This document shows positions 1-64,000 of a stretch of 64,000 bases of DNA, piece after piece. The stretch is from Burkholderia plantarii (GTDB lineage Bacteria; Pseudomonadota; Gammaproteobacteria; Burkholderiales; Burkholderiaceae): positions 310,001 to 374,000 of the forward strand of contig NZ_CP007212.1 of assembly GCF_001411805.1 (NCBI RefSeq), in the 5' to 3' direction. The notes beneath the pieces are model-generated. The model was not told the DNA's origin. It ran no database searches and saw nothing but the letters and a program-made list of their open reading frames with translations. The first letter of the stretch is position 1. Each line of letters begins with the position of its first letter. The position numbers were made by a program, and so were the translations under genes.

Positions 1-1
1 A

Positions 2-316
2 ACGGTCACGCTGCGCCGCTACGTGAAGCCGAAGAGTTCGCGGCAATCGTCCACGCGCAGCGGCGCGCGCGCCGATCCGACGGCCGGCATGTCGGCCCGC
101 GAGCGTGCCTGCTGGGAGAGGCTGCGCGCCTGGCGCGCCGAGACGGCCAAGAGCGACGGCGTGCCCGCCTACGTGATCTTCCACGACGCCACGCTGGCCG
201 AGATCGCGCGCAACGCGCCCGGATCGATCGACGACCTGCGCCACATCCCCGGCATTGGCGCGCGCAAGCTCGACCGCTTCGGCGACGAGATCCTCGAGGT
301 CGTCGAAGCGCCCTGA
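2..316 (+). CDS. recQ: ATP-dependent DNA helicase RecQ, C-terminal part
   Basis: Only the end of the gene lies in the window; the reading frame is open from the left edge to a TGA at 314-316. The last 75 or so residues form an HRDC domain (helicase and RNase D C-terminal), with the run [15 protein letters not shown] followed by a [12 protein letters not shown] segment and a helix-hairpin-helix-like [16 protein letters not shown]. This domain helps RecQ bind structured DNA during recombination and repair. RecQ just ahead of rpsL is an arrangement I associate with Burkholderia. RNase D or another HRDC protein is possible from this fragment alone, but the context favours RecQ. Confidence 0.8.
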
Positions 317-416
317 GCCACGCCGGCGGCGCGTGCCGGGGCGGCGGCACCGCGCTCGCCGCCGCAGCCGTCACCGATTCGTCACTTATTCTTGCGCGAG
401 TCGATCACGCAAGCTG

Positions 417-446
417 TTGACTCGCTTGAGATTTTTGGATTATGAT
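417..446 (+). promoter_or_regulatory. Promoter of the str operon (rpsL-rpsG-fusA-tuf)
   Basis: A -35 box TTGACT (417-422) and a -10 box TATGAT (441-446) are separated by 18 bases, close to the sigma-70 consensus. Transcription would start near 453 and leave a leader of about 145 bases before rpsL. The rest of the 317-596 gap shows nothing else I can name. Confidence 0.75.
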
Positions 447-596
447 GCCGGGTTCCGATTCTCGGTAGGTAAACTCGCGAGCCGATGTCAAGCACCGGCT
501 GCGGGCGAGTCTCACGGTTTCGGATCGTCACAGGCATGCCGGCGTCGCTTTGCCCGACGTCTGTGTGCCGGTTTTTGTCATCTTCAGGAATACACA

Positions 597-977
597 ATGC
601 CAACCATCAACCAACTGGTTCGCAAAGGCCGTGAGTCGGAAACGACCAAGAGCAAGAGCCCGGCCCTGCAGAACTGCCCCCAGCGTCGCGGCGTGTGCAC
701 TCGCGTGTACACGACGACGCCGAAGAAGCCGAACTCGGCACTCCGTAAGGTCGCCAAGGTTCGTCTGACGAACGGCTTCGAAGTGATTTCGTACATCGGC
801 GGTGAAGGCCACAACCTGCAGGAACACTCGGTTGTGCTTATCCGCGGCGGCCGTGTGAAGGATTTGCCGGGTGTGCGTTACCACATGGTTCGCGGCTCGC
901 TCGATACGCAGGGCGTCAAGGACCGTAAGCAGGCGCGCTCGAAGTACGGCGCGAAGCGTGCGAAGGCTGCGAAGTAA
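597..977 (+). CDS. rpsL: Small ribosomal subunit protein uS12
   Basis: Protein of 126 residues, the usual length for bacterial S12, part of the 30S decoding centre. The conserved loops [11 protein letters not shown] and [13 protein letters not shown] are present. The lysines that are altered in streptomycin-resistant mutants (Lys43 and Lys88, counting the initiator Met) are wild type. The chosen ATG starts the standard MPTINQL N-terminus; a longer upstream reading frame exists but has no homology. First gene of the str operon, with a good promoter about 150 bases upstream. Confidence 0.98.
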
Positions 978-1152
978 GCAGTCCCGAAAAAGTGATCGCC
1001 TGATGGCGATTAATGCGGTGGTGCCGGATAGCCGGTGCTGTCGAGTAAGTGGTCACCCGGCCAAGCTGGTTAGTCGAAACGAGATGAAATCGGGTTTGTT
1101 GGTGGCCGCGGAGCTGAAGCCCAGCTCCAACTGAAAAGGTAAAGGAAGAAAC

Positions 1153-1623
1153 ATGCCGCGTCGTCGCGAAGTCCCCAAGCGGGAAGTGTTGCCGGATCCG
1201 AAGTTCGGTAACGTTGATGTTGCAAAATTCATGAACATGCTGATGCTGTCCGGCAAGAAGTCGGTCGCGGAACGCATCGTTTATGGCGCTTTCGAACAGA
1301 TCCAGACCAAGGGTGGCAAGGACCCGCTGGAAGTGTTCACGGTCGCGCTGAACAACGTGAAGCCGGTGGTCGAAGTGAAGAGCCGTCGCGTTGGTGGTGC
1401 GAACTATCAGGTTCCGGTCGAAGTGCGCCCGTCGCGTCGTATGGCATTGGCGATGCGCTGGCTGCGTGAGGCCGCGAAGAAGCGTAGCGAAAAGTCGATG
1501 GCCCTGCGCCTCGCAGGTGAACTTTCCGAAGCGGCCGAAGGCCGCGGCGGCGCGATGAAGAAGCGCGACGAAGTTCACCGGATGGCGGAAGCCAACCGCG
1601 CGTTCTCGCATTTCCGCTTCTAA
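1153..1623 (+). CDS. rpsG: Small ribosomal subunit protein uS7
   Basis: Protein of 156 residues beginning [11 protein letters not shown], typical of S7, which organises the 16S rRNA 3' major domain (head of the 30S). It follows rpsL after a 175-base gap. In E. coli the S12-S7 spacer is where S7 binds its own mRNA to repress translation; whether this spacer does the same is only inference. An AAGGAAGAAAC ribosome binding site precedes the ATG. Confidence 0.98.
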
Positions 1624-1652
1624 GCGCGAGCGAGACTCAAGCGGTAAAAATC

Positions 1653-1695
1653 CGGGCGGGTGCGCTTGTTTCGAGCGCCTCGCCCGTTTGTGTTG
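1653..1695 (+). other. Stem-loop between rpsG and fusA
   Basis: CGGGCG (1653-1658) pairs with CGCCCG (1681-1686), and an inner AGCGC/GCGCT pairing continues the stem. The stem is followed by TTTGTGTTG, a weak U-rich tract. It could be a partial terminator that lowers read-through into fusA, or a processing site. No assignment is certain. Confidence 0.4.
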
Positions 1696-1740
1696 AGGCG
1701 TGACGCGACCTTGCGTCGCGTTAACCCATAGAGGATCAAA

Positions 1741-3843
<2,103 letters not shown>

Positions 3844-3886
3844 GTCGTCTCCCCCAAACGTTCATCATTTTTGAAAGAAGAGAATC

Positions 3887-5077
3887 ATGGCAAAAGAGAA
3901 GTTCGAACGGACCAAGCCGCACGTCAACGTCGGCACGATCGGTCACGTTGACCACGGCAAGACGACGCTGACGGCGGCGATCGCAACGGTTCTGTCGTCG
4001 AAGTTCGGCGGCGAAGCGAAGAAGTACGACGAAATCGACGCGGCGCCGGAAGAAAAGGCACGCGGCATCACGATCAACACTGCGCACATCGAGTACGAAA
4101 CGGCGAACCGCCACTACGCACACGTCGATTGCCCGGGCCACGCCGACTACGTGAAGAACATGATCACGGGTGCCGCGCAGATGGACGGCGCGATCCTGGT
4201 CTGCTCGGCAGCCGACGGCCCGATGCCGCAAACGCGTGAGCACATTCTGCTGGCGCGTCAGGTTGGCGTTCCGTACATCATCGTGTTCCTGAACAAGTGC
4301 GACATGGTGGACGACGCTGAACTGCTCGAGCTGGTCGAGATGGAAGTTCGCGAGCTGCTGTCGAAGTACGACTTCCCGGGCGACGACACCCCGATCATCA
4401 AGGGTTCGGCGAAGCTGGCGCTGGAAGGCGACAAGGGCGAGCTGGGCGAGACGGCGATCATGAACCTGGCCGACGCGCTGGACTCGTACATCCCGACGCC
4501 GGAGCGCGCGGTGGACGGTACGTTCCTGATGCCGGTGGAAGACGTGTTCTCGATCTCGGGTCGCGGCACGGTGGTGACGGGTCGTGTCGAGCGCGGCATC
4601 GTGAAGGTTGGCGAGGAAATCGAAATCGTCGGTATCAAGCCGACGGTGAAGACGACCTGCACGGGCGTGGAAATGTTCCGCAAGCTGCTGGATCAAGGCC
4701 AGGCTGGCGACAACGTTGGTATCCTGCTGCGCGGCACGAAGCGTGAAGAAGTGGAGCGTGGTCAGGTTCTGGCGAAGCCGGGCTCGATCAAGCCGCACAC
4801 GCACTTCACGGCTGAGGTGTACGTGCTGAGCAAGGATGAAGGTGGCCGCCACACGCCGTTCTTCAACAACTACCGTCCGCAGTTCTACTTCCGTACGACG
4901 GACGTGACGGGTTCGATCGAGCTGCCGAAGGACAAGGAAATGGTCATGCCGGGCGACAACGTGTCGATCACGGTGAAGCTGATCGCTCCGATCGCGATGG
5001 AAGAAGGTCTGCGCTTCGCGATCCGCGAAGGCGGCCGCACCGTCGGCGCCGGCGTCGTCGCCAAGATCCTCGACTAA
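3887..5077 (+). CDS. tuf: Elongation factor Tu
   Basis: Protein of 396 residues that carries aminoacyl-tRNA to the ribosome as a GTP complex. GHVDHGKT is at residues 19-26, with DCPGHADY and NKCD as the other nucleotide motifs. The three-domain length is canonical. It closes the str cluster and precedes rpsJ by 145 bases. Burkholderia genomes usually carry a second, nearly identical tuf elsewhere; that copy is not in this window. Confidence 0.98.
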
Positions 5078-5128
5078 TCTCGAGCATCATCGAGCTGTAG
5101 CTGGTGTATCATTAGCGGTTAAGCGCCC

Positions 5129-5178
5129 GGGATCGGGTGCCCGTGCTCAACGGGCGCCCGATCCCATGTTCTTTTATT
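5129..5178 (+). terminator. Long hairpin between tuf and rpsJ, possible terminator or attenuator
   Basis: A 16-base-pair stem, broken only by one G-T pair, is formed by 5129-5144 and 5150-5165 around the loop GCTCA. The tail that follows, ATGTTCTTTTATT, is U-rich but interrupted. This could end most str-operon transcripts or act as a conditional attenuator in front of the S10 genes. A TATCAT at 5107-5112 could be a -10 box for rpsJ, but no good -35 box is visible. Confidence 0.5.
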
Positions 5179-5222
5179 GATCCGGCGATGCAACATCGCC
5201 TCGCTCTTTTCAAGGAATCGTC

Positions 5223-5534
5223 ATGCAAAAGCAAAAAATCCGCATTCGCCTGAAGGCATTCGACTATCGCCTGATCGACCAGTCGGCCGCCGAGATCGTC
5301 GACACGGCGAAGCGGACGGGCGCGATCGTCCGTGGCCCGGTGCCGCTGCCGACGCGCATTCAGCGTTTCGACATCCTGCGCTCGCCGCACGTCAACAAGA
5401 CCTCGCGCGACCAGCTCGAAATCCGTACGCACCAGCGCCTGATGGACATCGTCGATCCGACCGACAAGACGGTCGACGCGCTGATGAAGCTCGATCTGCC
5501 GGCTGGCGTCGACGTCGAAATCAAGCTGCAGTAA
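5223..5534 (+). CDS. rpsJ: Small ribosomal subunit protein uS10 (NusE)
   Basis: Protein of 103 residues with the S10 start [19 protein letters not shown]. It is a head protein of the 30S subunit and, as NusE, a partner of NusB in antitermination complexes. AAGGAATCGTC gives the ribosome binding site. First gene of the S10 cluster, but separated from rplC by 186 bases that contain a separate promoter, so it may be expressed partly on its own. Confidence 0.98.
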
Positions 5535-5583
5535 GGCTTTCCGCGGGGTCGGTCGATACCGGCCACGCTAAGTCATTGATTGC

Positions 5584-5612
5584 TTGCGGAAATCGAAGGG
5601 CCTCGCTATAAT
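5584..5612 (+). promoter_or_regulatory. Promoter ahead of rplC, inside the S10 cluster
   Basis: TTGCGG (5584-5589) and a perfect TATAAT (5607-5612) are 17 bases apart. The predicted start near 5618 coincides with the foot of a stem-loop (5617-5643). The box pair looks stronger than most in the window. Confidence 0.75.
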
Positions 5613-5616
5613 GCAA

Positions 5617-5720
5617 GGCTTTTCGCGTATTTGCGTAAAAGCCGACGTGCCCGCCGTCTTGGCGGCCGCGGCGTTTTGTAAATTAGCCCCGACCAATCGC
5701 AGTTGGGAATGGAGAAAACG
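5617..5720 (+). promoter_or_regulatory. Structured 5' leader of rplC-rplD, candidate ribosomal-protein autoregulation site
   Basis: The leader opens with the hairpin GGCTTTTCGC/GCG-T-AAAAGCC (5617-5643), followed by CCGCC-GTCTT-GGCGG (5651-5665), then GCGTTTTG and the rplC ribosome binding site GGAG. In E. coli, L4 represses the S10 operon by acting on a leader ahead of rpsJ. Here the structured leader lies ahead of rplC-rplD (L3-L4). Its function is inferred only from position and structure. Confidence 0.45.
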
Positions 5721-6371
5721 ATGAGCCTTGGACTCGTAGGTCGCAAGGTTGGCATGACCCGTATTTTCACGGCGGATGGGGACTCGATTCCCGTCACCGT
5801 GCTGGACGTGTCGGACAACCGCGTGACGCAGATCAAGACTGTTGAAACCGACGGCTACACGGCTGTTCAGGTTGCATTCGGCTCGCGCCGCGCCTCGCGC
5901 GTGACGAAGCCGCTGGCAGGTCATCTCGCCAAAGCCGGTGTCGAAGCCGGTGAAGTCCTCAAGGAATTCCGCATCGATGCGACGAAGGCAGCCGAGCTGT
6001 CGAACGGCGCCATCGTCGGTCCCGATCTCTTCGAAGTAGGCCAGAAGGTCGACGTGCAAGGCGTGTCGATCGGTAAGGGCTACGCCGGTACGATCAAGCG
6101 TTACAACTTCAGCTCGGGCCGCGCCACGCACGGTAACTCGCGCTCGCACAACGTGCCGGGCTCGATCGGTATGGCGCAGGATCCGGGTCGTGTGTTCCCG
6201 GGCAAGCGCATGACGGGTCACATGGGTGACGTCACGGTGACGGTTCAGAACCTCGAAATCGCGCGTATCGACGCAGAGCGCAAGCTGCTGCTCGTCAAGG
6301 GCGCCATTCCGGGCGCGAAGGGCGGCAAGGTCTTCGTGACGCCGGCCGTCAAGACCAAGGGGGCGAAATAA
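5721..6371 (+). CDS. rplC: Large ribosomal subunit protein uL3
   Basis: Protein of 216 residues starting [17 protein letters not shown]3 binds 23S rRNA near the peptidyl transferase centre and is an early assembly protein. Two upstream in-frame ATGs (5703, 5709) are rejected, because 5721 has GGAG six bases ahead and begins the conserved N-terminus. The segment around [18 protein letters not shown] is the conserved L3 loop. The stop codon overlaps the rplD start by one base (TAATG). Confidence 0.96.
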
Positions 6372-6991
6372 TGGAACTCAAGCTCCTGAATGCTAATGGT
6401 CAGGAAGGTGCTGTCGTCAACGCGTCGGACGTCGTGTTCGGCCGTGACTACAACGAAGCGCTGATCCACCAGATCGTCGTTGCGTACCAGGCGAACGCTC
6501 GCCAGGGCAACCGCGCTCAGAAGGATCGCGAGCAGGTCAAGCACACGACCAAGAAGCCGTGGCGCCAGAAGGGTACGGGCCGCGCCCGTGCCGGTATGTC
6601 GTCGAGCCCGCTGTGGCGCGGCGGTGGTCGGATCTTCCCGAACTCGCCCGAAGAAAACTTCTCGCACAAGGTCAACAAGAAGATGCATCGCGCAGGTCTC
6701 TGCTCGATCTTCTCGCAGTTGGCGCGCGAAGGCCGTCTGTCGGTGGTCGAAGACCTGACGCTCGAAGCACCGAAGACCAAGCTGCTGGCCGAGAAGTTCA
6801 AGGCCATGGGCCTCGAGTCCGTGCTCGTCATCACCGATACGGTCGATGAAAACCTGTACCTCGCGTCGCGCAACCTGCCGAATGTGGCGGTTGTCGAGCC
6901 GCGTTACGCCGACCCGCTGTCGCTGATCTACTTCAAGAAGATCCTGGTCACGAAGGCTGCGGTCGCCCAGATCGAGGAGTTGCTGTCATGA
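6371..6991 (+). CDS. rplD: Large ribosomal subunit protein uL4
   Basis: Protein of 206 residues; L4 lines the exit tunnel of the 50S subunit. The conserved basic loop [14 protein letters not shown] is clear. It is translationally coupled to rplC (one-base overlap) and to rplW (ATGA overlap). In E. coli L4 is the feedback repressor of the S10 operon. The leader before rplC is the most likely target here, by inference. Confidence 0.97.
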
Positions 6992-7302
6992 GCGAGATTC
7001 GCAAGAACGATCATCGTTTGATGCAGGTCCTGCTCGCGCCGGTGGTCTCGGAAAAGGCGACGCTGGTTGCCGACAAGAACGAGCAAGTCGTGTTCGAAGT
7101 CGCACCGGATGCCACGAAGCAGGAAGTGAAGGCGGCTGTCGAGCTGCTGTTCAAGGTGGAAGTTGATTCCGTCAACGTGCTGGTTCAGAAGGGCAAGCAA
7201 AAGCGCTTTGGCCGTTCGATGGGCCGCCGCAAGGACGTGAAGAAGGCATACGTGTGCCTGAAGCCCGGCCAGGAAATCAACTTTGAAGCGGAGGCCAAGT
7301 AA
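6988..7302 (+). CDS. rplW: Large ribosomal subunit protein uL23
   Basis: Protein of 104 residues, located at the tunnel exit, where it provides the docking site for trigger factor and SRP. The pattern [12 protein letters not shown] near the start and the [13 protein letters not shown] end match L23. It overlaps rplD by four bases and is followed two bases later by rplB, which indicates coupled translation. Confidence 0.97.
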
Positions 7303-7304
7303 TC

Positions 7305-8132
7305 ATGGCAATCGTGAAAGTTAAGCCGACTTCGCCGGGTCGCCGCGCGATGGTCAAGGTGGTCAACAAGAACCTGCACAAGGGCAAGCCGTTCGCGGCC
7401 CTGCTCGACACGCAGAGCTCGACCGCCGGCCGCAACAACAACGGCCACATCACCACGCGCCACAAGGGCGGTGGTCACAAGCAGCACTACCGTATCGTCG
7501 ATTTCCGTCGCAACAAGGACGGCATCCCGGCGAAGGTCGAGCGCCTCGAGTACGACCCGAACCGCAGCGCGAACATCGCGCTGGTGCTGTACGCGGACGG
7601 CGAGCGTCGCTACATCATCGCGCCGAAGGGCGTGACGGTGGGCCAGCAGCTGATGTCCGGCTCGGAAGCGCCGATCCGCGCAGGCAATACGCTGCCGATC
7701 CGCAACATCCCGGTCGGTACCACGATCCACTGCATCGAGATGCTGCCGGGCAAGGGCGCGCAGATCGCGCGCTCGGCCGGCACCTCGGCCATGCTGCTCG
7801 CTCGTGAAGGTGTCTACGCGCAGGTCCGTCTGCGTTCGGGCGAAATCCGCCGCGTGCACATCGAGTGCCGCGCGACGATCGGCGAAGTGGGTAACGAAGA
7901 GCACAGCCTGCGCCAGATCGGCAAGGCCGGTGCCAACCGCTGGCGTGGTATCCGCCCGACGGTTCGTGGCGTCGCGATGAACCCGATCGATCACCCGCAC
8001 GGTGGTGGTGAAGGCAAGACCGCGGCAGGTCGCGATCCGGTGAGCCCGTGGGGCACGCCGGCGAAGGGCTTCCGTACGCGTAGCAACAAGCGCACGACGA
8101 CGATGATCGTCCAGCGCCGTCATAAGCGCTAA
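7305..8132 (+). CDS. rplB: Large ribosomal subunit protein uL2
   Basis: Protein of 275 residues, the usual length. L2 is needed for subunit joining and peptidyl transfer. The conserved C-terminal [13 protein letters not shown], which holds the key histidine, is present, as is [18 protein letters not shown] near the N-terminus. It lies between rplW and rpsS with gaps of 2 and 10 bases. Confidence 0.98.
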
Positions 8133-8142
8133 GGAGTAGGCA

Positions 8143-8418
8143 ATGGCACGTTCTGTTAAAAAAGGTCCGTTCTGCGACGCCCATTTGCTGAAGAAAGTTG
8201 AGGCGGCTGCAGCTACGCGTGACAAGAAGCCGATCAAGACCTGGTCGCGTCGTTCGACGATCCTGCCGGACTTCATCGGCCTGACGATCGCCGTTCACAA
8301 CGGCCGTCAACACGTTCCGGTGTACATCTCGGAAAACATGGTCGGCCACAAGCTTGGCGAGTTCGCACTGACCCGTACGTTCAAGGGTCACGCGGCCGAC
8401 AAGAAGGCCAAGAAATAA
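8143..8418 (+). CDS. rpsS: Small ribosomal subunit protein uS19
   Basis: Protein of 91 residues beginning [18 protein letters not shown], characteristic of S19, which sits in the 30S head next to S13. Conserved [21 protein letters not shown] and [13 protein letters not shown] segments are intact. AAGGAG upstream gives a strong ribosome binding site. Confidence 0.98.
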
Positions 8419-8430
8419 GGGGCAATCAAG

Positions 8431-8760
8431 ATGGAAGTGAAAGCAATTCATCGCGGTGCCCGCATCTCGGCGCAGAAGACGCGCCTGGTGGCTGACCAGA
8501 TCCGCGGTTTGCCGGTCGACAAGGCGCTGAACGTCCTGACGTTCTCGCCGAAGAAGGCCGCTGGCATCGTGAAGAAGGTGGTGTTGTCGGCTATCGCGAA
8601 TGCGGAGCACAACGAGGGCGCCGACATCGACGAGCTCAAGATCAAGAGCATCTACGTCGACAAGGCTGCCTCGCTCAAGCGTTTCACCGCGCGCGCCAAG
8701 GGCCGCGGTAACCGCATCGAGAAGCAATCCTGTCACATCACTGTGACGGTCGGGAATTAA
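8431..8760 (+). CDS. rplV: Large ribosomal subunit protein uL22
   Basis: Protein of 109 residues; L22 sends a beta-hairpin into the exit tunnel. The hairpin region, ending [17 protein letters not shown], matches the family, as does [18 protein letters not shown] near the start. Changes in this hairpin can cause macrolide resistance in other bacteria; nothing unusual is seen here. Confidence 0.98.
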
Positions 8761-8771
8761 GGGGTCACACG

Positions 8772-9572
<801 letters not shown>

Positions 9573-9574
9573 CG

Positions 9575-9991
9575 ATGCTGCAACCGAAACGCAGGAAGTA
9601 TCGTAAAGAGCAGAAGGGTCGCAACACCGGTATCGCCACGCGCGGTAACGCCGTGTCGTTCGGTGAGTACGGCCTGAAGGCTATCGGTCGCGGCCGTTTG
9701 ACCGCACGTCAGATCGAAGCGGCACGTCGTGCCATGACGCGTCACATCAAGCGTGGCGGCCGGATCTGGATCCGTATCTTCCCGGACAAGCCGATTTCGC
9801 AGAAGCCGGCCGAAGTGCGGATGGGTAACGGTAAGGGCAACCCCGAGTACTACGTCGCCGAGATTCAGCCGGGCAAGATGTTGTACGAAATGGATGGCGT
9901 CACCGAAGAACTGGCACGCGAAGCGTTCCGTCTGGCCGCAGCGAAGCTGCCGCTGAAGACGGCGTTCATCGTTCGTCAGCTCGGCGCCTAA
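9575..9991 (+). CDS. rplP: Large ribosomal subunit protein uL16
   Basis: Protein of 138 residues starting [18 protein letters not shown]16 contacts the A-site tRNA elbow region of 23S rRNA. The conserved [18 protein letters not shown] is present; the arginine in such a context is the YcfD hydroxylation target in E. coli. It starts two bases after rpsC ends. Confidence 0.98.
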
Positions 9992-10000
9992 GGAGAAAAC

Positions 10001-10195
10001 ATGAAGGCTTCCGAACTTCTCCAGAAGGACCAGGCCGCGCTCAACAAGGAGCTGTCGGACCTGCTGAAGGCGCAATTCGGCCTGCGCATGCAACTCGCGA
10101 CCCAGCAGCTCACGAACACGAGCCAGCTGAAGAAGGTGCGTCGCGACATCGCTCGTGTGCGGACCGTCCTGACTCAGAAGGCGAACCAGAAATGA
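10001..10195 (+). CDS. rpmC: Large ribosomal subunit protein uL29
   Basis: Protein of 64 residues made of two predicted helices, ending [19 protein letters not shown], the L29 signature. It lies at the tunnel exit near L23. An AAGGAGAAAAC ribosome binding site precedes the ATG. It overlaps rpsQ by four bases (ATGA). Confidence 0.97.
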
Positions 10196-10464
10196 ACGAT
10201 AGCGTAAAAACCTCGCTCAAGCGGACGCTTGTCGGTCGGGTCGTCAGCAACAAGATGGACAAGACCGTCACGGTGCTGATCGAGAACCGCGTCAAGCATC
10301 CGATCTACGGCAAGTACGTGGTGCGTTCGAAGAAGTACCACGCGCACGACGAAGCGAACACCTACAACGAGGGTGACCTCGTCGAAATCCAGGAAACGCG
10401 TCCTCTCTCGAAGACGAAGGCCTGGACGGTGTCGCGCCTCATCGAGGCCGCCCGCGTCATCTAA
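10192..10464 (+). CDS. rpsQ: Small ribosomal subunit protein uS17
   Basis: Protein of 90 residues, an early-binding 30S protein of OB fold. The conserved [14 protein letters not shown] and [11 protein letters not shown] segments identify S17. It is the last gene of the S10 cluster. A 300-base gap containing a promoter separates it from rplN, so the spc cluster probably has its own transcripts. Confidence 0.97.
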
Positions 10465-10764
10465 GCGGAGGCCGAAAGGCCGCAGGCAGTAGAAGTACTT
10501 GAAATCGCAAAGTTTTTGCTTGCGTGGCCGGGATTGTGCGTTATAATCCCGGTCTTCCCTCTTTATGGGAGCCCCGTCGCGGGCGAAGTCACGGTGGGGG
10601 AAGCGGGCTGGCGTTCTGTCGGCCTGATGATTCACCGATTTGCGATGGCGGGTTTCGTTTGCCATCGCTGCTGTTCAAACCCAAGCAGCCGGTTGGCTGA
10701 CGGGACCAAGACTGACCGTATGTGCCATGGTGGTGCATCCGGATTAAGTTGGGAAAGATAAACC
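10465..10764 (+). promoter_or_regulatory. Intergenic region with the spc-operon promoter and a structured leader
   Basis: TTGCGT (10520-10525) and a perfect TATAAT (10542-10547), 16 bases apart, predict a start near 10554 and a leader of about 210 bases before rplN. The leader contains a perfect 8-base-pair stem GCGATGGC/GCCATCGC (10642-10649, 10661-10668) and other short stems. No reading frame in it looks coding. A role in ribosomal-protein feedback is possible but not shown by the sequence. Confidence 0.65.
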
Positions 10765-11133
10765 ATGATCCAGACCGAATCTCGGCTTGAAGTGGCCGAC
10801 AACACGGGTGCGCGTGAAGTCATGTGCATCAAGGTGCTCGGCGGCTCGAAGCGTCGTTATGCCAGCATTGGCGACATCATCAAGGTGAGCGTCAAGGAAG
10901 CAACGCCGCGCGGGCGCGTGAAGAAAGGCGAAATCTACAACGCCGTGGTGGTTCGCACCGCCAAGGGCGTGCGTCGTCAAGACGGTTCGCTGATCAAGTT
11001 CGACGGCAACGCCGCTGTGCTTTTGAACAACAAGCTCGAGCCGATCGGCACCCGCATTTTCGGGCCGGTCACGCGTGAGCTGCGTAGCGAACGATTCATG
11101 AAGATCGTTTCGCTGGCGCCGGAAGTGCTGTAA
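10765..11133 (+). CDS. rplN: Large ribosomal subunit protein uL14
   Basis: Protein of 122 residues beginning [33 protein letters not shown], of which the NTGAR and GGSKRRYA motifs are diagnostic of L14. It binds 23S rRNA at the intersubunit face. First gene of the spc cluster, preceded by its own promoter about 210 bases upstream. Confidence 0.98.
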
Positions 11134-11142
11134 GGAGTCGCG

Positions 11143-11448
11143 ATGAACAAGATTCGCAAGGGTGACGAAATCGTCGTCATCACCGGCAAGGACAAGGGCA
11201 AGCGCGGTGTCGTGCTGGCCGTCGATGCCGAACATGTGACCGTCGAAGGTATCAACCTCGTCAAGAAGCATGTGAAGCCGAACCCGATGAAGGGCACGAC
11301 GGGTGGCGTGGAAGCGAAGGCGATGCCGCTGCATATTTCGAACGTCGCGCTGGTCGACGCGAACGGCAAGGCTTCGCGTGTTGGCATCAAGGTCGAGGAA
11401 GGCAAGAAGGTTCGCTTCCTGAAGACGACCGGTGCCGTGCTGGCCTGA
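11143..11448 (+). CDS. rplX: Large ribosomal subunit protein uL24
   Basis: Protein of 101 residues with a KOW motif near the start ([19 protein letters not shown]). L24 is an assembly initiator of the 50S subunit. An AAGGAG site lies ahead of the ATG, nine bases after rplN ends. Confidence 0.98.
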
Positions 11449-11462
11449 CGCGGAGTATAGAA

Positions 11463-12002
11463 ATGGCACGTTTTCAAGAGTTTTACAAAGAGAAGGTTGT
11501 TCCCGGCCTGATCGAGAAGTTCGGCTACAAGTCGATCATGGAAGTGCCGCGCATCACCAAGATCACCCTGAACATGGGTCTTGGCGAAGCCGTCGCTGAC
11601 AAGAAGATCATCGAGAACGCCGTTGGCGACCTGACCAAGATCGCAGGTCAGAAGCCCGTCGTGACGAAGGCTCGCAAGGCAATCGCCGGCTTCAAGATCC
11701 GCCAGGGTTACCCGATCGGCGCGATGGTGACGCTGCGCGGCCGCGCGATGTACGAATTCCTCGATCGTTTCGTGACGGTCGCCCTGCCCCGCGTGCGCGA
11801 CTTCCGCGGCGTGTCGGGTCGTGCGTTCGACGGCCGTGGCAACTACAACATCGGTGTGAAAGAGCAGATCATTTTCCCCGAAATCGATTACGACAAGATC
11901 GACGCGCTGCGTGGGCTGAACATCAGCATCACGACCACCGCGAAGACCGACGACGAAGCGAAGGCACTGCTCGCCAGCTTCAAGTTCCCGTTCAGAAACT
12001 GA
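11463..12002 (+). CDS. rplE: Large ribosomal subunit protein uL5
   Basis: Protein of 179 residues; L5 binds 5S rRNA and contacts P-site tRNA. The conserved [15 protein letters not shown] segment and the [18 protein letters not shown] segment identify it. It is followed eight bases later by rpsN. Confidence 0.98.
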
Positions 12003-12009
12003 GGTTACC

Positions 12010-12315
12010 GTGGCTAAACTGGCACTGATCGAACGTGAAAAGAAGCGTGCCCGCCTGGCAGCTAAGTTCGCACCGAAGCGTGCGGCACTGAAGGCGGTCA
12101 TTGATGACGCGAGCAAGTCGGACGAAGAGCGTTATGCCGCTCGTCTGGAACTGCAACAACTGCCCCGCAACTCGAACCCGACTCGCAAGCGTAACCGCTG
12201 CGCGATCACGGGCCGTCCGCGTGGCACGTTCCGCAAGTTCGGCCTCGCGCGTAACAAGATTCGTGAAATCGCTTTCCGCGGCGAGATTCCTGGCCTGACC
12301 AAGGCGAGCTGGTAA
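12010..12315 (+). CDS. rpsN: Small ribosomal subunit protein uS14
   Basis: Protein of 101 residues starting at GTG, with GAGG upstream. The length, and the lack of paired zinc-binding CxxC motifs, mark the long zinc-independent form of S14. The C-terminal [25 protein letters not shown] is the family signature. It helps assemble the 30S head. Confidence 0.97.
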
Positions 12316-12329
12316 TAGGAGAAACGTAA

Positions 12330-12725
12330 ATGAGCATGAGTGATCCTATCGCCGATATGCTGACTCGCATCCGCAACGCGCAGATGGTTGAGAAGGTTTC
12401 GGTGGCAATGCCCTCGTCGAAGGTGAAGGTCGCGATCGCCCAGGTCCTGAAGGACGAAGGCTATATCGACGATTTCGCAGTCAAGAGCGAAGGCGCGAAG
12501 GCAGAACTGAACATTGCACTGAAGTACTACGCCGGCCGTCCGGTCATCGAACGCCTCGAGCGCGTGTCGAAGCCGGGCCTGCGCGTGTACCGCGGCCGCA
12601 ATGACATCCCGCAGGTCATGAACGGCCTGGGTGTGGCAATCGTGTCGACGCCGAAGGGCGTGATGACCGACCGCAAGGCGCGCGCTACCGGCGTCGGCGG
12701 CGAAGTCATCTGCTACGTCGCCTAA
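12330..12725 (+). CDS. rpsH: Small ribosomal subunit protein uS8
   Basis: Protein of 131 residues ([18 protein letters not shown]). S8 binds helix 21 of 16S rRNA. In E. coli it is the spc-operon feedback repressor, acting near rplE. The C-terminal [22 protein letters not shown] is typical. The preferred ATG at 12330 has AGGAGAAAC upstream; a second in-frame ATG two codons later is possible. Confidence 0.97.
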
Positions 12726-12743
12726 CCGAAAGGAGAAAGAAAC

Positions 12744-13274
12744 ATGTCTCGAGTAGGTAAGAGCCCGATCGCGCTGCAAGGCGCGGAGGTGACGCTGGCG
12801 AATGGCTCGATCACCGTCAAGGGCCCGCTGGGCACGATCTCGCAAGTGGTGAACCCGCTTGTGACGGTGGCGAACGACAACGGCACGCTGAATCTGGCGC
12901 CGGTCGACGAAAGCCGCGAAGCGAATGCACTGTCCGGCACGATGCGCGCGCTCATCGCGAACATGGTGCAGGGCGTGACGAAGGGTTTCGAGCGCAAGCT
13001 GACGCTGGTTGGCGTCGGTTATCGTGCGCAGGCGCAAGGCGACAAGCTGAACCTGTCGCTGGGTTTCTCGCACCCGGTGGTGCATCAGATGCCGGAAGGT
13101 ATCAAGGCGGAAACCCCGACGCAAACCGAAATTCTGATCAAGGGGATCGACAAGCAGAAGGTCGGCCAGGTGGCTGCGGAAGTCCGCGGTTACCGCCCGC
13201 CCGAGCCCTACAAGGGCAAGGGTGTGCGCTATGCCGACGAGGTTGTGATCCTCAAAGAAACGAAGAAGAAGTAA
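12744..13274 (+). CDS. rplF: Large ribosomal subunit protein uL6
   Basis: Protein of 176 residues with the two-fold L6 repeat. It starts [18 protein letters not shown] and ends [24 protein letters not shown], the conserved C-terminal signature. It binds near the sarcin-ricin loop region. AAAGGAGAAAGAAAC precedes the ATG. Confidence 0.98.
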
Positions 13275-13286
13275 GGGTGCGCAATC

Positions 13287-13652
13287 ATGGATAAGACTCA
13301 ATCTCGCCTGCGCCGCGCTCGCCAGACGCGTATCAAGATCGCCGAGCTGCAGGTCGCGCGTCTCGCCGTGCATCGCACGAACTCGCACATCTACGCGCAA
13401 GTGTTCTCGCCGTGCGGCACCAAGGTGGTGGCCAGCGCGTCGACGCTCGAAGCCGAAGTGCGTGCGCAGCTGGCTGATCAGTCGGGCAAGGGCGGCAACG
13501 TCAATGCAGCGACGCTGATCGGCAAGCGTATCGCAGAAAAGGCCAAGGCCGCCGGCATCGAATCCGTCGCCTTTGACCGCTCGGGCTTCCGCTATCACGG
13601 TCGCGTCAAGGCTCTGGCCGACGCAGCTCGTGAAGCTGGGCTCAAGTTCTAA
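13287..13652 (+). CDS. rplR: Large ribosomal subunit protein uL18
   Basis: Protein of 121 residues; L18 binds 5S rRNA with L5. The [15 protein letters not shown] segment and the end [26 protein letters not shown] match the family. It is 13 bases upstream of rpsE. Confidence 0.98.
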
Positions 13653-13665
13653 GGAAGGAATCGTC

Positions 13666-14184
13666 ATGGCAAAGATGCAAGCGAAAGTTCAGGCCGACGA
13701 GCGCGACGACGGCCTTCGCGAAAAAATGATTTCGGTCAATCGCGTGACCAAGGTCGTGAAAGGTGGCCGGATTCTCGGTTTCGCCGCACTGACCGTGGTC
13801 GGCGACGGTGATGGCCGCGTCGGCATGGGCAAGGGCAAGGCGAAGGAAGTGCCGGTTGCCGTGCAGAAGGCAATGGAGCAGGCTCGCCGCAACATGTTCA
13901 AGGTGCCGCTGAAGAACGGTACCCTGCAACACGAAGTTCACGGCAAGCACGGCGCTTCGGCGGTCCTCCTCGCCCCGGCGAAGGAAGGTACCGGCGTGAT
14001 CGCCGGCGGTCCGATGCGCGCGGTGTTCGACGTGATGGGCGTGCAGAACGTGGTGGCCAAGAGCCACGGTTCGACGAACCCGTACAACCTCGTTCGTGCG
14101 ACGCTCGACGGCCTGCGCAAGCAATCGACGCCGGCAGACATCGCCGCCAAGCGCGGCAAGTCCGTCGAAGATATTTTGGGCTAA
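13666..14184 (+). CDS. rpsE: Small ribosomal subunit protein uS5
   Basis: Protein of 172 residues. The ATG at 13666, with AAGGAAGG ahead, gives [20 protein letters not shown], the expected N-terminus; a longer frame from 13573 is an overlap artefact inside rplR. The S5 double-stranded RNA binding domain contains [28 protein letters not shown]5 acts in decoding fidelity and mRNA unwinding. Confidence 0.97.
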
Positions 14185-14199
14185 GCCCAGGTGGTCACC

Positions 14200-14382
14200 A
14201 TGTCTGAAAAAACTGTCAAGGTTCAGCTCGTCAAGAGCCTGATTGGGACCCGCGAAACGCACCGCGCCACCGTGCGCGGCCTGGGTCTGCGTCGCCTCAA
14301 CTCGATCAGCGAGCTGCAGGATACGCCGGCGGTGCGCGGCATGATCAACAAGGTTTCGTACCTTGTTAAGGTCATCGGCTAA
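14200..14382 (+). CDS. rpmD: Large ribosomal subunit protein uL30
   Basis: Protein of 60 residues. The ATG at 14200 gives [21 protein letters not shown]; a GTG nine bases earlier is in frame but less likely. AGGTGG precedes the start. The [14 protein letters not shown] segment is diagnostic of L30. It lies between rpsE and rplO, as in most bacteria. Confidence 0.96.
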
Positions 14383-14409
14383 GCGCCGGCTACGGATCAA
14401 GGAGTTGTT

Positions 14410-14844
14410 ATGGAATTGAATAACCTGAAGCCGGCAGAAGGCGCGAAGCACGCCAAGCGTCGCGTCGGCCGCGGCATCGGTTCCGGTCTCGGTAAGACGG
14501 CCGGCCGTGGTCACAAGGGTCAGAAATCGCGTTCGGGCGGTTTCCACAAGGTCGGCTTCGAAGGCGGTCAGATGCCGCTGCAACGTCGTCTGCCGAAGCG
14601 CGGCTTTACTTCGCTGACGAAGGAATTCGTCGGTGAAGTGCGCCTGGGCGACCTCGAGAAGCTGCCGGTCGAAGAGATCGATCTGCTCGCACTGAAGCAA
14701 GCCGGCCTGGTCGGCGAGCTGACGAAGAGCGCGAAGATCATCGCTACGGGCGAACTGAAGCGCAAGATCGTCGTGAAGGGTCTCGGTGCGACCAAGTCGG
14801 CTCGCGCAGCGATCGAAGCGGCCGGCGGTTCGTTTGCCGAGTAA
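14410..14844 (+). CDS. rplO: Large ribosomal subunit protein uL15
   Basis: Protein of 144 residues. The glycine- and arginine-rich N-terminal part ([26 protein letters not shown]) and [18 protein letters not shown] are the L15 signatures. It takes part in late 50S assembly. It is followed by secY after 43 bases, as in the spc operon of many bacteria. Confidence 0.98.
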
Positions 14845-14887
14845 CGTGCCTCGCGGCCGTTACTAGCATCTGCATCGGAGAAGATAC

Positions 14888-16234
14888 TTGGCCAACAGCC
14901 CGAGTCTCGCAAAACCCGGTCGAAGCACGGCGAAGTTCGGCGATCTGCGCCGGCGGGCAATGTTCTTGCTGCTGGCGCTGATCGTCTATCGCATCGGCGC
15001 GCACATTCCGGTTCCGGGCATCGATCCGGATCAACTGGCGAAGTTGTTCCAGAGCCAGGCAGGCGGCATCCTCGGCATGTTCAACATGTTCTCGGGTGGT
15101 GCGTTGTCGCGCTTCACGATCTTCGCGCTGGGGATCATGCCGTACATCTCGGCGTCGATCATCATGCAGCTGCTGGCGATCGTCTCGCCGCAGCTCGAGG
15201 CGCTGAAGAAGGAAGGGCAGGCAGGGCAGCGCAAGATCACGCAGTACACGCGGGTCTTCACGGTCGTGCTGGCGACGTTCCAGGCCTTCGGCATCGCCGC
15301 GGCGCTCGAGAACCAGCCGGGCCTCGTCATCGATCCCGGCATGCTGTTCCGGCTGACGACGGTCGTGACGCTGGTGACGGGCACGATGTTCCTGATGTGG
15401 CTCGGCGAGCAGATCACCGAGCGCGGCCTCGGCAACGGCATCTCGATCATCATCTTCGGCGGGATCGCGGCGGGTTTCCCGAACGCCGTCGGCGGGCTGT
15501 TCGAACTGGTGCGCACGGGTTCGATGAGCATCATCTCGGCGATCATCATCGTCGTGCTGATCGGCGCGGTGACCTACCTGGTCGTGTTCATCGAACGCGG
15601 TCAGCGCAAGATCCTCGTGAACTACGCGAAGCGCCAGGTTGGTAACAAGATTTACGGCGGACAGTCGTCGCATCTGCCGCTGAAGTTGAACATGTCGGGC
15701 GTGATTCCGCCGATCTTCGCATCGTCGATCATCCTGTTCCCGGCAACGATCCTGAGCTGGTTCAGCTCGGGTGACCGCAAGAGCTGGCTGTCCGACACGC
15801 TGCACAACGTGGCCGAAGCGCTGAAGCCGGGTCAACCGGTGTACGTGCTGCTGTACACGCTGGCGATCGTGTTTTTCTGCTTCTTCTACACCGCGCTGGT
15901 GTTCAACAGCAGGGAAACGGCAGACAACCTGAAGAAGAGCGGTGCGTTCGTGCCGGGCATCCGTCCGGGCGACCAGACCGCGCGATACATCGACCGCATT
16001 CTCACGCGTCTGACGCTGGCCGGTGCGATCTACATCGTCTTTGTGTGTCTGCTGCCGGAATTTTTGGTACTGCGCTGGAACGTGCCGTTTTATTTTGGTG
16101 GAACGTCGCTGCTGATCATTGTCGTCGTCACGATGGACTTCATGGCGCAGGTGCAGTCGTACGTTATGTCGCAACAGTATGAATCGCTGCTCAAGAAAGC
16201 CAATTTCAAGGGCAGCAACATCCCAATGCGTTGA
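14888..16234 (+). CDS. secY: Protein translocase subunit SecY
   Basis: Protein of 448 residues and ten membrane helices, the channel of the SecYEG translocon in the inner membrane. Translation appears to start at TTG (14888) with GGAG upstream. This yields [23 protein letters not shown], the N-terminus I expect in this genus. Conserved segments include the plug region and the cytoplasmic loops with [16 protein letters not shown] and [12 protein letters not shown]. Its place after rplO links membrane insertion capacity to ribosome supply. Confidence 0.97.
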
Positions 16235-16243
16235 TTAAGGACT

Positions 16244-16462
16244 ATGGCCAAAGACGATGTAATCCAGATGCAAGGCGAGGTTGTCGAAAACCTCCCGAAT
16301 GCGACCTTCCGCGTGAAGCTGGAAAACGGCCATGTCGTATTGGGGCATATTTCGGGAAAGATGCGGATGCACTACATCCGCATCCTCCCGGGCGACAAGG
16401 TGACGGTTGAGTTGACGCCTTACGATCTGTCTCGTGCGCGGATCGTGTTCCGGGCGAAGTGA
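16244..16462 (+). CDS. infA: Translation initiation factor IF-1
   Basis: Protein of 72 residues, all one OB fold ([20 protein letters not shown] through [23 protein letters not shown]). IF-1 occupies the A site during initiation. Burkholderia genomes often have a second infA-like gene elsewhere. This one sits between secY and rpmJ, the common order for the housekeeping copy. Confidence 0.97.
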
Positions 16463-16482
16463 TTTGTAAAAAGGGTAATATC

Positions 16483-16599
16483 ATGAAAGTGATGGCATCG
16501 GTTAAGCGCATTTGCCGCAATTGCAAGATCATCAAGCGCAAGGGTGTGGTTCGCGTGATCTGCAGCTCGGACCCGCGCCACAAGCAGCGTCAAGGCTGA
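16483..16599 (+). CDS. rpmJ: Large ribosomal subunit protein bL36
   Basis: A 38-codon gene ([20 protein letters not shown] to the end KQRQG). The CxxC pair and a later Cys and His form the zinc ribbon of the classical (C+) L36. It is 20 bases after infA, with AAAAAGGGTAATATC as the upstream context for initiation. Confidence 0.97.
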
Positions 16600-16637
16600 T
16601 CGCGCGCTCGTTTGCGCTTTTTGTTTGAGGAAAAACA

Positions 16638-17003
16638 ATGGCTCGTATCGCAGGGGTTAACATCCCGAATCACCAGCATACCGAGATCGGCCTGACGGCG
16701 ATTTTCGGTGTCGGCCGCACGCGCGCGCGCAGCATCTGCGTCGCTGCTGGCGTCGAATTCTCGAAGAAGGTCAAGGACCTGAACGACGCAGACCTCGAAA
16801 AGCTGCGTGAAGAGGTTGGCAAGTTTGTCGTCGAAGGCGATCTGCGCCGTGAAGTGACGATGAACATCAAGCGTCTGATGGACCTTGGCTGCTACCGTGG
16901 CGTGCGCCATCGCAAGGGTCTGCCGATGCGTGGCCAGCGTACGCGTACCAACGCACGTACCCGCAAGGGTCCGCGCCGCGCCGCTCAAGCGCTGAAGAAA
17001 TAA
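16638..17003 (+). CDS. rpsM: Small ribosomal subunit protein uS13
   Basis: Protein of 121 residues beginning [19 protein letters not shown]. It is a 30S head protein contacting tRNA and the B1 intersubunit bridge. The C-terminal [19 protein letters not shown] is diagnostic. First gene of the alpha cluster, only 38 bases after rpmJ, so no separate promoter is obvious. Confidence 0.98.
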
Positions 17004-17026
17004 GCTGACAGTTACAGGAAAACGTC

Positions 17027-17428
17027 ATGGCTAAGGCTTCCAATAACGCGGCTCAACGCGTTCGCAAGAAGGTTAAGAAGAACGTTGCGGAAGGTGTGGT
17101 TCACGTTCACGCATCGTTCAACAACACGATCATCACGATCACCGATCGTCAGGGCAACGCTCTGGCGTGGGCGACGTCGGGCGGCCAGGGCTTCAAGGGC
17201 TCGCGCAAGTCGACCCCGTTCGCCGCGCAGGTGGCAGCCGAGTCGGCTGGCCGCGTCGCGATGGAATACGGCGTGAAGAATCTGGAAGTGCGCATCAAGG
17301 GCCCGGGCCCGGGTCGCGAGTCGGCAGTGCGCGCGCTGCACGGCCTCGGCATCAAGATCACGGCGATCTCCGACGTGACGCCGATCCCGCACAACGGCTG
17401 CCGTCCGCCGAAGCGCCGCCGCATCTAA
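17027..17428 (+). CDS. rpsK: Small ribosomal subunit protein uS11
   Basis: Protein of 133 residues. S11 forms part of the 30S platform at the mRNA exit. Conserved [17 protein letters not shown] and the C-terminal [16 protein letters not shown] are present. It is followed by a 147-base gap before rpsD that contains a perfect palindrome. Confidence 0.98.
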
Positions 17429-17532
17429 GGATGCCTGGCGCAGCCTGTTGTCGCCGCAGGGCGCCGACGGGCAACGTAGTTGATTGTATTGATTGACTAA
17501 GTCCACCGTTCGGTCCAAAGGACACGAACTAG

Positions 17533-17550
17533 CGCGGATCCGGATCCGCG
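17533..17550. repeat. Perfect 18-base palindrome between rpsK and rpsD
   Basis: CGCGGATCCGGATCCGCG is identical to its reverse complement and can also fold as a short hairpin. The surrounding 147-base gap shows no clear promoter. Function unknown; it may be an mRNA processing or stability element. Confidence 0.5.
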
Positions 17551-17575
17551 TGACGATAGATAGAGGAAACGCAAA

Positions 17576-18199
17576 GTGGCACGTTATACCGGCCCGAAGG
17601 CCAAGTTGTCCCGCCGTGAAGGCACCGATCTGTTCCTGAAGAGCGCGCGCCGCTCGCTCGCCGACAAGTGCAAGCTCGACAGCAAGCCGGGTCAGCACGG
17701 CCGCATCTCCGGTGCGCGCACGTCCGACTACGGCACGCAGCTGCGTGAAAAGCAGAAGGTCAAGCGCATCTACGGCGTGCTGGAGCGTCAGTTCCGCCGC
17801 TACTTCGCCGAAGCCGATCGCCGCAAGGGCAACACGGGTGAAAACCTGCTGCAACTGCTCGAGTCGCGCCTCGACAACGTCGTGTACCGCATGGGCTTCG
17901 GCTCGACGCGCGCCGAAGCGCGCCAGCTGGTGAGCCACAAGGCGATCACGGTGAACGGCATCGCGTCGAACATCCCGTCGCTGCAGGTCAAGGCAGGCGA
18001 CGTCATCGCGATCCGTGAAAAGTCGAAGAAGCAGGCGCGTATTGTCGAATCGCTGTCGCTGGCCGAGCAAGGCGGCATGCCGAGCTGGGTTGCGGTCGAC
18101 GCGAAGAAGTTCGAAGGCACGTTCAAGCAAGTGCCGGAACGCGCTGAAATCGCAGGCGATATCAACGAAAGCCTGATCGTCGAATTGTATTCGCGTTAA
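17576..18199 (+). CDS. rpsD: Small ribosomal subunit protein uS4
   Basis: Protein of 207 residues starting at GTG with GAGGAAAC ahead. S4 nucleates 30S assembly and, in E. coli, represses the alpha operon. The S4 domain segment [24 protein letters not shown] is clear. The length and N-terminus ([22 protein letters not shown]) match the beta-proteobacterial form. Confidence 0.97.
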
Positions 18200-18210
18200 T
18201 CCGATTGATA

Positions 18211-18262
18211 GCCGAGGTACCCTGCTTGCTAAGTGCCGGCAGGGCCTCGGCTGTTCATTTTC
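18211..18262 (+). other. Stem-loop between rpsD and rpoA
   Basis: GCCGAG (18211-18216) pairs with CTCGGC (18246-18251), and an inner CCCTGC/GCAGGG pairing continues the stem. It is followed by TGTTCATTTTC. It may be a partial terminator or attenuator that sets the rpoA to ribosomal protein ratio. The U-tract is poor. Confidence 0.4.
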
Positions 18263-18321
18263 AGGTGTTACCGGTCAGCCTTATCGGTGTAACGAGCCGA
18301 GGGTATTGAAAAGGAAAACCT

Positions 18322-19299
18322 ATGCAAACCAGTTTGTTGAAACCCAAGATCATCGCCGTGGAGTCGCTGGGCGAGAACCATGCGAAAGTGGTCATGGAGC
18401 CGTTCGAACGCGGCTATGGCCATACCTTGGGCAATGCGCTCCGCCGCGTGCTGCTGTCGTCGATGGTGGGCTACGCGCCGACCGAAGTGACGATCGCCGG
18501 TGTCGTGCATGAGTACTCGACGCTCGATGGTGTGCAAGAGGACGTCGTCAACCTGCTGCTGAACCTGAAGGGTGTGGTGTTCAAGCTGCACAACCGCGAC
18601 GAAGTCACGGTGACCCTGCGCAAGGAAGGCGAAGGCATTGTGACGGCCGGCGACATCGAACTCGCGCACGACTGCGAGGTGATCAACCCCGATCACGTGA
18701 TCGCGCATCTGACCAAGGGCGGCAAGCTCGACGTCCAGATCAAGATCGAGAAGGGCCGCGGCTACGTGCCGGGCAACGTTCGTCGCTACGGCGAGGAAAC
18801 CGCGAAGATCATCGGCCGCATCGTGCTGGACGCCTCGTTCTCGCCGGTTCGTCGCGTCAGCTATGCGGTGGAAAGCGCCCGGGTCGAGCAGCGTACCGAC
18901 CTCGACAAGCTCGTCATGAACATCGAGACGAGCGGCGTGATCACGCCGGAAGAAGCGATCCGCCAGTCGGCCCGCATCCTGGTCGACCAGCTGTCCGTGT
19001 TCGCGGCGCTGGAAGGCACGGAGACGGCCGCGGAAGCGCCGTCGCGCGCGCCGCAGATCGATCCGATCCTGCTGCGTCCGGTGGACGATCTCGAGTTGAC
19101 GGTACGTTCGGCGAACTGCCTGAAGGCCGAGAACATCTACTACATCGGCGATCTGATCCAGCGCACGGAAAACGAGCTGCTGAAGACGCCGAACCTCGGC
19201 CGCAAGTCGCTGAACGAAATCAAGGAAGTGCTGGCCTCGCGCGGCCTTACGCTGGGCATGAAGCTCGAAAACTGGCCGCCGGCCGGTCTCGACAAGTAA
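18322..19299 (+). CDS. rpoA: DNA-directed RNA polymerase subunit alpha
   Basis: Protein of 325 residues. The N-terminal assembly domain runs to about residue 235. The C-terminal domain, which binds UP elements and activators, contains [19 protein letters not shown] and [13 protein letters not shown]. Its position between rpsD and rplQ is the standard alpha-cluster order. Terminator-like hairpins lie on both sides. Confidence 0.98.
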
Positions 19300-19335
19300 T
19301 TCCCGGCGGCGTCCACGCGTCGCCAGTCTGGTCAG

Positions 19336-19374
19336 GACGCGGATTTTCCTTTAGAATCCGCGTCTTGCTTTTTT
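19336..19374 (+). terminator. Intrinsic-terminator-like hairpin between rpoA and rplQ
   Basis: A perfect 10-base-pair stem GACGCGGATT/AATCCGCGTC (19336-19345, 19355-19364) is followed by TTGCTTTTTT. This is a good rho-independent terminator shape inside what is usually one operon. TAGAAT at 19352-19357 could alternatively be a -10 box, but no matching -35 box is seen. Confidence 0.55.
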
Positions 19375-19444
19375 CTACCGGCCCGTGCGCCAGTTCCGGC
19401 GCGATAGAAGAGCTGGATCAAAACTTTGAATCAAGGAAACTGAA

Positions 19445-19837
19445 ATGCGTCACCGTCATGGTCTGCGGAAACTGAACCGCACGAGCAGCCACCGTCTGGC
19501 AATGCTCCGTAACATGTCCAACTCGCTGATCGAGCACGAAGTCATCAAGACGACGCTGCCGAAGGCGAAGGAACTCCGCAAGGTCGTTGAGCCCCTGATC
19601 ACGCTCGGCAAGAAGCCGTCGCTCGCGAACCGCCGCCTGGCGTTCAACCGCCTGCGCGATCGTGACTCGGTCACGAAGCTGTTCGACGTGCTGGGCCCGC
19701 GCTTCGCGAATCGTCCGGGCGGCTATCTGCGCATCCTGAAGTTCGGCTTCCGCGTCGGCGACAACGCGCCGATGGCGCTGGTCGAGCTGCTCGATCGTCC
19801 GGAAGTCTCGGAAGACAACGTCCAGGAAGCCGAATAA
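19445..19837 (+). CDS. rplQ: Large ribosomal subunit protein bL17
   Basis: Protein of 130 residues starting [21 protein letters not shown], the L17 signature. It lies near the exit tunnel of the 50S subunit. Last gene of the ribosomal block; a strong terminator follows 15 bases after the stop codon. Confidence 0.98.
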
Positions 19838-19852
19838 GCTTTCGCGATGTCG

Positions 19853-19883
19853 AAAAAAAGCCAGGCCGATGCCTGGCTTTTTT
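19853..19883 (+). terminator. Rho-independent terminator after rplQ
   Basis: AAAAAAAGCCAGGC, the loop CGAT and GCCTGGCTTTTTT form a symmetrical hairpin with A- and T-tracts on its two sides. It closes the 19-kb ribosomal block. Confidence 0.9.
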
Positions 19884-19969
19884 GTTGCCCGTGCGCCGGC
19901 CGCACGCAGCGCGCGAAGTGGATGCCTGCGTTAGGATATGGCGTTTCGCGAATTTCGCAGGAGACGTCG

Positions 19970-20296
19970 ATGGTGATCGTGCTGATGATGACGACCGTGC
20001 CGGATGCGGCCACGGCCCGCTCGCTCGCGGACGGCGCGCTCGGCGCCCGGCTCGCGGCGTGCGTGTCGGAGCTTGGCACGATCCGCTCGAGCTATCACTG
20101 GCAAGGCAAGATCGAATCGGCAGAAGAGATCCAGTTGCTGTTCAAGACGAGCGCCGTGCGCGCGCTCGAGCTTGAGCGTTTCATCACCTCCCATCATCCC
20201 TACGAGACACCCGAAATCGTCTCATGGCAGGCCACCGCGTCCGTCCCCTACGGCAGTTGGGTGGCGGCCGAAACCCAACGCCTCTTCCATGTCTGA
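19970..20296 (+). CDS. cutA: Divalent-cation tolerance protein CutA
   Basis: Protein of 108 residues from the ATG at 19970, preceded by CAGGAGACGTCG; a longer frame that begins inside the terminator is rejected. CutA is a small trimeric cytoplasmic protein linked in E. coli to copper tolerance. It shares its locus there with dsbD, as here. The ACVSELGTIRSSYHWQGKIE and HPYETPEI segments are conserved. Its end overlaps the dsbD start by eight bases. Confidence 0.92.
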   Translation: MVIVLMMTTVPDAATARSLADGALGARLAACVSELGTIRSSYHWQGKIESAEEIQLLFKTSAVRALELERFITSHHPYETPEIVSWQATASVPYGSWVAAETQRLFHV

Positions 20297-22205
20297 TCGA
20301 CCCTTTTCCGCGGCCGCCGGCCTGCGTCTGCTGTTCGCGTGCCTGATGCTGTTCGGCGCGCTGTTCGGCCTTTCGGCTGCGCGTGCCGACGGCGACTTCC
20401 TCGACCCGTCGCTCGCGTTCCGCTTCAGTTCGAGCGAATCGCCGGGGCAGGTGGACCTGCATTTCAAGATCGCCGACGGCTACTACATGTATCGCGAGCG
20501 CTTCGTGTTCGCCGTGAAAAGCGGCACCGCGACGCTCGGCGAGGCGCAGATCCCTCCCGGCCACGTGAAGTACGACGAGACGTTCGCGAAGAACGTCGAG
20601 ACCTATCGCGGCGAGCTCACGATCCATGTGCCCGTCACGAAGGCGGCGGGCCCGTTCGAGCTGTCGGTGACCTCGCAAGGCTGCGCCGACGGCGGCATCT
20701 GCTATCCGCCCGCCGAGCACGTGGTGCATGTCGATGGCGCGGCACTGACGGCGGCGCCGGCGTCCAGTTCGCCGGCGCCGGCGCAATCGGCCGTGCCGGG
20801 ATCGGGCTCGCGGGCGTCCGCGCCGACGTCCGCGGCGCCGGCCGCTCCCGCCGAGGACGGCAGCTGGTACGAACGCTTGACGAGCGCCGACTACGCGCAG
20901 TCGCTGCTCGAGGGCCACGGCTTCCTGACCGTCGTCGCGCTGTTCTTCGTGGCCGGCATGGTGCTGAGCCTGCTGCCGTGCTCGTACCCGATGATCCCGA
21001 TCCTGTCGGCGATCATCATCGGCGAGGGCACCCGGGCGACGCGCGCGCGCAGCTTCGCGCTGTCGCTGACCTACGTGGTCGGGATGGCGCTCGTCTACAC
21101 CGTGCTCGGCATTGCCGCCGCGCTGATCGGGCAGAGCCTCGGCGCATGGCTGCAGAACCCGTGGATGCTTGGCGCGTTCGGGCTGCTGCTGACGGTATTC
21201 GCGCTGACGCTGATTGGCGGCATCGACATCGCGCTGCCGCAGCGCTGGCAGGACGGCGCCGCGCAGGCCTCGAGCCGGCGCTCGGGCGGGCGCTTCGCGG
21301 CGGTGGCCGCGATGGGCGCGCTCTCGGCGCTGGTGGTGGGCGCCTGCATGACGGCGCCGCTGTTCGCCGTGCTCGCGTTCATCGCTCATACCGGCAACGC
21401 GCTGCTCGGCGGCGCCGCGCTGTTCGCGATGGGGATCGGCCTCGGCGTGCCGCTGCTGATCATCGGCCTCGGCGCAGGCACGCTGCTGCCGCGCGCCGGC
21501 GCCTGGATGGAAGGCGTGAAGGTGTTCTTCGGCGTGGTGCTGCTCGCGGCCGCGCTCTGGATCGTCTGGCCGGTGCTCGGCGCCGCGGTGCAGATCGCGC
21601 TCGCCGCGCTCTGGCTGCTGATCGCCGCGGCGGCCACCGGCCTCTTCACGCCGGCGGCCGGCGGCGCTTCGATCTGGCGTCGGCTCGGCCGCGGCGTCGG
21701 CGCCGCGTTCGCGATCTGGGCCGCCTTGCTGCTGGTCGGCCTCGCGGCCGGCTCGACCGATCCGCTGCGTCCGCTGTCGGTATTCGCCGCGCGCGGCGGT
21801 GCCGCCGTGGCGGGCGCGGCCAAGGCCGGCACCGCCGTGCATGAAGGCCCGAGCTTCGCGCCGGTGCGTTCGAGCGCGGAGCTCGACCAGGTCATCAAGA
21901 CCGCCGGCCGGCCAGTGCTGCTCGACTTCTACGCTGACTGGTGCGTGAGCTGCAAGGAGATGGAACACCTGACCTTCACCGATCCGCGCGTACAGGCGCG
22001 ACTGGGACAGCTGCAGCTGGTGCGCGCCGACGTGACCGCCAACAACGGCGACGACCAGGTGCTGCTCAAGCGCTTCGGTCTGTTCGGGCCGCCCGGCATC
22101 ATCGTGTTCGATCGCGACGGCCGCGAGCTCGGCCGCGTGGTCGGCTACCAGGCGGCCGACCGCTTCCTGCGCAGCCTCGATCGCGCGGGCGCGCCGTCGG
22201 CCTGA
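20289..22205 (+). CDS. dsbD: Thiol:disulfide interchange protein DsbD
   Basis: Protein of 638 residues. A signal peptide occupies about residues 1-33. The periplasmic alpha domain has its cysteine pair in the segment QGCADGGICYPP. A membrane domain of about eight helices has the redox cysteine motif LLPCSYPMIP. The C-terminal thioredoxin-like domain has CVSC at residues 552-555. DsbD passes electrons from cytoplasmic thioredoxin to periplasmic DsbC and to cytochrome c maturation. A long in-frame upstream extension overlapping cutA is rejected. Confidence 0.94.
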   Translation: MSDRPFSAAAGLRLLFACLMLFGALFGLSAARADGDFLDPSLAFRFSSSESPGQVDLHFKIADGYYMYRERFVFAVKSGTATLGEAQIPPGHVKYDETFAKNVETYRGELTIHVPVTKAAGPFELSVTSQGCADGGICYPPAEHVVHVDGAALTAAPASSSPAPAQSAVPGSGSRASAPTSAAPAAPAEDGSWYERLTSADYAQSLLEGHGFLTVVALFFVAGMVLSLLPCSYPMIPILSAIIIGEGTRATRARSFALSLTYVVGMALVYTVLGIAAALIGQSLGAWLQNPWMLGAFGLLLTVFALTLIGGIDIALPQRWQDGAAQASSRRSGGRFAAVAAMGALSALVVGACMTAPLFAVLAFIAHTGNALLGGAALFAMGIGLGVPLLIIGLGAGTLLPRAGAWMEGVKVFFGVVLLAAALWIVWPVLGAAVQIALAALWLLIAAAATGLFTPAAGGASIWRRLGRGVGAAFAIWAALLLVGLAAGSTDPLRPLSVFAARGGAAVAGAAKAGTAVHEGPSFAPVRSSAELDQVIKTAGRPVLLDFYADWCVSCKEMEHLTFTDPRVQARLGQLQLVRADVTANNGDDQVLLKRFGLFGPPGIIVFDRDGRELGRVVGYQAADRFLRSLDRAGAPSA

Positions 22206-22237
22206 GCGCAGGCGCCGGGCTGGGCGGATTCCGCATG

Positions 22238-22275
22238 AAAAAACGGCGAAGCGCCTGACGCGCTTCGCCGTTTTC
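22238..22275. terminator. Bidirectional terminator between dsbD and hemB
   Basis: CGGCGAAGCG (22244-22253) pairs with CGCTTCGCCG (22261-22270), flanked by AAAAAA on the left and TTTT on the right. It can end dsbD transcripts from the left and hemB transcripts from the right. Confidence 0.85.
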
Positions 22276-22304
22276 GTTGGGAGGCGCCCAGCGGGCGCAC
22301 TGGT

Positions 22305-23336
<1,032 letters not shown>

Positions 23337-23351
23337 TTACGGAACCCTTCG

Positions 23352-23379
23352 GTGAAATTTCGAGACAATGGTATATGAT
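23352..23379 (+). promoter_or_regulatory. Predicted promoter of the hemB-engB intergenic small RNA
   Basis: TATGAT (23374-23379) is a good -10 box. GTGAAA (23352-23357), 16 bases upstream, matches the -35 consensus at four of six positions. The predicted start is near 23386. Confidence 0.5.
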
Positions 23380-23385
23380 AGCGAT

Positions 23386-23491
23386 CGAGTGCCGCGCCAA
23401 GGCGCGATGCTCCCCGCTTCTCCTCCCTGAGCGGGTGCCTGTCGTTATTCGATTAGGCTGTTTGACCCGCCGCGAAACGGCGGGTTTTTTT
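23386..23491 (+). ncRNA. Candidate small regulatory RNA of about 106 bases with a C-rich loop
   Basis: A promoter-like pair upstream and a perfect terminator at the end define a short non-coding transcript between the minus-strand genes engB and hemB. The first stem is CGCGCC/GGCGCG. The second, CCCGCT/AGCGGG (23413-23418, 23430-23435), shows an 11-base loop TCTCCTCCCTG. The third is the terminator. The loop carries UCCUCC, the complement of a Shine-Dalgarno sequence, a pattern seen in several families of trans-acting sRNAs. I see no usable reading frame with a ribosome binding site. Targets and any known name are not determined. Confidence 0.55.
23466..23491 (+). terminator. Rho-independent terminator of the candidate small RNA
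   Basis: CCCGCCG (23466-23472), loop CGAAA, CGGCGGG (23478-23484) and seven T residues. It points along the plus strand, where no protein gene lies upstream for several kilobases, so it must serve a non-coding transcript. Confidence 0.85.
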
Positions 23492-23548
23492 ATGCGCCAA
23501 CCGACGGCAAGCCTCCGTTCGGGGCCGCGCGCGAGGCGCGCGGAACGG

Positions 23549-24208
23549 TCATTCTCCTACAGCTGCGTCATTTTCGCCGGCGGCCGACGGCCGCAGCCAA
23601 CCCTCGATCAGCGCGTGCGCTTCGTCGAGTCCGGTGCGCTTGAGTGCCGAGAACAACTGCACGGTTAGCTCACCCTCATAGCCGCCGTCGCGATAGGCCT
23701 CGAGCGCTTTCTTCGTATTGCGAAGCGCATTGACGCTCTCTTGGCGGGTCAATTTGTCGCACTTCGTCAGCAGCGTGTGAATCGGCTTGCCGGTCGGCGC
23801 GAACCACTCGATCATGCGCTGATCGAGTTCGGTCAGCGGCCGGCGCGAGTCCATCATCAGGATCATGCCGCGCAATTGGGGCCGGGTCTTGAGGTAGGCC
23901 GACAGCAGCGCTTCCCAGTGCGCCTTCGCAGCGCCGGGCACCTCGGCGTAGCCGTAGCCGGGCAGGTCGACGAGGTTCGCGACCGGTTCCGCCTCGGGGC
24001 CGACCGAGAAGTAGTTGATGTGCTGCGTGCGCCCCGGCGTCTTCGAGGCGAACGCGAGCCGCTTCTGATTGCAGAGGATGTTGATCGCCGTCGATTTGCC
24101 CGCGTTCGACCGGCCGGCGAAGGCGATCTCCGGAATCACGGTGGGCGGCAGGTCGCGCAGGTGATTGACGGTCGTGTAGAAGCGGGCTTGATGGAGCAGG
24201 AAGGCCAT
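23549..24208 (-). CDS. engB: Ribosome biogenesis GTP-binding protein EngB (YihA/YsxC)
   Basis: Protein of 219 residues, a small GTPase needed for 50S subunit assembly and normal septation. The P-loop GRSNAGKS is at residues 32-39, with DLPGYGYA as the switch II motif and TKCD as the base-recognition motif. It is divergent from the cytochrome c4 gene across a 252-base gap that contains a long palindrome. Confidence 0.96.
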
Positions 24209-24334
24209 GAGTGCGGATGGAGCGAGAGCGCGGAGCGGGCCGCGCGTGGAGGCGGGAACCCCGCAATGATCCGCGCGGGCGTTGCATGCGGTAATCCGCG
24301 CAGTAACCCTGATAGCCGGAACGGGGCTGTAAAC

Positions 24335-24354
24335 GCCATATTGTACAATACGGC
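24335..24354. promoter_or_regulatory. Palindrome in the engB / cytochrome c4 divergent region
   Basis: GCCATATTGTACAATACGGC is palindromic apart from one mismatched pair; the core TATTGTACAATA is perfect. The core contains TACAAT, a -10-like hexamer, on both strands, so it could be overlapping divergent -10 boxes or an operator. The rest of 24209-24460 shows nothing I can identify. Confidence 0.45.
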
Positions 24355-24460
24355 GGTTTTTCCGAAGCCCTGCGGGCCGGTTGCGGGCGCTTTCTGCGGT
24401 AGACTGAGTGCCGTCGTTTGCAGAACCTCAAATTCCCACAAGACGAAACAGGGTGTGCGA

Positions 24461-25114
24461 ATGAATCGACTGTGCAAGTCTCTGATAGCGCTTCAGGTTG
24501 CGGCAGGGTTCGTTGGTTTCGTGGCAGAGGCAGACGCGGCGGATGCGGCCAAGCCGGATCTGGAGCGAGGCAAGGCGATCGCGACGCAGGTCTGCGCGTC
24601 CTGTCACGGCGCCGACGGCAACAGTGCCACGGGCGCGTTCCCGAAGCTGGCCGGCCAGCATCCCGACTATCTGGTCAAGCAGTTGCACGATTTCAAGACG
24701 CAGCCGGGCGCCAAGGGGCCGGCGCGCAACAGCGCGGTGATGGCCGGTTTCGCCGGCGCGCTGAACGACGCCGACGCGCGCAACGTGGCCGCCTACTACG
24801 GCGCGCAGTCCCCGAAGCCCGGGGTCGCGCGCGACGCGGCCACCGTCGCGCTGGGCCGGCAGATCTACCGCGGCGGCATCGCGGACAAGGGCGTGCCGGC
24901 CTGCGCAAGCTGCCATGGTCCGACCGGACAGGGCATTCCGGTGCAGTATCCGCGCCTGTCGGGGCAGTGGGCCGATTACACGGTCGCGCAACTCACGGCG
25001 TTCCAGCAGGGCGCGGGCGCGCGCAACAACAACGAGCCGATGCACCAGATCGCATCGCGCCTGTCGGACAGCGAAGTGAAGGCGGTTGCCGATTACATTG
25101 CCGGCCTGCACTGA
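24461..25114 (+). CDS. Diheme cytochrome c4
   Basis: Protein of 217 residues with a signal peptide (about residues 1-26) and two heme c sites, CASCH at 45-49 and CASCH at 148-152. The two halves are similar, as in cytochrome c4, a periplasmic electron carrier towards terminal oxidases. It is directly upstream of the resB-ccsB maturation genes, which attach heme to such proteins. A longer in-frame extension that runs antisense to engB is rejected, because the signal peptide starts at 24461. Confidence 0.93.
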   Translation: MNRLCKSLIALQVAAGFVGFVAEADAADAAKPDLERGKAIATQVCASCHGADGNSATGAFPKLAGQHPDYLVKQLHDFKTQPGAKGPARNSAVMAGFAGALNDADARNVAAYYGAQSPKPGVARDAATVALGRQIYRGGIADKGVPACASCHGPTGQGIPVQYPRLSGQWADYTVAQLTAFQQGAGARNNNEPMHQIASRLSDSEVKAVADYIAGLH

Positions 25115-25179
25115 TCGCTCCCGACGCACGGGAATCCTCTCCGCCGCGCCTCGCGCGCCGCGGCGCGGAAACAAAGAGA

Positions 25180-25222
25180 AAGGGTGGGGCGCTGCCGCCA
25201 GGCTGGCGCCTTGCCCTTTTTT
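25180..25222 (+). terminator. Terminator after cytochrome c4
   Basis: AAGGG and GGCGC on the left pair with GCGCC and CCCTT on the right, with three-base internal bulges, and the stem runs into TTTTTT. It ends 19 bases before resB, so resB may need read-through or its own promoter. Confidence 0.65.
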
Positions 25223-25241
25223 GTTGTCAGTCGGAGTGTGA

Positions 25242-27422
25242 ATGAGCGTTACCACGTCAGGAATCCAGGCGAACTCGCGGCGCCGCATGCTGAACACCTC
25301 GGTCGAGCTGATCAGCTCGATGCGCTTCGCGATCGCGCTGCTCGTCGTACTGGCGATCGCGAGCATCATCGGCACCGTCCTCACGCAGGATGATCCCTAT
25401 CCGAACTACGTGAACCAGTTCGGCCCGTTCTGGGCCGACATCTTCCGCGCGATCGGTCTCTATACGGTCTACAGCGCCTGGTGGTTCATGCTGATCCTGC
25501 TGTTCCTGGTGATCTCGCTGTCGCTCTGCGTGATCCGCAACGGCCCGAAGATGCTGGCCGACGCGAAGAGCTGGAAGGACAAGGTGCGCGAAGGCAGCCT
25601 GCGCGCGTTCCATCACAAGGCCGAGTACGCGGCCACCGGCGCGCGCGCGCAGGTGGCGGCCTCGCTCGCCGCGTTCATCGGCAAGGCCGGCTACAAGCTG
25701 GTGGTGCGCGAATCGGACGGCGCGACGCTGATCTCCGCGAAGCGCGGCGCGATGACCAGGTACGGCTACATCGCCGCCCACCTCGCGATCGTCGTGATCT
25801 GCCTCGGCGGCCTGCTCGACAGCAACCTGCCGATCCATTTCCAGATGTGGCTGTTCGGCAAATCGCCCGTCAACACCAGCGCGGCGATCAGCGAGATCTC
25901 GCCCGACCACCGGCTGTCGGCGTCGAACCCGACGTTTCGCGGCTACGCGTGGGTGCCGGAAGGGCAGTACGTCTCGACCGCGATCCTGAACCAGCCGAAC
26001 GGCTCGCTGATCCAGGACCTGCCGTTCTCGATCCAGCTCGACAAGTTCATCGTCGACTACTATTCGACCGGCATGCCGAAGCTGTTCGCGAGCGACATCG
26101 TCGTGATCGATCGCGAGACCGGCAAGCGCATCCCGGCGCGCGTCGAGGTCAACAAGCCGTTCACCTACAAGGGCGTGTCGATTTACCAGTCGAGCTTCCA
26201 GGACGGCGGCTCGCAGATGCGGATGACCGCGTTCCCGATGACGGGCGACCGCGACGCGTCGTTCCCGGTGGACGGCACGATCGGCAACGCGGTGCCGCTC
26301 GCGGGCCATGACGGCGAGACGATCGAGTTCGCCGACTTCCGCGCGATCAACGTCGAGAACCTCACCGACGCGAGCGGCAAGACCGACGCGCGCGGCGTGA
26401 GCACGACGCACTCGCTCAAGGAGGCGTTCGACGAGCGGCTCGGCTCCGGCGCGAAGACCTCGACGCCGGTGAACCTGCACAACGTCGGGCCGTCGGTGCA
26501 GTACAAGGTGCGCGGCAAAGACGGCCAGGCGCGTGAGTTCAACAACTACATGCTGCCGGTCGAGGTGGGCGGCGACCGCGTGTTCCTGGCCGGCGTGCGC
26601 GCGAGCCCGAACGATCCGTTCCGCTACCTGCGGATTCCCGCCGACGCCGACGATTCGATCGACGAGTGGATGCGGATCCGCGCCGCGCTCGAGGATCCGG
26701 CCGTGCGTGCCGAGGCCGCGCGCCGCTTCGCGCAGGGCTCGCTGCCCGACGCCGACGCGGCGTTGCGCACGCGCCTGAACGACAGCGCGCTGCGTGTCCT
26801 GACCCTTTTCGCGGGGGCCGACGCGAGTTCGGGCCGCCAGCCCGATGGCGATCCGGTGGGGGGCTTCCAGGCGGTGGCCGGTTTCATCGACCAGTCGGTA
26901 CCGAAAGCCGAGCAGGAGAAGGCCGCCGGCCTGCTGCTGCGCATGCTGGAAGGCGCGATGTGGCAGGTCTGGCAGGTGGCGCGCGAGCAGGCGAACCTGA
27001 AGGCCGTCGCGCAGTCGGCCGAGTCGGCGCGCTTCGTGCAGAACACCATCAACGCGCTGTCGGACAGCTTTCTGTACGGCGCGCCGGTGTATTTGCGGCT
27101 TGATTCATATAAACAGGTGCAGGCTTCGGTATTCCAGTTGACACGCGCACCTGGTAAAAATCTGGTGTATCTTGGCAGCCTGCTGCTGGTGTTCGGCATC
27201 TTTTCGATGTTCTACGTACGCGAGCGTCGGCTGTGGTTCTGGCTCAAGGACACGGCAGCAGGCACGGGCGTCGTGATGGCGATGTCGAGCGCCCGCAAGA
27301 CATTCGATTTCGAGAAGGAGTTCGCGCAGACGCGCGACGCGGTCGGCGCGGTACTCGGTGCCGCGCCCGCCGCAGCGGGCCCTGTCGAGCGCGAGACCGA
27401 TCCCCACGACTCCCCACGGTAA
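25242..27422 (+). CDS. resB: Cytochrome c biogenesis protein ResB (Ccs1)
   Basis: Protein of 726 residues, half of the System II heme lyase with CcsB/ResC. There are three membrane helices near the N-terminus (from about residue 25, near 75, and near 175), then a large periplasmic domain, then a final helix near residue 650. Conserved segments include SSMRFAIALLVVLAIASIIGT and GYIAAHLAIVVICLGGLLDS. It is five bases ahead of ccsB. DsbD upstream in the window supplies reductant for the same pathway. Confidence 0.95.
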   Translation: MSVTTSGIQANSRRRMLNTSVELISSMRFAIALLVVLAIASIIGTVLTQDDPYPNYVNQFGPFWADIFRAIGLYTVYSAWWFMLILLFLVISLSLCVIRNGPKMLADAKSWKDKVREGSLRAFHHKAEYAATGARAQVAASLAAFIGKAGYKLVVRESDGATLISAKRGAMTRYGYIAAHLAIVVICLGGLLDSNLPIHFQMWLFGKSPVNTSAAISEISPDHRLSASNPTFRGYAWVPEGQYVSTAILNQPNGSLIQDLPFSIQLDKFIVDYYSTGMPKLFASDIVVIDRETGKRIPARVEVNKPFTYKGVSIYQSSFQDGGSQMRMTAFPMTGDRDASFPVDGTIGNAVPLAGHDGETIEFADFRAINVENLTDASGKTDARGVSTTHSLKEAFDERLGSGAKTSTPVNLHNVGPSVQYKVRGKDGQAREFNNYMLPVEVGGDRVFLAGVRASPNDPFRYLRIPADADDSIDEWMRIRAALEDPAVRAEAARRFAQGSLPDADAALRTRLNDSALRVLTLFAGADASSGRQPDGDPVGGFQAVAGFIDQSVPKAEQEKAAGLLLRMLEGAMWQVWQVAREQANLKAVAQSAESARFVQNTINALSDSFLYGAPVYLRLDSYKQVQASVFQLTRAPGKNLVYLGSLLLVFGIFSMFYVRERRLWFWLKDTAAGTGVVMAMSSARKTFDFEKEFAQTRDAVGAVLGAAPAAAGPVERETDPHDSPR

Positions 27423-27426
27423 CGTC

Positions 27427-28629
27427 ATGGATCTGACCCAAGTTTCTTCGTCCCCCGCGCCGCGCGGCCGCGCGCAAGCGGGCGTGCCCGCCCCGGCGCC
27501 GCTGTTCGACGAGCGCCCGTTCCTGAAGCGCTTGTCCCTCGTTGACTGGTTGTTCGCGCTCGCGATGGTGGCCGGCGCCGGCTTCGCGCTCGTGCATTAT
27601 CAGGCGCACATGGATTACTACGATCAGGCCGTGATGACCGGCGCGACCGCCGCGCTGGTCGTGCTCGGCTGGCGCTGGAAGCCGGCGCGGCTGCTGATGG
27701 CGTCGATCGCGGTGTTCTCGCTGCTGTCGCTGAACCTCTATCACGGCGACCTGTCGCGCGCCGATTCGGCGTTCTTCCTGAAGTACTTCCTGTCGAGCCA
27801 GTCGGCGATCCTCTGGATGAGCGCGTTGTTCGTGTTCGCCACGGTGTTCTACTGGATCGGCATGCTGAGCCGCTCCGAAACCGGCGCCGCGATCGGCCAG
27901 AAGATGACCTGGGCCGCCGTGCTGATGGGCTTCACGGGCCTGATGGTGCGCTGGTACGAGTCGTACCTGATCGGCGCCGACGTCGGCCACATCCCGGTGT
28001 CGAACCTCTACGAAGTGTTCGTGCTGTTCAGCCTGATCACGGCGCTGCTCTATCTGTACTACGAAGGGCATTACGGCACGCGCGCGCTCGGCGCGTTCGT
28101 GCTGCTCGTGATCAGCGCCGCGGTCGGCTTCCTGATGTGGTACTCGATCGCGCGCGACGCGCAGCAGATCCAGCCGCTCGTGCCGGCGCTGCAGAGCTGG
28201 TGGATGAAGATCCACGTGCCGGCCAACTTCATCGGCTACGGCAGCTTCGCGCTGTCGGCGATGGTCAGCGTGGCCTACCTGTGCAAGGAGCGCGGCGTGC
28301 TGGCCGATCGCCTGCCCGCGCTCGAGGTGCTCGACGACGTGATGTACAAGTCGATCGCGGTTGGCTTTGCGTTCTTCACGATCGCGACGATCCTCGGCGC
28401 GCTGTGGGCCGCCGAAGCGTGGGGCGGCTACTGGAGCTGGGACCCGAAGGAGACCTGGGCGCTGATCGTCTGGCTCAACTACGCGGCGTGGCTGCACATG
28501 CGGCTCATGAAGGGGCTGCGCGGCACCGTCGCCGCCTGGTGGGCGCTGACGGGCCTCGTCGTCACCACCTTCGCGTTCCTCGGTGTGAACATGTTCCTCT
28601 CGGGGCTGCACAGCTACGGCAAGCTGTGA
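27427..28629 (+). CDS. ccsB: Cytochrome c biogenesis protein CcsB (CcsA/ResC family)
   Basis: Protein of 400 residues from the ATG at 27427. It is an inner-membrane protein of about eight helices that presents heme to apocytochromes in System II. The tryptophan-rich heme-handling motif WGGYWSWDPKETWALI is clear, and histidines flank it. The first 60 residues are a variable cytoplasmic region. It forms an operon with resB. Confidence 0.95.
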   Translation: MDLTQVSSSPAPRGRAQAGVPAPAPLFDERPFLKRLSLVDWLFALAMVAGAGFALVHYQAHMDYYDQAVMTGATAALVVLGWRWKPARLLMASIAVFSLLSLNLYHGDLSRADSAFFLKYFLSSQSAILWMSALFVFATVFYWIGMLSRSETGAAIGQKMTWAAVLMGFTGLMVRWYESYLIGADVGHIPVSNLYEVFVLFSLITALLYLYYEGHYGTRALGAFVLLVISAAVGFLMWYSIARDAQQIQPLVPALQSWWMKIHVPANFIGYGSFALSAMVSVAYLCKERGVLADRLPALEVLDDVMYKSIAVGFAFFTIATILGALWAAEAWGGYWSWDPKETWALIVWLNYAAWLHMRLMKGLRGTVAAWWALTGLVVTTFAFLGVNMFLSGLHSYGKL

Positions 28630-28672
28630 GCCGGACTTCATCGGCTCCGGCCGGAACGGATCACGGATTCGC

Positions 28673-28710
28673 AAACCGCCGCCGCACGCGTTCGTGCCCG
28701 GCGGTTTTTT
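28673..28710 (+). terminator. Terminator after ccsB
   Basis: AAACCGCC (28673-28680) pairs with GGCGGTTT (28700-28707), with an inner CACG/CGTG stem, and is followed by more T residues. Confidence 0.75.
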
Positions 28711-28797
28711 GCTGGGCCGCCGCGCGCCTCGTGCGCATGGGCGGCGATCGATGCAACGCATGACCGCCGGCGCCGTTGCCCGGCGAGGAGACGCTTC

Positions 28798-29790
28798 ATG
28801 TTGATCAGGACCACGCGCCGCCGGCTGCTGACCGGCGACGACATCGCGCGCCACGACATTACCGCGCCGTCGGCATTCGCCGCCCGCCGCGGCGTGCTGC
28901 GCGCCGCGGGCGCCGCCGTGGCGGCCGGGCTCGGCGTGCCGGGCGCCGCGTCGGCGGCCTACCGGTCGCCGGACCCCGCCGCGCATCCGCTCGCCGCCGC
29001 GACCAACGCGAAGTTCGTGGTCCCCGACAAGGTCACGCCGTACAAGGACGTGACGACCTACAACAACTTCTACGAATTCGGCACCGACAAGGGCGATCCC
29101 GCGCAGCACGCCGGCTCGCTGCGCCCGCATCCGTGGCGCGTGAGCGTGGAGGGCGCGGTGAAGGCGCCGAAGGTCTACGACATCGACGACCTGCTCAAGC
29201 TCGCGCCGCTCGAGGAGCGCGTGTACCGGCACCGCTGCGTGGAGGGCTGGTCGATGGTGATCCCGTGGATCGGCGTCCCGCTTGCCGACCTGATCCGCCG
29301 CGTGCAGCCGACGTCGAACGCGAAGTACGTGCAGTTCGTCACGCTCGCCGATCCGTCGCAGATGCCGGGGCTGGCCGAGCCGATCCTCGACTGGCCGTAC
29401 TCGGAAGGGCTGCGGCTCGACGAGGCGATGAACCCGCTCACGCTGCTGACGATGGGCGTCTACGGACAGGTGCTGCCGAACCAGAACGGCGCGCCGGTGC
29501 GGATCGTGGTGCCGTGGAAGTACGGCTTCAAGAGCGCGAAGTCGATCGTGAAGATCCGCTTCGTCGAGCAGGCCCCGAAGACCAGCTGGAACACCTACGC
29601 GCCGACCGAATACGGCTTCTTCTCGAACGTGAATCCCGAGGTCGATCATCCGCGCTGGAGCCAGGCGACCGAGCGGCGCATCGGCGAGGACGGCTTCTTC
29701 ACGCCGAAGCGCAAGACGCTGATGTTCAACGGCTACGGCGATCTCGTCGCATCGATGTATCGCGGCATGGATCTGCGCAAGAACTTCTAG
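28798..29790 (+). CDS. msrP: Periplasmic methionine sulfoxide reductase, catalytic subunit MsrP
   Basis: Protein of 330 residues of the sulfite oxidase fold that carries a molybdopterin cofactor. It repairs oxidised methionines in periplasmic proteins. A Tat-type signal is seen around Arg30-Arg31 ([10 protein letters not shown]) ending near residue 53; the motif lacks the usual Ser and Phe but keeps both arginines. The cofactor-binding cysteine is Cys147 in HRCVEGWS. It is followed 10 bases later by msrQ. Confidence 0.95.
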
Positions 29791-29800
29791 GCGGCGCGCG

Positions 29801-30487
29801 GTGGACAAACAATGGCAAGGTGCGTCGCGCGCCACGCGAGCCGCCGGCGGCCCGCGCGAGACGGCCCGGGCGCCGGCCGCGCCGTGGGCGCTGCGCATCG
29901 CGAAGGTGACGGTGTTCGCCGCGGGCCTGTTCCCGCTCGCGCGGCTCGTGCTGCTCGGTGCGACGGGCGGGCTCGGCGCGAATCCGATCGAGTTCGTCAC
30001 GCGCTCGACCGGACTCTGGACGCTCGTGATCCTCTGCGTGACGCTGGCCGTCACGCCGCTGCGGCGGCTCACCGGCGTGGCCGCGCTGCTGCGTCTGCGG
30101 CGCATGATCGGCCTGTTCGCGTTCTTCTACGCGACGCTGCACTTCATCACCTACTTCTGGTTCGACAAGTGGTTCGATCTCGCGGCGATCCTGAGGGACG
30201 TCGTGAAGCGGCCGTTCATCACCGTCGGCTTCGCAGCGTTCGTGCTGCTGATCGCGCTCGCGCTGACCTCGCCGCGCGCGATGGTGCGCCGGCTCGGCCG
30301 CCACTGGCAGCGGCTGCACCGGCTGATCTACGCGATCGCGCTGCTGGCGATCCTGCATTTCTGGTGGATGCGCGCCGGCAAGCACGATCTGGCGCTGCCG
30401 AAGCTGTACGGCGCGATCGTGCTGGTGCTGCTCGGCTGGCGGCTCGTGGCGGCGCTGGCGCGACGGCGTACCCGGGCCGCGGGGTAG
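29801..30487 (+). CDS. msrQ: Heme-containing membrane subunit MsrQ
   Basis: Protein of 228 residues starting at GTG, with about six membrane helices and histidines suited to b-type heme binding (for example in ATLHFITYFWFDKW and RLHRLIYAIALLAILHFWW). MsrQ passes electrons from the respiratory chain to MsrP. The N-terminal 30 residues are polar and poorly conserved, so a slightly later start is possible. It forms an operon with msrP. Confidence 0.93.
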   Translation: MDKQWQGASRATRAAGGPRETARAPAAPWALRIAKVTVFAAGLFPLARLVLLGATGGLGANPIEFVTRSTGLWTLVILCVTLAVTPLRRLTGVAALLRLRRMIGLFAFFYATLHFITYFWFDKWFDLAAILRDVVKRPFITVGFAAFVLLIALALTSPRAMVRRLGRHWQRLHRLIYAIALLAILHFWWMRAGKHDLALPKLYGAIVLVLLGWRLVAALARRRTRAAG

Positions 30488-30551
30488 CTCGCCGGGCACG
30501 CGGGTATCGCGGTGGTGCCGCCGACGGCAGCGCGCCTGGCGAGCCGGCATG

Positions 30552-30589
30552 AAAAAAGCGATGCGCTTTTCACACGCATCGCTTTTTTT
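30552..30589. terminator. Bidirectional terminator between msrQ and lysA
   Basis: AAAAAAGCGATGCG (30552-30565) pairs with CGCATCGCTTTTTT (30575-30588), a 14-base-pair arm with A and T ends that serves both converging genes. Confidence 0.9.
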
Positions 30590-30641
30590 CGTCCCGCCGA
30601 TGGCCGCGGTGCTGCCGCGCCCGGCCCGGCTTACCGCCGGC

Positions 30642-31913
30642 TCATTCTTCCTCGGGCAGGATCGACTCTTTCTCGAACAGGCTCGGAATCGTCTCGCGCT
30701 CGCGCACCAGATAGGCGTTCTGGCCGTCGACGAGCACCTCGGCCGCGCGCGGGCGCGTGTTGTAGTTCGAACTCATCGCGAAGCCGTAGGCGCCGGCCGA
30801 GCGGATCGCGAGCAGGTCGCCCTCGGCGATCGCGAGCGTGCGCTCGCGGCCGAGCCAGTCGCCGCTCTCGCAGACCGGGCCGACCACGTCGTAGACGGCG
30901 CTCGCATGGGCGCTGGCCTGCTTGACCGGCACGATCGCGTGGTACGCCTCGTACATCGCCGGACGCGCGAGGTCGTTCATGCCCGCGTCGACGATCGCGA
31001 AGTTCTTCTCCTCGCCCGGCTTCAGGAATTCGACGCGCGTGAGCAGGATGCCGGCGTTGCCGGTCAGCGAGCGGCCCGGCTCGAAGAACAGTTCGCGGTG
31101 GCCGTGGCCGCGCGCGTCGAGCTTCGCGAACAGCGCCTGCACGAACGCCCCGATGTCGGGCGGCGTTTCGTCGGAATAGGTGATGCCGAGCCCGCCGCCC
31201 ACGTCGACGTGATGGATCGCGATGCCGTCCGCCTCGATCTGCTCGACCAGGTCGAGCACCTTGTCGAGCGCGTCGAGATAGGGGCTCAGCTCGGTGATCT
31301 GCGAGCCGATGTGGCAGTCGATGCCGACCACCTGCAGGTTCGGCAGCGCGGCGGCGGCGCGGTAGGTCGCGCGCGCGTCGGCGAACGCCACGCCGAACTT
31401 GTTGGCCTTCAGGCCGGTGGAGATGTACGGATGCGTCTTCGGATCGACGTCGGGGTTCACGCGCAGCGAGACCGGTGCGCGCTTGCCGAGCGAGCCGGCC
31501 ACCGCGTTGAGGCGGTCGAGCTCCGGCACCGATTCGACGTTGAAGCATTTGACGCCGGCCTCGAGCGCGACGCGCATTTCGTCGGCGCTCTTGGCCACGC
31601 CCGAGAACACCACTTGCTCCGGCTTGCCGCCCGCCGCCAGTACGCGCGCGAGTTCGCCGCCCGAGACGATGTCGAAGCCGGCGCCGAGCCGCGCGAACAG
31701 GTTCAGCACGCCGAGGTTGCCGTTGGCCTTCACGGCGACGTGGATCGACGCGCGGCGGCCCTCGCAGGCGTTGGCGTAGGCCTGGTACGCGGCCGTCAGC
31801 GCGGCGCGCGAATAGACGTAGAGCGGGGTGTCGAAGTGGTCGGCGAGCTTGTCGGCCGGAATGCCTTCGGCGTGCAGCGTACCGTCGACGTAGTCAAATG
31901 CGGGGTGAGTCAT
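30642..31913 (-). CDS. lysA: Diaminopimelate decarboxylase
   Basis: Protein of 423 residues, a PLP-dependent fold III decarboxylase that makes L-lysine from meso-diaminopimelate. The PLP lysine is Lys62 in HVAVKANGN. GGGLGITY contributes to phosphate binding, and CESGDWLGRER is the conserved catalytic cysteine segment. It lies just downstream of lptM on the same strand, with a 6-base gap, so the two are probably co-transcribed. Confidence 0.97.
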   Translation of the reverse strand: MTHPAFDYVDGTLHAEGIPADKLADHFDTPLYVYSRAALTAAYQAYANACEGRRASIHVAVKANGNLGVLNLFARLGAGFDIVSGGELARVLAAGGKPEQVVFSGVAKSADEMRVALEAGVKCFNVESVPELDRLNAVAGSLGKRAPVSLRVNPDVDPKTHPYISTGLKANKFGVAFADARATYRAAAALPNLQVVGIDCHIGSQITELSPYLDALDKVLDLVEQIEADGIAIHHVDVGGGLGITYSDETPPDIGAFVQALFAKLDARGHGHRELFFEPGRSLTGNAGILLTRVEFLKPGEEKNFAIVDAGMNDLARPAMYEAYHAIVPVKQASAHASAVYDVVGPVCESGDWLGRERTLAIAEGDLLAIRSAGAYGFAMSSNYNTRPRAAEVLVDGQNAYLVRERETIPSLFEKESILPEEE

Positions 31914-31919
31914 CCGGGA

Positions 31920-32192
31920 TCATCGATTGGGGGTGGCGTCGGAGGCCGCGCCCGGCGAGGCGAGCGACGGCGAAAGCGTCAGTGACGCGCCGGCCGCGTC
32001 GTCCGGCGCCGGGTCGGCGGTGGAGGCGGCATCGGGGGCCGACGCCGCGTCGTCGGCGGCTGGCGGTTGCGTCGTTTCGATCGGTTTGGGAGGCAAGGGC
32101 GGCACGGTGGGCAGATAGAGCGCGCCGCGTTGACCGCAGCCGGCAAGCGCCAAAGCCGCTACAATCGCGCTCATCTGGAAAACGACTCGCAT
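31920..32192 (-). CDS. lptM: LPS-assembly lipoprotein LptM (YifL family)
   Basis: A 90-residue lipoprotein starting at 32192. A short signal is followed by the lipobox LAGC with Cys19, then GQRGALYLP, which matches the family that binds the LptD-LptE translocon of the outer membrane. The remainder is a proline- and alanine-rich, probably disordered tail. AGGGACG lies ahead of the ATG. The order cyaY, lptM, lysine or dap gene is also found in enteric bacteria, which supports the call. A longer upstream frame overlapping cyaY is rejected. Confidence 0.85.
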   Translation of the reverse strand: MRVVFQMSAIVAALALAGCGQRGALYLPTVPPLPPKPIETTQPPAADDAASAPDAASTADPAPDDAAGASLTLSPSLASPGAASDATPNR

Positions 32193-32228
32193 GATCGTCC
32201 CTAAACAATTGAATCGACAGAGTTTAGC

Positions 32229-32555
32229 ATGAGCGACACTGAATACCTGACCCGCGCCGAGGCCGTTCTGGCGGCCGTCGAGCGCTGCGTGGACGAAGCC
32301 AACGAGGGCGACCTCGACATCGATCTGGGCCGCAACGGCGGCGTCATCACGCTGAGCTTCGAGAACGGCACCAAGATCATCGTGAACCTGCAGCCGCCGA
32401 TGAAGGAAGTGTGGATCGCGGCGAAGTCGGGCGGCTATCACTTCCGCTATCTCGACGGCGCGTGGCGCGACACGCGTTCGGGCAACGAGTTCTTCGCGGC
32501 ATTGACGCAGTACGCGACCGAGCAGGCCGGCGAGCCGGTGACGTTCAGCGCCTGA
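32229..32555 (+). CDS. cyaY: Iron-sulfur cluster assembly protein CyaY (frataxin homolog)
   Basis: Protein of 108 residues with the frataxin fold. An acidic first helix ([14 protein letters not shown]) is used for iron binding, and the beta-sheet segments include [14 protein letters not shown] and the conserved [13 protein letters not shown]. It controls iron supply to IscS/IscU. It diverges from lptM across only 36 bases, so their promoters must overlap each other's coding regions or leader. Confidence 0.95.
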
Positions 32556-32585
32556 GCCTGCACCGGCAGGCGCGCTGCCGATGAG

Positions 32586-32613
32586 AAAAGAGCGACCCGC
32601 GGGTCGCTCTTTT
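32586..32613. terminator. Bidirectional terminator between cyaY and mrcA
   Basis: A perfect 28-base palindrome with 14-base arms (AAAAGAGCGACCCG and its complement). It serves cyaY on the plus strand and mrcA on the minus strand. Confidence 0.85.
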
Positions 32614-32636
32614 GCGTTGCGAGGCCGCGCGGCGCC

Positions 32637-35090
32637 TCAGTTGCCGCCCTGGAACAGGTTCATGATGTCCTGCTTCTCCTGCGCGTCGACGTGCGGGATC
32701 GACGCGTCGTCGGGCGAGGCCGCCTGCGCCACGCCGACCGTCGACACGAAGCCGTGGCCCGGCGTGAACTCGCTGAAGAACAGCTCGTCGCCGATCGTCG
32801 TGACACCGTCGGGCATCGGCATCTTGTACTCGGGCACGTTCTTCAGCGACGGCCCCATGTAGTCGATCCAGACCGGCAGCGCGAGGCCGCCGCCCGTCTC
32901 GCGGTCGCCGAGGCTGCGCGGGTTGTCGTAGCCGATCCAGGCGATCGCGGCGAGCGTGTGCTGGAAGCCCGCGAACCACGCGTCGCGCGAATCGTTGGTG
33001 GTGCCGGTCTTGCCGCCGAGGTCGGTGCGCTTGAGCACGTTGGTCTTCGCGCCGGTGCCGCGCTGCGCCACGCTCTGCAGCAGGCTGTTCATCACGTAGG
33101 CGTTGCGCGCGTCGATCGCGCGCGGCGCGCTCTGCTCGGCCACCAGCGGCTGCGCGCGCGCCACCACGTTGCCGCTCGAATCGGTCACCTCGGCGATCAG
33201 GTACGGATTCACGCGATAGCCGCCGTTGGCGAACACCGAGTAGGCGCCCGCCATCTGCAGCGGCGTGACGAGCCCCGCGCCGAGCGCCATCGGCAGGTAA
33301 GCCGGATGGCGGTCCGCGTCGAAGCCGAAGCGCGTGATGTACTGCTGCGCGTACTTGGTGCCGATGTAGTTGAGGATCCGGATCGAAACGAGGTTGCGCG
33401 AGCGCATCAGCGCCGTGCGCATCGGCTCCGGCCCGTCGAAGCCGCCGCCGTAGTTCTTCGGTTCCCACGGCTGGCCGCCCGTTTCGGCCGCGCTGAAGAA
33501 CAGCGGCGCGTCGTTGATGATGGTGGCCGGCCCCAGGCCCTTGTCGAGCGAGGCCGAGTAGATGAACGGCTTGAAGCTCGAACCGGGCTGGCGCCACGCC
33601 TGCGTGACGTGGTTGAACTTGTTCTTGTTGAAGTCGAAGCCGCCCACCAGCGAGCGGATCGCGCCGTCCTGCGGGACGATCGAGATGAACGCGCCCTCGA
33701 TCTGCGGCAACTGCGTGATCGCCCAGTCGCCGCCGTCGTTCTTCACCACGCGCACGATCGCGCCGGGGCGGATGCGCCGGTTCGGCTGCGCGTTGGCGGC
33801 CAGCGACGCCGCGGCGAAGCGCAGGTTCGGGCCTTCGAGCGTCGCGCCGCTGCCGTCGGCGAACGCGATGCGCACCTGCTTCGGATTCGCGTCGGTGACC
33901 ACCGCCGCGATCAGCTCGCCGTTGTCGGGGTGGTCGAGCAGCGCGTCGCCGACCGCCTGCTCGCGCTCGCCGGCGTCGGCCGGCAGCTCGATGAACGCTT
34001 CCGGGCCGCGATAGCCGTGGCGGCGCTCGTAGTCCATCAGGCCGCGGCGCAGCGCCTGGTAGGCGAGCGTCTGGTCCGCCGAGTCGACCGTCGTCACCAC
34101 GTTGAAGCCGCGCGTATAGGTTTCGTCCTTGTATTGGGCGTACATCATCTGGCGCACCATTTCCGCGATGTACTCGGCGTGGACGCTGTACTCGCGCGTG
34201 GCGGTCTTGACCACCAGCGGCTGCGCGACCGCCTCGTCGTATTGCTCGCGCGTGATGAAGTTCAGCTCCAGCATGCGCTCGAGGATGTACTGCTGGCGCA
34301 CCTTCGCGCGCTTCGGATTGACCACCGGGTTGTAGGCCGACGGCGCCTTCGGCAGGCCCGCGAGCATGGCCGCCTCGGCCAGCGTGATGTCCTTCAGATC
34401 CTTGCCGAAGTACACGCGCGCGGCGGCCGCGAAGCCATAGGCGCGCTGCCCCAGATAGATCTGGTTCATGTACAGCTCGAGGATCTGGTCCTTCGTCAGC
34501 GCGCGCTCGATCTTGTAGGCGAGCAGCATTTCGTAGATCTTGCGCGTGTAGGTCTTCTCGCTCGACAGGAAGAAGTTGCGCGCGACCTGCATCGTGATCG
34601 TGCTCGCCCCCTGCGTCGCGTGGCCGTTGGTCAGCGCCACCACGCCGGCGCGCGCGATGCCGGTCAGGTCGACGCCGCCGTGCTCGTAGAAGCGCGCGTC
34701 CTCGATCGCGAGGATCGCCTTCTTCAGCGAATCGGGCACGTCCTGGATATGGACGATGTCGCGGCGCTCCTCGCCGAACTCGCCGATCAGCACGTGATCG
34801 GCCGTGTAGATGCGCAGCGGCACCTTCGGGCGATAGTCGGTGAGCGCGTCGAGCGACGGCATGTTCGGCCAGGCCACCACCAGCGCGTAGCCGAGCACGA
34901 GCCCCGCGCACAGCGCGAGCGCCACGCACAGGCCGACGAAGCCGAGCAGCAGCTTCAGCCACAGCGGCCGCTTGCGCGGCGGCGGCGGTGGAGGGGGCGG
35001 CGGCGGTGGTTCGACAGCCGGCGGCGGCGGAGGGGGAGGCGGTTCCGAGGCCGGCGGCGGAGACGGGGGAGTCGTAGGTTGCATAGGCAT
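32637..35090 (-). CDS. mrcA: Penicillin-binding protein 1A (bifunctional glycosyltransferase and transpeptidase)
   Basis: Protein of 817 residues. A membrane helix lies near residues 46-72. The GT51 glycosyltransferase domain follows (AILAIEDARFYEHGGVD, GASTITMQVARNFFL). An OB-like insert comes next, then the transpeptidase with active-site serine in PGSSFKPF, SRN in MRSRNLVS and KTGTTND. It polymerises and cross-links peptidoglycan. The N-terminal cytoplasmic 40 residues are mostly proline, with runs of 8 and 11. It is divergent from pilM, a neighbour pair common in Gram-negative bacteria. Confidence 0.95.
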   Translation of the reverse strand: MPMQPTTPPSPPPASEPPPPPPPPAVEPPPPPPPPPPPRKRPLWLKLLLGFVGLCVALALCAGLVLGYALVVAWPNMPSLDALTDYRPKVPLRIYTADHVLIGEFGEERRDIVHIQDVPDSLKKAILAIEDARFYEHGGVDLTGIARAGVVALTNGHATQGASTITMQVARNFFLSSEKTYTRKIYEMLLAYKIERALTKDQILELYMNQIYLGQRAYGFAAAARVYFGKDLKDITLAEAAMLAGLPKAPSAYNPVVNPKRAKVRQQYILERMLELNFITREQYDEAVAQPLVVKTATREYSVHAEYIAEMVRQMMYAQYKDETYTRGFNVVTTVDSADQTLAYQALRRGLMDYERRHGYRGPEAFIELPADAGEREQAVGDALLDHPDNGELIAAVVTDANPKQVRIAFADGSGATLEGPNLRFAAASLAANAQPNRRIRPGAIVRVVKNDGGDWAITQLPQIEGAFISIVPQDGAIRSLVGGFDFNKNKFNHVTQAWRQPGSSFKPFIYSASLDKGLGPATIINDAPLFFSAAETGGQPWEPKNYGGGFDGPEPMRTALMRSRNLVSIRILNYIGTKYAQQYITRFGFDADRHPAYLPMALGAGLVTPLQMAGAYSVFANGGYRVNPYLIAEVTDSSGNVVARAQPLVAEQSAPRAIDARNAYVMNSLLQSVAQRGTGAKTNVLKRTDLGGKTGTTNDSRDAWFAGFQHTLAAIAWIGYDNPRSLGDRETGGGLALPVWIDYMGPSLKNVPEYKMPMPDGVTTIGDELFFSEFTPGHGFVSTVGVAQAASPDDASIPHVDAQEKQDIMNLFQGGN
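34975..35066. repeat. Low-complexity G-rich tract encoding poly-proline in PBP1A
   Basis: On the plus strand this is a run of GGC, GGT and GGA units; on the coding strand it gives the proline runs at the PBP1A N-terminus. Such tracts change length easily by replication slippage. Confidence 0.7.
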
Positions 35091-35276
35091 ACCGGAAAAC
35101 AGTCCAGCGATTATAAACGTCCGCTATGGGCATTCCTGGTGCATCGGCGCGATCGGTGCCGCACCCGCCCGCATGGCCGCCGGCTGGCCGTTCGGACGAC
35201 TGGTCGCGCGCCGGCGGGCCGGCAACAATTTCCGTCATGCCGTGCCTGTGTCGCACGGCGGCCGGGAGGGCCGATC

Positions 35277-36221
35277 ATGACGGGTTATCGACGATGGATG
35301 GCCGGGCGGTGGCTTGCCGCCGGCATCGATGTGGGACGGGACGCGGTGCGTGTCGCGTTCGTGAGCCGGCGCGGCAGCGTGATCGGCATCGAGCGGCTGG
35401 AGCGCGAGCCGTTCGACGCGCCGCACGACGTGACGGGCGGGGACTGGGCCGCGGTGACGCGCGCGCTGGCCCGCGTGGCCGAGCGGGCCGGCGCGCGGCT
35501 GCCGGTCGGCCGGATGCCGGCCGCGATGGCGCTGTCGTGCCGCGAGGTCGCGACGTCGATGCTCGACGCGCGTCTCGCGGCGGACGGCCCGCTCGAGCCG
35601 GCCGTGCTGGTCGAGGCCGAGCGCACTACCGGCATCGCGCGCGATTCGCTCGCGATCGACTGGTGCGTCAACGACATCCTGCATCCCGGGCGCGTGATGA
35701 TCGCGTCCACCGACCGCGCGCGCATCGACGTGCGCGTCGAGGCCGCGGCGGCGGCCGGCTTCGGCCTGACCGCGATCGACGGCGAGCCGCACGCGGCGCT
35801 GCGCGCGATCCGGCAGGTCGCCGCGTTCGAGGTCGAGGCCGACGCGCCCTACGCGGCGATCTGGATCGGGGCCGGCGGCGTGGACGGCTGGCGCGTCGAG
35901 GCGACCACGGCGACCACCCACGTGCGGGCGCCGTCGCCGGCCCACGCGAGCGTCGCCGACGCGCTGCGCGAGCTGGCGCGGCGCGGCGGCGAGATCGATT
36001 GCGCGTTCGTCGGCGGCGCGCTCGACGAAGGCGGTGAGATGGATGATGGATCGGGCGAGATCGCGGCGCGGCTCGCCGAGATCGGCGATCTGCTCGGGTG
36101 CGCCGCGTTGCCGTTCGAATGCGCCGCGTATTGCCGGCGGCCCGAGATCGACGCGGCGGCGCGCCACTCGCCGCGCTTCGCGGTGGCATTCGGGCTCGGC
36201 CTGCGCGGGGTGTGCGAATGA
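35277..36221 (+). CDS. pilM: Type IV pilus assembly protein PilM
   Basis: Protein of 314 residues, an actin-like cytoplasmic ATP-binding protein of the pilus alignment complex. The start at 35277 has GGGAGGG ahead and gives a first strand AAGIDVGRDAVRVAFV, typical of the family. SHS2-type insert sequence follows, and the C-terminal PRFAVAFGLGLRG is conserved. It is less similar to textbook PilM than most window genes are to theirs. The ATGA stop/start overlap with the next gene shows coupled translation. A very long upstream extension antisense to mrcA is rejected. Confidence 0.82.
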   Translation: MTGYRRWMAGRWLAAGIDVGRDAVRVAFVSRRGSVIGIERLEREPFDAPHDVTGGDWAAVTRALARVAERAGARLPVGRMPAAMALSCREVATSMLDARLAADGPLEPAVLVEAERTTGIARDSLAIDWCVNDILHPGRVMIASTDRARIDVRVEAAAAAGFGLTAIDGEPHAALRAIRQVAAFEVEADAPYAAIWIGAGGVDGWRVEATTATTHVRAPSPAHASVADALRELARRGGEIDCAFVGGALDEGGEMDDGSGEIAARLAEIGDLLGCAALPFECAAYCRRPEIDAAARHSPRFAVAFGLGLRGVCE

Positions 36222-36904
36222 GCGCGCGACGGCGGCTCGCGGCGGTGCCCCCGCGCGCGGTGATGCGTGATCCGGCACGGCGCCGCGCCTGGCTCGGCGG
36301 CTTCAATCTGATGCCGTACCGGCAGCGCGACGCCCGGCTGCGGCGTCGGCGGCGCGCGGCCGAATTCGCGGGCGCGGCCTGCGTCGGGGTGGTGGCGGCC
36401 GCGCTGTCCTGCGCCGCGCAGGCGTTCGAACGCGCGCGGCTCGACATGCGGCGCACAGCCATCGAACAGCAGCTGGCGCAATGGGCGCCGCGCATGCGCG
36501 CCGCGGATGCGGCGGCGCGTGAGGTGGCCGCCCGACGCCGGCACGAGACGACGGCGGCCGAGCGGGCGCGGCCGCTCGCGCGGGCGGTGGCGCTGTTCGA
36601 TGCGCTGCGCGCGCTCGACTATCGCGCGGTGGTGTTGCTCGGGCTGCGCCAGGCGGACGGCACCGCGCAGCTCGATGCGCGGGCGCGCGATCCGCTCGCC
36701 GCGGCGCGCTGGGTTGCGCGATTGCGCGAGACGCGGGCCGACTGGCAGGTCGAGGTGGCGGGCATCGACGTGGGCCGGGGCGAGTCGGTCGCGAATGGCT
36801 CGGGCTCGATCCGCTTCGTGGTGCGGATTCGCTGGCCGCAGGCCGAGCCGCGGCCGCGAGCCGTGGTGAGCCACAGCAGTGCCAACGAGGGAGGGCGCGG
36901 ATGA
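36218..36904 (+). CDS. pilN: Type IV pilus assembly protein PilN
   Basis: Protein of 228 residues. FNLMPYR at residues 29-35 corresponds to the short N-terminal peptide of PilN that binds PilM (INLLPWR in Pseudomonas). It is followed by a basic stretch, one membrane helix near residues 48-68, a helical coiled segment and a periplasmic ferredoxin-like domain. The motif is normally within the first ten residues. The 28-residue Arg-rich extension may be real, or a later start (for example Met16) may be used. ATGA overlaps link it to both neighbours. Confidence 0.78.
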   Translation: MSARRRLAAVPPRAVMRDPARRRAWLGGFNLMPYRQRDARLRRRRRAAEFAGAACVGVVAAALSCAAQAFERARLDMRRTAIEQQLAQWAPRMRAADAAAREVAARRRHETTAAERARPLARAVALFDALRALDYRAVVLLGLRQADGTAQLDARARDPLAAARWVARLRETRADWQVEVAGIDVGRGESVANGSGSIRFVVRIRWPQAEPRPRAVVSHSSANEGGRG

Positions 36905-37845
36905 TGGCGAGCGGCACGGGGGGCAGCGGCGGCCGCATGGCAATCGCGCGCATGCCGGCGTACCGCGGGGCCACGAAGCTGGTGGTGCTCGGCTGCGTGG
37001 CGGGAGCGGTCTGCGCCGTGCTGCGCGCCACCGGCGACGAGCGCGACTGGAGCGGCGTCGGACAAGCGCGGCGGCGGCTCGATGCGGCCATGTCGGAGCG
37101 GGACCGGGCCGAGCGGAGATTGCGCGCGTGGCGGCCGGCGGCGGTGCGGCATGAATCGCCACGATCGGCCGGGCGAGCGGCGGCACCGATCGTTACCGCG
37201 GCGCGCGCCGATACGCGAGTTCCGCCCGAGCCGCGCACGACGCAGCCGTCTTCCGCGGTTTCTGCGACGCCGCAACACGACGGCCGGCTCGCCCACGACA
37301 CGGTTTGGTGGCTCGCCACCGCCGCGCACGAGAGCGGCCTGCGGATCGGCCGCCTCGGCCCCATGCCGGCCGAACATGGCGAGCCCGACGCGGCCGGGCA
37401 GCGTTACGACGTCGCCGGGACCGGCGGTTTCGGCGAGGTCGCCCGCTGGGTCCGTTCGCTCGCGCGGGTGCCGGCGACGATCGTCCCGCTCGGCATCGAG
37501 GTCACGCGGCGGGCCGGCGGCGCCGCGTTTTCGGCGCGTTTCGCGGTCCACGACGGCGACGGGCGGCCGGCGGCGACCAGCGGCTTGATGCGGGCCGCGT
37601 TGCCGGCTGGCGCGGCCGAGTTCGGCGGCAGCGACGCGCTCGCCATGCCGCGTGTTGCCGGCATCCTGCGCGATGCGCGCGGCGGGCTGGCCCTGATCGA
37701 CGCCGGCGGGCGGGCGCGCGCGGCGGCGGTCGGCGAACGGATCGGCGCCGAGCGGATCACGCGCATCACGGCGGACGGCGTCTGGCTCGAAACCGACGAT
37801 GGCCGCGAGCAGCGCGTGGCCCTGAGCGCGGAGGCGAGCCGATGA
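36901..37845 (+). CDS. Apparent PilO-PilP fusion, pilus alignment protein
   Basis: Protein of 314 residues. The parts seen in order are: a membrane helix near residues 26-42; a helical arm near 52-78; a low-complexity linker of about 85-128; a PilO-like ferredoxin domain near 130-217 (YDVAGTGGFGEVARWVRSLARVP); a second linker; and residues 250-308 that resemble the PilP beta-domain (RVAGILRDARGGLALIDAGGRARAAAVGERIG). Canonical PilP is a separate lipoprotein that joins PilNO to PilQ. No lipobox or separate pilP is present. The domain calls come from pattern matching by eye and from position between pilN and pilQ. Confidence 0.68.
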   Translation: MMASGTGGSGGRMAIARMPAYRGATKLVVLGCVAGAVCAVLRATGDERDWSGVGQARRRLDAAMSERDRAERRLRAWRPAAVRHESPRSAGRAAAPIVTAARADTRVPPEPRTTQPSSAVSATPQHDGRLAHDTVWWLATAAHESGLRIGRLGPMPAEHGEPDAAGQRYDVAGTGGFGEVARWVRSLARVPATIVPLGIEVTRRAGGAAFSARFAVHDGDGRPAATSGLMRAALPAGAAEFGGSDALAMPRVAGILRDARGGLALIDAGGRARAAAVGERIGAERITRITADGVWLETDDGREQRVALSAEASR

Positions 37846-39821
37846 ACCGCCGGGTCGGCTTGATGGTGCGAATGATCGCCGTGGCGGCGCTCGTGGCCGA
37901 TGCCGAAGCGGTAGCGCGGGCGAGCCCGCCGCCGCTGCCGGTCGCGATGCCCACGAATGCCGGGGTCGGGGCGGCCGGCGCCTCGCCGCACGCTGGCGGC
38001 GACGAAGCGCCATGGCTCGCTACCGAAGTCGGCCGCGTGCGTGGCACGAGCGGGCTCGACGGTGATGCCGGCCGAGACGGCGACGACGGTGACGACGGCG
38101 GCAGGGCGCCGGCCGGGGCGGGACACGGCGCAGCGCGAAGTCGCGCGTCGGACCCGGCGGCGACGGCGAACGCGCTGAGCCCGGCCGGCGTTCCGATTTC
38201 TCTGCCCGACGATCGGGTTCCCTCGGCGGATGCAGCCGCCGAGCCCGGCGGCGCCGATTCATCGGAACAGGATCTGCCTCCGGCCGGCGGCAGCACGCAA
38301 GCGGCCAAGTCCGCCGATGCCGGACCCGCTTCGCCGCCACCGGCTGTCACCGCCACGGTCCCGCCCGCGCTCGAAGGACCCCCCATTCCGCTGCCGGCTC
38401 CACTCCGGCTGTCCGATGCGCCGGCCGGCATGCATGACGTGCATGGTATGCGCGGCAAGCACGGCACCCGCGGGCCTCGCCGGATCTCGCTCGATCTTCA
38501 GCAGGCGCCGCTCGCGGCCGCGTTCGACGCGTTCGCGCGCTTCACGGGCCAGAGCATCGTGCTGAGCGGGCGCGTGCAGGGCAGCGCCACGCTGCGCGTG
38601 CGCGACGTGCCGTGGCGCGATGCGTTCGACGCACTGCTCGACGCGAACGGACTCGCGATGGCGCAGCGCGGCGGCGTGATCTGGGTCGCGCCGGTGGCCG
38701 AGCTGGCGGCACGCGAGCGCGCCCGCTTCGAAACGCACGCGCGCGCGGCCGAGCTGGAGCCGCTCGCGAGCCGCACCTTCGTGCTGCGCTACCCGCGCGC
38801 GAACGACGTCGCGCGGCTGCTGACGGGCGGCGGCGCGAGCCAGCGCGTGCTGTCGCGGCGCGGCTCGGTGCTGGCCGATCCGCGCACGAACCTGCTGTTC
38901 GTGACCGACCTCGACGGCCGGCTCGCCCAGATCGCCGCGTTGCTCGCGCAGCTCGACCGTCCGTCGCGGCAGGTGCTGATCGAGGCACGCATCGTCGAGG
39001 GCGAACGCGGTTTTTCGCGCGAGCTCGGAGCGCGGCTCGCGCTGCGCTCGACTGCGTGGGGCGGCAGTGCGGCGGGCGGCTCCAGTGCAAGCGGCTCGGG
39101 CGGCAGCGCGGCCGGCGGAGCCGCCACCCCGGAGCCCACCACCGGCGGCACCGCGACCGGCATCGTCGGCGGTCCCGGCGGACGGCTGCTGGACCTGTCG
39201 GCGCGTCCGCTCGCGGGATTCGAGGCAGCCACGGCCGGCCTTACGCTGTTCGTCGCCGGCGCGAGCCGCCTGCTCGATCTGGAACTGAGCGCGCTCGAAG
39301 CGGAGGGGCGTGGGCGGATCGTGTCGAGCCCGCGCATCGTCACGGCCGATCGCGCGCCGGCGCTGATCGAGCAGGGCACCGAACTGCCGTACCAGGCCAA
39401 GGTCGGCCTCGGCGTGTCCGGCGTGCAGTTCCGCCGCGCCACGCTCAAGCTCGAGGTCGAGCCGCAGATCACGCCCGAAGGCCACGTGGTGCTCGATCTC
39501 GACGTGGCGAAGGACAGCGTCGGCGAGGCCACCGACGCGGGGCCGGCGATCCACACCAAGCACGTGCGCACGCGCGTGGAGGTCGAAAATGGGGGTACGG
39601 TCTCGATCGGCGGCATCTACGAGAGCGATCGTCGGGACGATGTGACTCGGGTGCCGGTCTTGGGCAAAATACCGGTTCTGGGCGCGCTGTTCCGGCATCG
39701 GGCGCGGCGCGAGCGGACCGCGGAGCTGGTCGTCTACATCACGCCGCGCGTCGTCGGCGCGCCGGACGGGCCGCCGGCGGGTGTCCCGGGCTCGGGGGAC
39801 AAGTCCGCGGCGGCCCGCTGA
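37842..39821 (+). CDS. pilQ: Type IV pilus secretin PilQ
   Basis: Protein of 659 residues forming the outer-membrane pore for the pilus. Residues 1-28 look like a signal peptide. About 30-210 is a long Gly-, Ala-, Asp- and Pro-rich segment of low complexity. An STN-type domain follows at about 215-283 (ISLDLQQAPLAAAFDAFARFTGQSIVLSG), then a secretin N-domain at about 310-372. The secretin core runs from about 376 to 637, with VPVLGKIPVLGALFRH and the C-terminal ELVVYITPRVV. A Gly/Ser-rich insert occurs near 407-445. The peptidoglycan-binding AMIN domains usual in PilQ were not recognised. Confidence 0.88.
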   Translation: MNRRVGLMVRMIAVAALVADAEAVARASPPPLPVAMPTNAGVGAAGASPHAGGDEAPWLATEVGRVRGTSGLDGDAGRDGDDGDDGGRAPAGAGHGAARSRASDPAATANALSPAGVPISLPDDRVPSADAAAEPGGADSSEQDLPPAGGSTQAAKSADAGPASPPPAVTATVPPALEGPPIPLPAPLRLSDAPAGMHDVHGMRGKHGTRGPRRISLDLQQAPLAAAFDAFARFTGQSIVLSGRVQGSATLRVRDVPWRDAFDALLDANGLAMAQRGGVIWVAPVAELAARERARFETHARAAELEPLASRTFVLRYPRANDVARLLTGGGASQRVLSRRGSVLADPRTNLLFVTDLDGRLAQIAALLAQLDRPSRQVLIEARIVEGERGFSRELGARLALRSTAWGGSAAGGSSASGSGGSAAGGAATPEPTTGGTATGIVGGPGGRLLDLSARPLAGFEAATAGLTLFVAGASRLLDLELSALEAEGRGRIVSSPRIVTADRAPALIEQGTELPYQAKVGLGVSGVQFRRATLKLEVEPQITPEGHVVLDLDVAKDSVGEATDAGPAIHTKHVRTRVEVENGGTVSIGGIYESDRRDDVTRVPVLGKIPVLGALFRHRARRERTAELVVYITPRVVGAPDGPPAGVPGSGDKSAAAR

Positions 39822-39905
39822 TCGCCCACGGGCGCGCTCGACAAGGCAAGCGCTTTGCCAGTAAGCTGCGCCACACCACCAGCCAGATTGAAGCAGAGGA
39901 AGCCG

Positions 39906-40460
39906 TTGCAACCGCGGGATCCATACGCAAGCGTATTTTTCGTCGGACTCATGGGGGCGGGTAAAACCACCGTGGGTCGCGCCGTCGCGCGCCGTCTCGA
40001 CCGGCCGTTCTTCGATTCCGATCATGAAATCGAAGCGCGCACCGGTACGCGGATCCCGGTCATTTTCGAACTCGAGGGCGAGGCGGGTTTCCGCGACCGC
40101 GAGAAAAAAATGATCGACGAGCTCACCCAACGCGGCAACGTCGTGCTCGCGACCGGCGGCGGCGCCGTGATGCGCCCCGAAAATCGCGACGCGCTGCGTT
40201 CGCGCGGCATCGTCATCTATTTGCGCGCGAATCCGCACGATCTCTGGCTGAGAACCCGTAAGGACAAAAATCGCCCGCTGCTGCAGACGGAAGATCCGAA
40301 GGCCCGGCTCGAAGCGTTGTACGAGGTGCGCGACCCGCTTTACCGCGAATGCGCGCATTTCGTGATCGAGACCGGCCGTCCGTCGGTCAACGGCCTCGTC
40401 AACATGGTGCTGATGCAGCTCGAGCTGGCCGGCATCGTCGCCAAGCCGCTACAAGCATGA
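39906..40460 (+). CDS. aroK: Shikimate kinase
   Basis: Protein of 184 residues starting at TTG (39906) with AGAGGAA ahead. An alternative ATG 51 bases upstream adds residues without homology. The P-loop GLMGAGKT is at residues 14-21, followed by [13 protein letters not shown] and the lid arginine in [11 protein letters not shown]. It phosphorylates shikimate in aromatic amino acid synthesis. Its stop overlaps the aroB start by four bases. Confidence 0.95.
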
Positions 40461-41536
40461 TTACCGTCAACGTCGACCTGGGCGATCGCGCCTACCCGAT
40501 TCATATCGGCGACGGCCTGATTGGCCGCACCGAACTGTTCGCCCCGCACATCAAGGGCGCCGCCGTCACCATCGTCACCAACACCACCGTCGATCCGCTC
40601 TACGGCGACGCGCTGCGCGCCGCGCTCGCGCCGCTCGGCAAGCAGGTCAACACCGTGGTGCTGCCCGACGGCGAATCCTACAAGCAGTGGGAAACGCTGA
40701 ACCTGATCTTCGACGGGCTGCTCGGCTCGCGCGCCGATCGCAAGACCACGCTGATCGCGCTCGGCGGCGGCGTGGTGGGCGACATGACCGGCTTCGCGGC
40801 CGCCTGCTACATGCGCGGCGTGCCGTTCATCCAGGTGCCGACCACGCTGCTGTCGCAGGTCGATTCGTCGGTCGGCGGCAAGACCGGCATCAATCACCCG
40901 CTCGGCAAGAACATGATCGGCGCGTTCTACCAGCCGCAGGCGGTGATCGCCGACATCGGCGCGCTGCGCACGCTGCCCGAGCGCGAACTGGCGGCCGGCA
41001 TCGCCGAGGTGATCAAGACCGGCGCGATCGCCGACCCGGCGTTCTTCGACTGGATCGAGGCCAGCGTCGAGGCGCTGAACCATCGCGAGCCGGCCGCGCT
41101 CGCCGAGGCCGTGCGGCGCTCGTGCGAGATCAAGGCGAGCGTGGTGGCCGCCGACGAGCGCGAAGGCGGGCTGCGCGCGATCCTCAATTTCGGCCATACG
41201 TTCGGCCACGCGATCGAGGCCGGCCTCGGCTACGGCGAGTGGCTGCACGGCGAGGCGGTGGGCTGCGGAATGGTGATGGCGGCCGACCTGTCGGTGCGCG
41301 TCGGCCGGCTCGACGACGCGGCGCGCCAGCGCCTGAACCGCGTGATCGCCGCCGCGCACCTGCCGGTGCGCGCGCCGGACCTCGGCGCCGGCCGCTACGT
41401 CGAGCTGATGCAGGTCGACAAGAAAGCGGAAGCGGGCGCGATCAAGTTCATCCTGCTCGACCGGATCGGCGCCTCGTCGATCACCGCCGCGCCCGACGAG
41501 GCGGTGCAGGCGACGCTCGAGGCCGCGATCCGGTAA
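40457..41536 (+). CDS. aroB: 3-dehydroquinate synthase
   Basis: Protein of 359 residues, NAD- and zinc-dependent, which closes DAHP to 3-dehydroquinate. The segments [51 protein letters not shown] and the zinc histidines in [11 protein letters not shown] are all present. The aroK-aroB-dgt order is common in proteobacteria. Confidence 0.97.
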
Positions 41537-41577
41537 CACGGCGCCGGATCGGCCGGCGCCCAGCAGTGGAGGAGTCA

Positions 41578-42885
41578 GTGAGCGAAACATCGCGCGAGTT
41601 GCCACACCCAATCGACGACAGTCGGGCCGCCGCTTCCGCATCCGGCCCGCTACCGGAGCAACCCGCCGCGGCGTCATCCGTACCACCGGCCGCGCTTGAT
41701 CTGCCGGCCGAGCGCATCGGTCGCGCGAGCGGCCCCGTCGCGGCGCCCACCGTCGCCGCGCTCGAGGCGCATCTGGCGCCCTACGCGGCTCATGCCTCGC
41801 GCACGCGCGGGCGCCGCCATCCCGAGAGCGCGCCGGCCGCGCGCACCGAGTTCCAGCGCGACCGCGACCGCATCGTCCATTCCACCGCGTTTCGCCGCCT
41901 CGAATACAAGACGCAGGTGTTCGTGAACCACGAGGGCGACCTGTTCCGCACGCGGCTCACGCACAGCCTCGAGGTCGCGCAGATCGCCCGCTCGGTCGCG
42001 CGCAACCTGCGCCTGAACGAGGATCTGGTCGAGGCGATCTCGCTCGCGCACGACCTCGGCCACACGCCGTTCGGCCATGCGGGCCAGGACGCGCTCAACG
42101 CCTGCATGCACGAGCACGGCGGCTTCGAGCACAACCTGCAGAGTCTCGCCGTGGTGGACGAACTCGAGGAGCACTACGGCGCGTTCGACGGGCTCAACCT
42201 CTGCTTCGAGACGCGCGAGGGCATCCTCAAGCATTGTTCGCGCGAGAACGCGCGCCGGCTCGGCGAACTCGGCGAGCGCTTCCTCGAAGGGCGCCAGCCG
42301 TCGCTGGAGGCGCAGATCGCGAACATCGCCGACGAGATCGCCTACAACAACCACGATGTCGACGACGGCCTGCGCTCGGGCCTGATCACCATCGAGCAGC
42401 TGGCGGGCGTGGCGCTCTGGCGCCGCCACTACGACGCGGCGCTCGCCGACTTCCCGTCGATCGAGGGGCGCCGCCTGGTTCACGAAACGGTGCGCCGCAT
42501 CATCAATACGCTGATCGTCGACCTGATCGACGCCACCACGCGCAACCTGGCCGAGCACGCGCCGGCTTCGCTCGAGGACGTGCGCCGCTGCCCGCCGCTC
42601 GTCGCGCACAGCACCGTGATCGCGGCCGAGGCCGCCGAGCTCAAGCGCTTCCTGTTCCACAACCTCTATCGCCACTACAAGGTGATGCGCATGGCCAACA
42701 AGGCGCAGCGCGTCGTCAAGGGCCTGTTCGAAGCGTTCACCGGCGATTCGCGCCTGCTGCCGCCGGCCTACCAGAGCGCCGATCCGGCGCTGCAGGCGCG
42801 GCTCGTCGCGCACTACATCGCGGGCATGACCGACCGTTTCGCGCTGAAGGAATATCAACGCCTTTTTGTCATGGACGAGAATTAG
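41578..42885 (+). CDS. dgt: dGTPase-like HD-domain nucleotide triphosphohydrolase
   Basis: Protein of 435 residues starting at GTG with GGAGGAG seven bases ahead. The HD domain contains [17 protein letters not shown] (His129) and [15 protein letters not shown] (His158-Asp159). The family removes triphosphate from dGTP or related dNTPs and may help control nucleotide pools. The first 85 residues are an Ala/Pro-rich extension without recognisable fold. The exact substrate is inferred from the family. Confidence 0.92.
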
Positions 42886-42979
42886 ACTGCCCCGTCCCGC
42901 TCGTGAGCGACACGACTGCATGGCTGATACAAACGCGGGTGGCCGTTCGAGCCGCGCCGCCTACAACGGAGATAGGTCG

Positions 42980-44305
42980 ATGAGAGTCAACACCGTGTTT
43001 CGTTCGCTGGCTGCCGGCGGCGCGATCTGGTTCGGCATGCAGGGCGCCGCGTTCGCGGCCACAGAGATCCAGTTCTGGCACGCGATGGAAGCGGCACTTG
43101 GCGACAAGGTCAACGCGATCGCCGAGCAGTTCAACGCCTCGCAGAGCGACTACAAGATCGTGCCAGTGTTCAAGGGCACCTACGACCAGGCGCTCGCGGC
43201 CGGCATCGCGGCCTATCGCAGCGGCAACGCGCCGGCGATCCTGCAGGTGTACGAAGTGGGCACCGCCACCATGATGCAGGCGAAGAAGGCCGTGCTGCCC
43301 GTCTCCGAGGTGTTCCGCCAGGCCGGCGTGCCGCTCGACGAGAAGGCGTTCGTGCCGACCGTGGCGAGCTACTACGGCGACGCGAAGACGGGCCGCCTGG
43401 TGTCGATGCCGTTCAACAGCTCGACGCCGGTGCTCTACTACAACAAGGACCTGTTCAGGAAGGCCGGGCTCGATCCGAACCAGCCGCCGAAGACCTGGGC
43501 CGAGGTGAAGGCCGACGCCGAGAAGCTGCGCCACGCCGGCGCCAGCTGCGGCTACACCACCGGCTGGCAGGGCTGGATCCAGATCGAGAACTACAGCGCC
43601 TGGCATGGTCTGCCGATCGCCACGCGCAACAACGGCTTCGACGGCGCCGACGCCGTGCTCGAATTCAACAAGCCGCAGCAGGTCGCGCACATCCGCTTCC
43701 TGCAGCAGATGGCCAAGGACGGCACCTACACCTACGCGGGCCGCAAGGACGAGGCGACCGGCAAGTTCTACAGCGGCGACTGCGCGATCATGACGACCTC
43801 CTCGGGCGCGCTCGCGACGATCCGCAAATACGCGAAGTTCGATTTCGGCACCGGCATGATGCCCTACGACGATACCGTGAAGGGTGCGCCGCAGAACGCG
43901 ATCATCGGCGGCGCGAGCCTGTGGGTGCTGGGCGGCAAGGACGCGAACACCTACAAGGGCGTCGCGAAGTTCCTCGCCTACCTGAGCTCGCCCGCGGTCG
44001 CCGCGAAGTGGCACCAGGACACCGGCTATCTGCCCGTTACCACGGCCGCCTACGACCTCACGCGCGAACAGGGCTTCTACGCGAAGAACCCGGGCGCCGA
44101 CACCGCGATCAAGCAGATGCTGAACAAGCCGCCGCTGCCGTTCACGAAGGGGCTGCGTCTCGGCAACATGCCGCAGATCCGCACCATCGTCGACGAGGAA
44201 CTCGAACAGGTCTGGGCGCAGCAGAAGACGCCGCAGGCCGCGCTCGATTCGGCCGTCGCGCGCGGCAACGAGCTGTTGCGCCGCTTCGAGAAGCAGGGCT
44301 CCTGA
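42980..44305 (+). CDS. ugpB: Glycerol-3-phosphate ABC transporter, periplasmic binding protein UgpB
   Basis: Protein of 441 residues with a signal peptide (residues 1-27, ending AAFAA) and an extracellular solute-binding family 1 fold. Motifs such as [24 protein letters not shown] and the segment [16 protein letters not shown] match UgpB. It captures sn-glycerol-3-phosphate or glycerophosphodiesters. First gene of the operon, 94 bases after dgt; I see no PhoB box in that gap. Confidence 0.94.
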
Positions 44306-44412
44306 GTGTCATCCGGCCGCCTGGCCGCCGCGCGGGTGCCGCCCGCGACGATGGACGCGGCGGCCGGCGGCGGCGCGCTACGCCGGTTTCTCCTGTCGAC
44401 GGAAAGCCATCG

Positions 44413-45321
44413 ATGTCATCCCGTTCCCGCTCCCCGCTTGCCGCCCGCTCCCGGTTCGGCGCCGGCGTGTTGCCGTACCTGCTGGTCGCGCCTCAGCTCG
44501 CGATCACCGTGGTGTTCTTTCTCTGGCCTGCCGGCGTCGCGCTCTGGCAGTCGACGCAGAGCCAGGATGCGTTCGGCACCACCAGCGAATTCGTCGGCCT
44601 CGCCAACTTCGCGCACCTGTTCGGCGATCCGCTCTATCTCGCCTCGCTGCGCACCACGCTCGTGTTCAGCACGTTGGTGACGGTGATCGGGCTGGCCGTC
44701 TCGCTGTTGCTGGCCGCCTGCGCGGACCGCGTGGTGCGCGGCTCGCGCACCTATCGCACGCTGCTGATCTGGCCGTATGCGGTGGCGCCGACGGTGGCCG
44801 CCGTGCTGTGGGCGTTCCTGTTCAACCCGAGCATCGGCGTGGTCACCTACGCGCTCGCCAGGCTCGGCATCGTCTGGAACCACGCGCTCGACGCCAATCA
44901 GGCGATGGCGCTGGTGGTGATCGCCTCGGTCTGGAAGCAGGTCAGCTACAACTTCCTGTTCTTCTACGCCGGCCTGCAGGCGATCCCGCGCTCGCTGATC
45001 GAGGCGGCCGCGCTCGACGGCGCCGGCCCCGCGCGCCGCTTCGTCGACATCGCGCTGCCGCTGCTCTCGCCGACCAGCTTCTTCCTGCTGATCGTGAACC
45101 TCGTCTACGCGTTCTTCGACACCTTCCCGGTGATCGACGCGGCCACCGCCGGCGGCCCGGGCCAGAGCACCAAGACGCTGATCTACAAGATCTTCACCGA
45201 GGGCTTCCAGGGGCTCGACATCGGCAGCTCGGGCGCGCAGTCGGTGGTGCTGATGGTGATCGTGGTCGCGCTGACCGTGGTGCAGTTCCGCTTCGTCGAA
45301 CGCCGGGTGCAATACACATGA
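44413..45321 (+). CDS. ugpA: Glycerol-3-phosphate ABC transporter permease UgpA
   Basis: Protein of 302 residues with about six membrane helices and the ABC-permease EAA loop ([24 protein letters not shown]) that docks on UgpC. The start at 44413 follows a 107-base gap after ugpB that shows no hairpin or promoter I can identify. Its stop overlaps the ugpE start (ATGA). Confidence 0.95.
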
Positions 45322-46163
45322 TCGAGAATCGCAAGGGCTTCGACCGGTTCTGCCACGCGGTGCTGATCGCGGGCGCCGCGCTGCTGCTGTTTCCCGTATA
45401 CGTCGGCTTCTGCGCCGCGACGATGAATTCGGCCGAGGTGTTCTCGGTGCCGATGTCGCTGGTGCCGGGCACGCATCTGTTCGAGAACATCGCCACCATC
45501 TGGCATCGCGGCAGCGGCGCCACCACCACGCCGTTCGGCGTGCTGCTGATGAACAGCCTCGTGATGGCGCTGGCGATCGCGTTTGGCAAGATCGCCGTCT
45601 CGATCCTGTCGGCCTACGCGATCGTCTATTTCCGCTTCCCGCTGCGCAACGCCGCGTTCTGGCTGATCTTCGTCACGCTGATGCTGCCGGTGGAGGTGCG
45701 GATCTTCCCGACCGTGCAGGTGGTATCCACGCTCGGCATGACCAACGGCTACGCGGGCCTGACGCTGCCGCTGATGGCCTCGGCCACGGCCACCTTCCTG
45801 TTCCGGCAGTTCTTCATGACGCTGCCCGACGAACTGATGGACGCCGCGCGCATCGACGGCGCCGGGCCGCTGCGCTTCTTCTGGGACGTGGTGCTGCCGC
45901 TGTCGCGCACCAGCATCGCGGCGCTGTTCGTGATCACCTTCATCTACGGCTGGAATCAATACCTGTGGCCGATTTTGATCACCACCGACGGCGCGATGTC
46001 GACGGCCGTGGTCGGTATCAAGACGATGATCGCGAGCGGCGACGCGGCCACCGAATGGCATCTGGTGATGGCCGCCACGCTGCTGACGATGCTGCCGCCG
46101 CTGGTGGTGGTGCTGGCGATGCAGCGCTGGTTCGTGCGCGGCCTGGTGGACACGGAAAAATAA
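45318..46163 (+). CDS. ugpE: Glycerol-3-phosphate ABC transporter permease UgpE
   Basis: Protein of 281 residues with about six helices and the EAA loop [25 protein letters not shown]. It pairs with UgpA to form the channel. Translationally coupled to ugpA and followed by ugpC after 27 bases. Confidence 0.95.
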
Positions 46164-46190
46164 CCCGCTTTACCCGGAGAGTTGCGAAGC

Positions 46191-47276
<1,086 letters not shown>

Positions 47277-47343
47277 GCCGCATCGGCCGAATCATTGCTC
47301 CGCCGCGCACTCCACGCGGCGAGGCCATCAGGAGAACCGCGTC

Positions 47344-48123
47344 ATGAGCGTCACCCACGTCCCCGTCGGCTGGCCCTACGCCGGCATCGCCCGGATCGTC
47401 GCGCATCGCGGCGGCGGCAGGCTCGCACCCGAGAACACGCTGGCGGCGCTCGAGGCGGGCGCGCGGCGCGGGCACCGGATGGTGGAGTTCGACGCGAAGC
47501 TGTCGGCCGACGGCGTGAGCTTCCTGCTGCACGACGACACCGTCGAGCGCACCTCGAACGGCCGCGGCGCGGCCGCGGCGATGACCTACGGCGAGCTGGC
47601 GGCGCTCGACGCCGGCGCCTGGTTCGACGCGCGCTTCGCCGGCGAGCGGATGCCGACGCTCGAACAGGCGGCCGGGCGCTGCCGCGCGCTCGGCCTCGTC
47701 GCCAACGTCGAGATCAAGCCATGCCCGGGCCGCGAGGCCGAGACGGGCAAGCGCGTGGCGCTCGACACGGCGCGCCTCTGGCACGGCGCGGCGGTGCCGC
47801 CGCTGTTGTCGTCGTTCTCGGTGGCGGCGCTGGCGGCGGCGCGTGAGGCCGCTCCCGCGCTGCCGCGCGGGCTGCTGGTCGAGACGCTGCCGGCCGACTG
47901 GCGCACGCTCACGGCCGAACTTGGCTGCGTCTCGCTGCACGCGAGCCATCGCGCGCTCGACGCGGCGAGCGTCGCCGCAATCCGTGCAGCCGGATTGCAC
48001 GTGCTGGCCTACACGGTCAACGAGCCGGCTCGCGCGCGCGAGCTGATCGACTGGGGCGTGGACCTGATCTGCACCGACCGGATCGATTTGATCTGGCCGC
48101 ACTTTGCCGGATCCGGGGAATAA
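47344..48123 (+). CDS. ugpQ: Glycerophosphodiester phosphodiesterase UgpQ
   Basis: Protein of 259 residues, cytoplasmic (no signal peptide). It has the GDPD active-site segments IVAHRGGGRLAPENT (His21), EFDAKLSADGVSFLLHDDTVERT and VEIKPCPG. It cleaves imported glycerophosphodiesters to glycerol-3-phosphate and an alcohol, completing the job of the transporter encoded upstream. Two hairpins follow (48125-48143 and 48158-48183) but without clear T-tracts. Confidence 0.95.
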   Translation: MSVTHVPVGWPYAGIARIVAHRGGGRLAPENTLAALEAGARRGHRMVEFDAKLSADGVSFLLHDDTVERTSNGRGAAAAMTYGELAALDAGAWFDARFAGERMPTLEQAAGRCRALGLVANVEIKPCPGREAETGKRVALDTARLWHGAAVPPLLSSFSVAALAAAREAAPALPRGLLVETLPADWRTLTAELGCVSLHASHRALDAASVAAIRAAGLHVLAYTVNEPARARELIDWGVDLICTDRIDLIWPHFAGSGE

Positions 48124-48212
48124 AGTCGCGAATTTGCCGCGACAGCCGGCGGGAATTTGCTCCGGCCCTCAAGCGCCGGAGCATGATTGCATCCCGATTT
48201 CGTAACGTCAGG

Positions 48213-48237
48213 AAAAAATCGCTACAAATTGCAGCGA
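48213..48237 (-). terminator. Terminator downstream of ompW (minus strand)
   Basis: Read on the minus strand, TCGCTGC, loop AATTT and GTAGCGA (one G-T pair) are followed by six T residues. It lies 32 bases past the ompW stop codon. Confidence 0.7.
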
Positions 48238-48268
48238 AAATAACCATTCCCCAAATATTCGACTACGC

Positions 48269-49000
48269 TTAGAAGCGGTAGCCGATGTTCACGTAGCTGA
48301 CGATCGGATTCAGCTTGATGTGCGCCTGCGAGGTCTGGGTCAGGTTGCCGACCGGCGAGGCGCGCTGGGTGGTCAGCGTCGCGGTCAGGCTGACCGGGAT
48401 GTATGAGATCGACAGGCCGGCGAACCAGTGCTTCGTGAAGTTGTAGTTGAAGCCGGCGTTGAACACGGGCGCCCACTGGTTGCTGGTGGTGACGCTGGTG
48501 GGGCCGCCGAGCACGCCGGTTTCGAAGGCGCCGTTGGTCAGCTTGGCGCCAGTGAAGTAGATGTACGAAGCACCGACGCCGACGTAGGGCCGGAATTTCG
48601 CCTCGGCGCTGTTGAAGTAGTACTTGAGCAGGAGCGCCGGGCTCCACTGGTAGGCACGGCCGAGCGTGCCGAATTGCGAGAACGATCCCTGACCGGTCAG
48701 ATTGAACTTTGGCGGGATCCCGTAGACGAACTCGGCAGCGATGTGGTCGGTCACGAAATAGCCGGCGGTGACGCCGAGCGTGTCCGCATCGCTGATGCCG
48801 GCACCAGTGTTGGGGACCGACCGGTTCACGGGCGAGCCGCCGACGGACATGACCTTCAGCGGGTCGCTCGAATCCTGAGGGGCAAGATGAAACCAGCCCG
48901 TGGTGACGTAGAAGCTTCCAGCCGATTGTGCTTGTGCGGTGGTGCCGGCGGCCAGCAATGCCAGCGCAACAGCCCCCGTAATGGCCAATTGTTGTTTCAT
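48269..49000 (-). CDS. OmpW-family outer membrane protein
   Basis: Protein of 243 residues. A signal peptide occupies residues 1-24 (ending TTAQAQ), then alternating strands of an eight-stranded barrel run to a C-terminal aromatic (NIGYRF), the outer-membrane assembly signal. GVTAGYFVTDHIAAEFVYGIPP and FRPYVGVGASYIYF are the OmpW signatures. Members form narrow hydrophobic channels. The ribosome binding site GGAGGAG lies ahead of the ATG. It is divergent from the transposase relative at 49194. Confidence 0.93.
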   Translation of the reverse strand: MKQQLAITGAVALALLAAGTTAQAQSAGSFYVTTGWFHLAPQDSSDPLKVMSVGGSPVNRSVPNTGAGISDADTLGVTAGYFVTDHIAAEFVYGIPPKFNLTGQGSFSQFGTLGRAYQWSPALLLKYYFNSAEAKFRPYVGVGASYIYFTGAKLTNGAFETGVLGGPTSVTTSNQWAPVFNAGFNYNFTKHWFAGLSISYIPVSLTATLTTQRASPVGNLTQTSQAHIKLNPIVSYVNIGYRF

Positions 49001-49090
49001 CAGGTGTCTCCTCCTTGATTAGAGCGTGCTCATTATGACCACGGCGTTTCAAACGGAACAGGCTAGTAAGCTAGAGCAATCTCCCTAGGA

Positions 49091-49110
49091 ATTCGCACGC
49101 TCGTGCGAAT
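49091..49110. repeat. Hairpin in the ompW / transposase-relative intergenic region
   Basis: ATTCGCAC, loop GCTC, GTGCGAAT, with a further GG/CC pairing outside a one-base bulge. No T-tract follows on either strand. It lies about 85 bases upstream of a REP-associated transposase relative, so it could be a remnant of a REP-type palindrome. No second copy was noticed in the window. Confidence 0.4.
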
Positions 49111-49193
49111 CCTCCCTGCCGCGCGGGGCTCTGCGCGGATGCAGTCATTCGGGCCTTCGGGTATTTCCTAACGCGATCAAACGGACATTCAGC

Positions 49194-49922
49194 ATGGCAC
49201 GGCTAGCACGACTCTATGTTCCCGATCAGCCGCAGCACGTCATCCTGCGCGGTCTGGATCAGCAACCGGCGTTCGTCGATGACCAGGATTACGAGCTTTT
49301 CATCGATTGCCTGAAGGCGGCGGCGCGCGATCATCAACTGGCGGTGCATGCCTACGTGCTGCTGCCTCGACAGGTTCAGCTGCTCGTCACGCCAAGCGAC
49401 GAGGCGAGCCTGCCGAAGGCGATGCAGGCGGTGGGCCGGCGCTACGTCGCTCACTTCAACCGGCGCTACTCGCGGCGCGGCACGCTCTGGGAAGGGCGCT
49501 ACCGCGCCACCGTGATCGAGGGCGAGCGCTACTTCCTGCTGGCCAGCCGGGTGGTGGAGCTGAGCCCGGTGCGCGCCCAGCTGGCCCAGGCGGCGGAGGG
49601 CTACCGATGGTCGAGCTATCGTCATCACATCGGCCTGACCGTCGACAGCCTGATCACCGATCACCCGCTCTACTGGGCGCTTGGCAACACGCCGTTCGAA
49701 CGGCAGCGCGCCTACAAGGAGCTTTGCGAGCAGCCGCTCGACGAGCGCCAGACCGAGCAGCTGCAGCAGGCCACGCTCAAGGGCTGGGTGCTCGGCGGTG
49801 AAACCTACCGTGAGTGGGCGGCGCGCACGGCCAACCGGCGAGTCTCGCCGCTGCCGCGCGGACGGCCGCGTAAGGTACGTGAAAACAACGGCCCGCACAA
49901 CCCGTCGGCGCATCAGCAATAG
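49194..49922 (+). CDS. REP-associated tyrosine transposase (RAYT)-like protein, probably inactive as a nuclease
   Basis: Protein of 242 residues of the Y1/IS200-like transposase superfamily. The frame MARLARLYVPDQPQHVILRG, the region GRRYVAHFNRRYSRRGTLWEGRYRATVI, VVELSPVRA and the YRWSSYRHH segment follow the RAYT pattern closely. The HUH motif (usually NHVHLL) reads RQVQLL, with Gln60-Val-Gln62. The usual catalytic tyrosine before IELNPVRA is Val120. Both catalytic features are lost while the rest is intact and has no frameshift, which suggests a domesticated, DNA- or RNA-binding role. No terminal repeats of an element were seen. A proper terminator follows. Confidence 0.85.
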   Translation: MARLARLYVPDQPQHVILRGLDQQPAFVDDQDYELFIDCLKAAARDHQLAVHAYVLLPRQVQLLVTPSDEASLPKAMQAVGRRYVAHFNRRYSRRGTLWEGRYRATVIEGERYFLLASRVVELSPVRAQLAQAAEGYRWSSYRHHIGLTVDSLITDHPLYWALGNTPFERQRAYKELCEQPLDERQTEQLQQATLKGWVLGGETYREWAARTANRRVSPLPRGRPRKVRENNGPHNPSAHQQ

Positions 49923-49929
49923 CGGCGGC

Positions 49930-49967
49930 GCGGCACCCGGCGGCATCTTCGGGTGCCGCTTTTTTTG
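49930..49967 (+). terminator. Terminator after the RAYT-like gene
   Basis: GCGGCACCCG (49930-49939) pairs with CGGGTGCCGC (49950-49959), followed by eight T residues. Confidence 0.9.
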
Positions 49968-49995
49968 CACTTTTTTGATGCGGCCCCAATAAAAT

Positions 49996-50030
49996 GGCAC
50001 CAAATCGAATCATTCATTTAATTGGTGTCA
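49996..50030. promoter_or_regulatory. Inverted repeat upstream of gltB
   Basis: TGGCACCAA and TTGGTGTCA, 18 bases apart, are inverted repeats with one mismatch. They lie 20 bases upstream of the gltB -35 box, a position suited to a regulator. The protein that would bind is unknown. Confidence 0.45.
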
Positions 50031-50046
50031 CATCACACGGTTTTAT

Positions 50047-50076
50047 TTGCCATCCTGTTGATTCGTCGCGTATATT
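50047..50076 (+). promoter_or_regulatory. Promoter of gltBD
   Basis: TTGCCA (50047-50052; five of six matches) and TATATT (50071-50076) are 18 bases apart. The start would be near 50083, giving a leader of about 110 bases. Confidence 0.7.
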
Positions 50077-50194
50077 CCGAATTCCGGCAGGCCGGGCGCG
50101 ATCGTGCCCGGTTTTGCCCGCCACGCCGCCGCCGAGCGGCGGGCCCCCAGCAGACGTTTCAACGGCCGCGAGGCCCTTACCAGACGGTGTCCCC

Positions 50195-54895
<4,701 letters not shown>

Positions 54896-55009
54896 GGCAC
54901 CGCCGCTCCCAAACGCACGGCACCAGCGAAACGACATAGCGGATGCGCCCGCCGCCACCGGCGGGCGCGTTCCCCACACCTGATACACCCAGATTCAGAC
55001 GAGAACCTT

Positions 55010-56476
55010 ATGGGCAAGGCAACCGGTTTTCTCGAGTTCGAACGCCGCCACGAGGCGTACGAGGCTCCGCTCACGCGTGTGAAGCACTACAAGGAATTCG
55101 TCGCGGCGCTGTCCGACGACGACGCGAAGATCCAGGGCGCGCGCTGCATGGATTGCGGCATCCCGTTCTGCAACAACGGCTGCCCGGTCAACAACATCAT
55201 TCCGGACTTCAACGATCTCGTGTACCGCCAGGACTGGCAGCGGGCGATCGAGGTCCTCCACTCGACCAACAACTTCCCCGAGTTCACGGGCCGCATCTGC
55301 CCGGCGCCGTGCGAGGCGGCCTGTACGCTCGGCATCAACAACGATCCGGTCGGCATCAAGTCGATCGAGCACGCGATCATCGACAAGGCCTGGGCCGAAG
55401 GCTGGGTCAAGCCGCTGCCGGCCGAGCACAAGACCGGCAAGAAGGTGGCCGTGGTCGGCTCCGGCCCGGCGGGCCTCGCGGCCGCGCAGCAGCTCGCGCG
55501 CGCCGGCCACGAGGTGACGGTGTTCGAGAAGAACGACCGGATCGGCGGCCTGCTGCGCTACGGGATCCCCGACTTCAAGCTGGAGAAGTGGCTGATCGAC
55601 CGCCGCATGCGCCAGATGGAGGCCGAAGGCGTGACGTTCCGCACCAGCGTGTTCATCGGCAAGGAAGCGCTGCCGGACATGATCGGCAACATGGCGAAGG
55701 AAACCATCACGCCCGAGCAGCTGAAGGAAAGCTTCGACGCGGTGGTGATCGCGGGCGGCTCCGAGACGCCGCGCGACCTGCCGGTGCCGGGCCGCGAGCT
55801 CGAAGGCGTCCATTTCGCGATGGATTTCCTGCCGCAGCAGAACCGCGTGAACGCCGGCGACAAGCTGACCGATCAACTGCTCGCCAAGGGCAAGCACGTC
55901 ATCGTGATCGGCGGCGGCGACACGGGTTCGGACTGCGTCGGCACCTCGAACCGCCACGGCGCGAAGTCGGTCACGCAGTTCGAACTGCTGCCGCAGCCGC
56001 CGGAAGCCGAGAACAAGCCGCTCGTCTGGCCGTACTGGCCGATCAAGCTGCGCACCTCGTCGTCGCACGACGAAGGCTGCGAGCGGGATTGGGCGGTCGC
56101 CACCAAGCGCCTCGAAGGCAAGAACGGCAAGGTCGAGAAGCTGATCGCCGTGCGCGTCGAATGGAAGGACGGCAAGATGGTGGAGGTGGCGGGCTCCGAG
56201 TTCGAGATGAAGGCGGACCTGGTGCTGCTGGCGATGGGCTTCACGCAGCCGGCCGCGCCGGTGCTCGACGCGTTCGGCGTGGCCAAGGACGCGCGCGGCA
56301 ACGCACGCGCGGCCACCGAAGGCGAGCGCGCCTACGCGACCTCGGTCGACAAGGTGTTCGCGGCCGGCGACATGCGCCGCGGCCAGTCGCTGGTGGTCTG
56401 GGCGATCCGCGAAGGCCGCCAGTGCGCGCGCACCGTCGACGCGTTCCTGATGGGGCATTCGGAACTGCCGCGCTGA
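55010..56476 (+). CDS. gltD: Glutamate synthase (NADPH) small subunit
   Basis: Protein of 488 residues. The N-terminal cysteines ([27 protein letters not shown]) hold the iron-sulfur clusters. They are followed by an FAD Rossmann motif ([18 protein letters not shown]) and an NADPH motif ([15 protein letters not shown]). GltD feeds NADPH electrons to GltB. It lies 114 bases downstream of gltB in the same operon, with a terminator after it. Confidence 0.97.
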
Positions 56477-56523
56477 GCGGGCGGCGCGGGCCCAGACGGG
56501 CGCGCCGCCGCGCCGGATGGATG

Positions 56524-56554
56524 AAAAAAGAGCACGCCCTGGCGTGCTCTTTTT
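56524..56554. terminator. Bidirectional terminator between gltD and the ABC transporter gene
   Basis: AAAAAAGAGCACGCC, a two-base centre CT, and GGCGTGCTCTTTTT. The symmetrical A and T ends suit both converging genes. Confidence 0.88.
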
Positions 56555-56582
56555 GCTGGTGGGGCCGGTCAGTGCCGCCGCC

Positions 56583-58346
56583 TCAGGCCGCGAGCGGCGC
56601 CGCCTCGCGCTGCACGTCCAGCGTGTGGTCGTGGAACGCCGCGAGCGATTCGCGGTGCGCGATGCTGACGATGGCCGCGCCCGGCAGGCGCGCGGCCATC
56701 AGGCTGTAGAGGTTCGCCTCGTTGTCGGCGTCGAGCGCGCTGGTGGCCTCGTCGAGGAACAGGTAGTCGGGCTTGTGCAGCAGCACGCGCGCGCCCGCCA
56801 GGCGCTGCTGTTCGCCCGGCGAGAGCACGCGCGTCCAGTGCTCGGACTCCTCGAGGCGCGTCGCGTAGTCGGCCAGGCCGCAGTCGCGCAGCGCCGCGCG
56901 ACAGGTCTCGTCATCGAAGCGCGTGGCCGGCGACGGATAGGTGAGCGCGGCCTTCAGCGTGCCGATCGGCAGGTAGCTCTGCTGCGGCACGAACATCATG
57001 CGCGCGCCCACCGGCGCGTCGATCGCGCCGTTGCCGAACGGCCAGAGGCCCGCCAGCGCGCGCATCAGCGTGCTCTTGCCGGCGCCGGACGGCCCGCGCA
57101 CCAGCCAGCGCGAGCCCGGCTCGATGGTCACGTCGGCGATCGTCGAGAGCGGCGCGCCGTTGGGCAGCGCGAGGCGCAGGCCGCTGGTGGTCAGCGACGG
57201 CGCATCGACGTAGTGCAGATTGATGCCGCCATGCTCGGTGGCGGGCGACAGCGTTTCCTTCAGGTGCGAACTGCGCGTGACGCGCATGAATTCGCGCAGA
57301 CGGTTGATGGTCGCGCGCCATTCCACGAGCGTGCCGTAACTGTTGATGAACCACGAGAACGAATCGCTGACGGTGCTGAACGCGTTGGTGATCTGCATCA
57401 GCACGCCGAACGAGAACGCGCCGGCGAAGTAGCGCGGCGCGGCCACCACGAGCGGGAAGATGATCGCCAGCTGGCTGTAGAAGTTCAGCACGAAGTTCAG
57501 GCGCCGCGTGTAGGCCATCAGCCGCCACCAGTTGTCGCGAATCCGCTGGAACAGGTCCTGCGCGCCCTGCTTCTCGAGGGCCATGCCGTCGTAGAACGCG
57601 ATCTGCTCGGCGTTCTCGCGAATCCGGATCAGGCCGAAACGGAAATCGGCCTCGACGCGCTCCTGCTGATAGTTGATCGACACCAGCGGGTGCCCGGCCT
57701 TGTGCATCACGAACGAACCGATCAGCGCGTAGAGCGCGGCGGCCCACACCATGTAGCCGGGAATCTGGATCGTGCTGCCGCCGAGCGGGATCGACAGCGC
57801 GCCCGCCAGGCCCCAGAGGATCGTGATGAACGAGAACAGCGTGACCACGGTGGACAGCAGGTCCAGCGACAGCGCGAGCGTGGTGGTGGCCAGCGAGTTG
57901 AGGTCGTTGGTGATCCGCTGGTCCGGGTTGTCGGCGAGGCGGTCGCGCTCGATCCGGTAGAACGCGCGATCGCCGAACCATTCATCGAGCGCGCTGTTGG
58001 TGACCCACTGGCGCCAGCGGAAGCCGAGCAGCTGGCGCAGGTAACGGCTGTAGACGAACAGGATGATCGAGGCGAACGCGAGGCCGCTGAAAATCAGCAG
58101 CAGGTGCGGGAACTGCGCGGCGTTCTTCTGCTGCAGCGCGTTGTTGAAGTCCGCGTACCAGGCGTTGATCCTCACGCTGATCCAGACGTTCGCGAGGTTC
58201 ATCGCGATGATCGAGAGCAGCAGGCTCCAGGCGATCTTCCATTCCGAGGACACCCAGTACGGCTTGATGAGGCTCCAGGCGGAAACGCGGATGTCGTCGG
58301 GCGAGGCGTCGTTCGCGGCGCGGGCGACGGGGGACGTTGCGGTCAT
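56583..58346 (-). CDS. ABC transporter, fused permease and ATPase of the SbmA/BacA-like (YddA) family
   Basis: Protein of 587 residues from the ATG at 58346 (AGGAAG ahead); a longer frame to 58898 is rejected. The N-terminal half has about six helices and matches the ABC_membrane_2 / SbmA-BacA type (NLANVWISVRINAWYADFNNALQQ, RWRQWVTNSALDEWFGDRAFYRIE, NPDQRITNDL). The C-terminal ATPase has GPSGAGKS, signature LSPGEQQRLAGA and Walker B YLFLDEATSALD. Relatives move peptides, cobalamin or long-chain acyl compounds. The substrate here is not indicated by neighbours. Confidence 0.88.
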   Translation of the reverse strand: MTATSPVARAANDASPDDIRVSAWSLIKPYWVSSEWKIAWSLLLSIIAMNLANVWISVRINAWYADFNNALQQKNAAQFPHLLLIFSGLAFASIILFVYSRYLRQLLGFRWRQWVTNSALDEWFGDRAFYRIERDRLADNPDQRITNDLNSLATTTLALSLDLLSTVVTLFSFITILWGLAGALSIPLGGSTIQIPGYMVWAAALYALIGSFVMHKAGHPLVSINYQQERVEADFRFGLIRIRENAEQIAFYDGMALEKQGAQDLFQRIRDNWWRLMAYTRRLNFVLNFYSQLAIIFPLVVAAPRYFAGAFSFGVLMQITNAFSTVSDSFSWFINSYGTLVEWRATINRLREFMRVTRSSHLKETLSPATEHGGINLHYVDAPSLTTSGLRLALPNGAPLSTIADVTIEPGSRWLVRGPSGAGKSTLMRALAGLWPFGNGAIDAPVGARMMFVPQQSYLPIGTLKAALTYPSPATRFDDETCRAALRDCGLADYATRLEESEHWTRVLSPGEQQRLAGARVLLHKPDYLFLDEATSALDADNEANLYSLMAARLPGAAIVSIAHRESLAAFHDHTLDVQREAAPLAA

Positions 58347-58671
58347 GAACTTCCTGCTGGGTGAGGCGGCGCAGGGCCGCGAAGGTCGAAGCGCCGCGCG
58401 ATGCCAACCGATGGACGCGGCGGCGCGCCTGAAATCGTGCCATATGGCGATGCCCGGCGGATTGTGTCGCACCTCGCTTAAACGGCACTTAACGGACTGG
58501 CACGTTCCGCGCGGGGCCGCCATGGACGGGCGCAACGCCAGCATTGTGCCAGCGTCGCGCCGGCTCGCGCAGGAGGCGGAAAGACGGGGCGCGCCGCGTG
58601 GCCGGCGCGGGCCGCTATCGGGCCGCTTCCCGATCCGGCGCGATCCCGCACAAGCCATGCTGCGCCGCGGT
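58347..58671. other. Intergenic region between the ABC transporter gene and the thi promoter
   Basis: The region must hold the ABC transporter promoter on the minus strand, but no convincing -35/-10 pair was found. It contains no reading frame with family resemblance, only GC-rich sequence in the downstream two thirds. Confidence 0.5.
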
Positions 58672-58701
58672 TTGCGACCGTTTCCGCTTCTGTGGTCTAA
58701 T
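58672..58701 (+). promoter_or_regulatory. Promoter of the thi operon
   Basis: TTGCGA (58672-58677) and TCTAAT (58696-58701) are 18 bases apart. The predicted start near 58708 is just ahead of the riboswitch. Confidence 0.55.
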
Positions 58702-58715
58702 GGCCGCCAGACGAA

Positions 58716-58830
58716 ACAGGGGTGCTTTGCTGCCTGTCGGCGTCCGGTGAACGATGCATCGGGATGCGCGGCGGCAAGGCTGAGAGAGTCCCTTCGCACC
58801 CGATCCGGGTAATACCGGCGCGGGAAGTTT
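58716..58830 (+). promoter_or_regulatory. TPP riboswitch (THI element)
   Basis: All conserved aptamer parts are in order: AGGGGTGC, then a long P3 arm (CTTTGCTGCC pairing with GGCGGCAAGG around an inner hairpin GATGCATC), CTGAGAGAGTCCC, CACCCGATC, CGGGTAATACCGG and CGCGGGAAG. Binding of thiamine pyrophosphate would lower expression of thiO-S-G-E downstream. The expression platform is not obvious; the ribosome binding site of thiO is about 300 bases away, so early termination seems more likely than direct site masking. Confidence 0.92.
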
Positions 58831-59131
58831 TCGATTCCACCGGGTCGCGCCCGCCGTTGTCGTTCGGCCGCCGTCGTTCGCATTGGAACGGGGCGCATGG
58901 CGTTGGCTTCCGGGTCGGCTCCCCGCCGCCGGTTTCGTCCGTTCGATTGCGCAGTCGCGCGTTACGGAAGGAGCCCATGCCCGTTATTCACGTCCCACCG
59001 CTTAGTTTCGTACCCCGGTTCGTTCGTCCCTCGGGTTGCGCTTGTCACGCCGGTTTCGCTCCGTGTGGCCGGACCCCGGCGCCGCGCGCGTTCGTCCGCG
59101 CGGCGGCACGCCTCGCCGGGAAGGCCGCGCG
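58831..59131 (+). other. Long untranslated leader between the TPP riboswitch and thiO
   Basis: About 300 bases without a convincing gene. Short in-frame ATGs exist (for example 58978, with GGAG upstream), but the encoded peptides have no recognisable family. The region may hold the riboswitch expression platform or a rho-dependent termination zone; no T-rich terminator is visible. Confidence 0.5.
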
Positions 59132-60310
59132 ATGAGCGGCACGACCGGCACCCGTCCCGACGTCGCCGTGCTGGGCGGCGGCCTCGTCGGCCGGCTGATC
59201 GCGTGGCGGCTCGCGGGCGCGGGCTTGGGCGTGACGCTGCACGAGCGCGGCGACGCGGCCGGCTCCGGCGCGGCCGCCTGGGTCGCGGCGGCGATGCTCG
59301 CGCCGCTTGCCGAGGCGGCCAGCGCCGAGCTGCTGATCACCGAACTCGGCGCCGCCTCGCTCGAACGCTGGCCGGCGTGGCTCGCCGAACTGCCCGAGCC
59401 GGTGTTTTTCCAGCGCAACGGCACGCTGGTCGTCTGGCACCACGCCGATCGCGCCGAGGCGCCGCTGTTCGAGCGCCGCGTGCGCGCCAACGCGCCGGCA
59501 CCGCTCGTCGACGGCGGTTTCCTCGCGCTGGCGGGCGAGCAGGTCGACGCGGCCGAGCCGGCGCTGGCCGGACGCTTCGCGCGCGGCCTGCTGCTGCCGC
59601 GCGAAGGCCAGCTCGACAATCGCCAGACGCTCGCCGCGCTGGCCGCGGGGCTCGCCGCGCGCGGCGTCGATACGCACTGGAACACGGCCGTCGAGACGGC
59701 GCCCGAGCCGCGCGCGCGGCTCACCATCGACTGCCGCGGGCTCGGCGCGAAAGCGGTGCTGCCGGCGCTGCGCGGCATCCGCGGCGAGGTCGCGCGGATC
59801 CATGCGCCCGGCATCGGGCTCGCGCGGCCGGTGCGGCTGCTGCATCCGCGTTACCCGCTCTACATCGCGCCGAAGCAGGACGATCTCTACGTGATCGGCG
59901 CGACCGAGGTGGAAGGCGAGGATCGCTCGCCCGTCAGCGTGCGCTCGGCGCTCGAGCTGCTGAGCGCGGCGTTCTCCGTGCATCCGGCGTTCGGCGAGGC
60001 GCGCATCCTCGAACTCGGCTCCCAGTGTCGGCCGACGCTGCCCGACCATCGGCCCGCGATCGTCTGGAACGGCGGCGCGACGCTGGCGGTCAACGGGCTG
60101 TACCGGCACGGCTTCATGATCGCGCCGGAAGTCGCGCAGGCCGCCGTCGAATTCGTTCACGCGTGGTTCGGCGGCGAGTTCGGCACCAATGGCACCGGCA
60201 GCGACGAGGCGGGCGGGTCGGGCGAGGGCCGCGACGCGCTCGCCGCATGGCGCCGCGCGGTGCGCTGGCCGGCGCTGTTCCAGTACCAACCCGACCCCGT
60301 GCGCGCATGA
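59132..60310 (+). CDS. thiO: Glycine oxidase ThiO
   Basis: Protein of 392 residues from the ATG at 59132 (GGGAAGG about 14 bases ahead). The FAD motif VAVLGGGLVGRLIAWRL and the C-terminal GLYRHGFMIAPEVA are typical of glycine/D-amino acid oxidases of the DAO family. It oxidises glycine to the iminoglycine used by ThiG for the thiazole ring. First gene of the TPP-regulated operon. A Gly/Ser/Glu-rich insert near residue 350 is not seen in most homologues. Confidence 0.93.
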   Translation: MSGTTGTRPDVAVLGGGLVGRLIAWRLAGAGLGVTLHERGDAAGSGAAAWVAAAMLAPLAEAASAELLITELGAASLERWPAWLAELPEPVFFQRNGTLVVWHHADRAEAPLFERRVRANAPAPLVDGGFLALAGEQVDAAEPALAGRFARGLLLPREGQLDNRQTLAALAAGLAARGVDTHWNTAVETAPEPRARLTIDCRGLGAKAVLPALRGIRGEVARIHAPGIGLARPVRLLHPRYPLYIAPKQDDLYVIGATEVEGEDRSPVSVRSALELLSAAFSVHPAFGEARILELGSQCRPTLPDHRPAIVWNGGATLAVNGLYRHGFMIAPEVAQAAVEFVHAWFGGEFGTNGTGSDEAGGSGEGRDALAAWRRAVRWPALFQYQPDPVRA

Positions 60311-60339
60311 GCGCGCGGCACCGATCCTCTACCGACATC

Positions 60340-60537
60340 ATGGACATCCAGATCAACCAGCAGACGCTGACGCTTCCCGACGGCGCGACCGTCGCCGACG
60401 CGCTCGCCGCCTACCAGGCCCGGCCGCCGTTCGCGGTCGCCGTCAACGGCGCGTTCGTCGCGCGCACGCGGCACGCGCAGCACGCGCTCGCGGCCGGCGA
60501 CCGGCTCGACGTCGTGCATCCCGTCGCGGGCGGCTGA
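60340..60537 (+). CDS. thiS: Sulfur carrier protein ThiS
   Basis: Protein of 65 residues of the ubiquitin-like fold starting MDIQINQQTLTLPDG and ending VHPVAGG. The C-terminal Gly-Gly is adenylated and thiocarboxylated to carry sulfur to ThiG. An ATG at 60307, overlapping the thiO stop, would add 11 residues but does not fit the family. Confidence 0.93.
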   Translation: MDIQINQQTLTLPDGATVADALAAYQARPPFAVAVNGAFVARTRHAQHALAAGDRLDVVHPVAGG

Positions 60538-60574
60538 CCGCCGCTGCCCGGCAGACCTTTCACAGGACTTCCCC

Positions 60575-61390
60575 ATGACGCTTCGTTCCTCCACCGATTC
60601 GCTGACGCTGTACGGCACCGCGCTGCAGAGCCGCGTGCTGCTCGGCACGTCCCGCTATCCGTCGCTGCAGTCGCTGTCCGATTCGATCGCCGCGTCGCGG
60701 CCCGGCATGGTCACCGTCGCGCTGCGCCGGCAGATGAACGCCGGCACCGCCGAGGCCGGCTTCTTCGACCTGCTGCGGCGCCACGAGGTGCCGCTGCTGC
60801 CGAACACGGCCGGCTGCCAGACCGTCGCCGAGGCGGTCAGCACCGCCCAGATGGCGCGCGAGGTATTCGAGACGGACTGGATCAAGCTCGAACTGATCGG
60901 CGACGACTACACGCTGCAGCCCGACCCGGTCGGCCTGATCGAGGCGGCCACGCTGCTCGTCAAGGACGGCTTCAAGGTGCTGCCGTACTGCACCGAGGAT
61001 CTCGTGATCGGTCGGCGGCTGCTCGACGCGGGCTGCGAGGCGCTGATGCCGTGGGGCGCGCCGATCGGCACCGGCAAGGGCGTGATGAACCCCTACGCGC
61101 TGCGCGTGCTGCGCGAGCGGCTGCCGGACGTGCCGCTGATCGTCGACGCCGGGCTCGGCGTGCCGTCGCACGCGTGCCAGGTGATGGAGTGGGGCTTCGA
61201 CGGCGTGCTGCTAAACACGGCCGTGTCGCAGGCCACCCATCCCGAGACGATGGCGCGCGCGTTCGCGCAGGCCGTCGAGGCGGGCCGCGACGCGTGGCTG
61301 GCCGGGCCGATGGACCCGCGCGAGACCGCGCACGCGAGCACGCCGGTGGTCGGCATGCCGTTCTGGCACCAGGACGGAGGTGCGCAATGA
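60575..61390 (+). CDS. thiG: Thiazole synthase ThiG
   Basis: Protein of 271 residues, a TIM barrel that joins deoxyxylulose phosphate, the ThiS sulfur and iminoglycine into the thiazole phosphate. The Schiff-base lysine is expected at Lys104 in [36 protein letters not shown] is the phosphate-binding region. Its stop overlaps the thiE start (ATGA). Confidence 0.96.
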
Positions 61391-62484
61391 CCACGCGCTT
61401 CGGTGATTTGTTCTGGCCCCCAGTGGACGAGCTGGCGGGCGCCGCCGAGCGGATCCGCGCGCGGCTCGGCGAGTGGCCCGCGCGCCGCGCGCCGATGCGA
61501 ATCTGTGTTGCGGTACCCGAACGTGCGCAGCCGGGCGACCTGCTGGTGGTGACGGCCGGCGACGCCGAGGCCGGACGCGCGGCCGAGCTGATCGCGGCCG
61601 GCGGCGCCGTGCTCGAGATCGACGAGCGGCACGCCACGCTGACGGGCGCCGCCGCGCGCTACGCGCTGACCGCCGCCGCGCCGCTTGCCGACGACTGGAT
61701 CGCCGCGCTGGCCGCGTTCGCCGACTGCGGATTCGAGCCGCACGACGCGCTGGTGCTGGCGCTCGCCTGGCGTGACGGCGACGAGGCGGCCGACGGCGAT
61801 CCGTGGCCGGTCGATCCGGCCCGTTTTCCGTCGATCGCCGGCGCGCCGGGCGCGCCCGAGCCGGCCTTCGCGCCTTGCCCGGCGCGGCTCGGCCTGTATC
61901 CGGTGGTGCCGTCGGCCGAATGGGTCGAACGCGTGCTCGACTACGGCGCGCGCACCGTGCAGCTGCGCGTCAAGGACGCCGCGCCGGACGTGCTGGCCGC
62001 CGAGATCACGCGCGCGGTGGCGGCGGGGCGCCGCTACCCGGATGCGCGCGTGTTCATCAACGACCACTGGCGGCTCGCGATCGAGGCCGGCGCCTACGGC
62101 GTGCATCTCGGCCAGGAGGACCTGCAGGACGCCGGGCTCGGCGCGATCGCGGCGGCCGGCCTGCGGCTCGGTCTGTCGAGCCACGGCTACTACGAGATGC
62201 TGGTCGCGCTGCGCCAGCGGCCCAGCTACCTGGCGCTCGGCCCGGTGTTCGCCACCGCGACCAAGGCGGTGGTCGCGCCGCCGCAGGGGCTCGCGCGGCT
62301 CGCCCGCTACGCGCGCTTCGCCGGACAGCGCGCGCCGCTCGTCGCGATCGGCGGCGTGACGGCCGCGACCCTGCCCGAGGTGATCGCCGCCGGGGTCGGC
62401 AGCGTGGCCGTGGTCAGCGCGATCACGCAGGCCGCGGACCCGCGCGCCGCGGTGGCCTTGCTCGCCGATTGCTTCGATCGCTGA
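61387..62484 (+). CDS. thiE: Thiamine-phosphate synthase ThiE with an extra N-terminal domain
   Basis: Protein of 365 residues. The catalytic TIM barrel occupies about residues 168-360. It includes [47 protein letters not shown] and the C-terminal [28 protein letters not shown], and it joins HMP-pyrophosphate to thiazole phosphate. The first 165 residues are not part of standard ThiE (about 210 residues) and I do not recognise them. They are acidic and alanine-rich, with a predicted helix around residues 102-128. The ATG is fixed by the overlap with thiG, so the extension is likely real. Confidence 0.92.
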
Positions 62485-62706
62485 AACGAAGCGTTGCGCC
62501 CGCGCACCCGATGCGCGGGTGCCCCGTCGTGCCTCGTCGCGCCCGCCGCCGCGGGGCCGGCGGATCCGCCCCGGCGGCCCCTTGCCGCCGGGACAGGCGG
62601 TCCCGCGTCCGCCGCGCCGGGCGGCCGCTCGCGGTTTTCCGGCGCCCTCGCGGTTACATCACGTAACGTTTGGCCAGCGCCCGAAATTGCCGCGCTGCAC
62701 ACTCTC

Positions 62707-62736
62707 CCGACACCAAACCGGAGCAGGCCCTATAAT
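62707..62736 (+). promoter_or_regulatory. Promoter of the mla operon
   Basis: A perfect TATAAT (62731-62736) has CCGACA (62707-62712; four of six) 18 bases upstream. A small inverted repeat GTTAC/GTAAC (62653-62667) lies further upstream. The rest of the 62485-62768 gap shows nothing else. Confidence 0.6.
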
Positions 62737-62768
62737 TCGGCGTTCTGCGTTACAGGATTGTCAGCTCC

Positions 62769-63587
62769 GTGAGCTCTCCTTCCGAGTCCCTGCTGGAACT
62801 TCGCGACGTCGATTTCGGCTACGGCGACCGCCTCGTGCTGTCCAATCTGAACCTGCGCTTCGGGCGCGGTCAGGTGGTGGCCGTGATGGGCGGCTCCGGC
62901 TGTGGCAAGACGACCGTGCTGCGCCTGATCGGCGGCCTGGTGCGCGCGCGCCGGGGTCAGGTGCTGTTCGACGGCGCCGACGTCGGCGCGCAGTCGCGCG
63001 ACGGCCTCTACGCGCTGCGTCGCAAGATGGGCATGCTGTTCCAGTTCGGCGCGCTGTTCACCGACATGTCGGTGTTCGACAACGTCGCGTTCGCGCTGCG
63101 TGAGCACACCGACCTGCCCGAGCCGCTGATCCGCGACCTGGTGCTGATGAAGCTCAACGCGGTCGGCCTGCGCGGCGCGCGCGACCTGATGCCGTCCGAG
63201 GTGTCGGGCGGCATGGCGCGCCGCGTGGCGCTGGCGCGCGCGATCGCGCTCGACCCGCAGCTGATCATGTACGACGAGCCGTTCGCCGGCCTCGACCCGA
63301 TCTCGCTCGGCATCACCGCGAACTTGATCCGCACGCTCAACGAGGCGCTCGGCGCGACCTCGATCCTGGTCACGCACGACGTGCCGGAATCGTTCGCGAT
63401 CGCCGATTACGTCTACTTCCTCGGCAACGGCGGCGTGCTCGCCGAAGGCACGCCCGACCAGCTGCGCGCCTCGACCGAGCCGAGCGTGCGCCAGTTCATC
63501 GACGGCGTGCCCGACGGCCCGTTCCGGTTCCACTACACGAGTCCGCCGCTCGACGCGGACTTCGGCCTTGGCGGAGGGCGCCGATGA
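62769..63587 (+). CDS. mlaF: Phospholipid transport ABC ATPase MlaF
   Basis: Protein of 272 residues starting at GTG. Walker A GGSGCGKT is at residues 41-48, the signature is [18 protein letters not shown], and Walker B is [13 protein letters not shown]. It powers the MlaFEDB complex that moves phospholipids between inner and outer membranes. Family features such as the Q-loop [16 protein letters not shown] are clear. Its stop overlaps the mlaE start (ATGA). Confidence 0.95.
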
Positions 63588-64000
63588 TCAGCGCTATCGG
63601 TCGTTTCGTGCTGGGCGGGCTCGAGCGCACGGGTTACGCCACGCGCCTGTTCGTGCGGCTCGTGCTCGAATTCTTCCCGCTGCTGCGCCGCCCGCGGCTC
63701 GTCACGAAACAGATCCACTTCCTCGGTAATTATTCGTTTGTGATCATCGCCGTGTCGGGCCTGTTCGTCGGCTTCGTGCTGGGGCTGCAGGGCTACTACA
63801 CGCTGAACCGCTACGGCGCCGAGCAGTCGCTCGGGCTGCTGGTGGCGCTGTCGCTGGTGCGCGAACTGGGCCCGGTGGTCACCGCGCTGCTGTACGCGGG
63901 CCGCGCGGGCACCTCGCTCACGGCCGAGATCGGCCTGATGAAGGCGGGCGAGCAGCTGACCGCGCTCGAGATGATGGCGGTGGACCCGATCAAGACCGTG
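63584..64000 (+). CDS. mlaE: Phospholipid transport permease MlaE, N-terminal part
   Basis: The gene runs off the right edge; 139 codons are visible. An N-terminal amphipathic region is followed by membrane helices. The conserved segments [43 protein letters not shown] and [21 protein letters not shown] are typical of the MlaE/YrbE family. It is coupled to mlaF by a four-base overlap. Confidence 0.95.

Follow-up and report, generated by a model that had tools for sequence, protein, structure and literature searches.

The window, by which the whole analysed stretch of 64,000 nucleotides of Burkholderia plantarii DNA is meant, carries a plus-strand small RNA gene in the gap between hemB and engB, both of which lie on the minus strand, as the preliminary description of this DNA had stated. 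The features of the locus are as follows.

22305..23303, minus strand: hemB (HemB open reading frame), divergent neighbour on the promoter side of the RNA
23352..23357, plus strand: -35-like hexamer GTGAAA (sigma70-like pair scan)
23374..23379, plus strand: -10-like hexamer TATGAT, within GGTATATGATAGCGATCGAG (sigma70-like pair scan, same-genus copies)
23387..23491, plus strand: inferred 105-nt small RNA, RF02837 anti-hemB, ncS04 ortholog (Rfam, fold)
23387..23412, plus strand: 5' hairpin outside the Rfam model (fold), in the place of the gammaproteobacterial 5' helix (helix 1 of alignment A2)
23413..23435, plus strand: anti-Shine-Dalgarno hairpin, CCCGCU (23413-23418) with AGCGGG (23430-23435) (fold, compensatory changes in relatives)
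23419..23429, plus strand: 11-nt loop UCUCCUCCCUG (conserved CUCCCU in relatives)
23437..23458, plus strand: middle hairpin (fold), helix 2 of alignment A1
23464..23491, plus strand: intrinsic terminator with seven U (terminator scan, fold), helix 3 of alignment A1
23549..24208, minus strand: engB (EngB open reading frame), convergent neighbour on the terminator side of the RNA

The GTGAAA-16-TATGAT pair (23352-23379), already noticed in the preliminary description, was the only sigma70-like pair detected in the scan of 23000-23900 (shuffle mean 0.1), and the GGTATATGATAGCGATCGAG block that holds its -10 changes little among the same-genus copies compared. A terminator-like site is by itself unremarkable in the same interval (1 against a shuffle mean of 1.0); the one observed spans 23464-23486 with its seven T at 23485-23491, as had been reported, although nine base pairs rather than seven were counted in its stem. 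The segment 23387-23491, whose 5' end was placed from the published 105-nt length of the ortholog and the spacing to the -10, folds at -51.6 kcal/mol (z = -5.47, with 0 of 200 shuffles equally low) into three stem-loops plus the terminator, where two stem-loops had been described earlier. The CCCGCU/AGCGGG hairpin agrees with the earlier account, and its 11-nt loop UCUCCUCCCUG, the one C-rich loop in the fold, is a mimic of the anti-Shine-Dalgarno sequence and carries CCUCC. Elsewhere in the window, a TPP riboswitch (RF00059) was found at 58708-58843 on the plus strand (60.6 bits, cut-off 54.3).

Identity and published records

The Rfam model RF02837 (anti-hemB) matches 23411-23493 over its full length (1-81) with 83.2 bits against a cut-off of 49.5, and its E value of 4.4e-18 over the 64-kb window indicates that the RNA is more than chance; the position of the RNA in the engB-hemB gap, pointing away from hemB, is likewise that of this family. 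The score and the fold together support the earlier reading of a plus-strand small RNA. The window RNA is a real and already catalogued small RNA, the ortholog of ncS04 of B. cenocepacia, and no difference of substance from RF02837 and ncS04 was observed in sequence, fold, site or length. Passages of PMC5688073 place ncS04 of B. cenocepacia J2315 on the plus strand with 105 nt, the length that had been roughly estimated for the window RNA, and with an MFE of -52.7 and z = -5.5 (Table 1); they give its 3' end from RACE and dRNA-seq, anti-hemB as its alternative name, a Northern panel and binding to Hfq, and no significant change of its expression in the seven conditions tabulated (Table 2). Anti-hemB is also among the B. 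pseudomallei candidates that PMC3521395 tabulates as having Rfam homologs, and a passage of PMC6321483 describes Bc7 as an RNA that co-purifies with Hfq, is predicted to target hemB and has RybB as its homolog. Bc7 is probably the same RNA as anti-hemB/ncS04, since RF02837 is described in Rfam as 'Burkholderia RNA 7' and the hemB target is shared, yet the model passes its cut-off far outside Burkholderia. Given these records the window RNA is known, and the label 'unannotated' given to it earlier can hold at most for the genome annotation. The published passages on this RNA yielded no tested target for anti-hemB/ncS04. The breadth of the anti-hemB RNAs, their sigma-E-type promoter and their engB linkage were not found in the open-access literature, a search that most subscription journals lie outside; the new elements are this breadth, the sigma-E-type promoter in relatives and a likely kinship with ErsA and sX13.

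Spread, conservation and covariation

Of the genomes searched, 160 of 200 in the window's GTDB family, 190 of 300 in its GTDB order and 14 of 274 in the class pass the RF02837 cut-off, 12 of these 14 lying outside the window's order. At E <= 1e-3 the model matches 124 of the 274 class genomes, some of the weakest matches probably being chance. As a yardstick of chance the RsmY model was used, which matches 38 of the 274 class genomes at E <= 1e-3. Its two strongest matches both come from G651, the one genome that passes its cut-off; outside G651 the lowest E value is 1.4e-5, so that RF02837 class matches with E values of that size may be chance. Tandem arrays of anti-hemB-like RNA were observed in several lineages and represent local amplification, with four RF02837 matches in L170, five in L172 and two each in L143, L145, L152 and L173; in the L170 array a separate sigma-E-like promoter precedes every copy (scores 9 to 10). 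In one genome of the order (G427; loci L107, L108 and L109) four copies exceed the RF02837 cut-off, with about 0.1 kb between two of them and a distance of 13 kb to a third; its three scored copies show no sigma-E motif under a narrower rule with plain shuffles, and within 1 kb HemB is near one locus (L109) and EngB near none. A c-di-GMP-I riboswitch (77.9 bits) lies at 2037-2121 on the minus strand of L149, near an anti-hemB-like RNA.

Covariation was counted on two alignments hand-picked from the listings of matches, A1 with 77 order loci (19 from the window's own family) and A2 with 40 class loci, on structures assigned by hand from Rfam and the alignment columns, because the automatic RNAalifold consensus gave only part of the fold. 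Changes on both sides were observed in 17 of 22 pairs in A1 and 19 of 22 in A2, levels that 0 of 500 shuffles reach in either alignment. When the partner column was slid by one to three columns, most of the signal was gone in both alignments, and this control is the better one, since related sequences can beat shuffles without any structure. In A1, the middle hairpin (helix 2) shows both-side change in 7 of 8 pairs with 80.4% of cells paired, and the terminator (helix 3) in 8 of 8 pairs; the weakest helix of A2 is the middle one, with 66.9% of cells paired. The preliminary description had looked to covariation of the CCCGCU/AGCGGG stem around an invariant loop, and this expectation was borne out: the stem is nearly constant in the order (both-side change in 2 of 6 pairs, A1) and compensates in the class (4 of 5 pairs, A2). 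The loop itself is nearly invariant, with CUCCCU occurring in 70 of 71 loci of the family, in 59 of 60 of the order and in 38 of 40 of the class; CUCCCUGAG, a longer sequence, is present in 66 of 71, 58 of 60 and 24 of 40, respectively.

Gene neighbourhood and promoter type

The RNA was observed in the engB-hemB gap in the window's order and in the polA-engB gap in other orders. HemB and EngB both flank 67 of the 71 family loci, and one or both of them flank 70. Among the 60 order loci, 54 have HemB and/or EngB in the flanks (both in 40, EngB only in 10, HemB only in 4, neither in 6), and 35 of the 40 class loci have PolA and/or EngB (both in 20, PolA only in 9, EngB only in 6, neither in 5); the flanks scanned were 1 to 1.5 kb, so the absence of a neighbour is no proof. 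PolA lies upstream on the strand of the RNA in 26 of the 29 class loci showing PolA, and on the other side in three (L164, L174 and L175).

Promoters were scored against the motif GGAACTT-N15-18-TC[TA]NA (maximum score 11), which we take to be the consensus of RpoE-type sigma factors, with dinucleotide shuffles and the reverse complement as controls. Scores of 10 or more were reached in the order by 45 of 60 loci, against 16 of 3000 shuffles, in the class by 25 of 40, against 6 of 2000, and in the window's family by 12 of 71, against 6 of 3550; none of the reverse complements did so. In the majority of loci from other families the match precedes hairpin 1; at scores of 9 or more its -35 begins between -43 and -53 in order loci and between -49 and -65 in class loci. 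The sigma-E-type -35 of many relatives (GGAACTT, GAAACTT) lies at about the same upstream distance as GTGAAA of the window. Within the window's family a graded series was observed; it begins with GAAACTT-N16/17-TCATA in two genera (g11 and g20) and ends in the window's genus, in which the three copies shown score 7 or 8 and have TATATGATAG in place of the sigma-E motif. As a sigma-E type, the window promoter itself scores 8, which is chance level, and in this it lacks the promoter type of ErsA. From these patterns we infer which sigma factor the RNA gene uses in the different lineages.

In a separate scan of named genomes, which looked for the sigma-E -35 together with the loop and made no use of neighbours, at least 120 stretches were found, and the figures refer to the 80 loci listed. 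Among these, 76 are within 1.5 kb of engB, hemB or polA, the four misses being L229, L259, L283 (where the match is at the locus edge) and L300, and 47 also have a -10. The hosts of the loci listed include Aromatoleum, Azoarcus, Nitrosospira, Thiobacillus denitrificans, Zoogloea, Aquitalea and Thioalkalivibrio.

Relationship to ErsA and sX13 and mode of action

It is likely, on the balance of position, promoter and intermediate sequences taken together, that anti-hemB/ncS04, ErsA and sX13 represent one ancient engB-side RNA of the Gammaproteobacteria (in the GTDB sense, betaproteobacteria included) with an ancestral envelope-stress sigma promoter and an anti-Shine-Dalgarno loop; the sigma-E promoter would have been lost separately in Burkholderia and in the xanthomonads, with Spot 42 perhaps as the branch that diverged furthest. 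Rfam treats anti-hemB, ErsA and sX13 as three families and shows no clan for them. The model R1, which represents the gammaproteobacterial copies and was made solely from loci of other orders, matches the window at 23377-23493 with 54.7 bits (E 7.2e-13), a match that is not independent because the R1 loci were first found through RF02837; the models of ErsA (RF01719) and sX13 (RF02232), both with a cut-off of 50, gave no match at E <= 1 in 23250-23600. Among 30 Pseudomonadaceae-like engB loci, obtained from 39 genomes searched and examined for 900 nt beyond engB, a sigma-E-like pattern was found in 16, PolA in the flanks of 18 and an R1 match at E <= 1e-3 in 19. When 16 of the 30 were compared with Rfam, L184, L187, L191 and L210 exceeded the RF01719 (Pseudomon-1/ErsA) cut-off of 50, with L205 (49.4) and L199 (40.1) below it; the five R1-positive loci given to Rfam comprise four ErsA over the cut-off and one just under, and no RF01719 match was found in the 10 engB loci without an R1 match.

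ErsA lies beside engB and convergent to it, as the window RNA does, and shares with most relatives of the window RNA the sigma-E-type promoter, in addition to C-rich stretches and its detection by R1. The window copy is unlike ErsA in having hemB, not polA, upstream, a housekeeping-like promoter and no RF01719 match, and its anti-Shine-Dalgarno hairpin was not seen in the ErsA sequences compared. ErsA is strictly dependent on sigma22, according to a passage of PMC7565897, and represses algC by Hfq-dependent pairing with the ribosome-binding site, according to one of PMC6321483. The polA neighbourhood and detection by R1 are also shared by sX13, in whose hairpins C-rich loops act on G-rich motifs near translation starts, as a passage of PMC3771888 reports. 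It differs in its three C-rich loops and its reported independence of Hfq, the window copy having a single C-rich loop and no RF02232 match; inspection by eye showed three C-rich loops in many of the window RNA's relatives in the class. Spot 42 (RF00021) has in E. coli the comparable order polA > spf > < yihA (engB), but its R1 score is no more than 14.2 bits (E = 0.0016 over 2.5 kb) and it has no sigma-E motif (score 7). The founding ErsA paper is said to note the site common to ErsA and Spot 42. The open-access search, which leaves most subscription journals outside, returned no literature joining sX13 with ErsA, nor any on an RpoE-dependent small RNA in Betaproteobacteria or on an engB-hemB small RNA.

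An alternative is that independent small RNAs arose repeatedly in the polA/engB gap, with anti-hemB, ErsA and sX13 alike only in their C-rich loops and terminators. Where RNAs are rich in C and carry a terminator, base composition can produce weak model matches, and weak cross-matches were also obtained with ar14, RF02278, suhB and SorX. R1 gives 20.9-23.6 bits on RF02278 copies, equal to the weakest ErsA locus (22.7), and with the beta model (R2) two RF02278 copies (24.8-25.4) stand above ErsA and sX13 (14.3-20.5); the two sX13 loci show no sigma-E-like promoter (score 7), and the low R1 score of Spot 42 points the same way. Against this, R1 matches both ErsA and sX13 along its full length, in the right place and on the right strand, with 22.7-40.3 bits on the ErsA loci and 33.8 and 28.9 bits on both loci over the sX13 cut-off. 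In the 274 genomes the sX13 model gave 10 matches below its cut-off, of which 6 coincide with R1 sites, including two at loci of the R1 training set; copies of the four-copy array L170 match RF02837 (35.9-41.8 bits), RF02232 (48.3, cut-off 50), RF01719 (37.1) and ar14 (38.0), and the promoter type is common to ErsA. Repeated independent origin is accordingly considered unlikely. Matches of ar14 (RF02344) below its cut-off (30.2-40.5 bits) were observed on the same RNA in L155, L159 (= L220), L161, L162, L167, L170 (= L217) and L216, the last of which also matches Atu_C7 (RF02501) below the cut-off with 33.6 bits; these may represent an alphaproteobacterial relative or a shared C-rich design.

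For the window RNA itself, the explanation regarded as probable, with somewhat more confidence than the wider kinship, is that it represents the Burkholderia copy of the ancient engB-linked RNA, acting in trans by anti-Shine-Dalgarno pairing and with a decayed sigma-E promoter. It would be a free-standing transcript that ends at its own terminator and binds Hfq, as reported for the ortholog ncS04; its CU-rich loop imitates the 3' end of 16S rRNA and would most likely pair in trans with the G-rich ribosome-binding sites of several mRNAs, thereby blocking the initiation of translation. Most relatives outside the window's family have an envelope-stress sigma type of promoter (RpoE/AlgU), as ErsA does, and in Burkholderia this promoter would have decayed, with a housekeeping-like one in its place, so that the RNA would be constitutive. 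The regulation of mRNAs, put forward tentatively in the preliminary description, is a prediction from sequence. Only two AGGGAGGAG-N3-10-ATG sites were found in the 8.08-Mb genome, before open reading frames of 203 and 13 codons, and neither is convincing as a gene, so that any pairing would involve a shorter or an imperfect duplex.

The genome also holds four copies of the RF02278 double-hairpin 'toxic' small RNAs (such as ncS27 and bdhR1) over the cut-off (L005, L006, L007 and L008), all beginning with TGTCTCCTCC. These share with the window RNA the UCUCCUCC motif and a terminator and differ from it in layout; three weak RF02837 matches in the genome coincide with RF02278 copies and, given the R1 and R2 scores there too, are read as likeness of motif and terminator. 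Membership of the window RNA in RF02278 was rejected (16.7 bits against a cut-off of 50). This score also bears on the idea that the RNA serves as an anti-Shine-Dalgarno decoy resembling 16S rRNA, one that would reduce translation as a whole instead of controlling selected mRNAs; such a role would suit the CCUCC in the loop and the slowed growth on overexpression of the RF02278 member ncS27 (in a passage of PMC5688073). The growth effect of ncS27 is seen on some substrates and not others (in a passage of PMC10987360), and conservation extends beyond CCUCC to CUCCCUGAG, at the frequencies given above, though far less completely in the class; a global decoy is therefore regarded as highly improbable. 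More improbable still is a cis-antisense RNA regulating hemB, which the Rfam name, the predicted hemB target of Bc7 (in the passage of PMC6321483) and the divergent position next to hemB may suggest, and which was rejected on synteny and the lack of coding overlap, as 23387-23491 reaches neither the hemB nor the engB coding sequence (23303 and 23549), 10 of 60 order loci have EngB but no HemB in the flank, the upstream gene seen in class loci is polA (26 of the 29 showing PolA), and the hemB start region shows by eye no G-rich Shine-Dalgarno sequence matching the loop. The name 'anti-hemB' probably points to the wrong target.

As the window RNA is catalogued, its presence adds little. If it forms one family with ErsA and sX13, their known traits, namely the envelope-stress control of ErsA and the pairing of C-rich loops with G-rich start sites, would become testable predictions for many betaproteobacteria. 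The promoter change in Burkholderia, which fits the published non-response of ncS04 in the conditions tabulated in PMC5688073, would offer a compact example of how an RNA regulator can pass from stress control to constitutive use.
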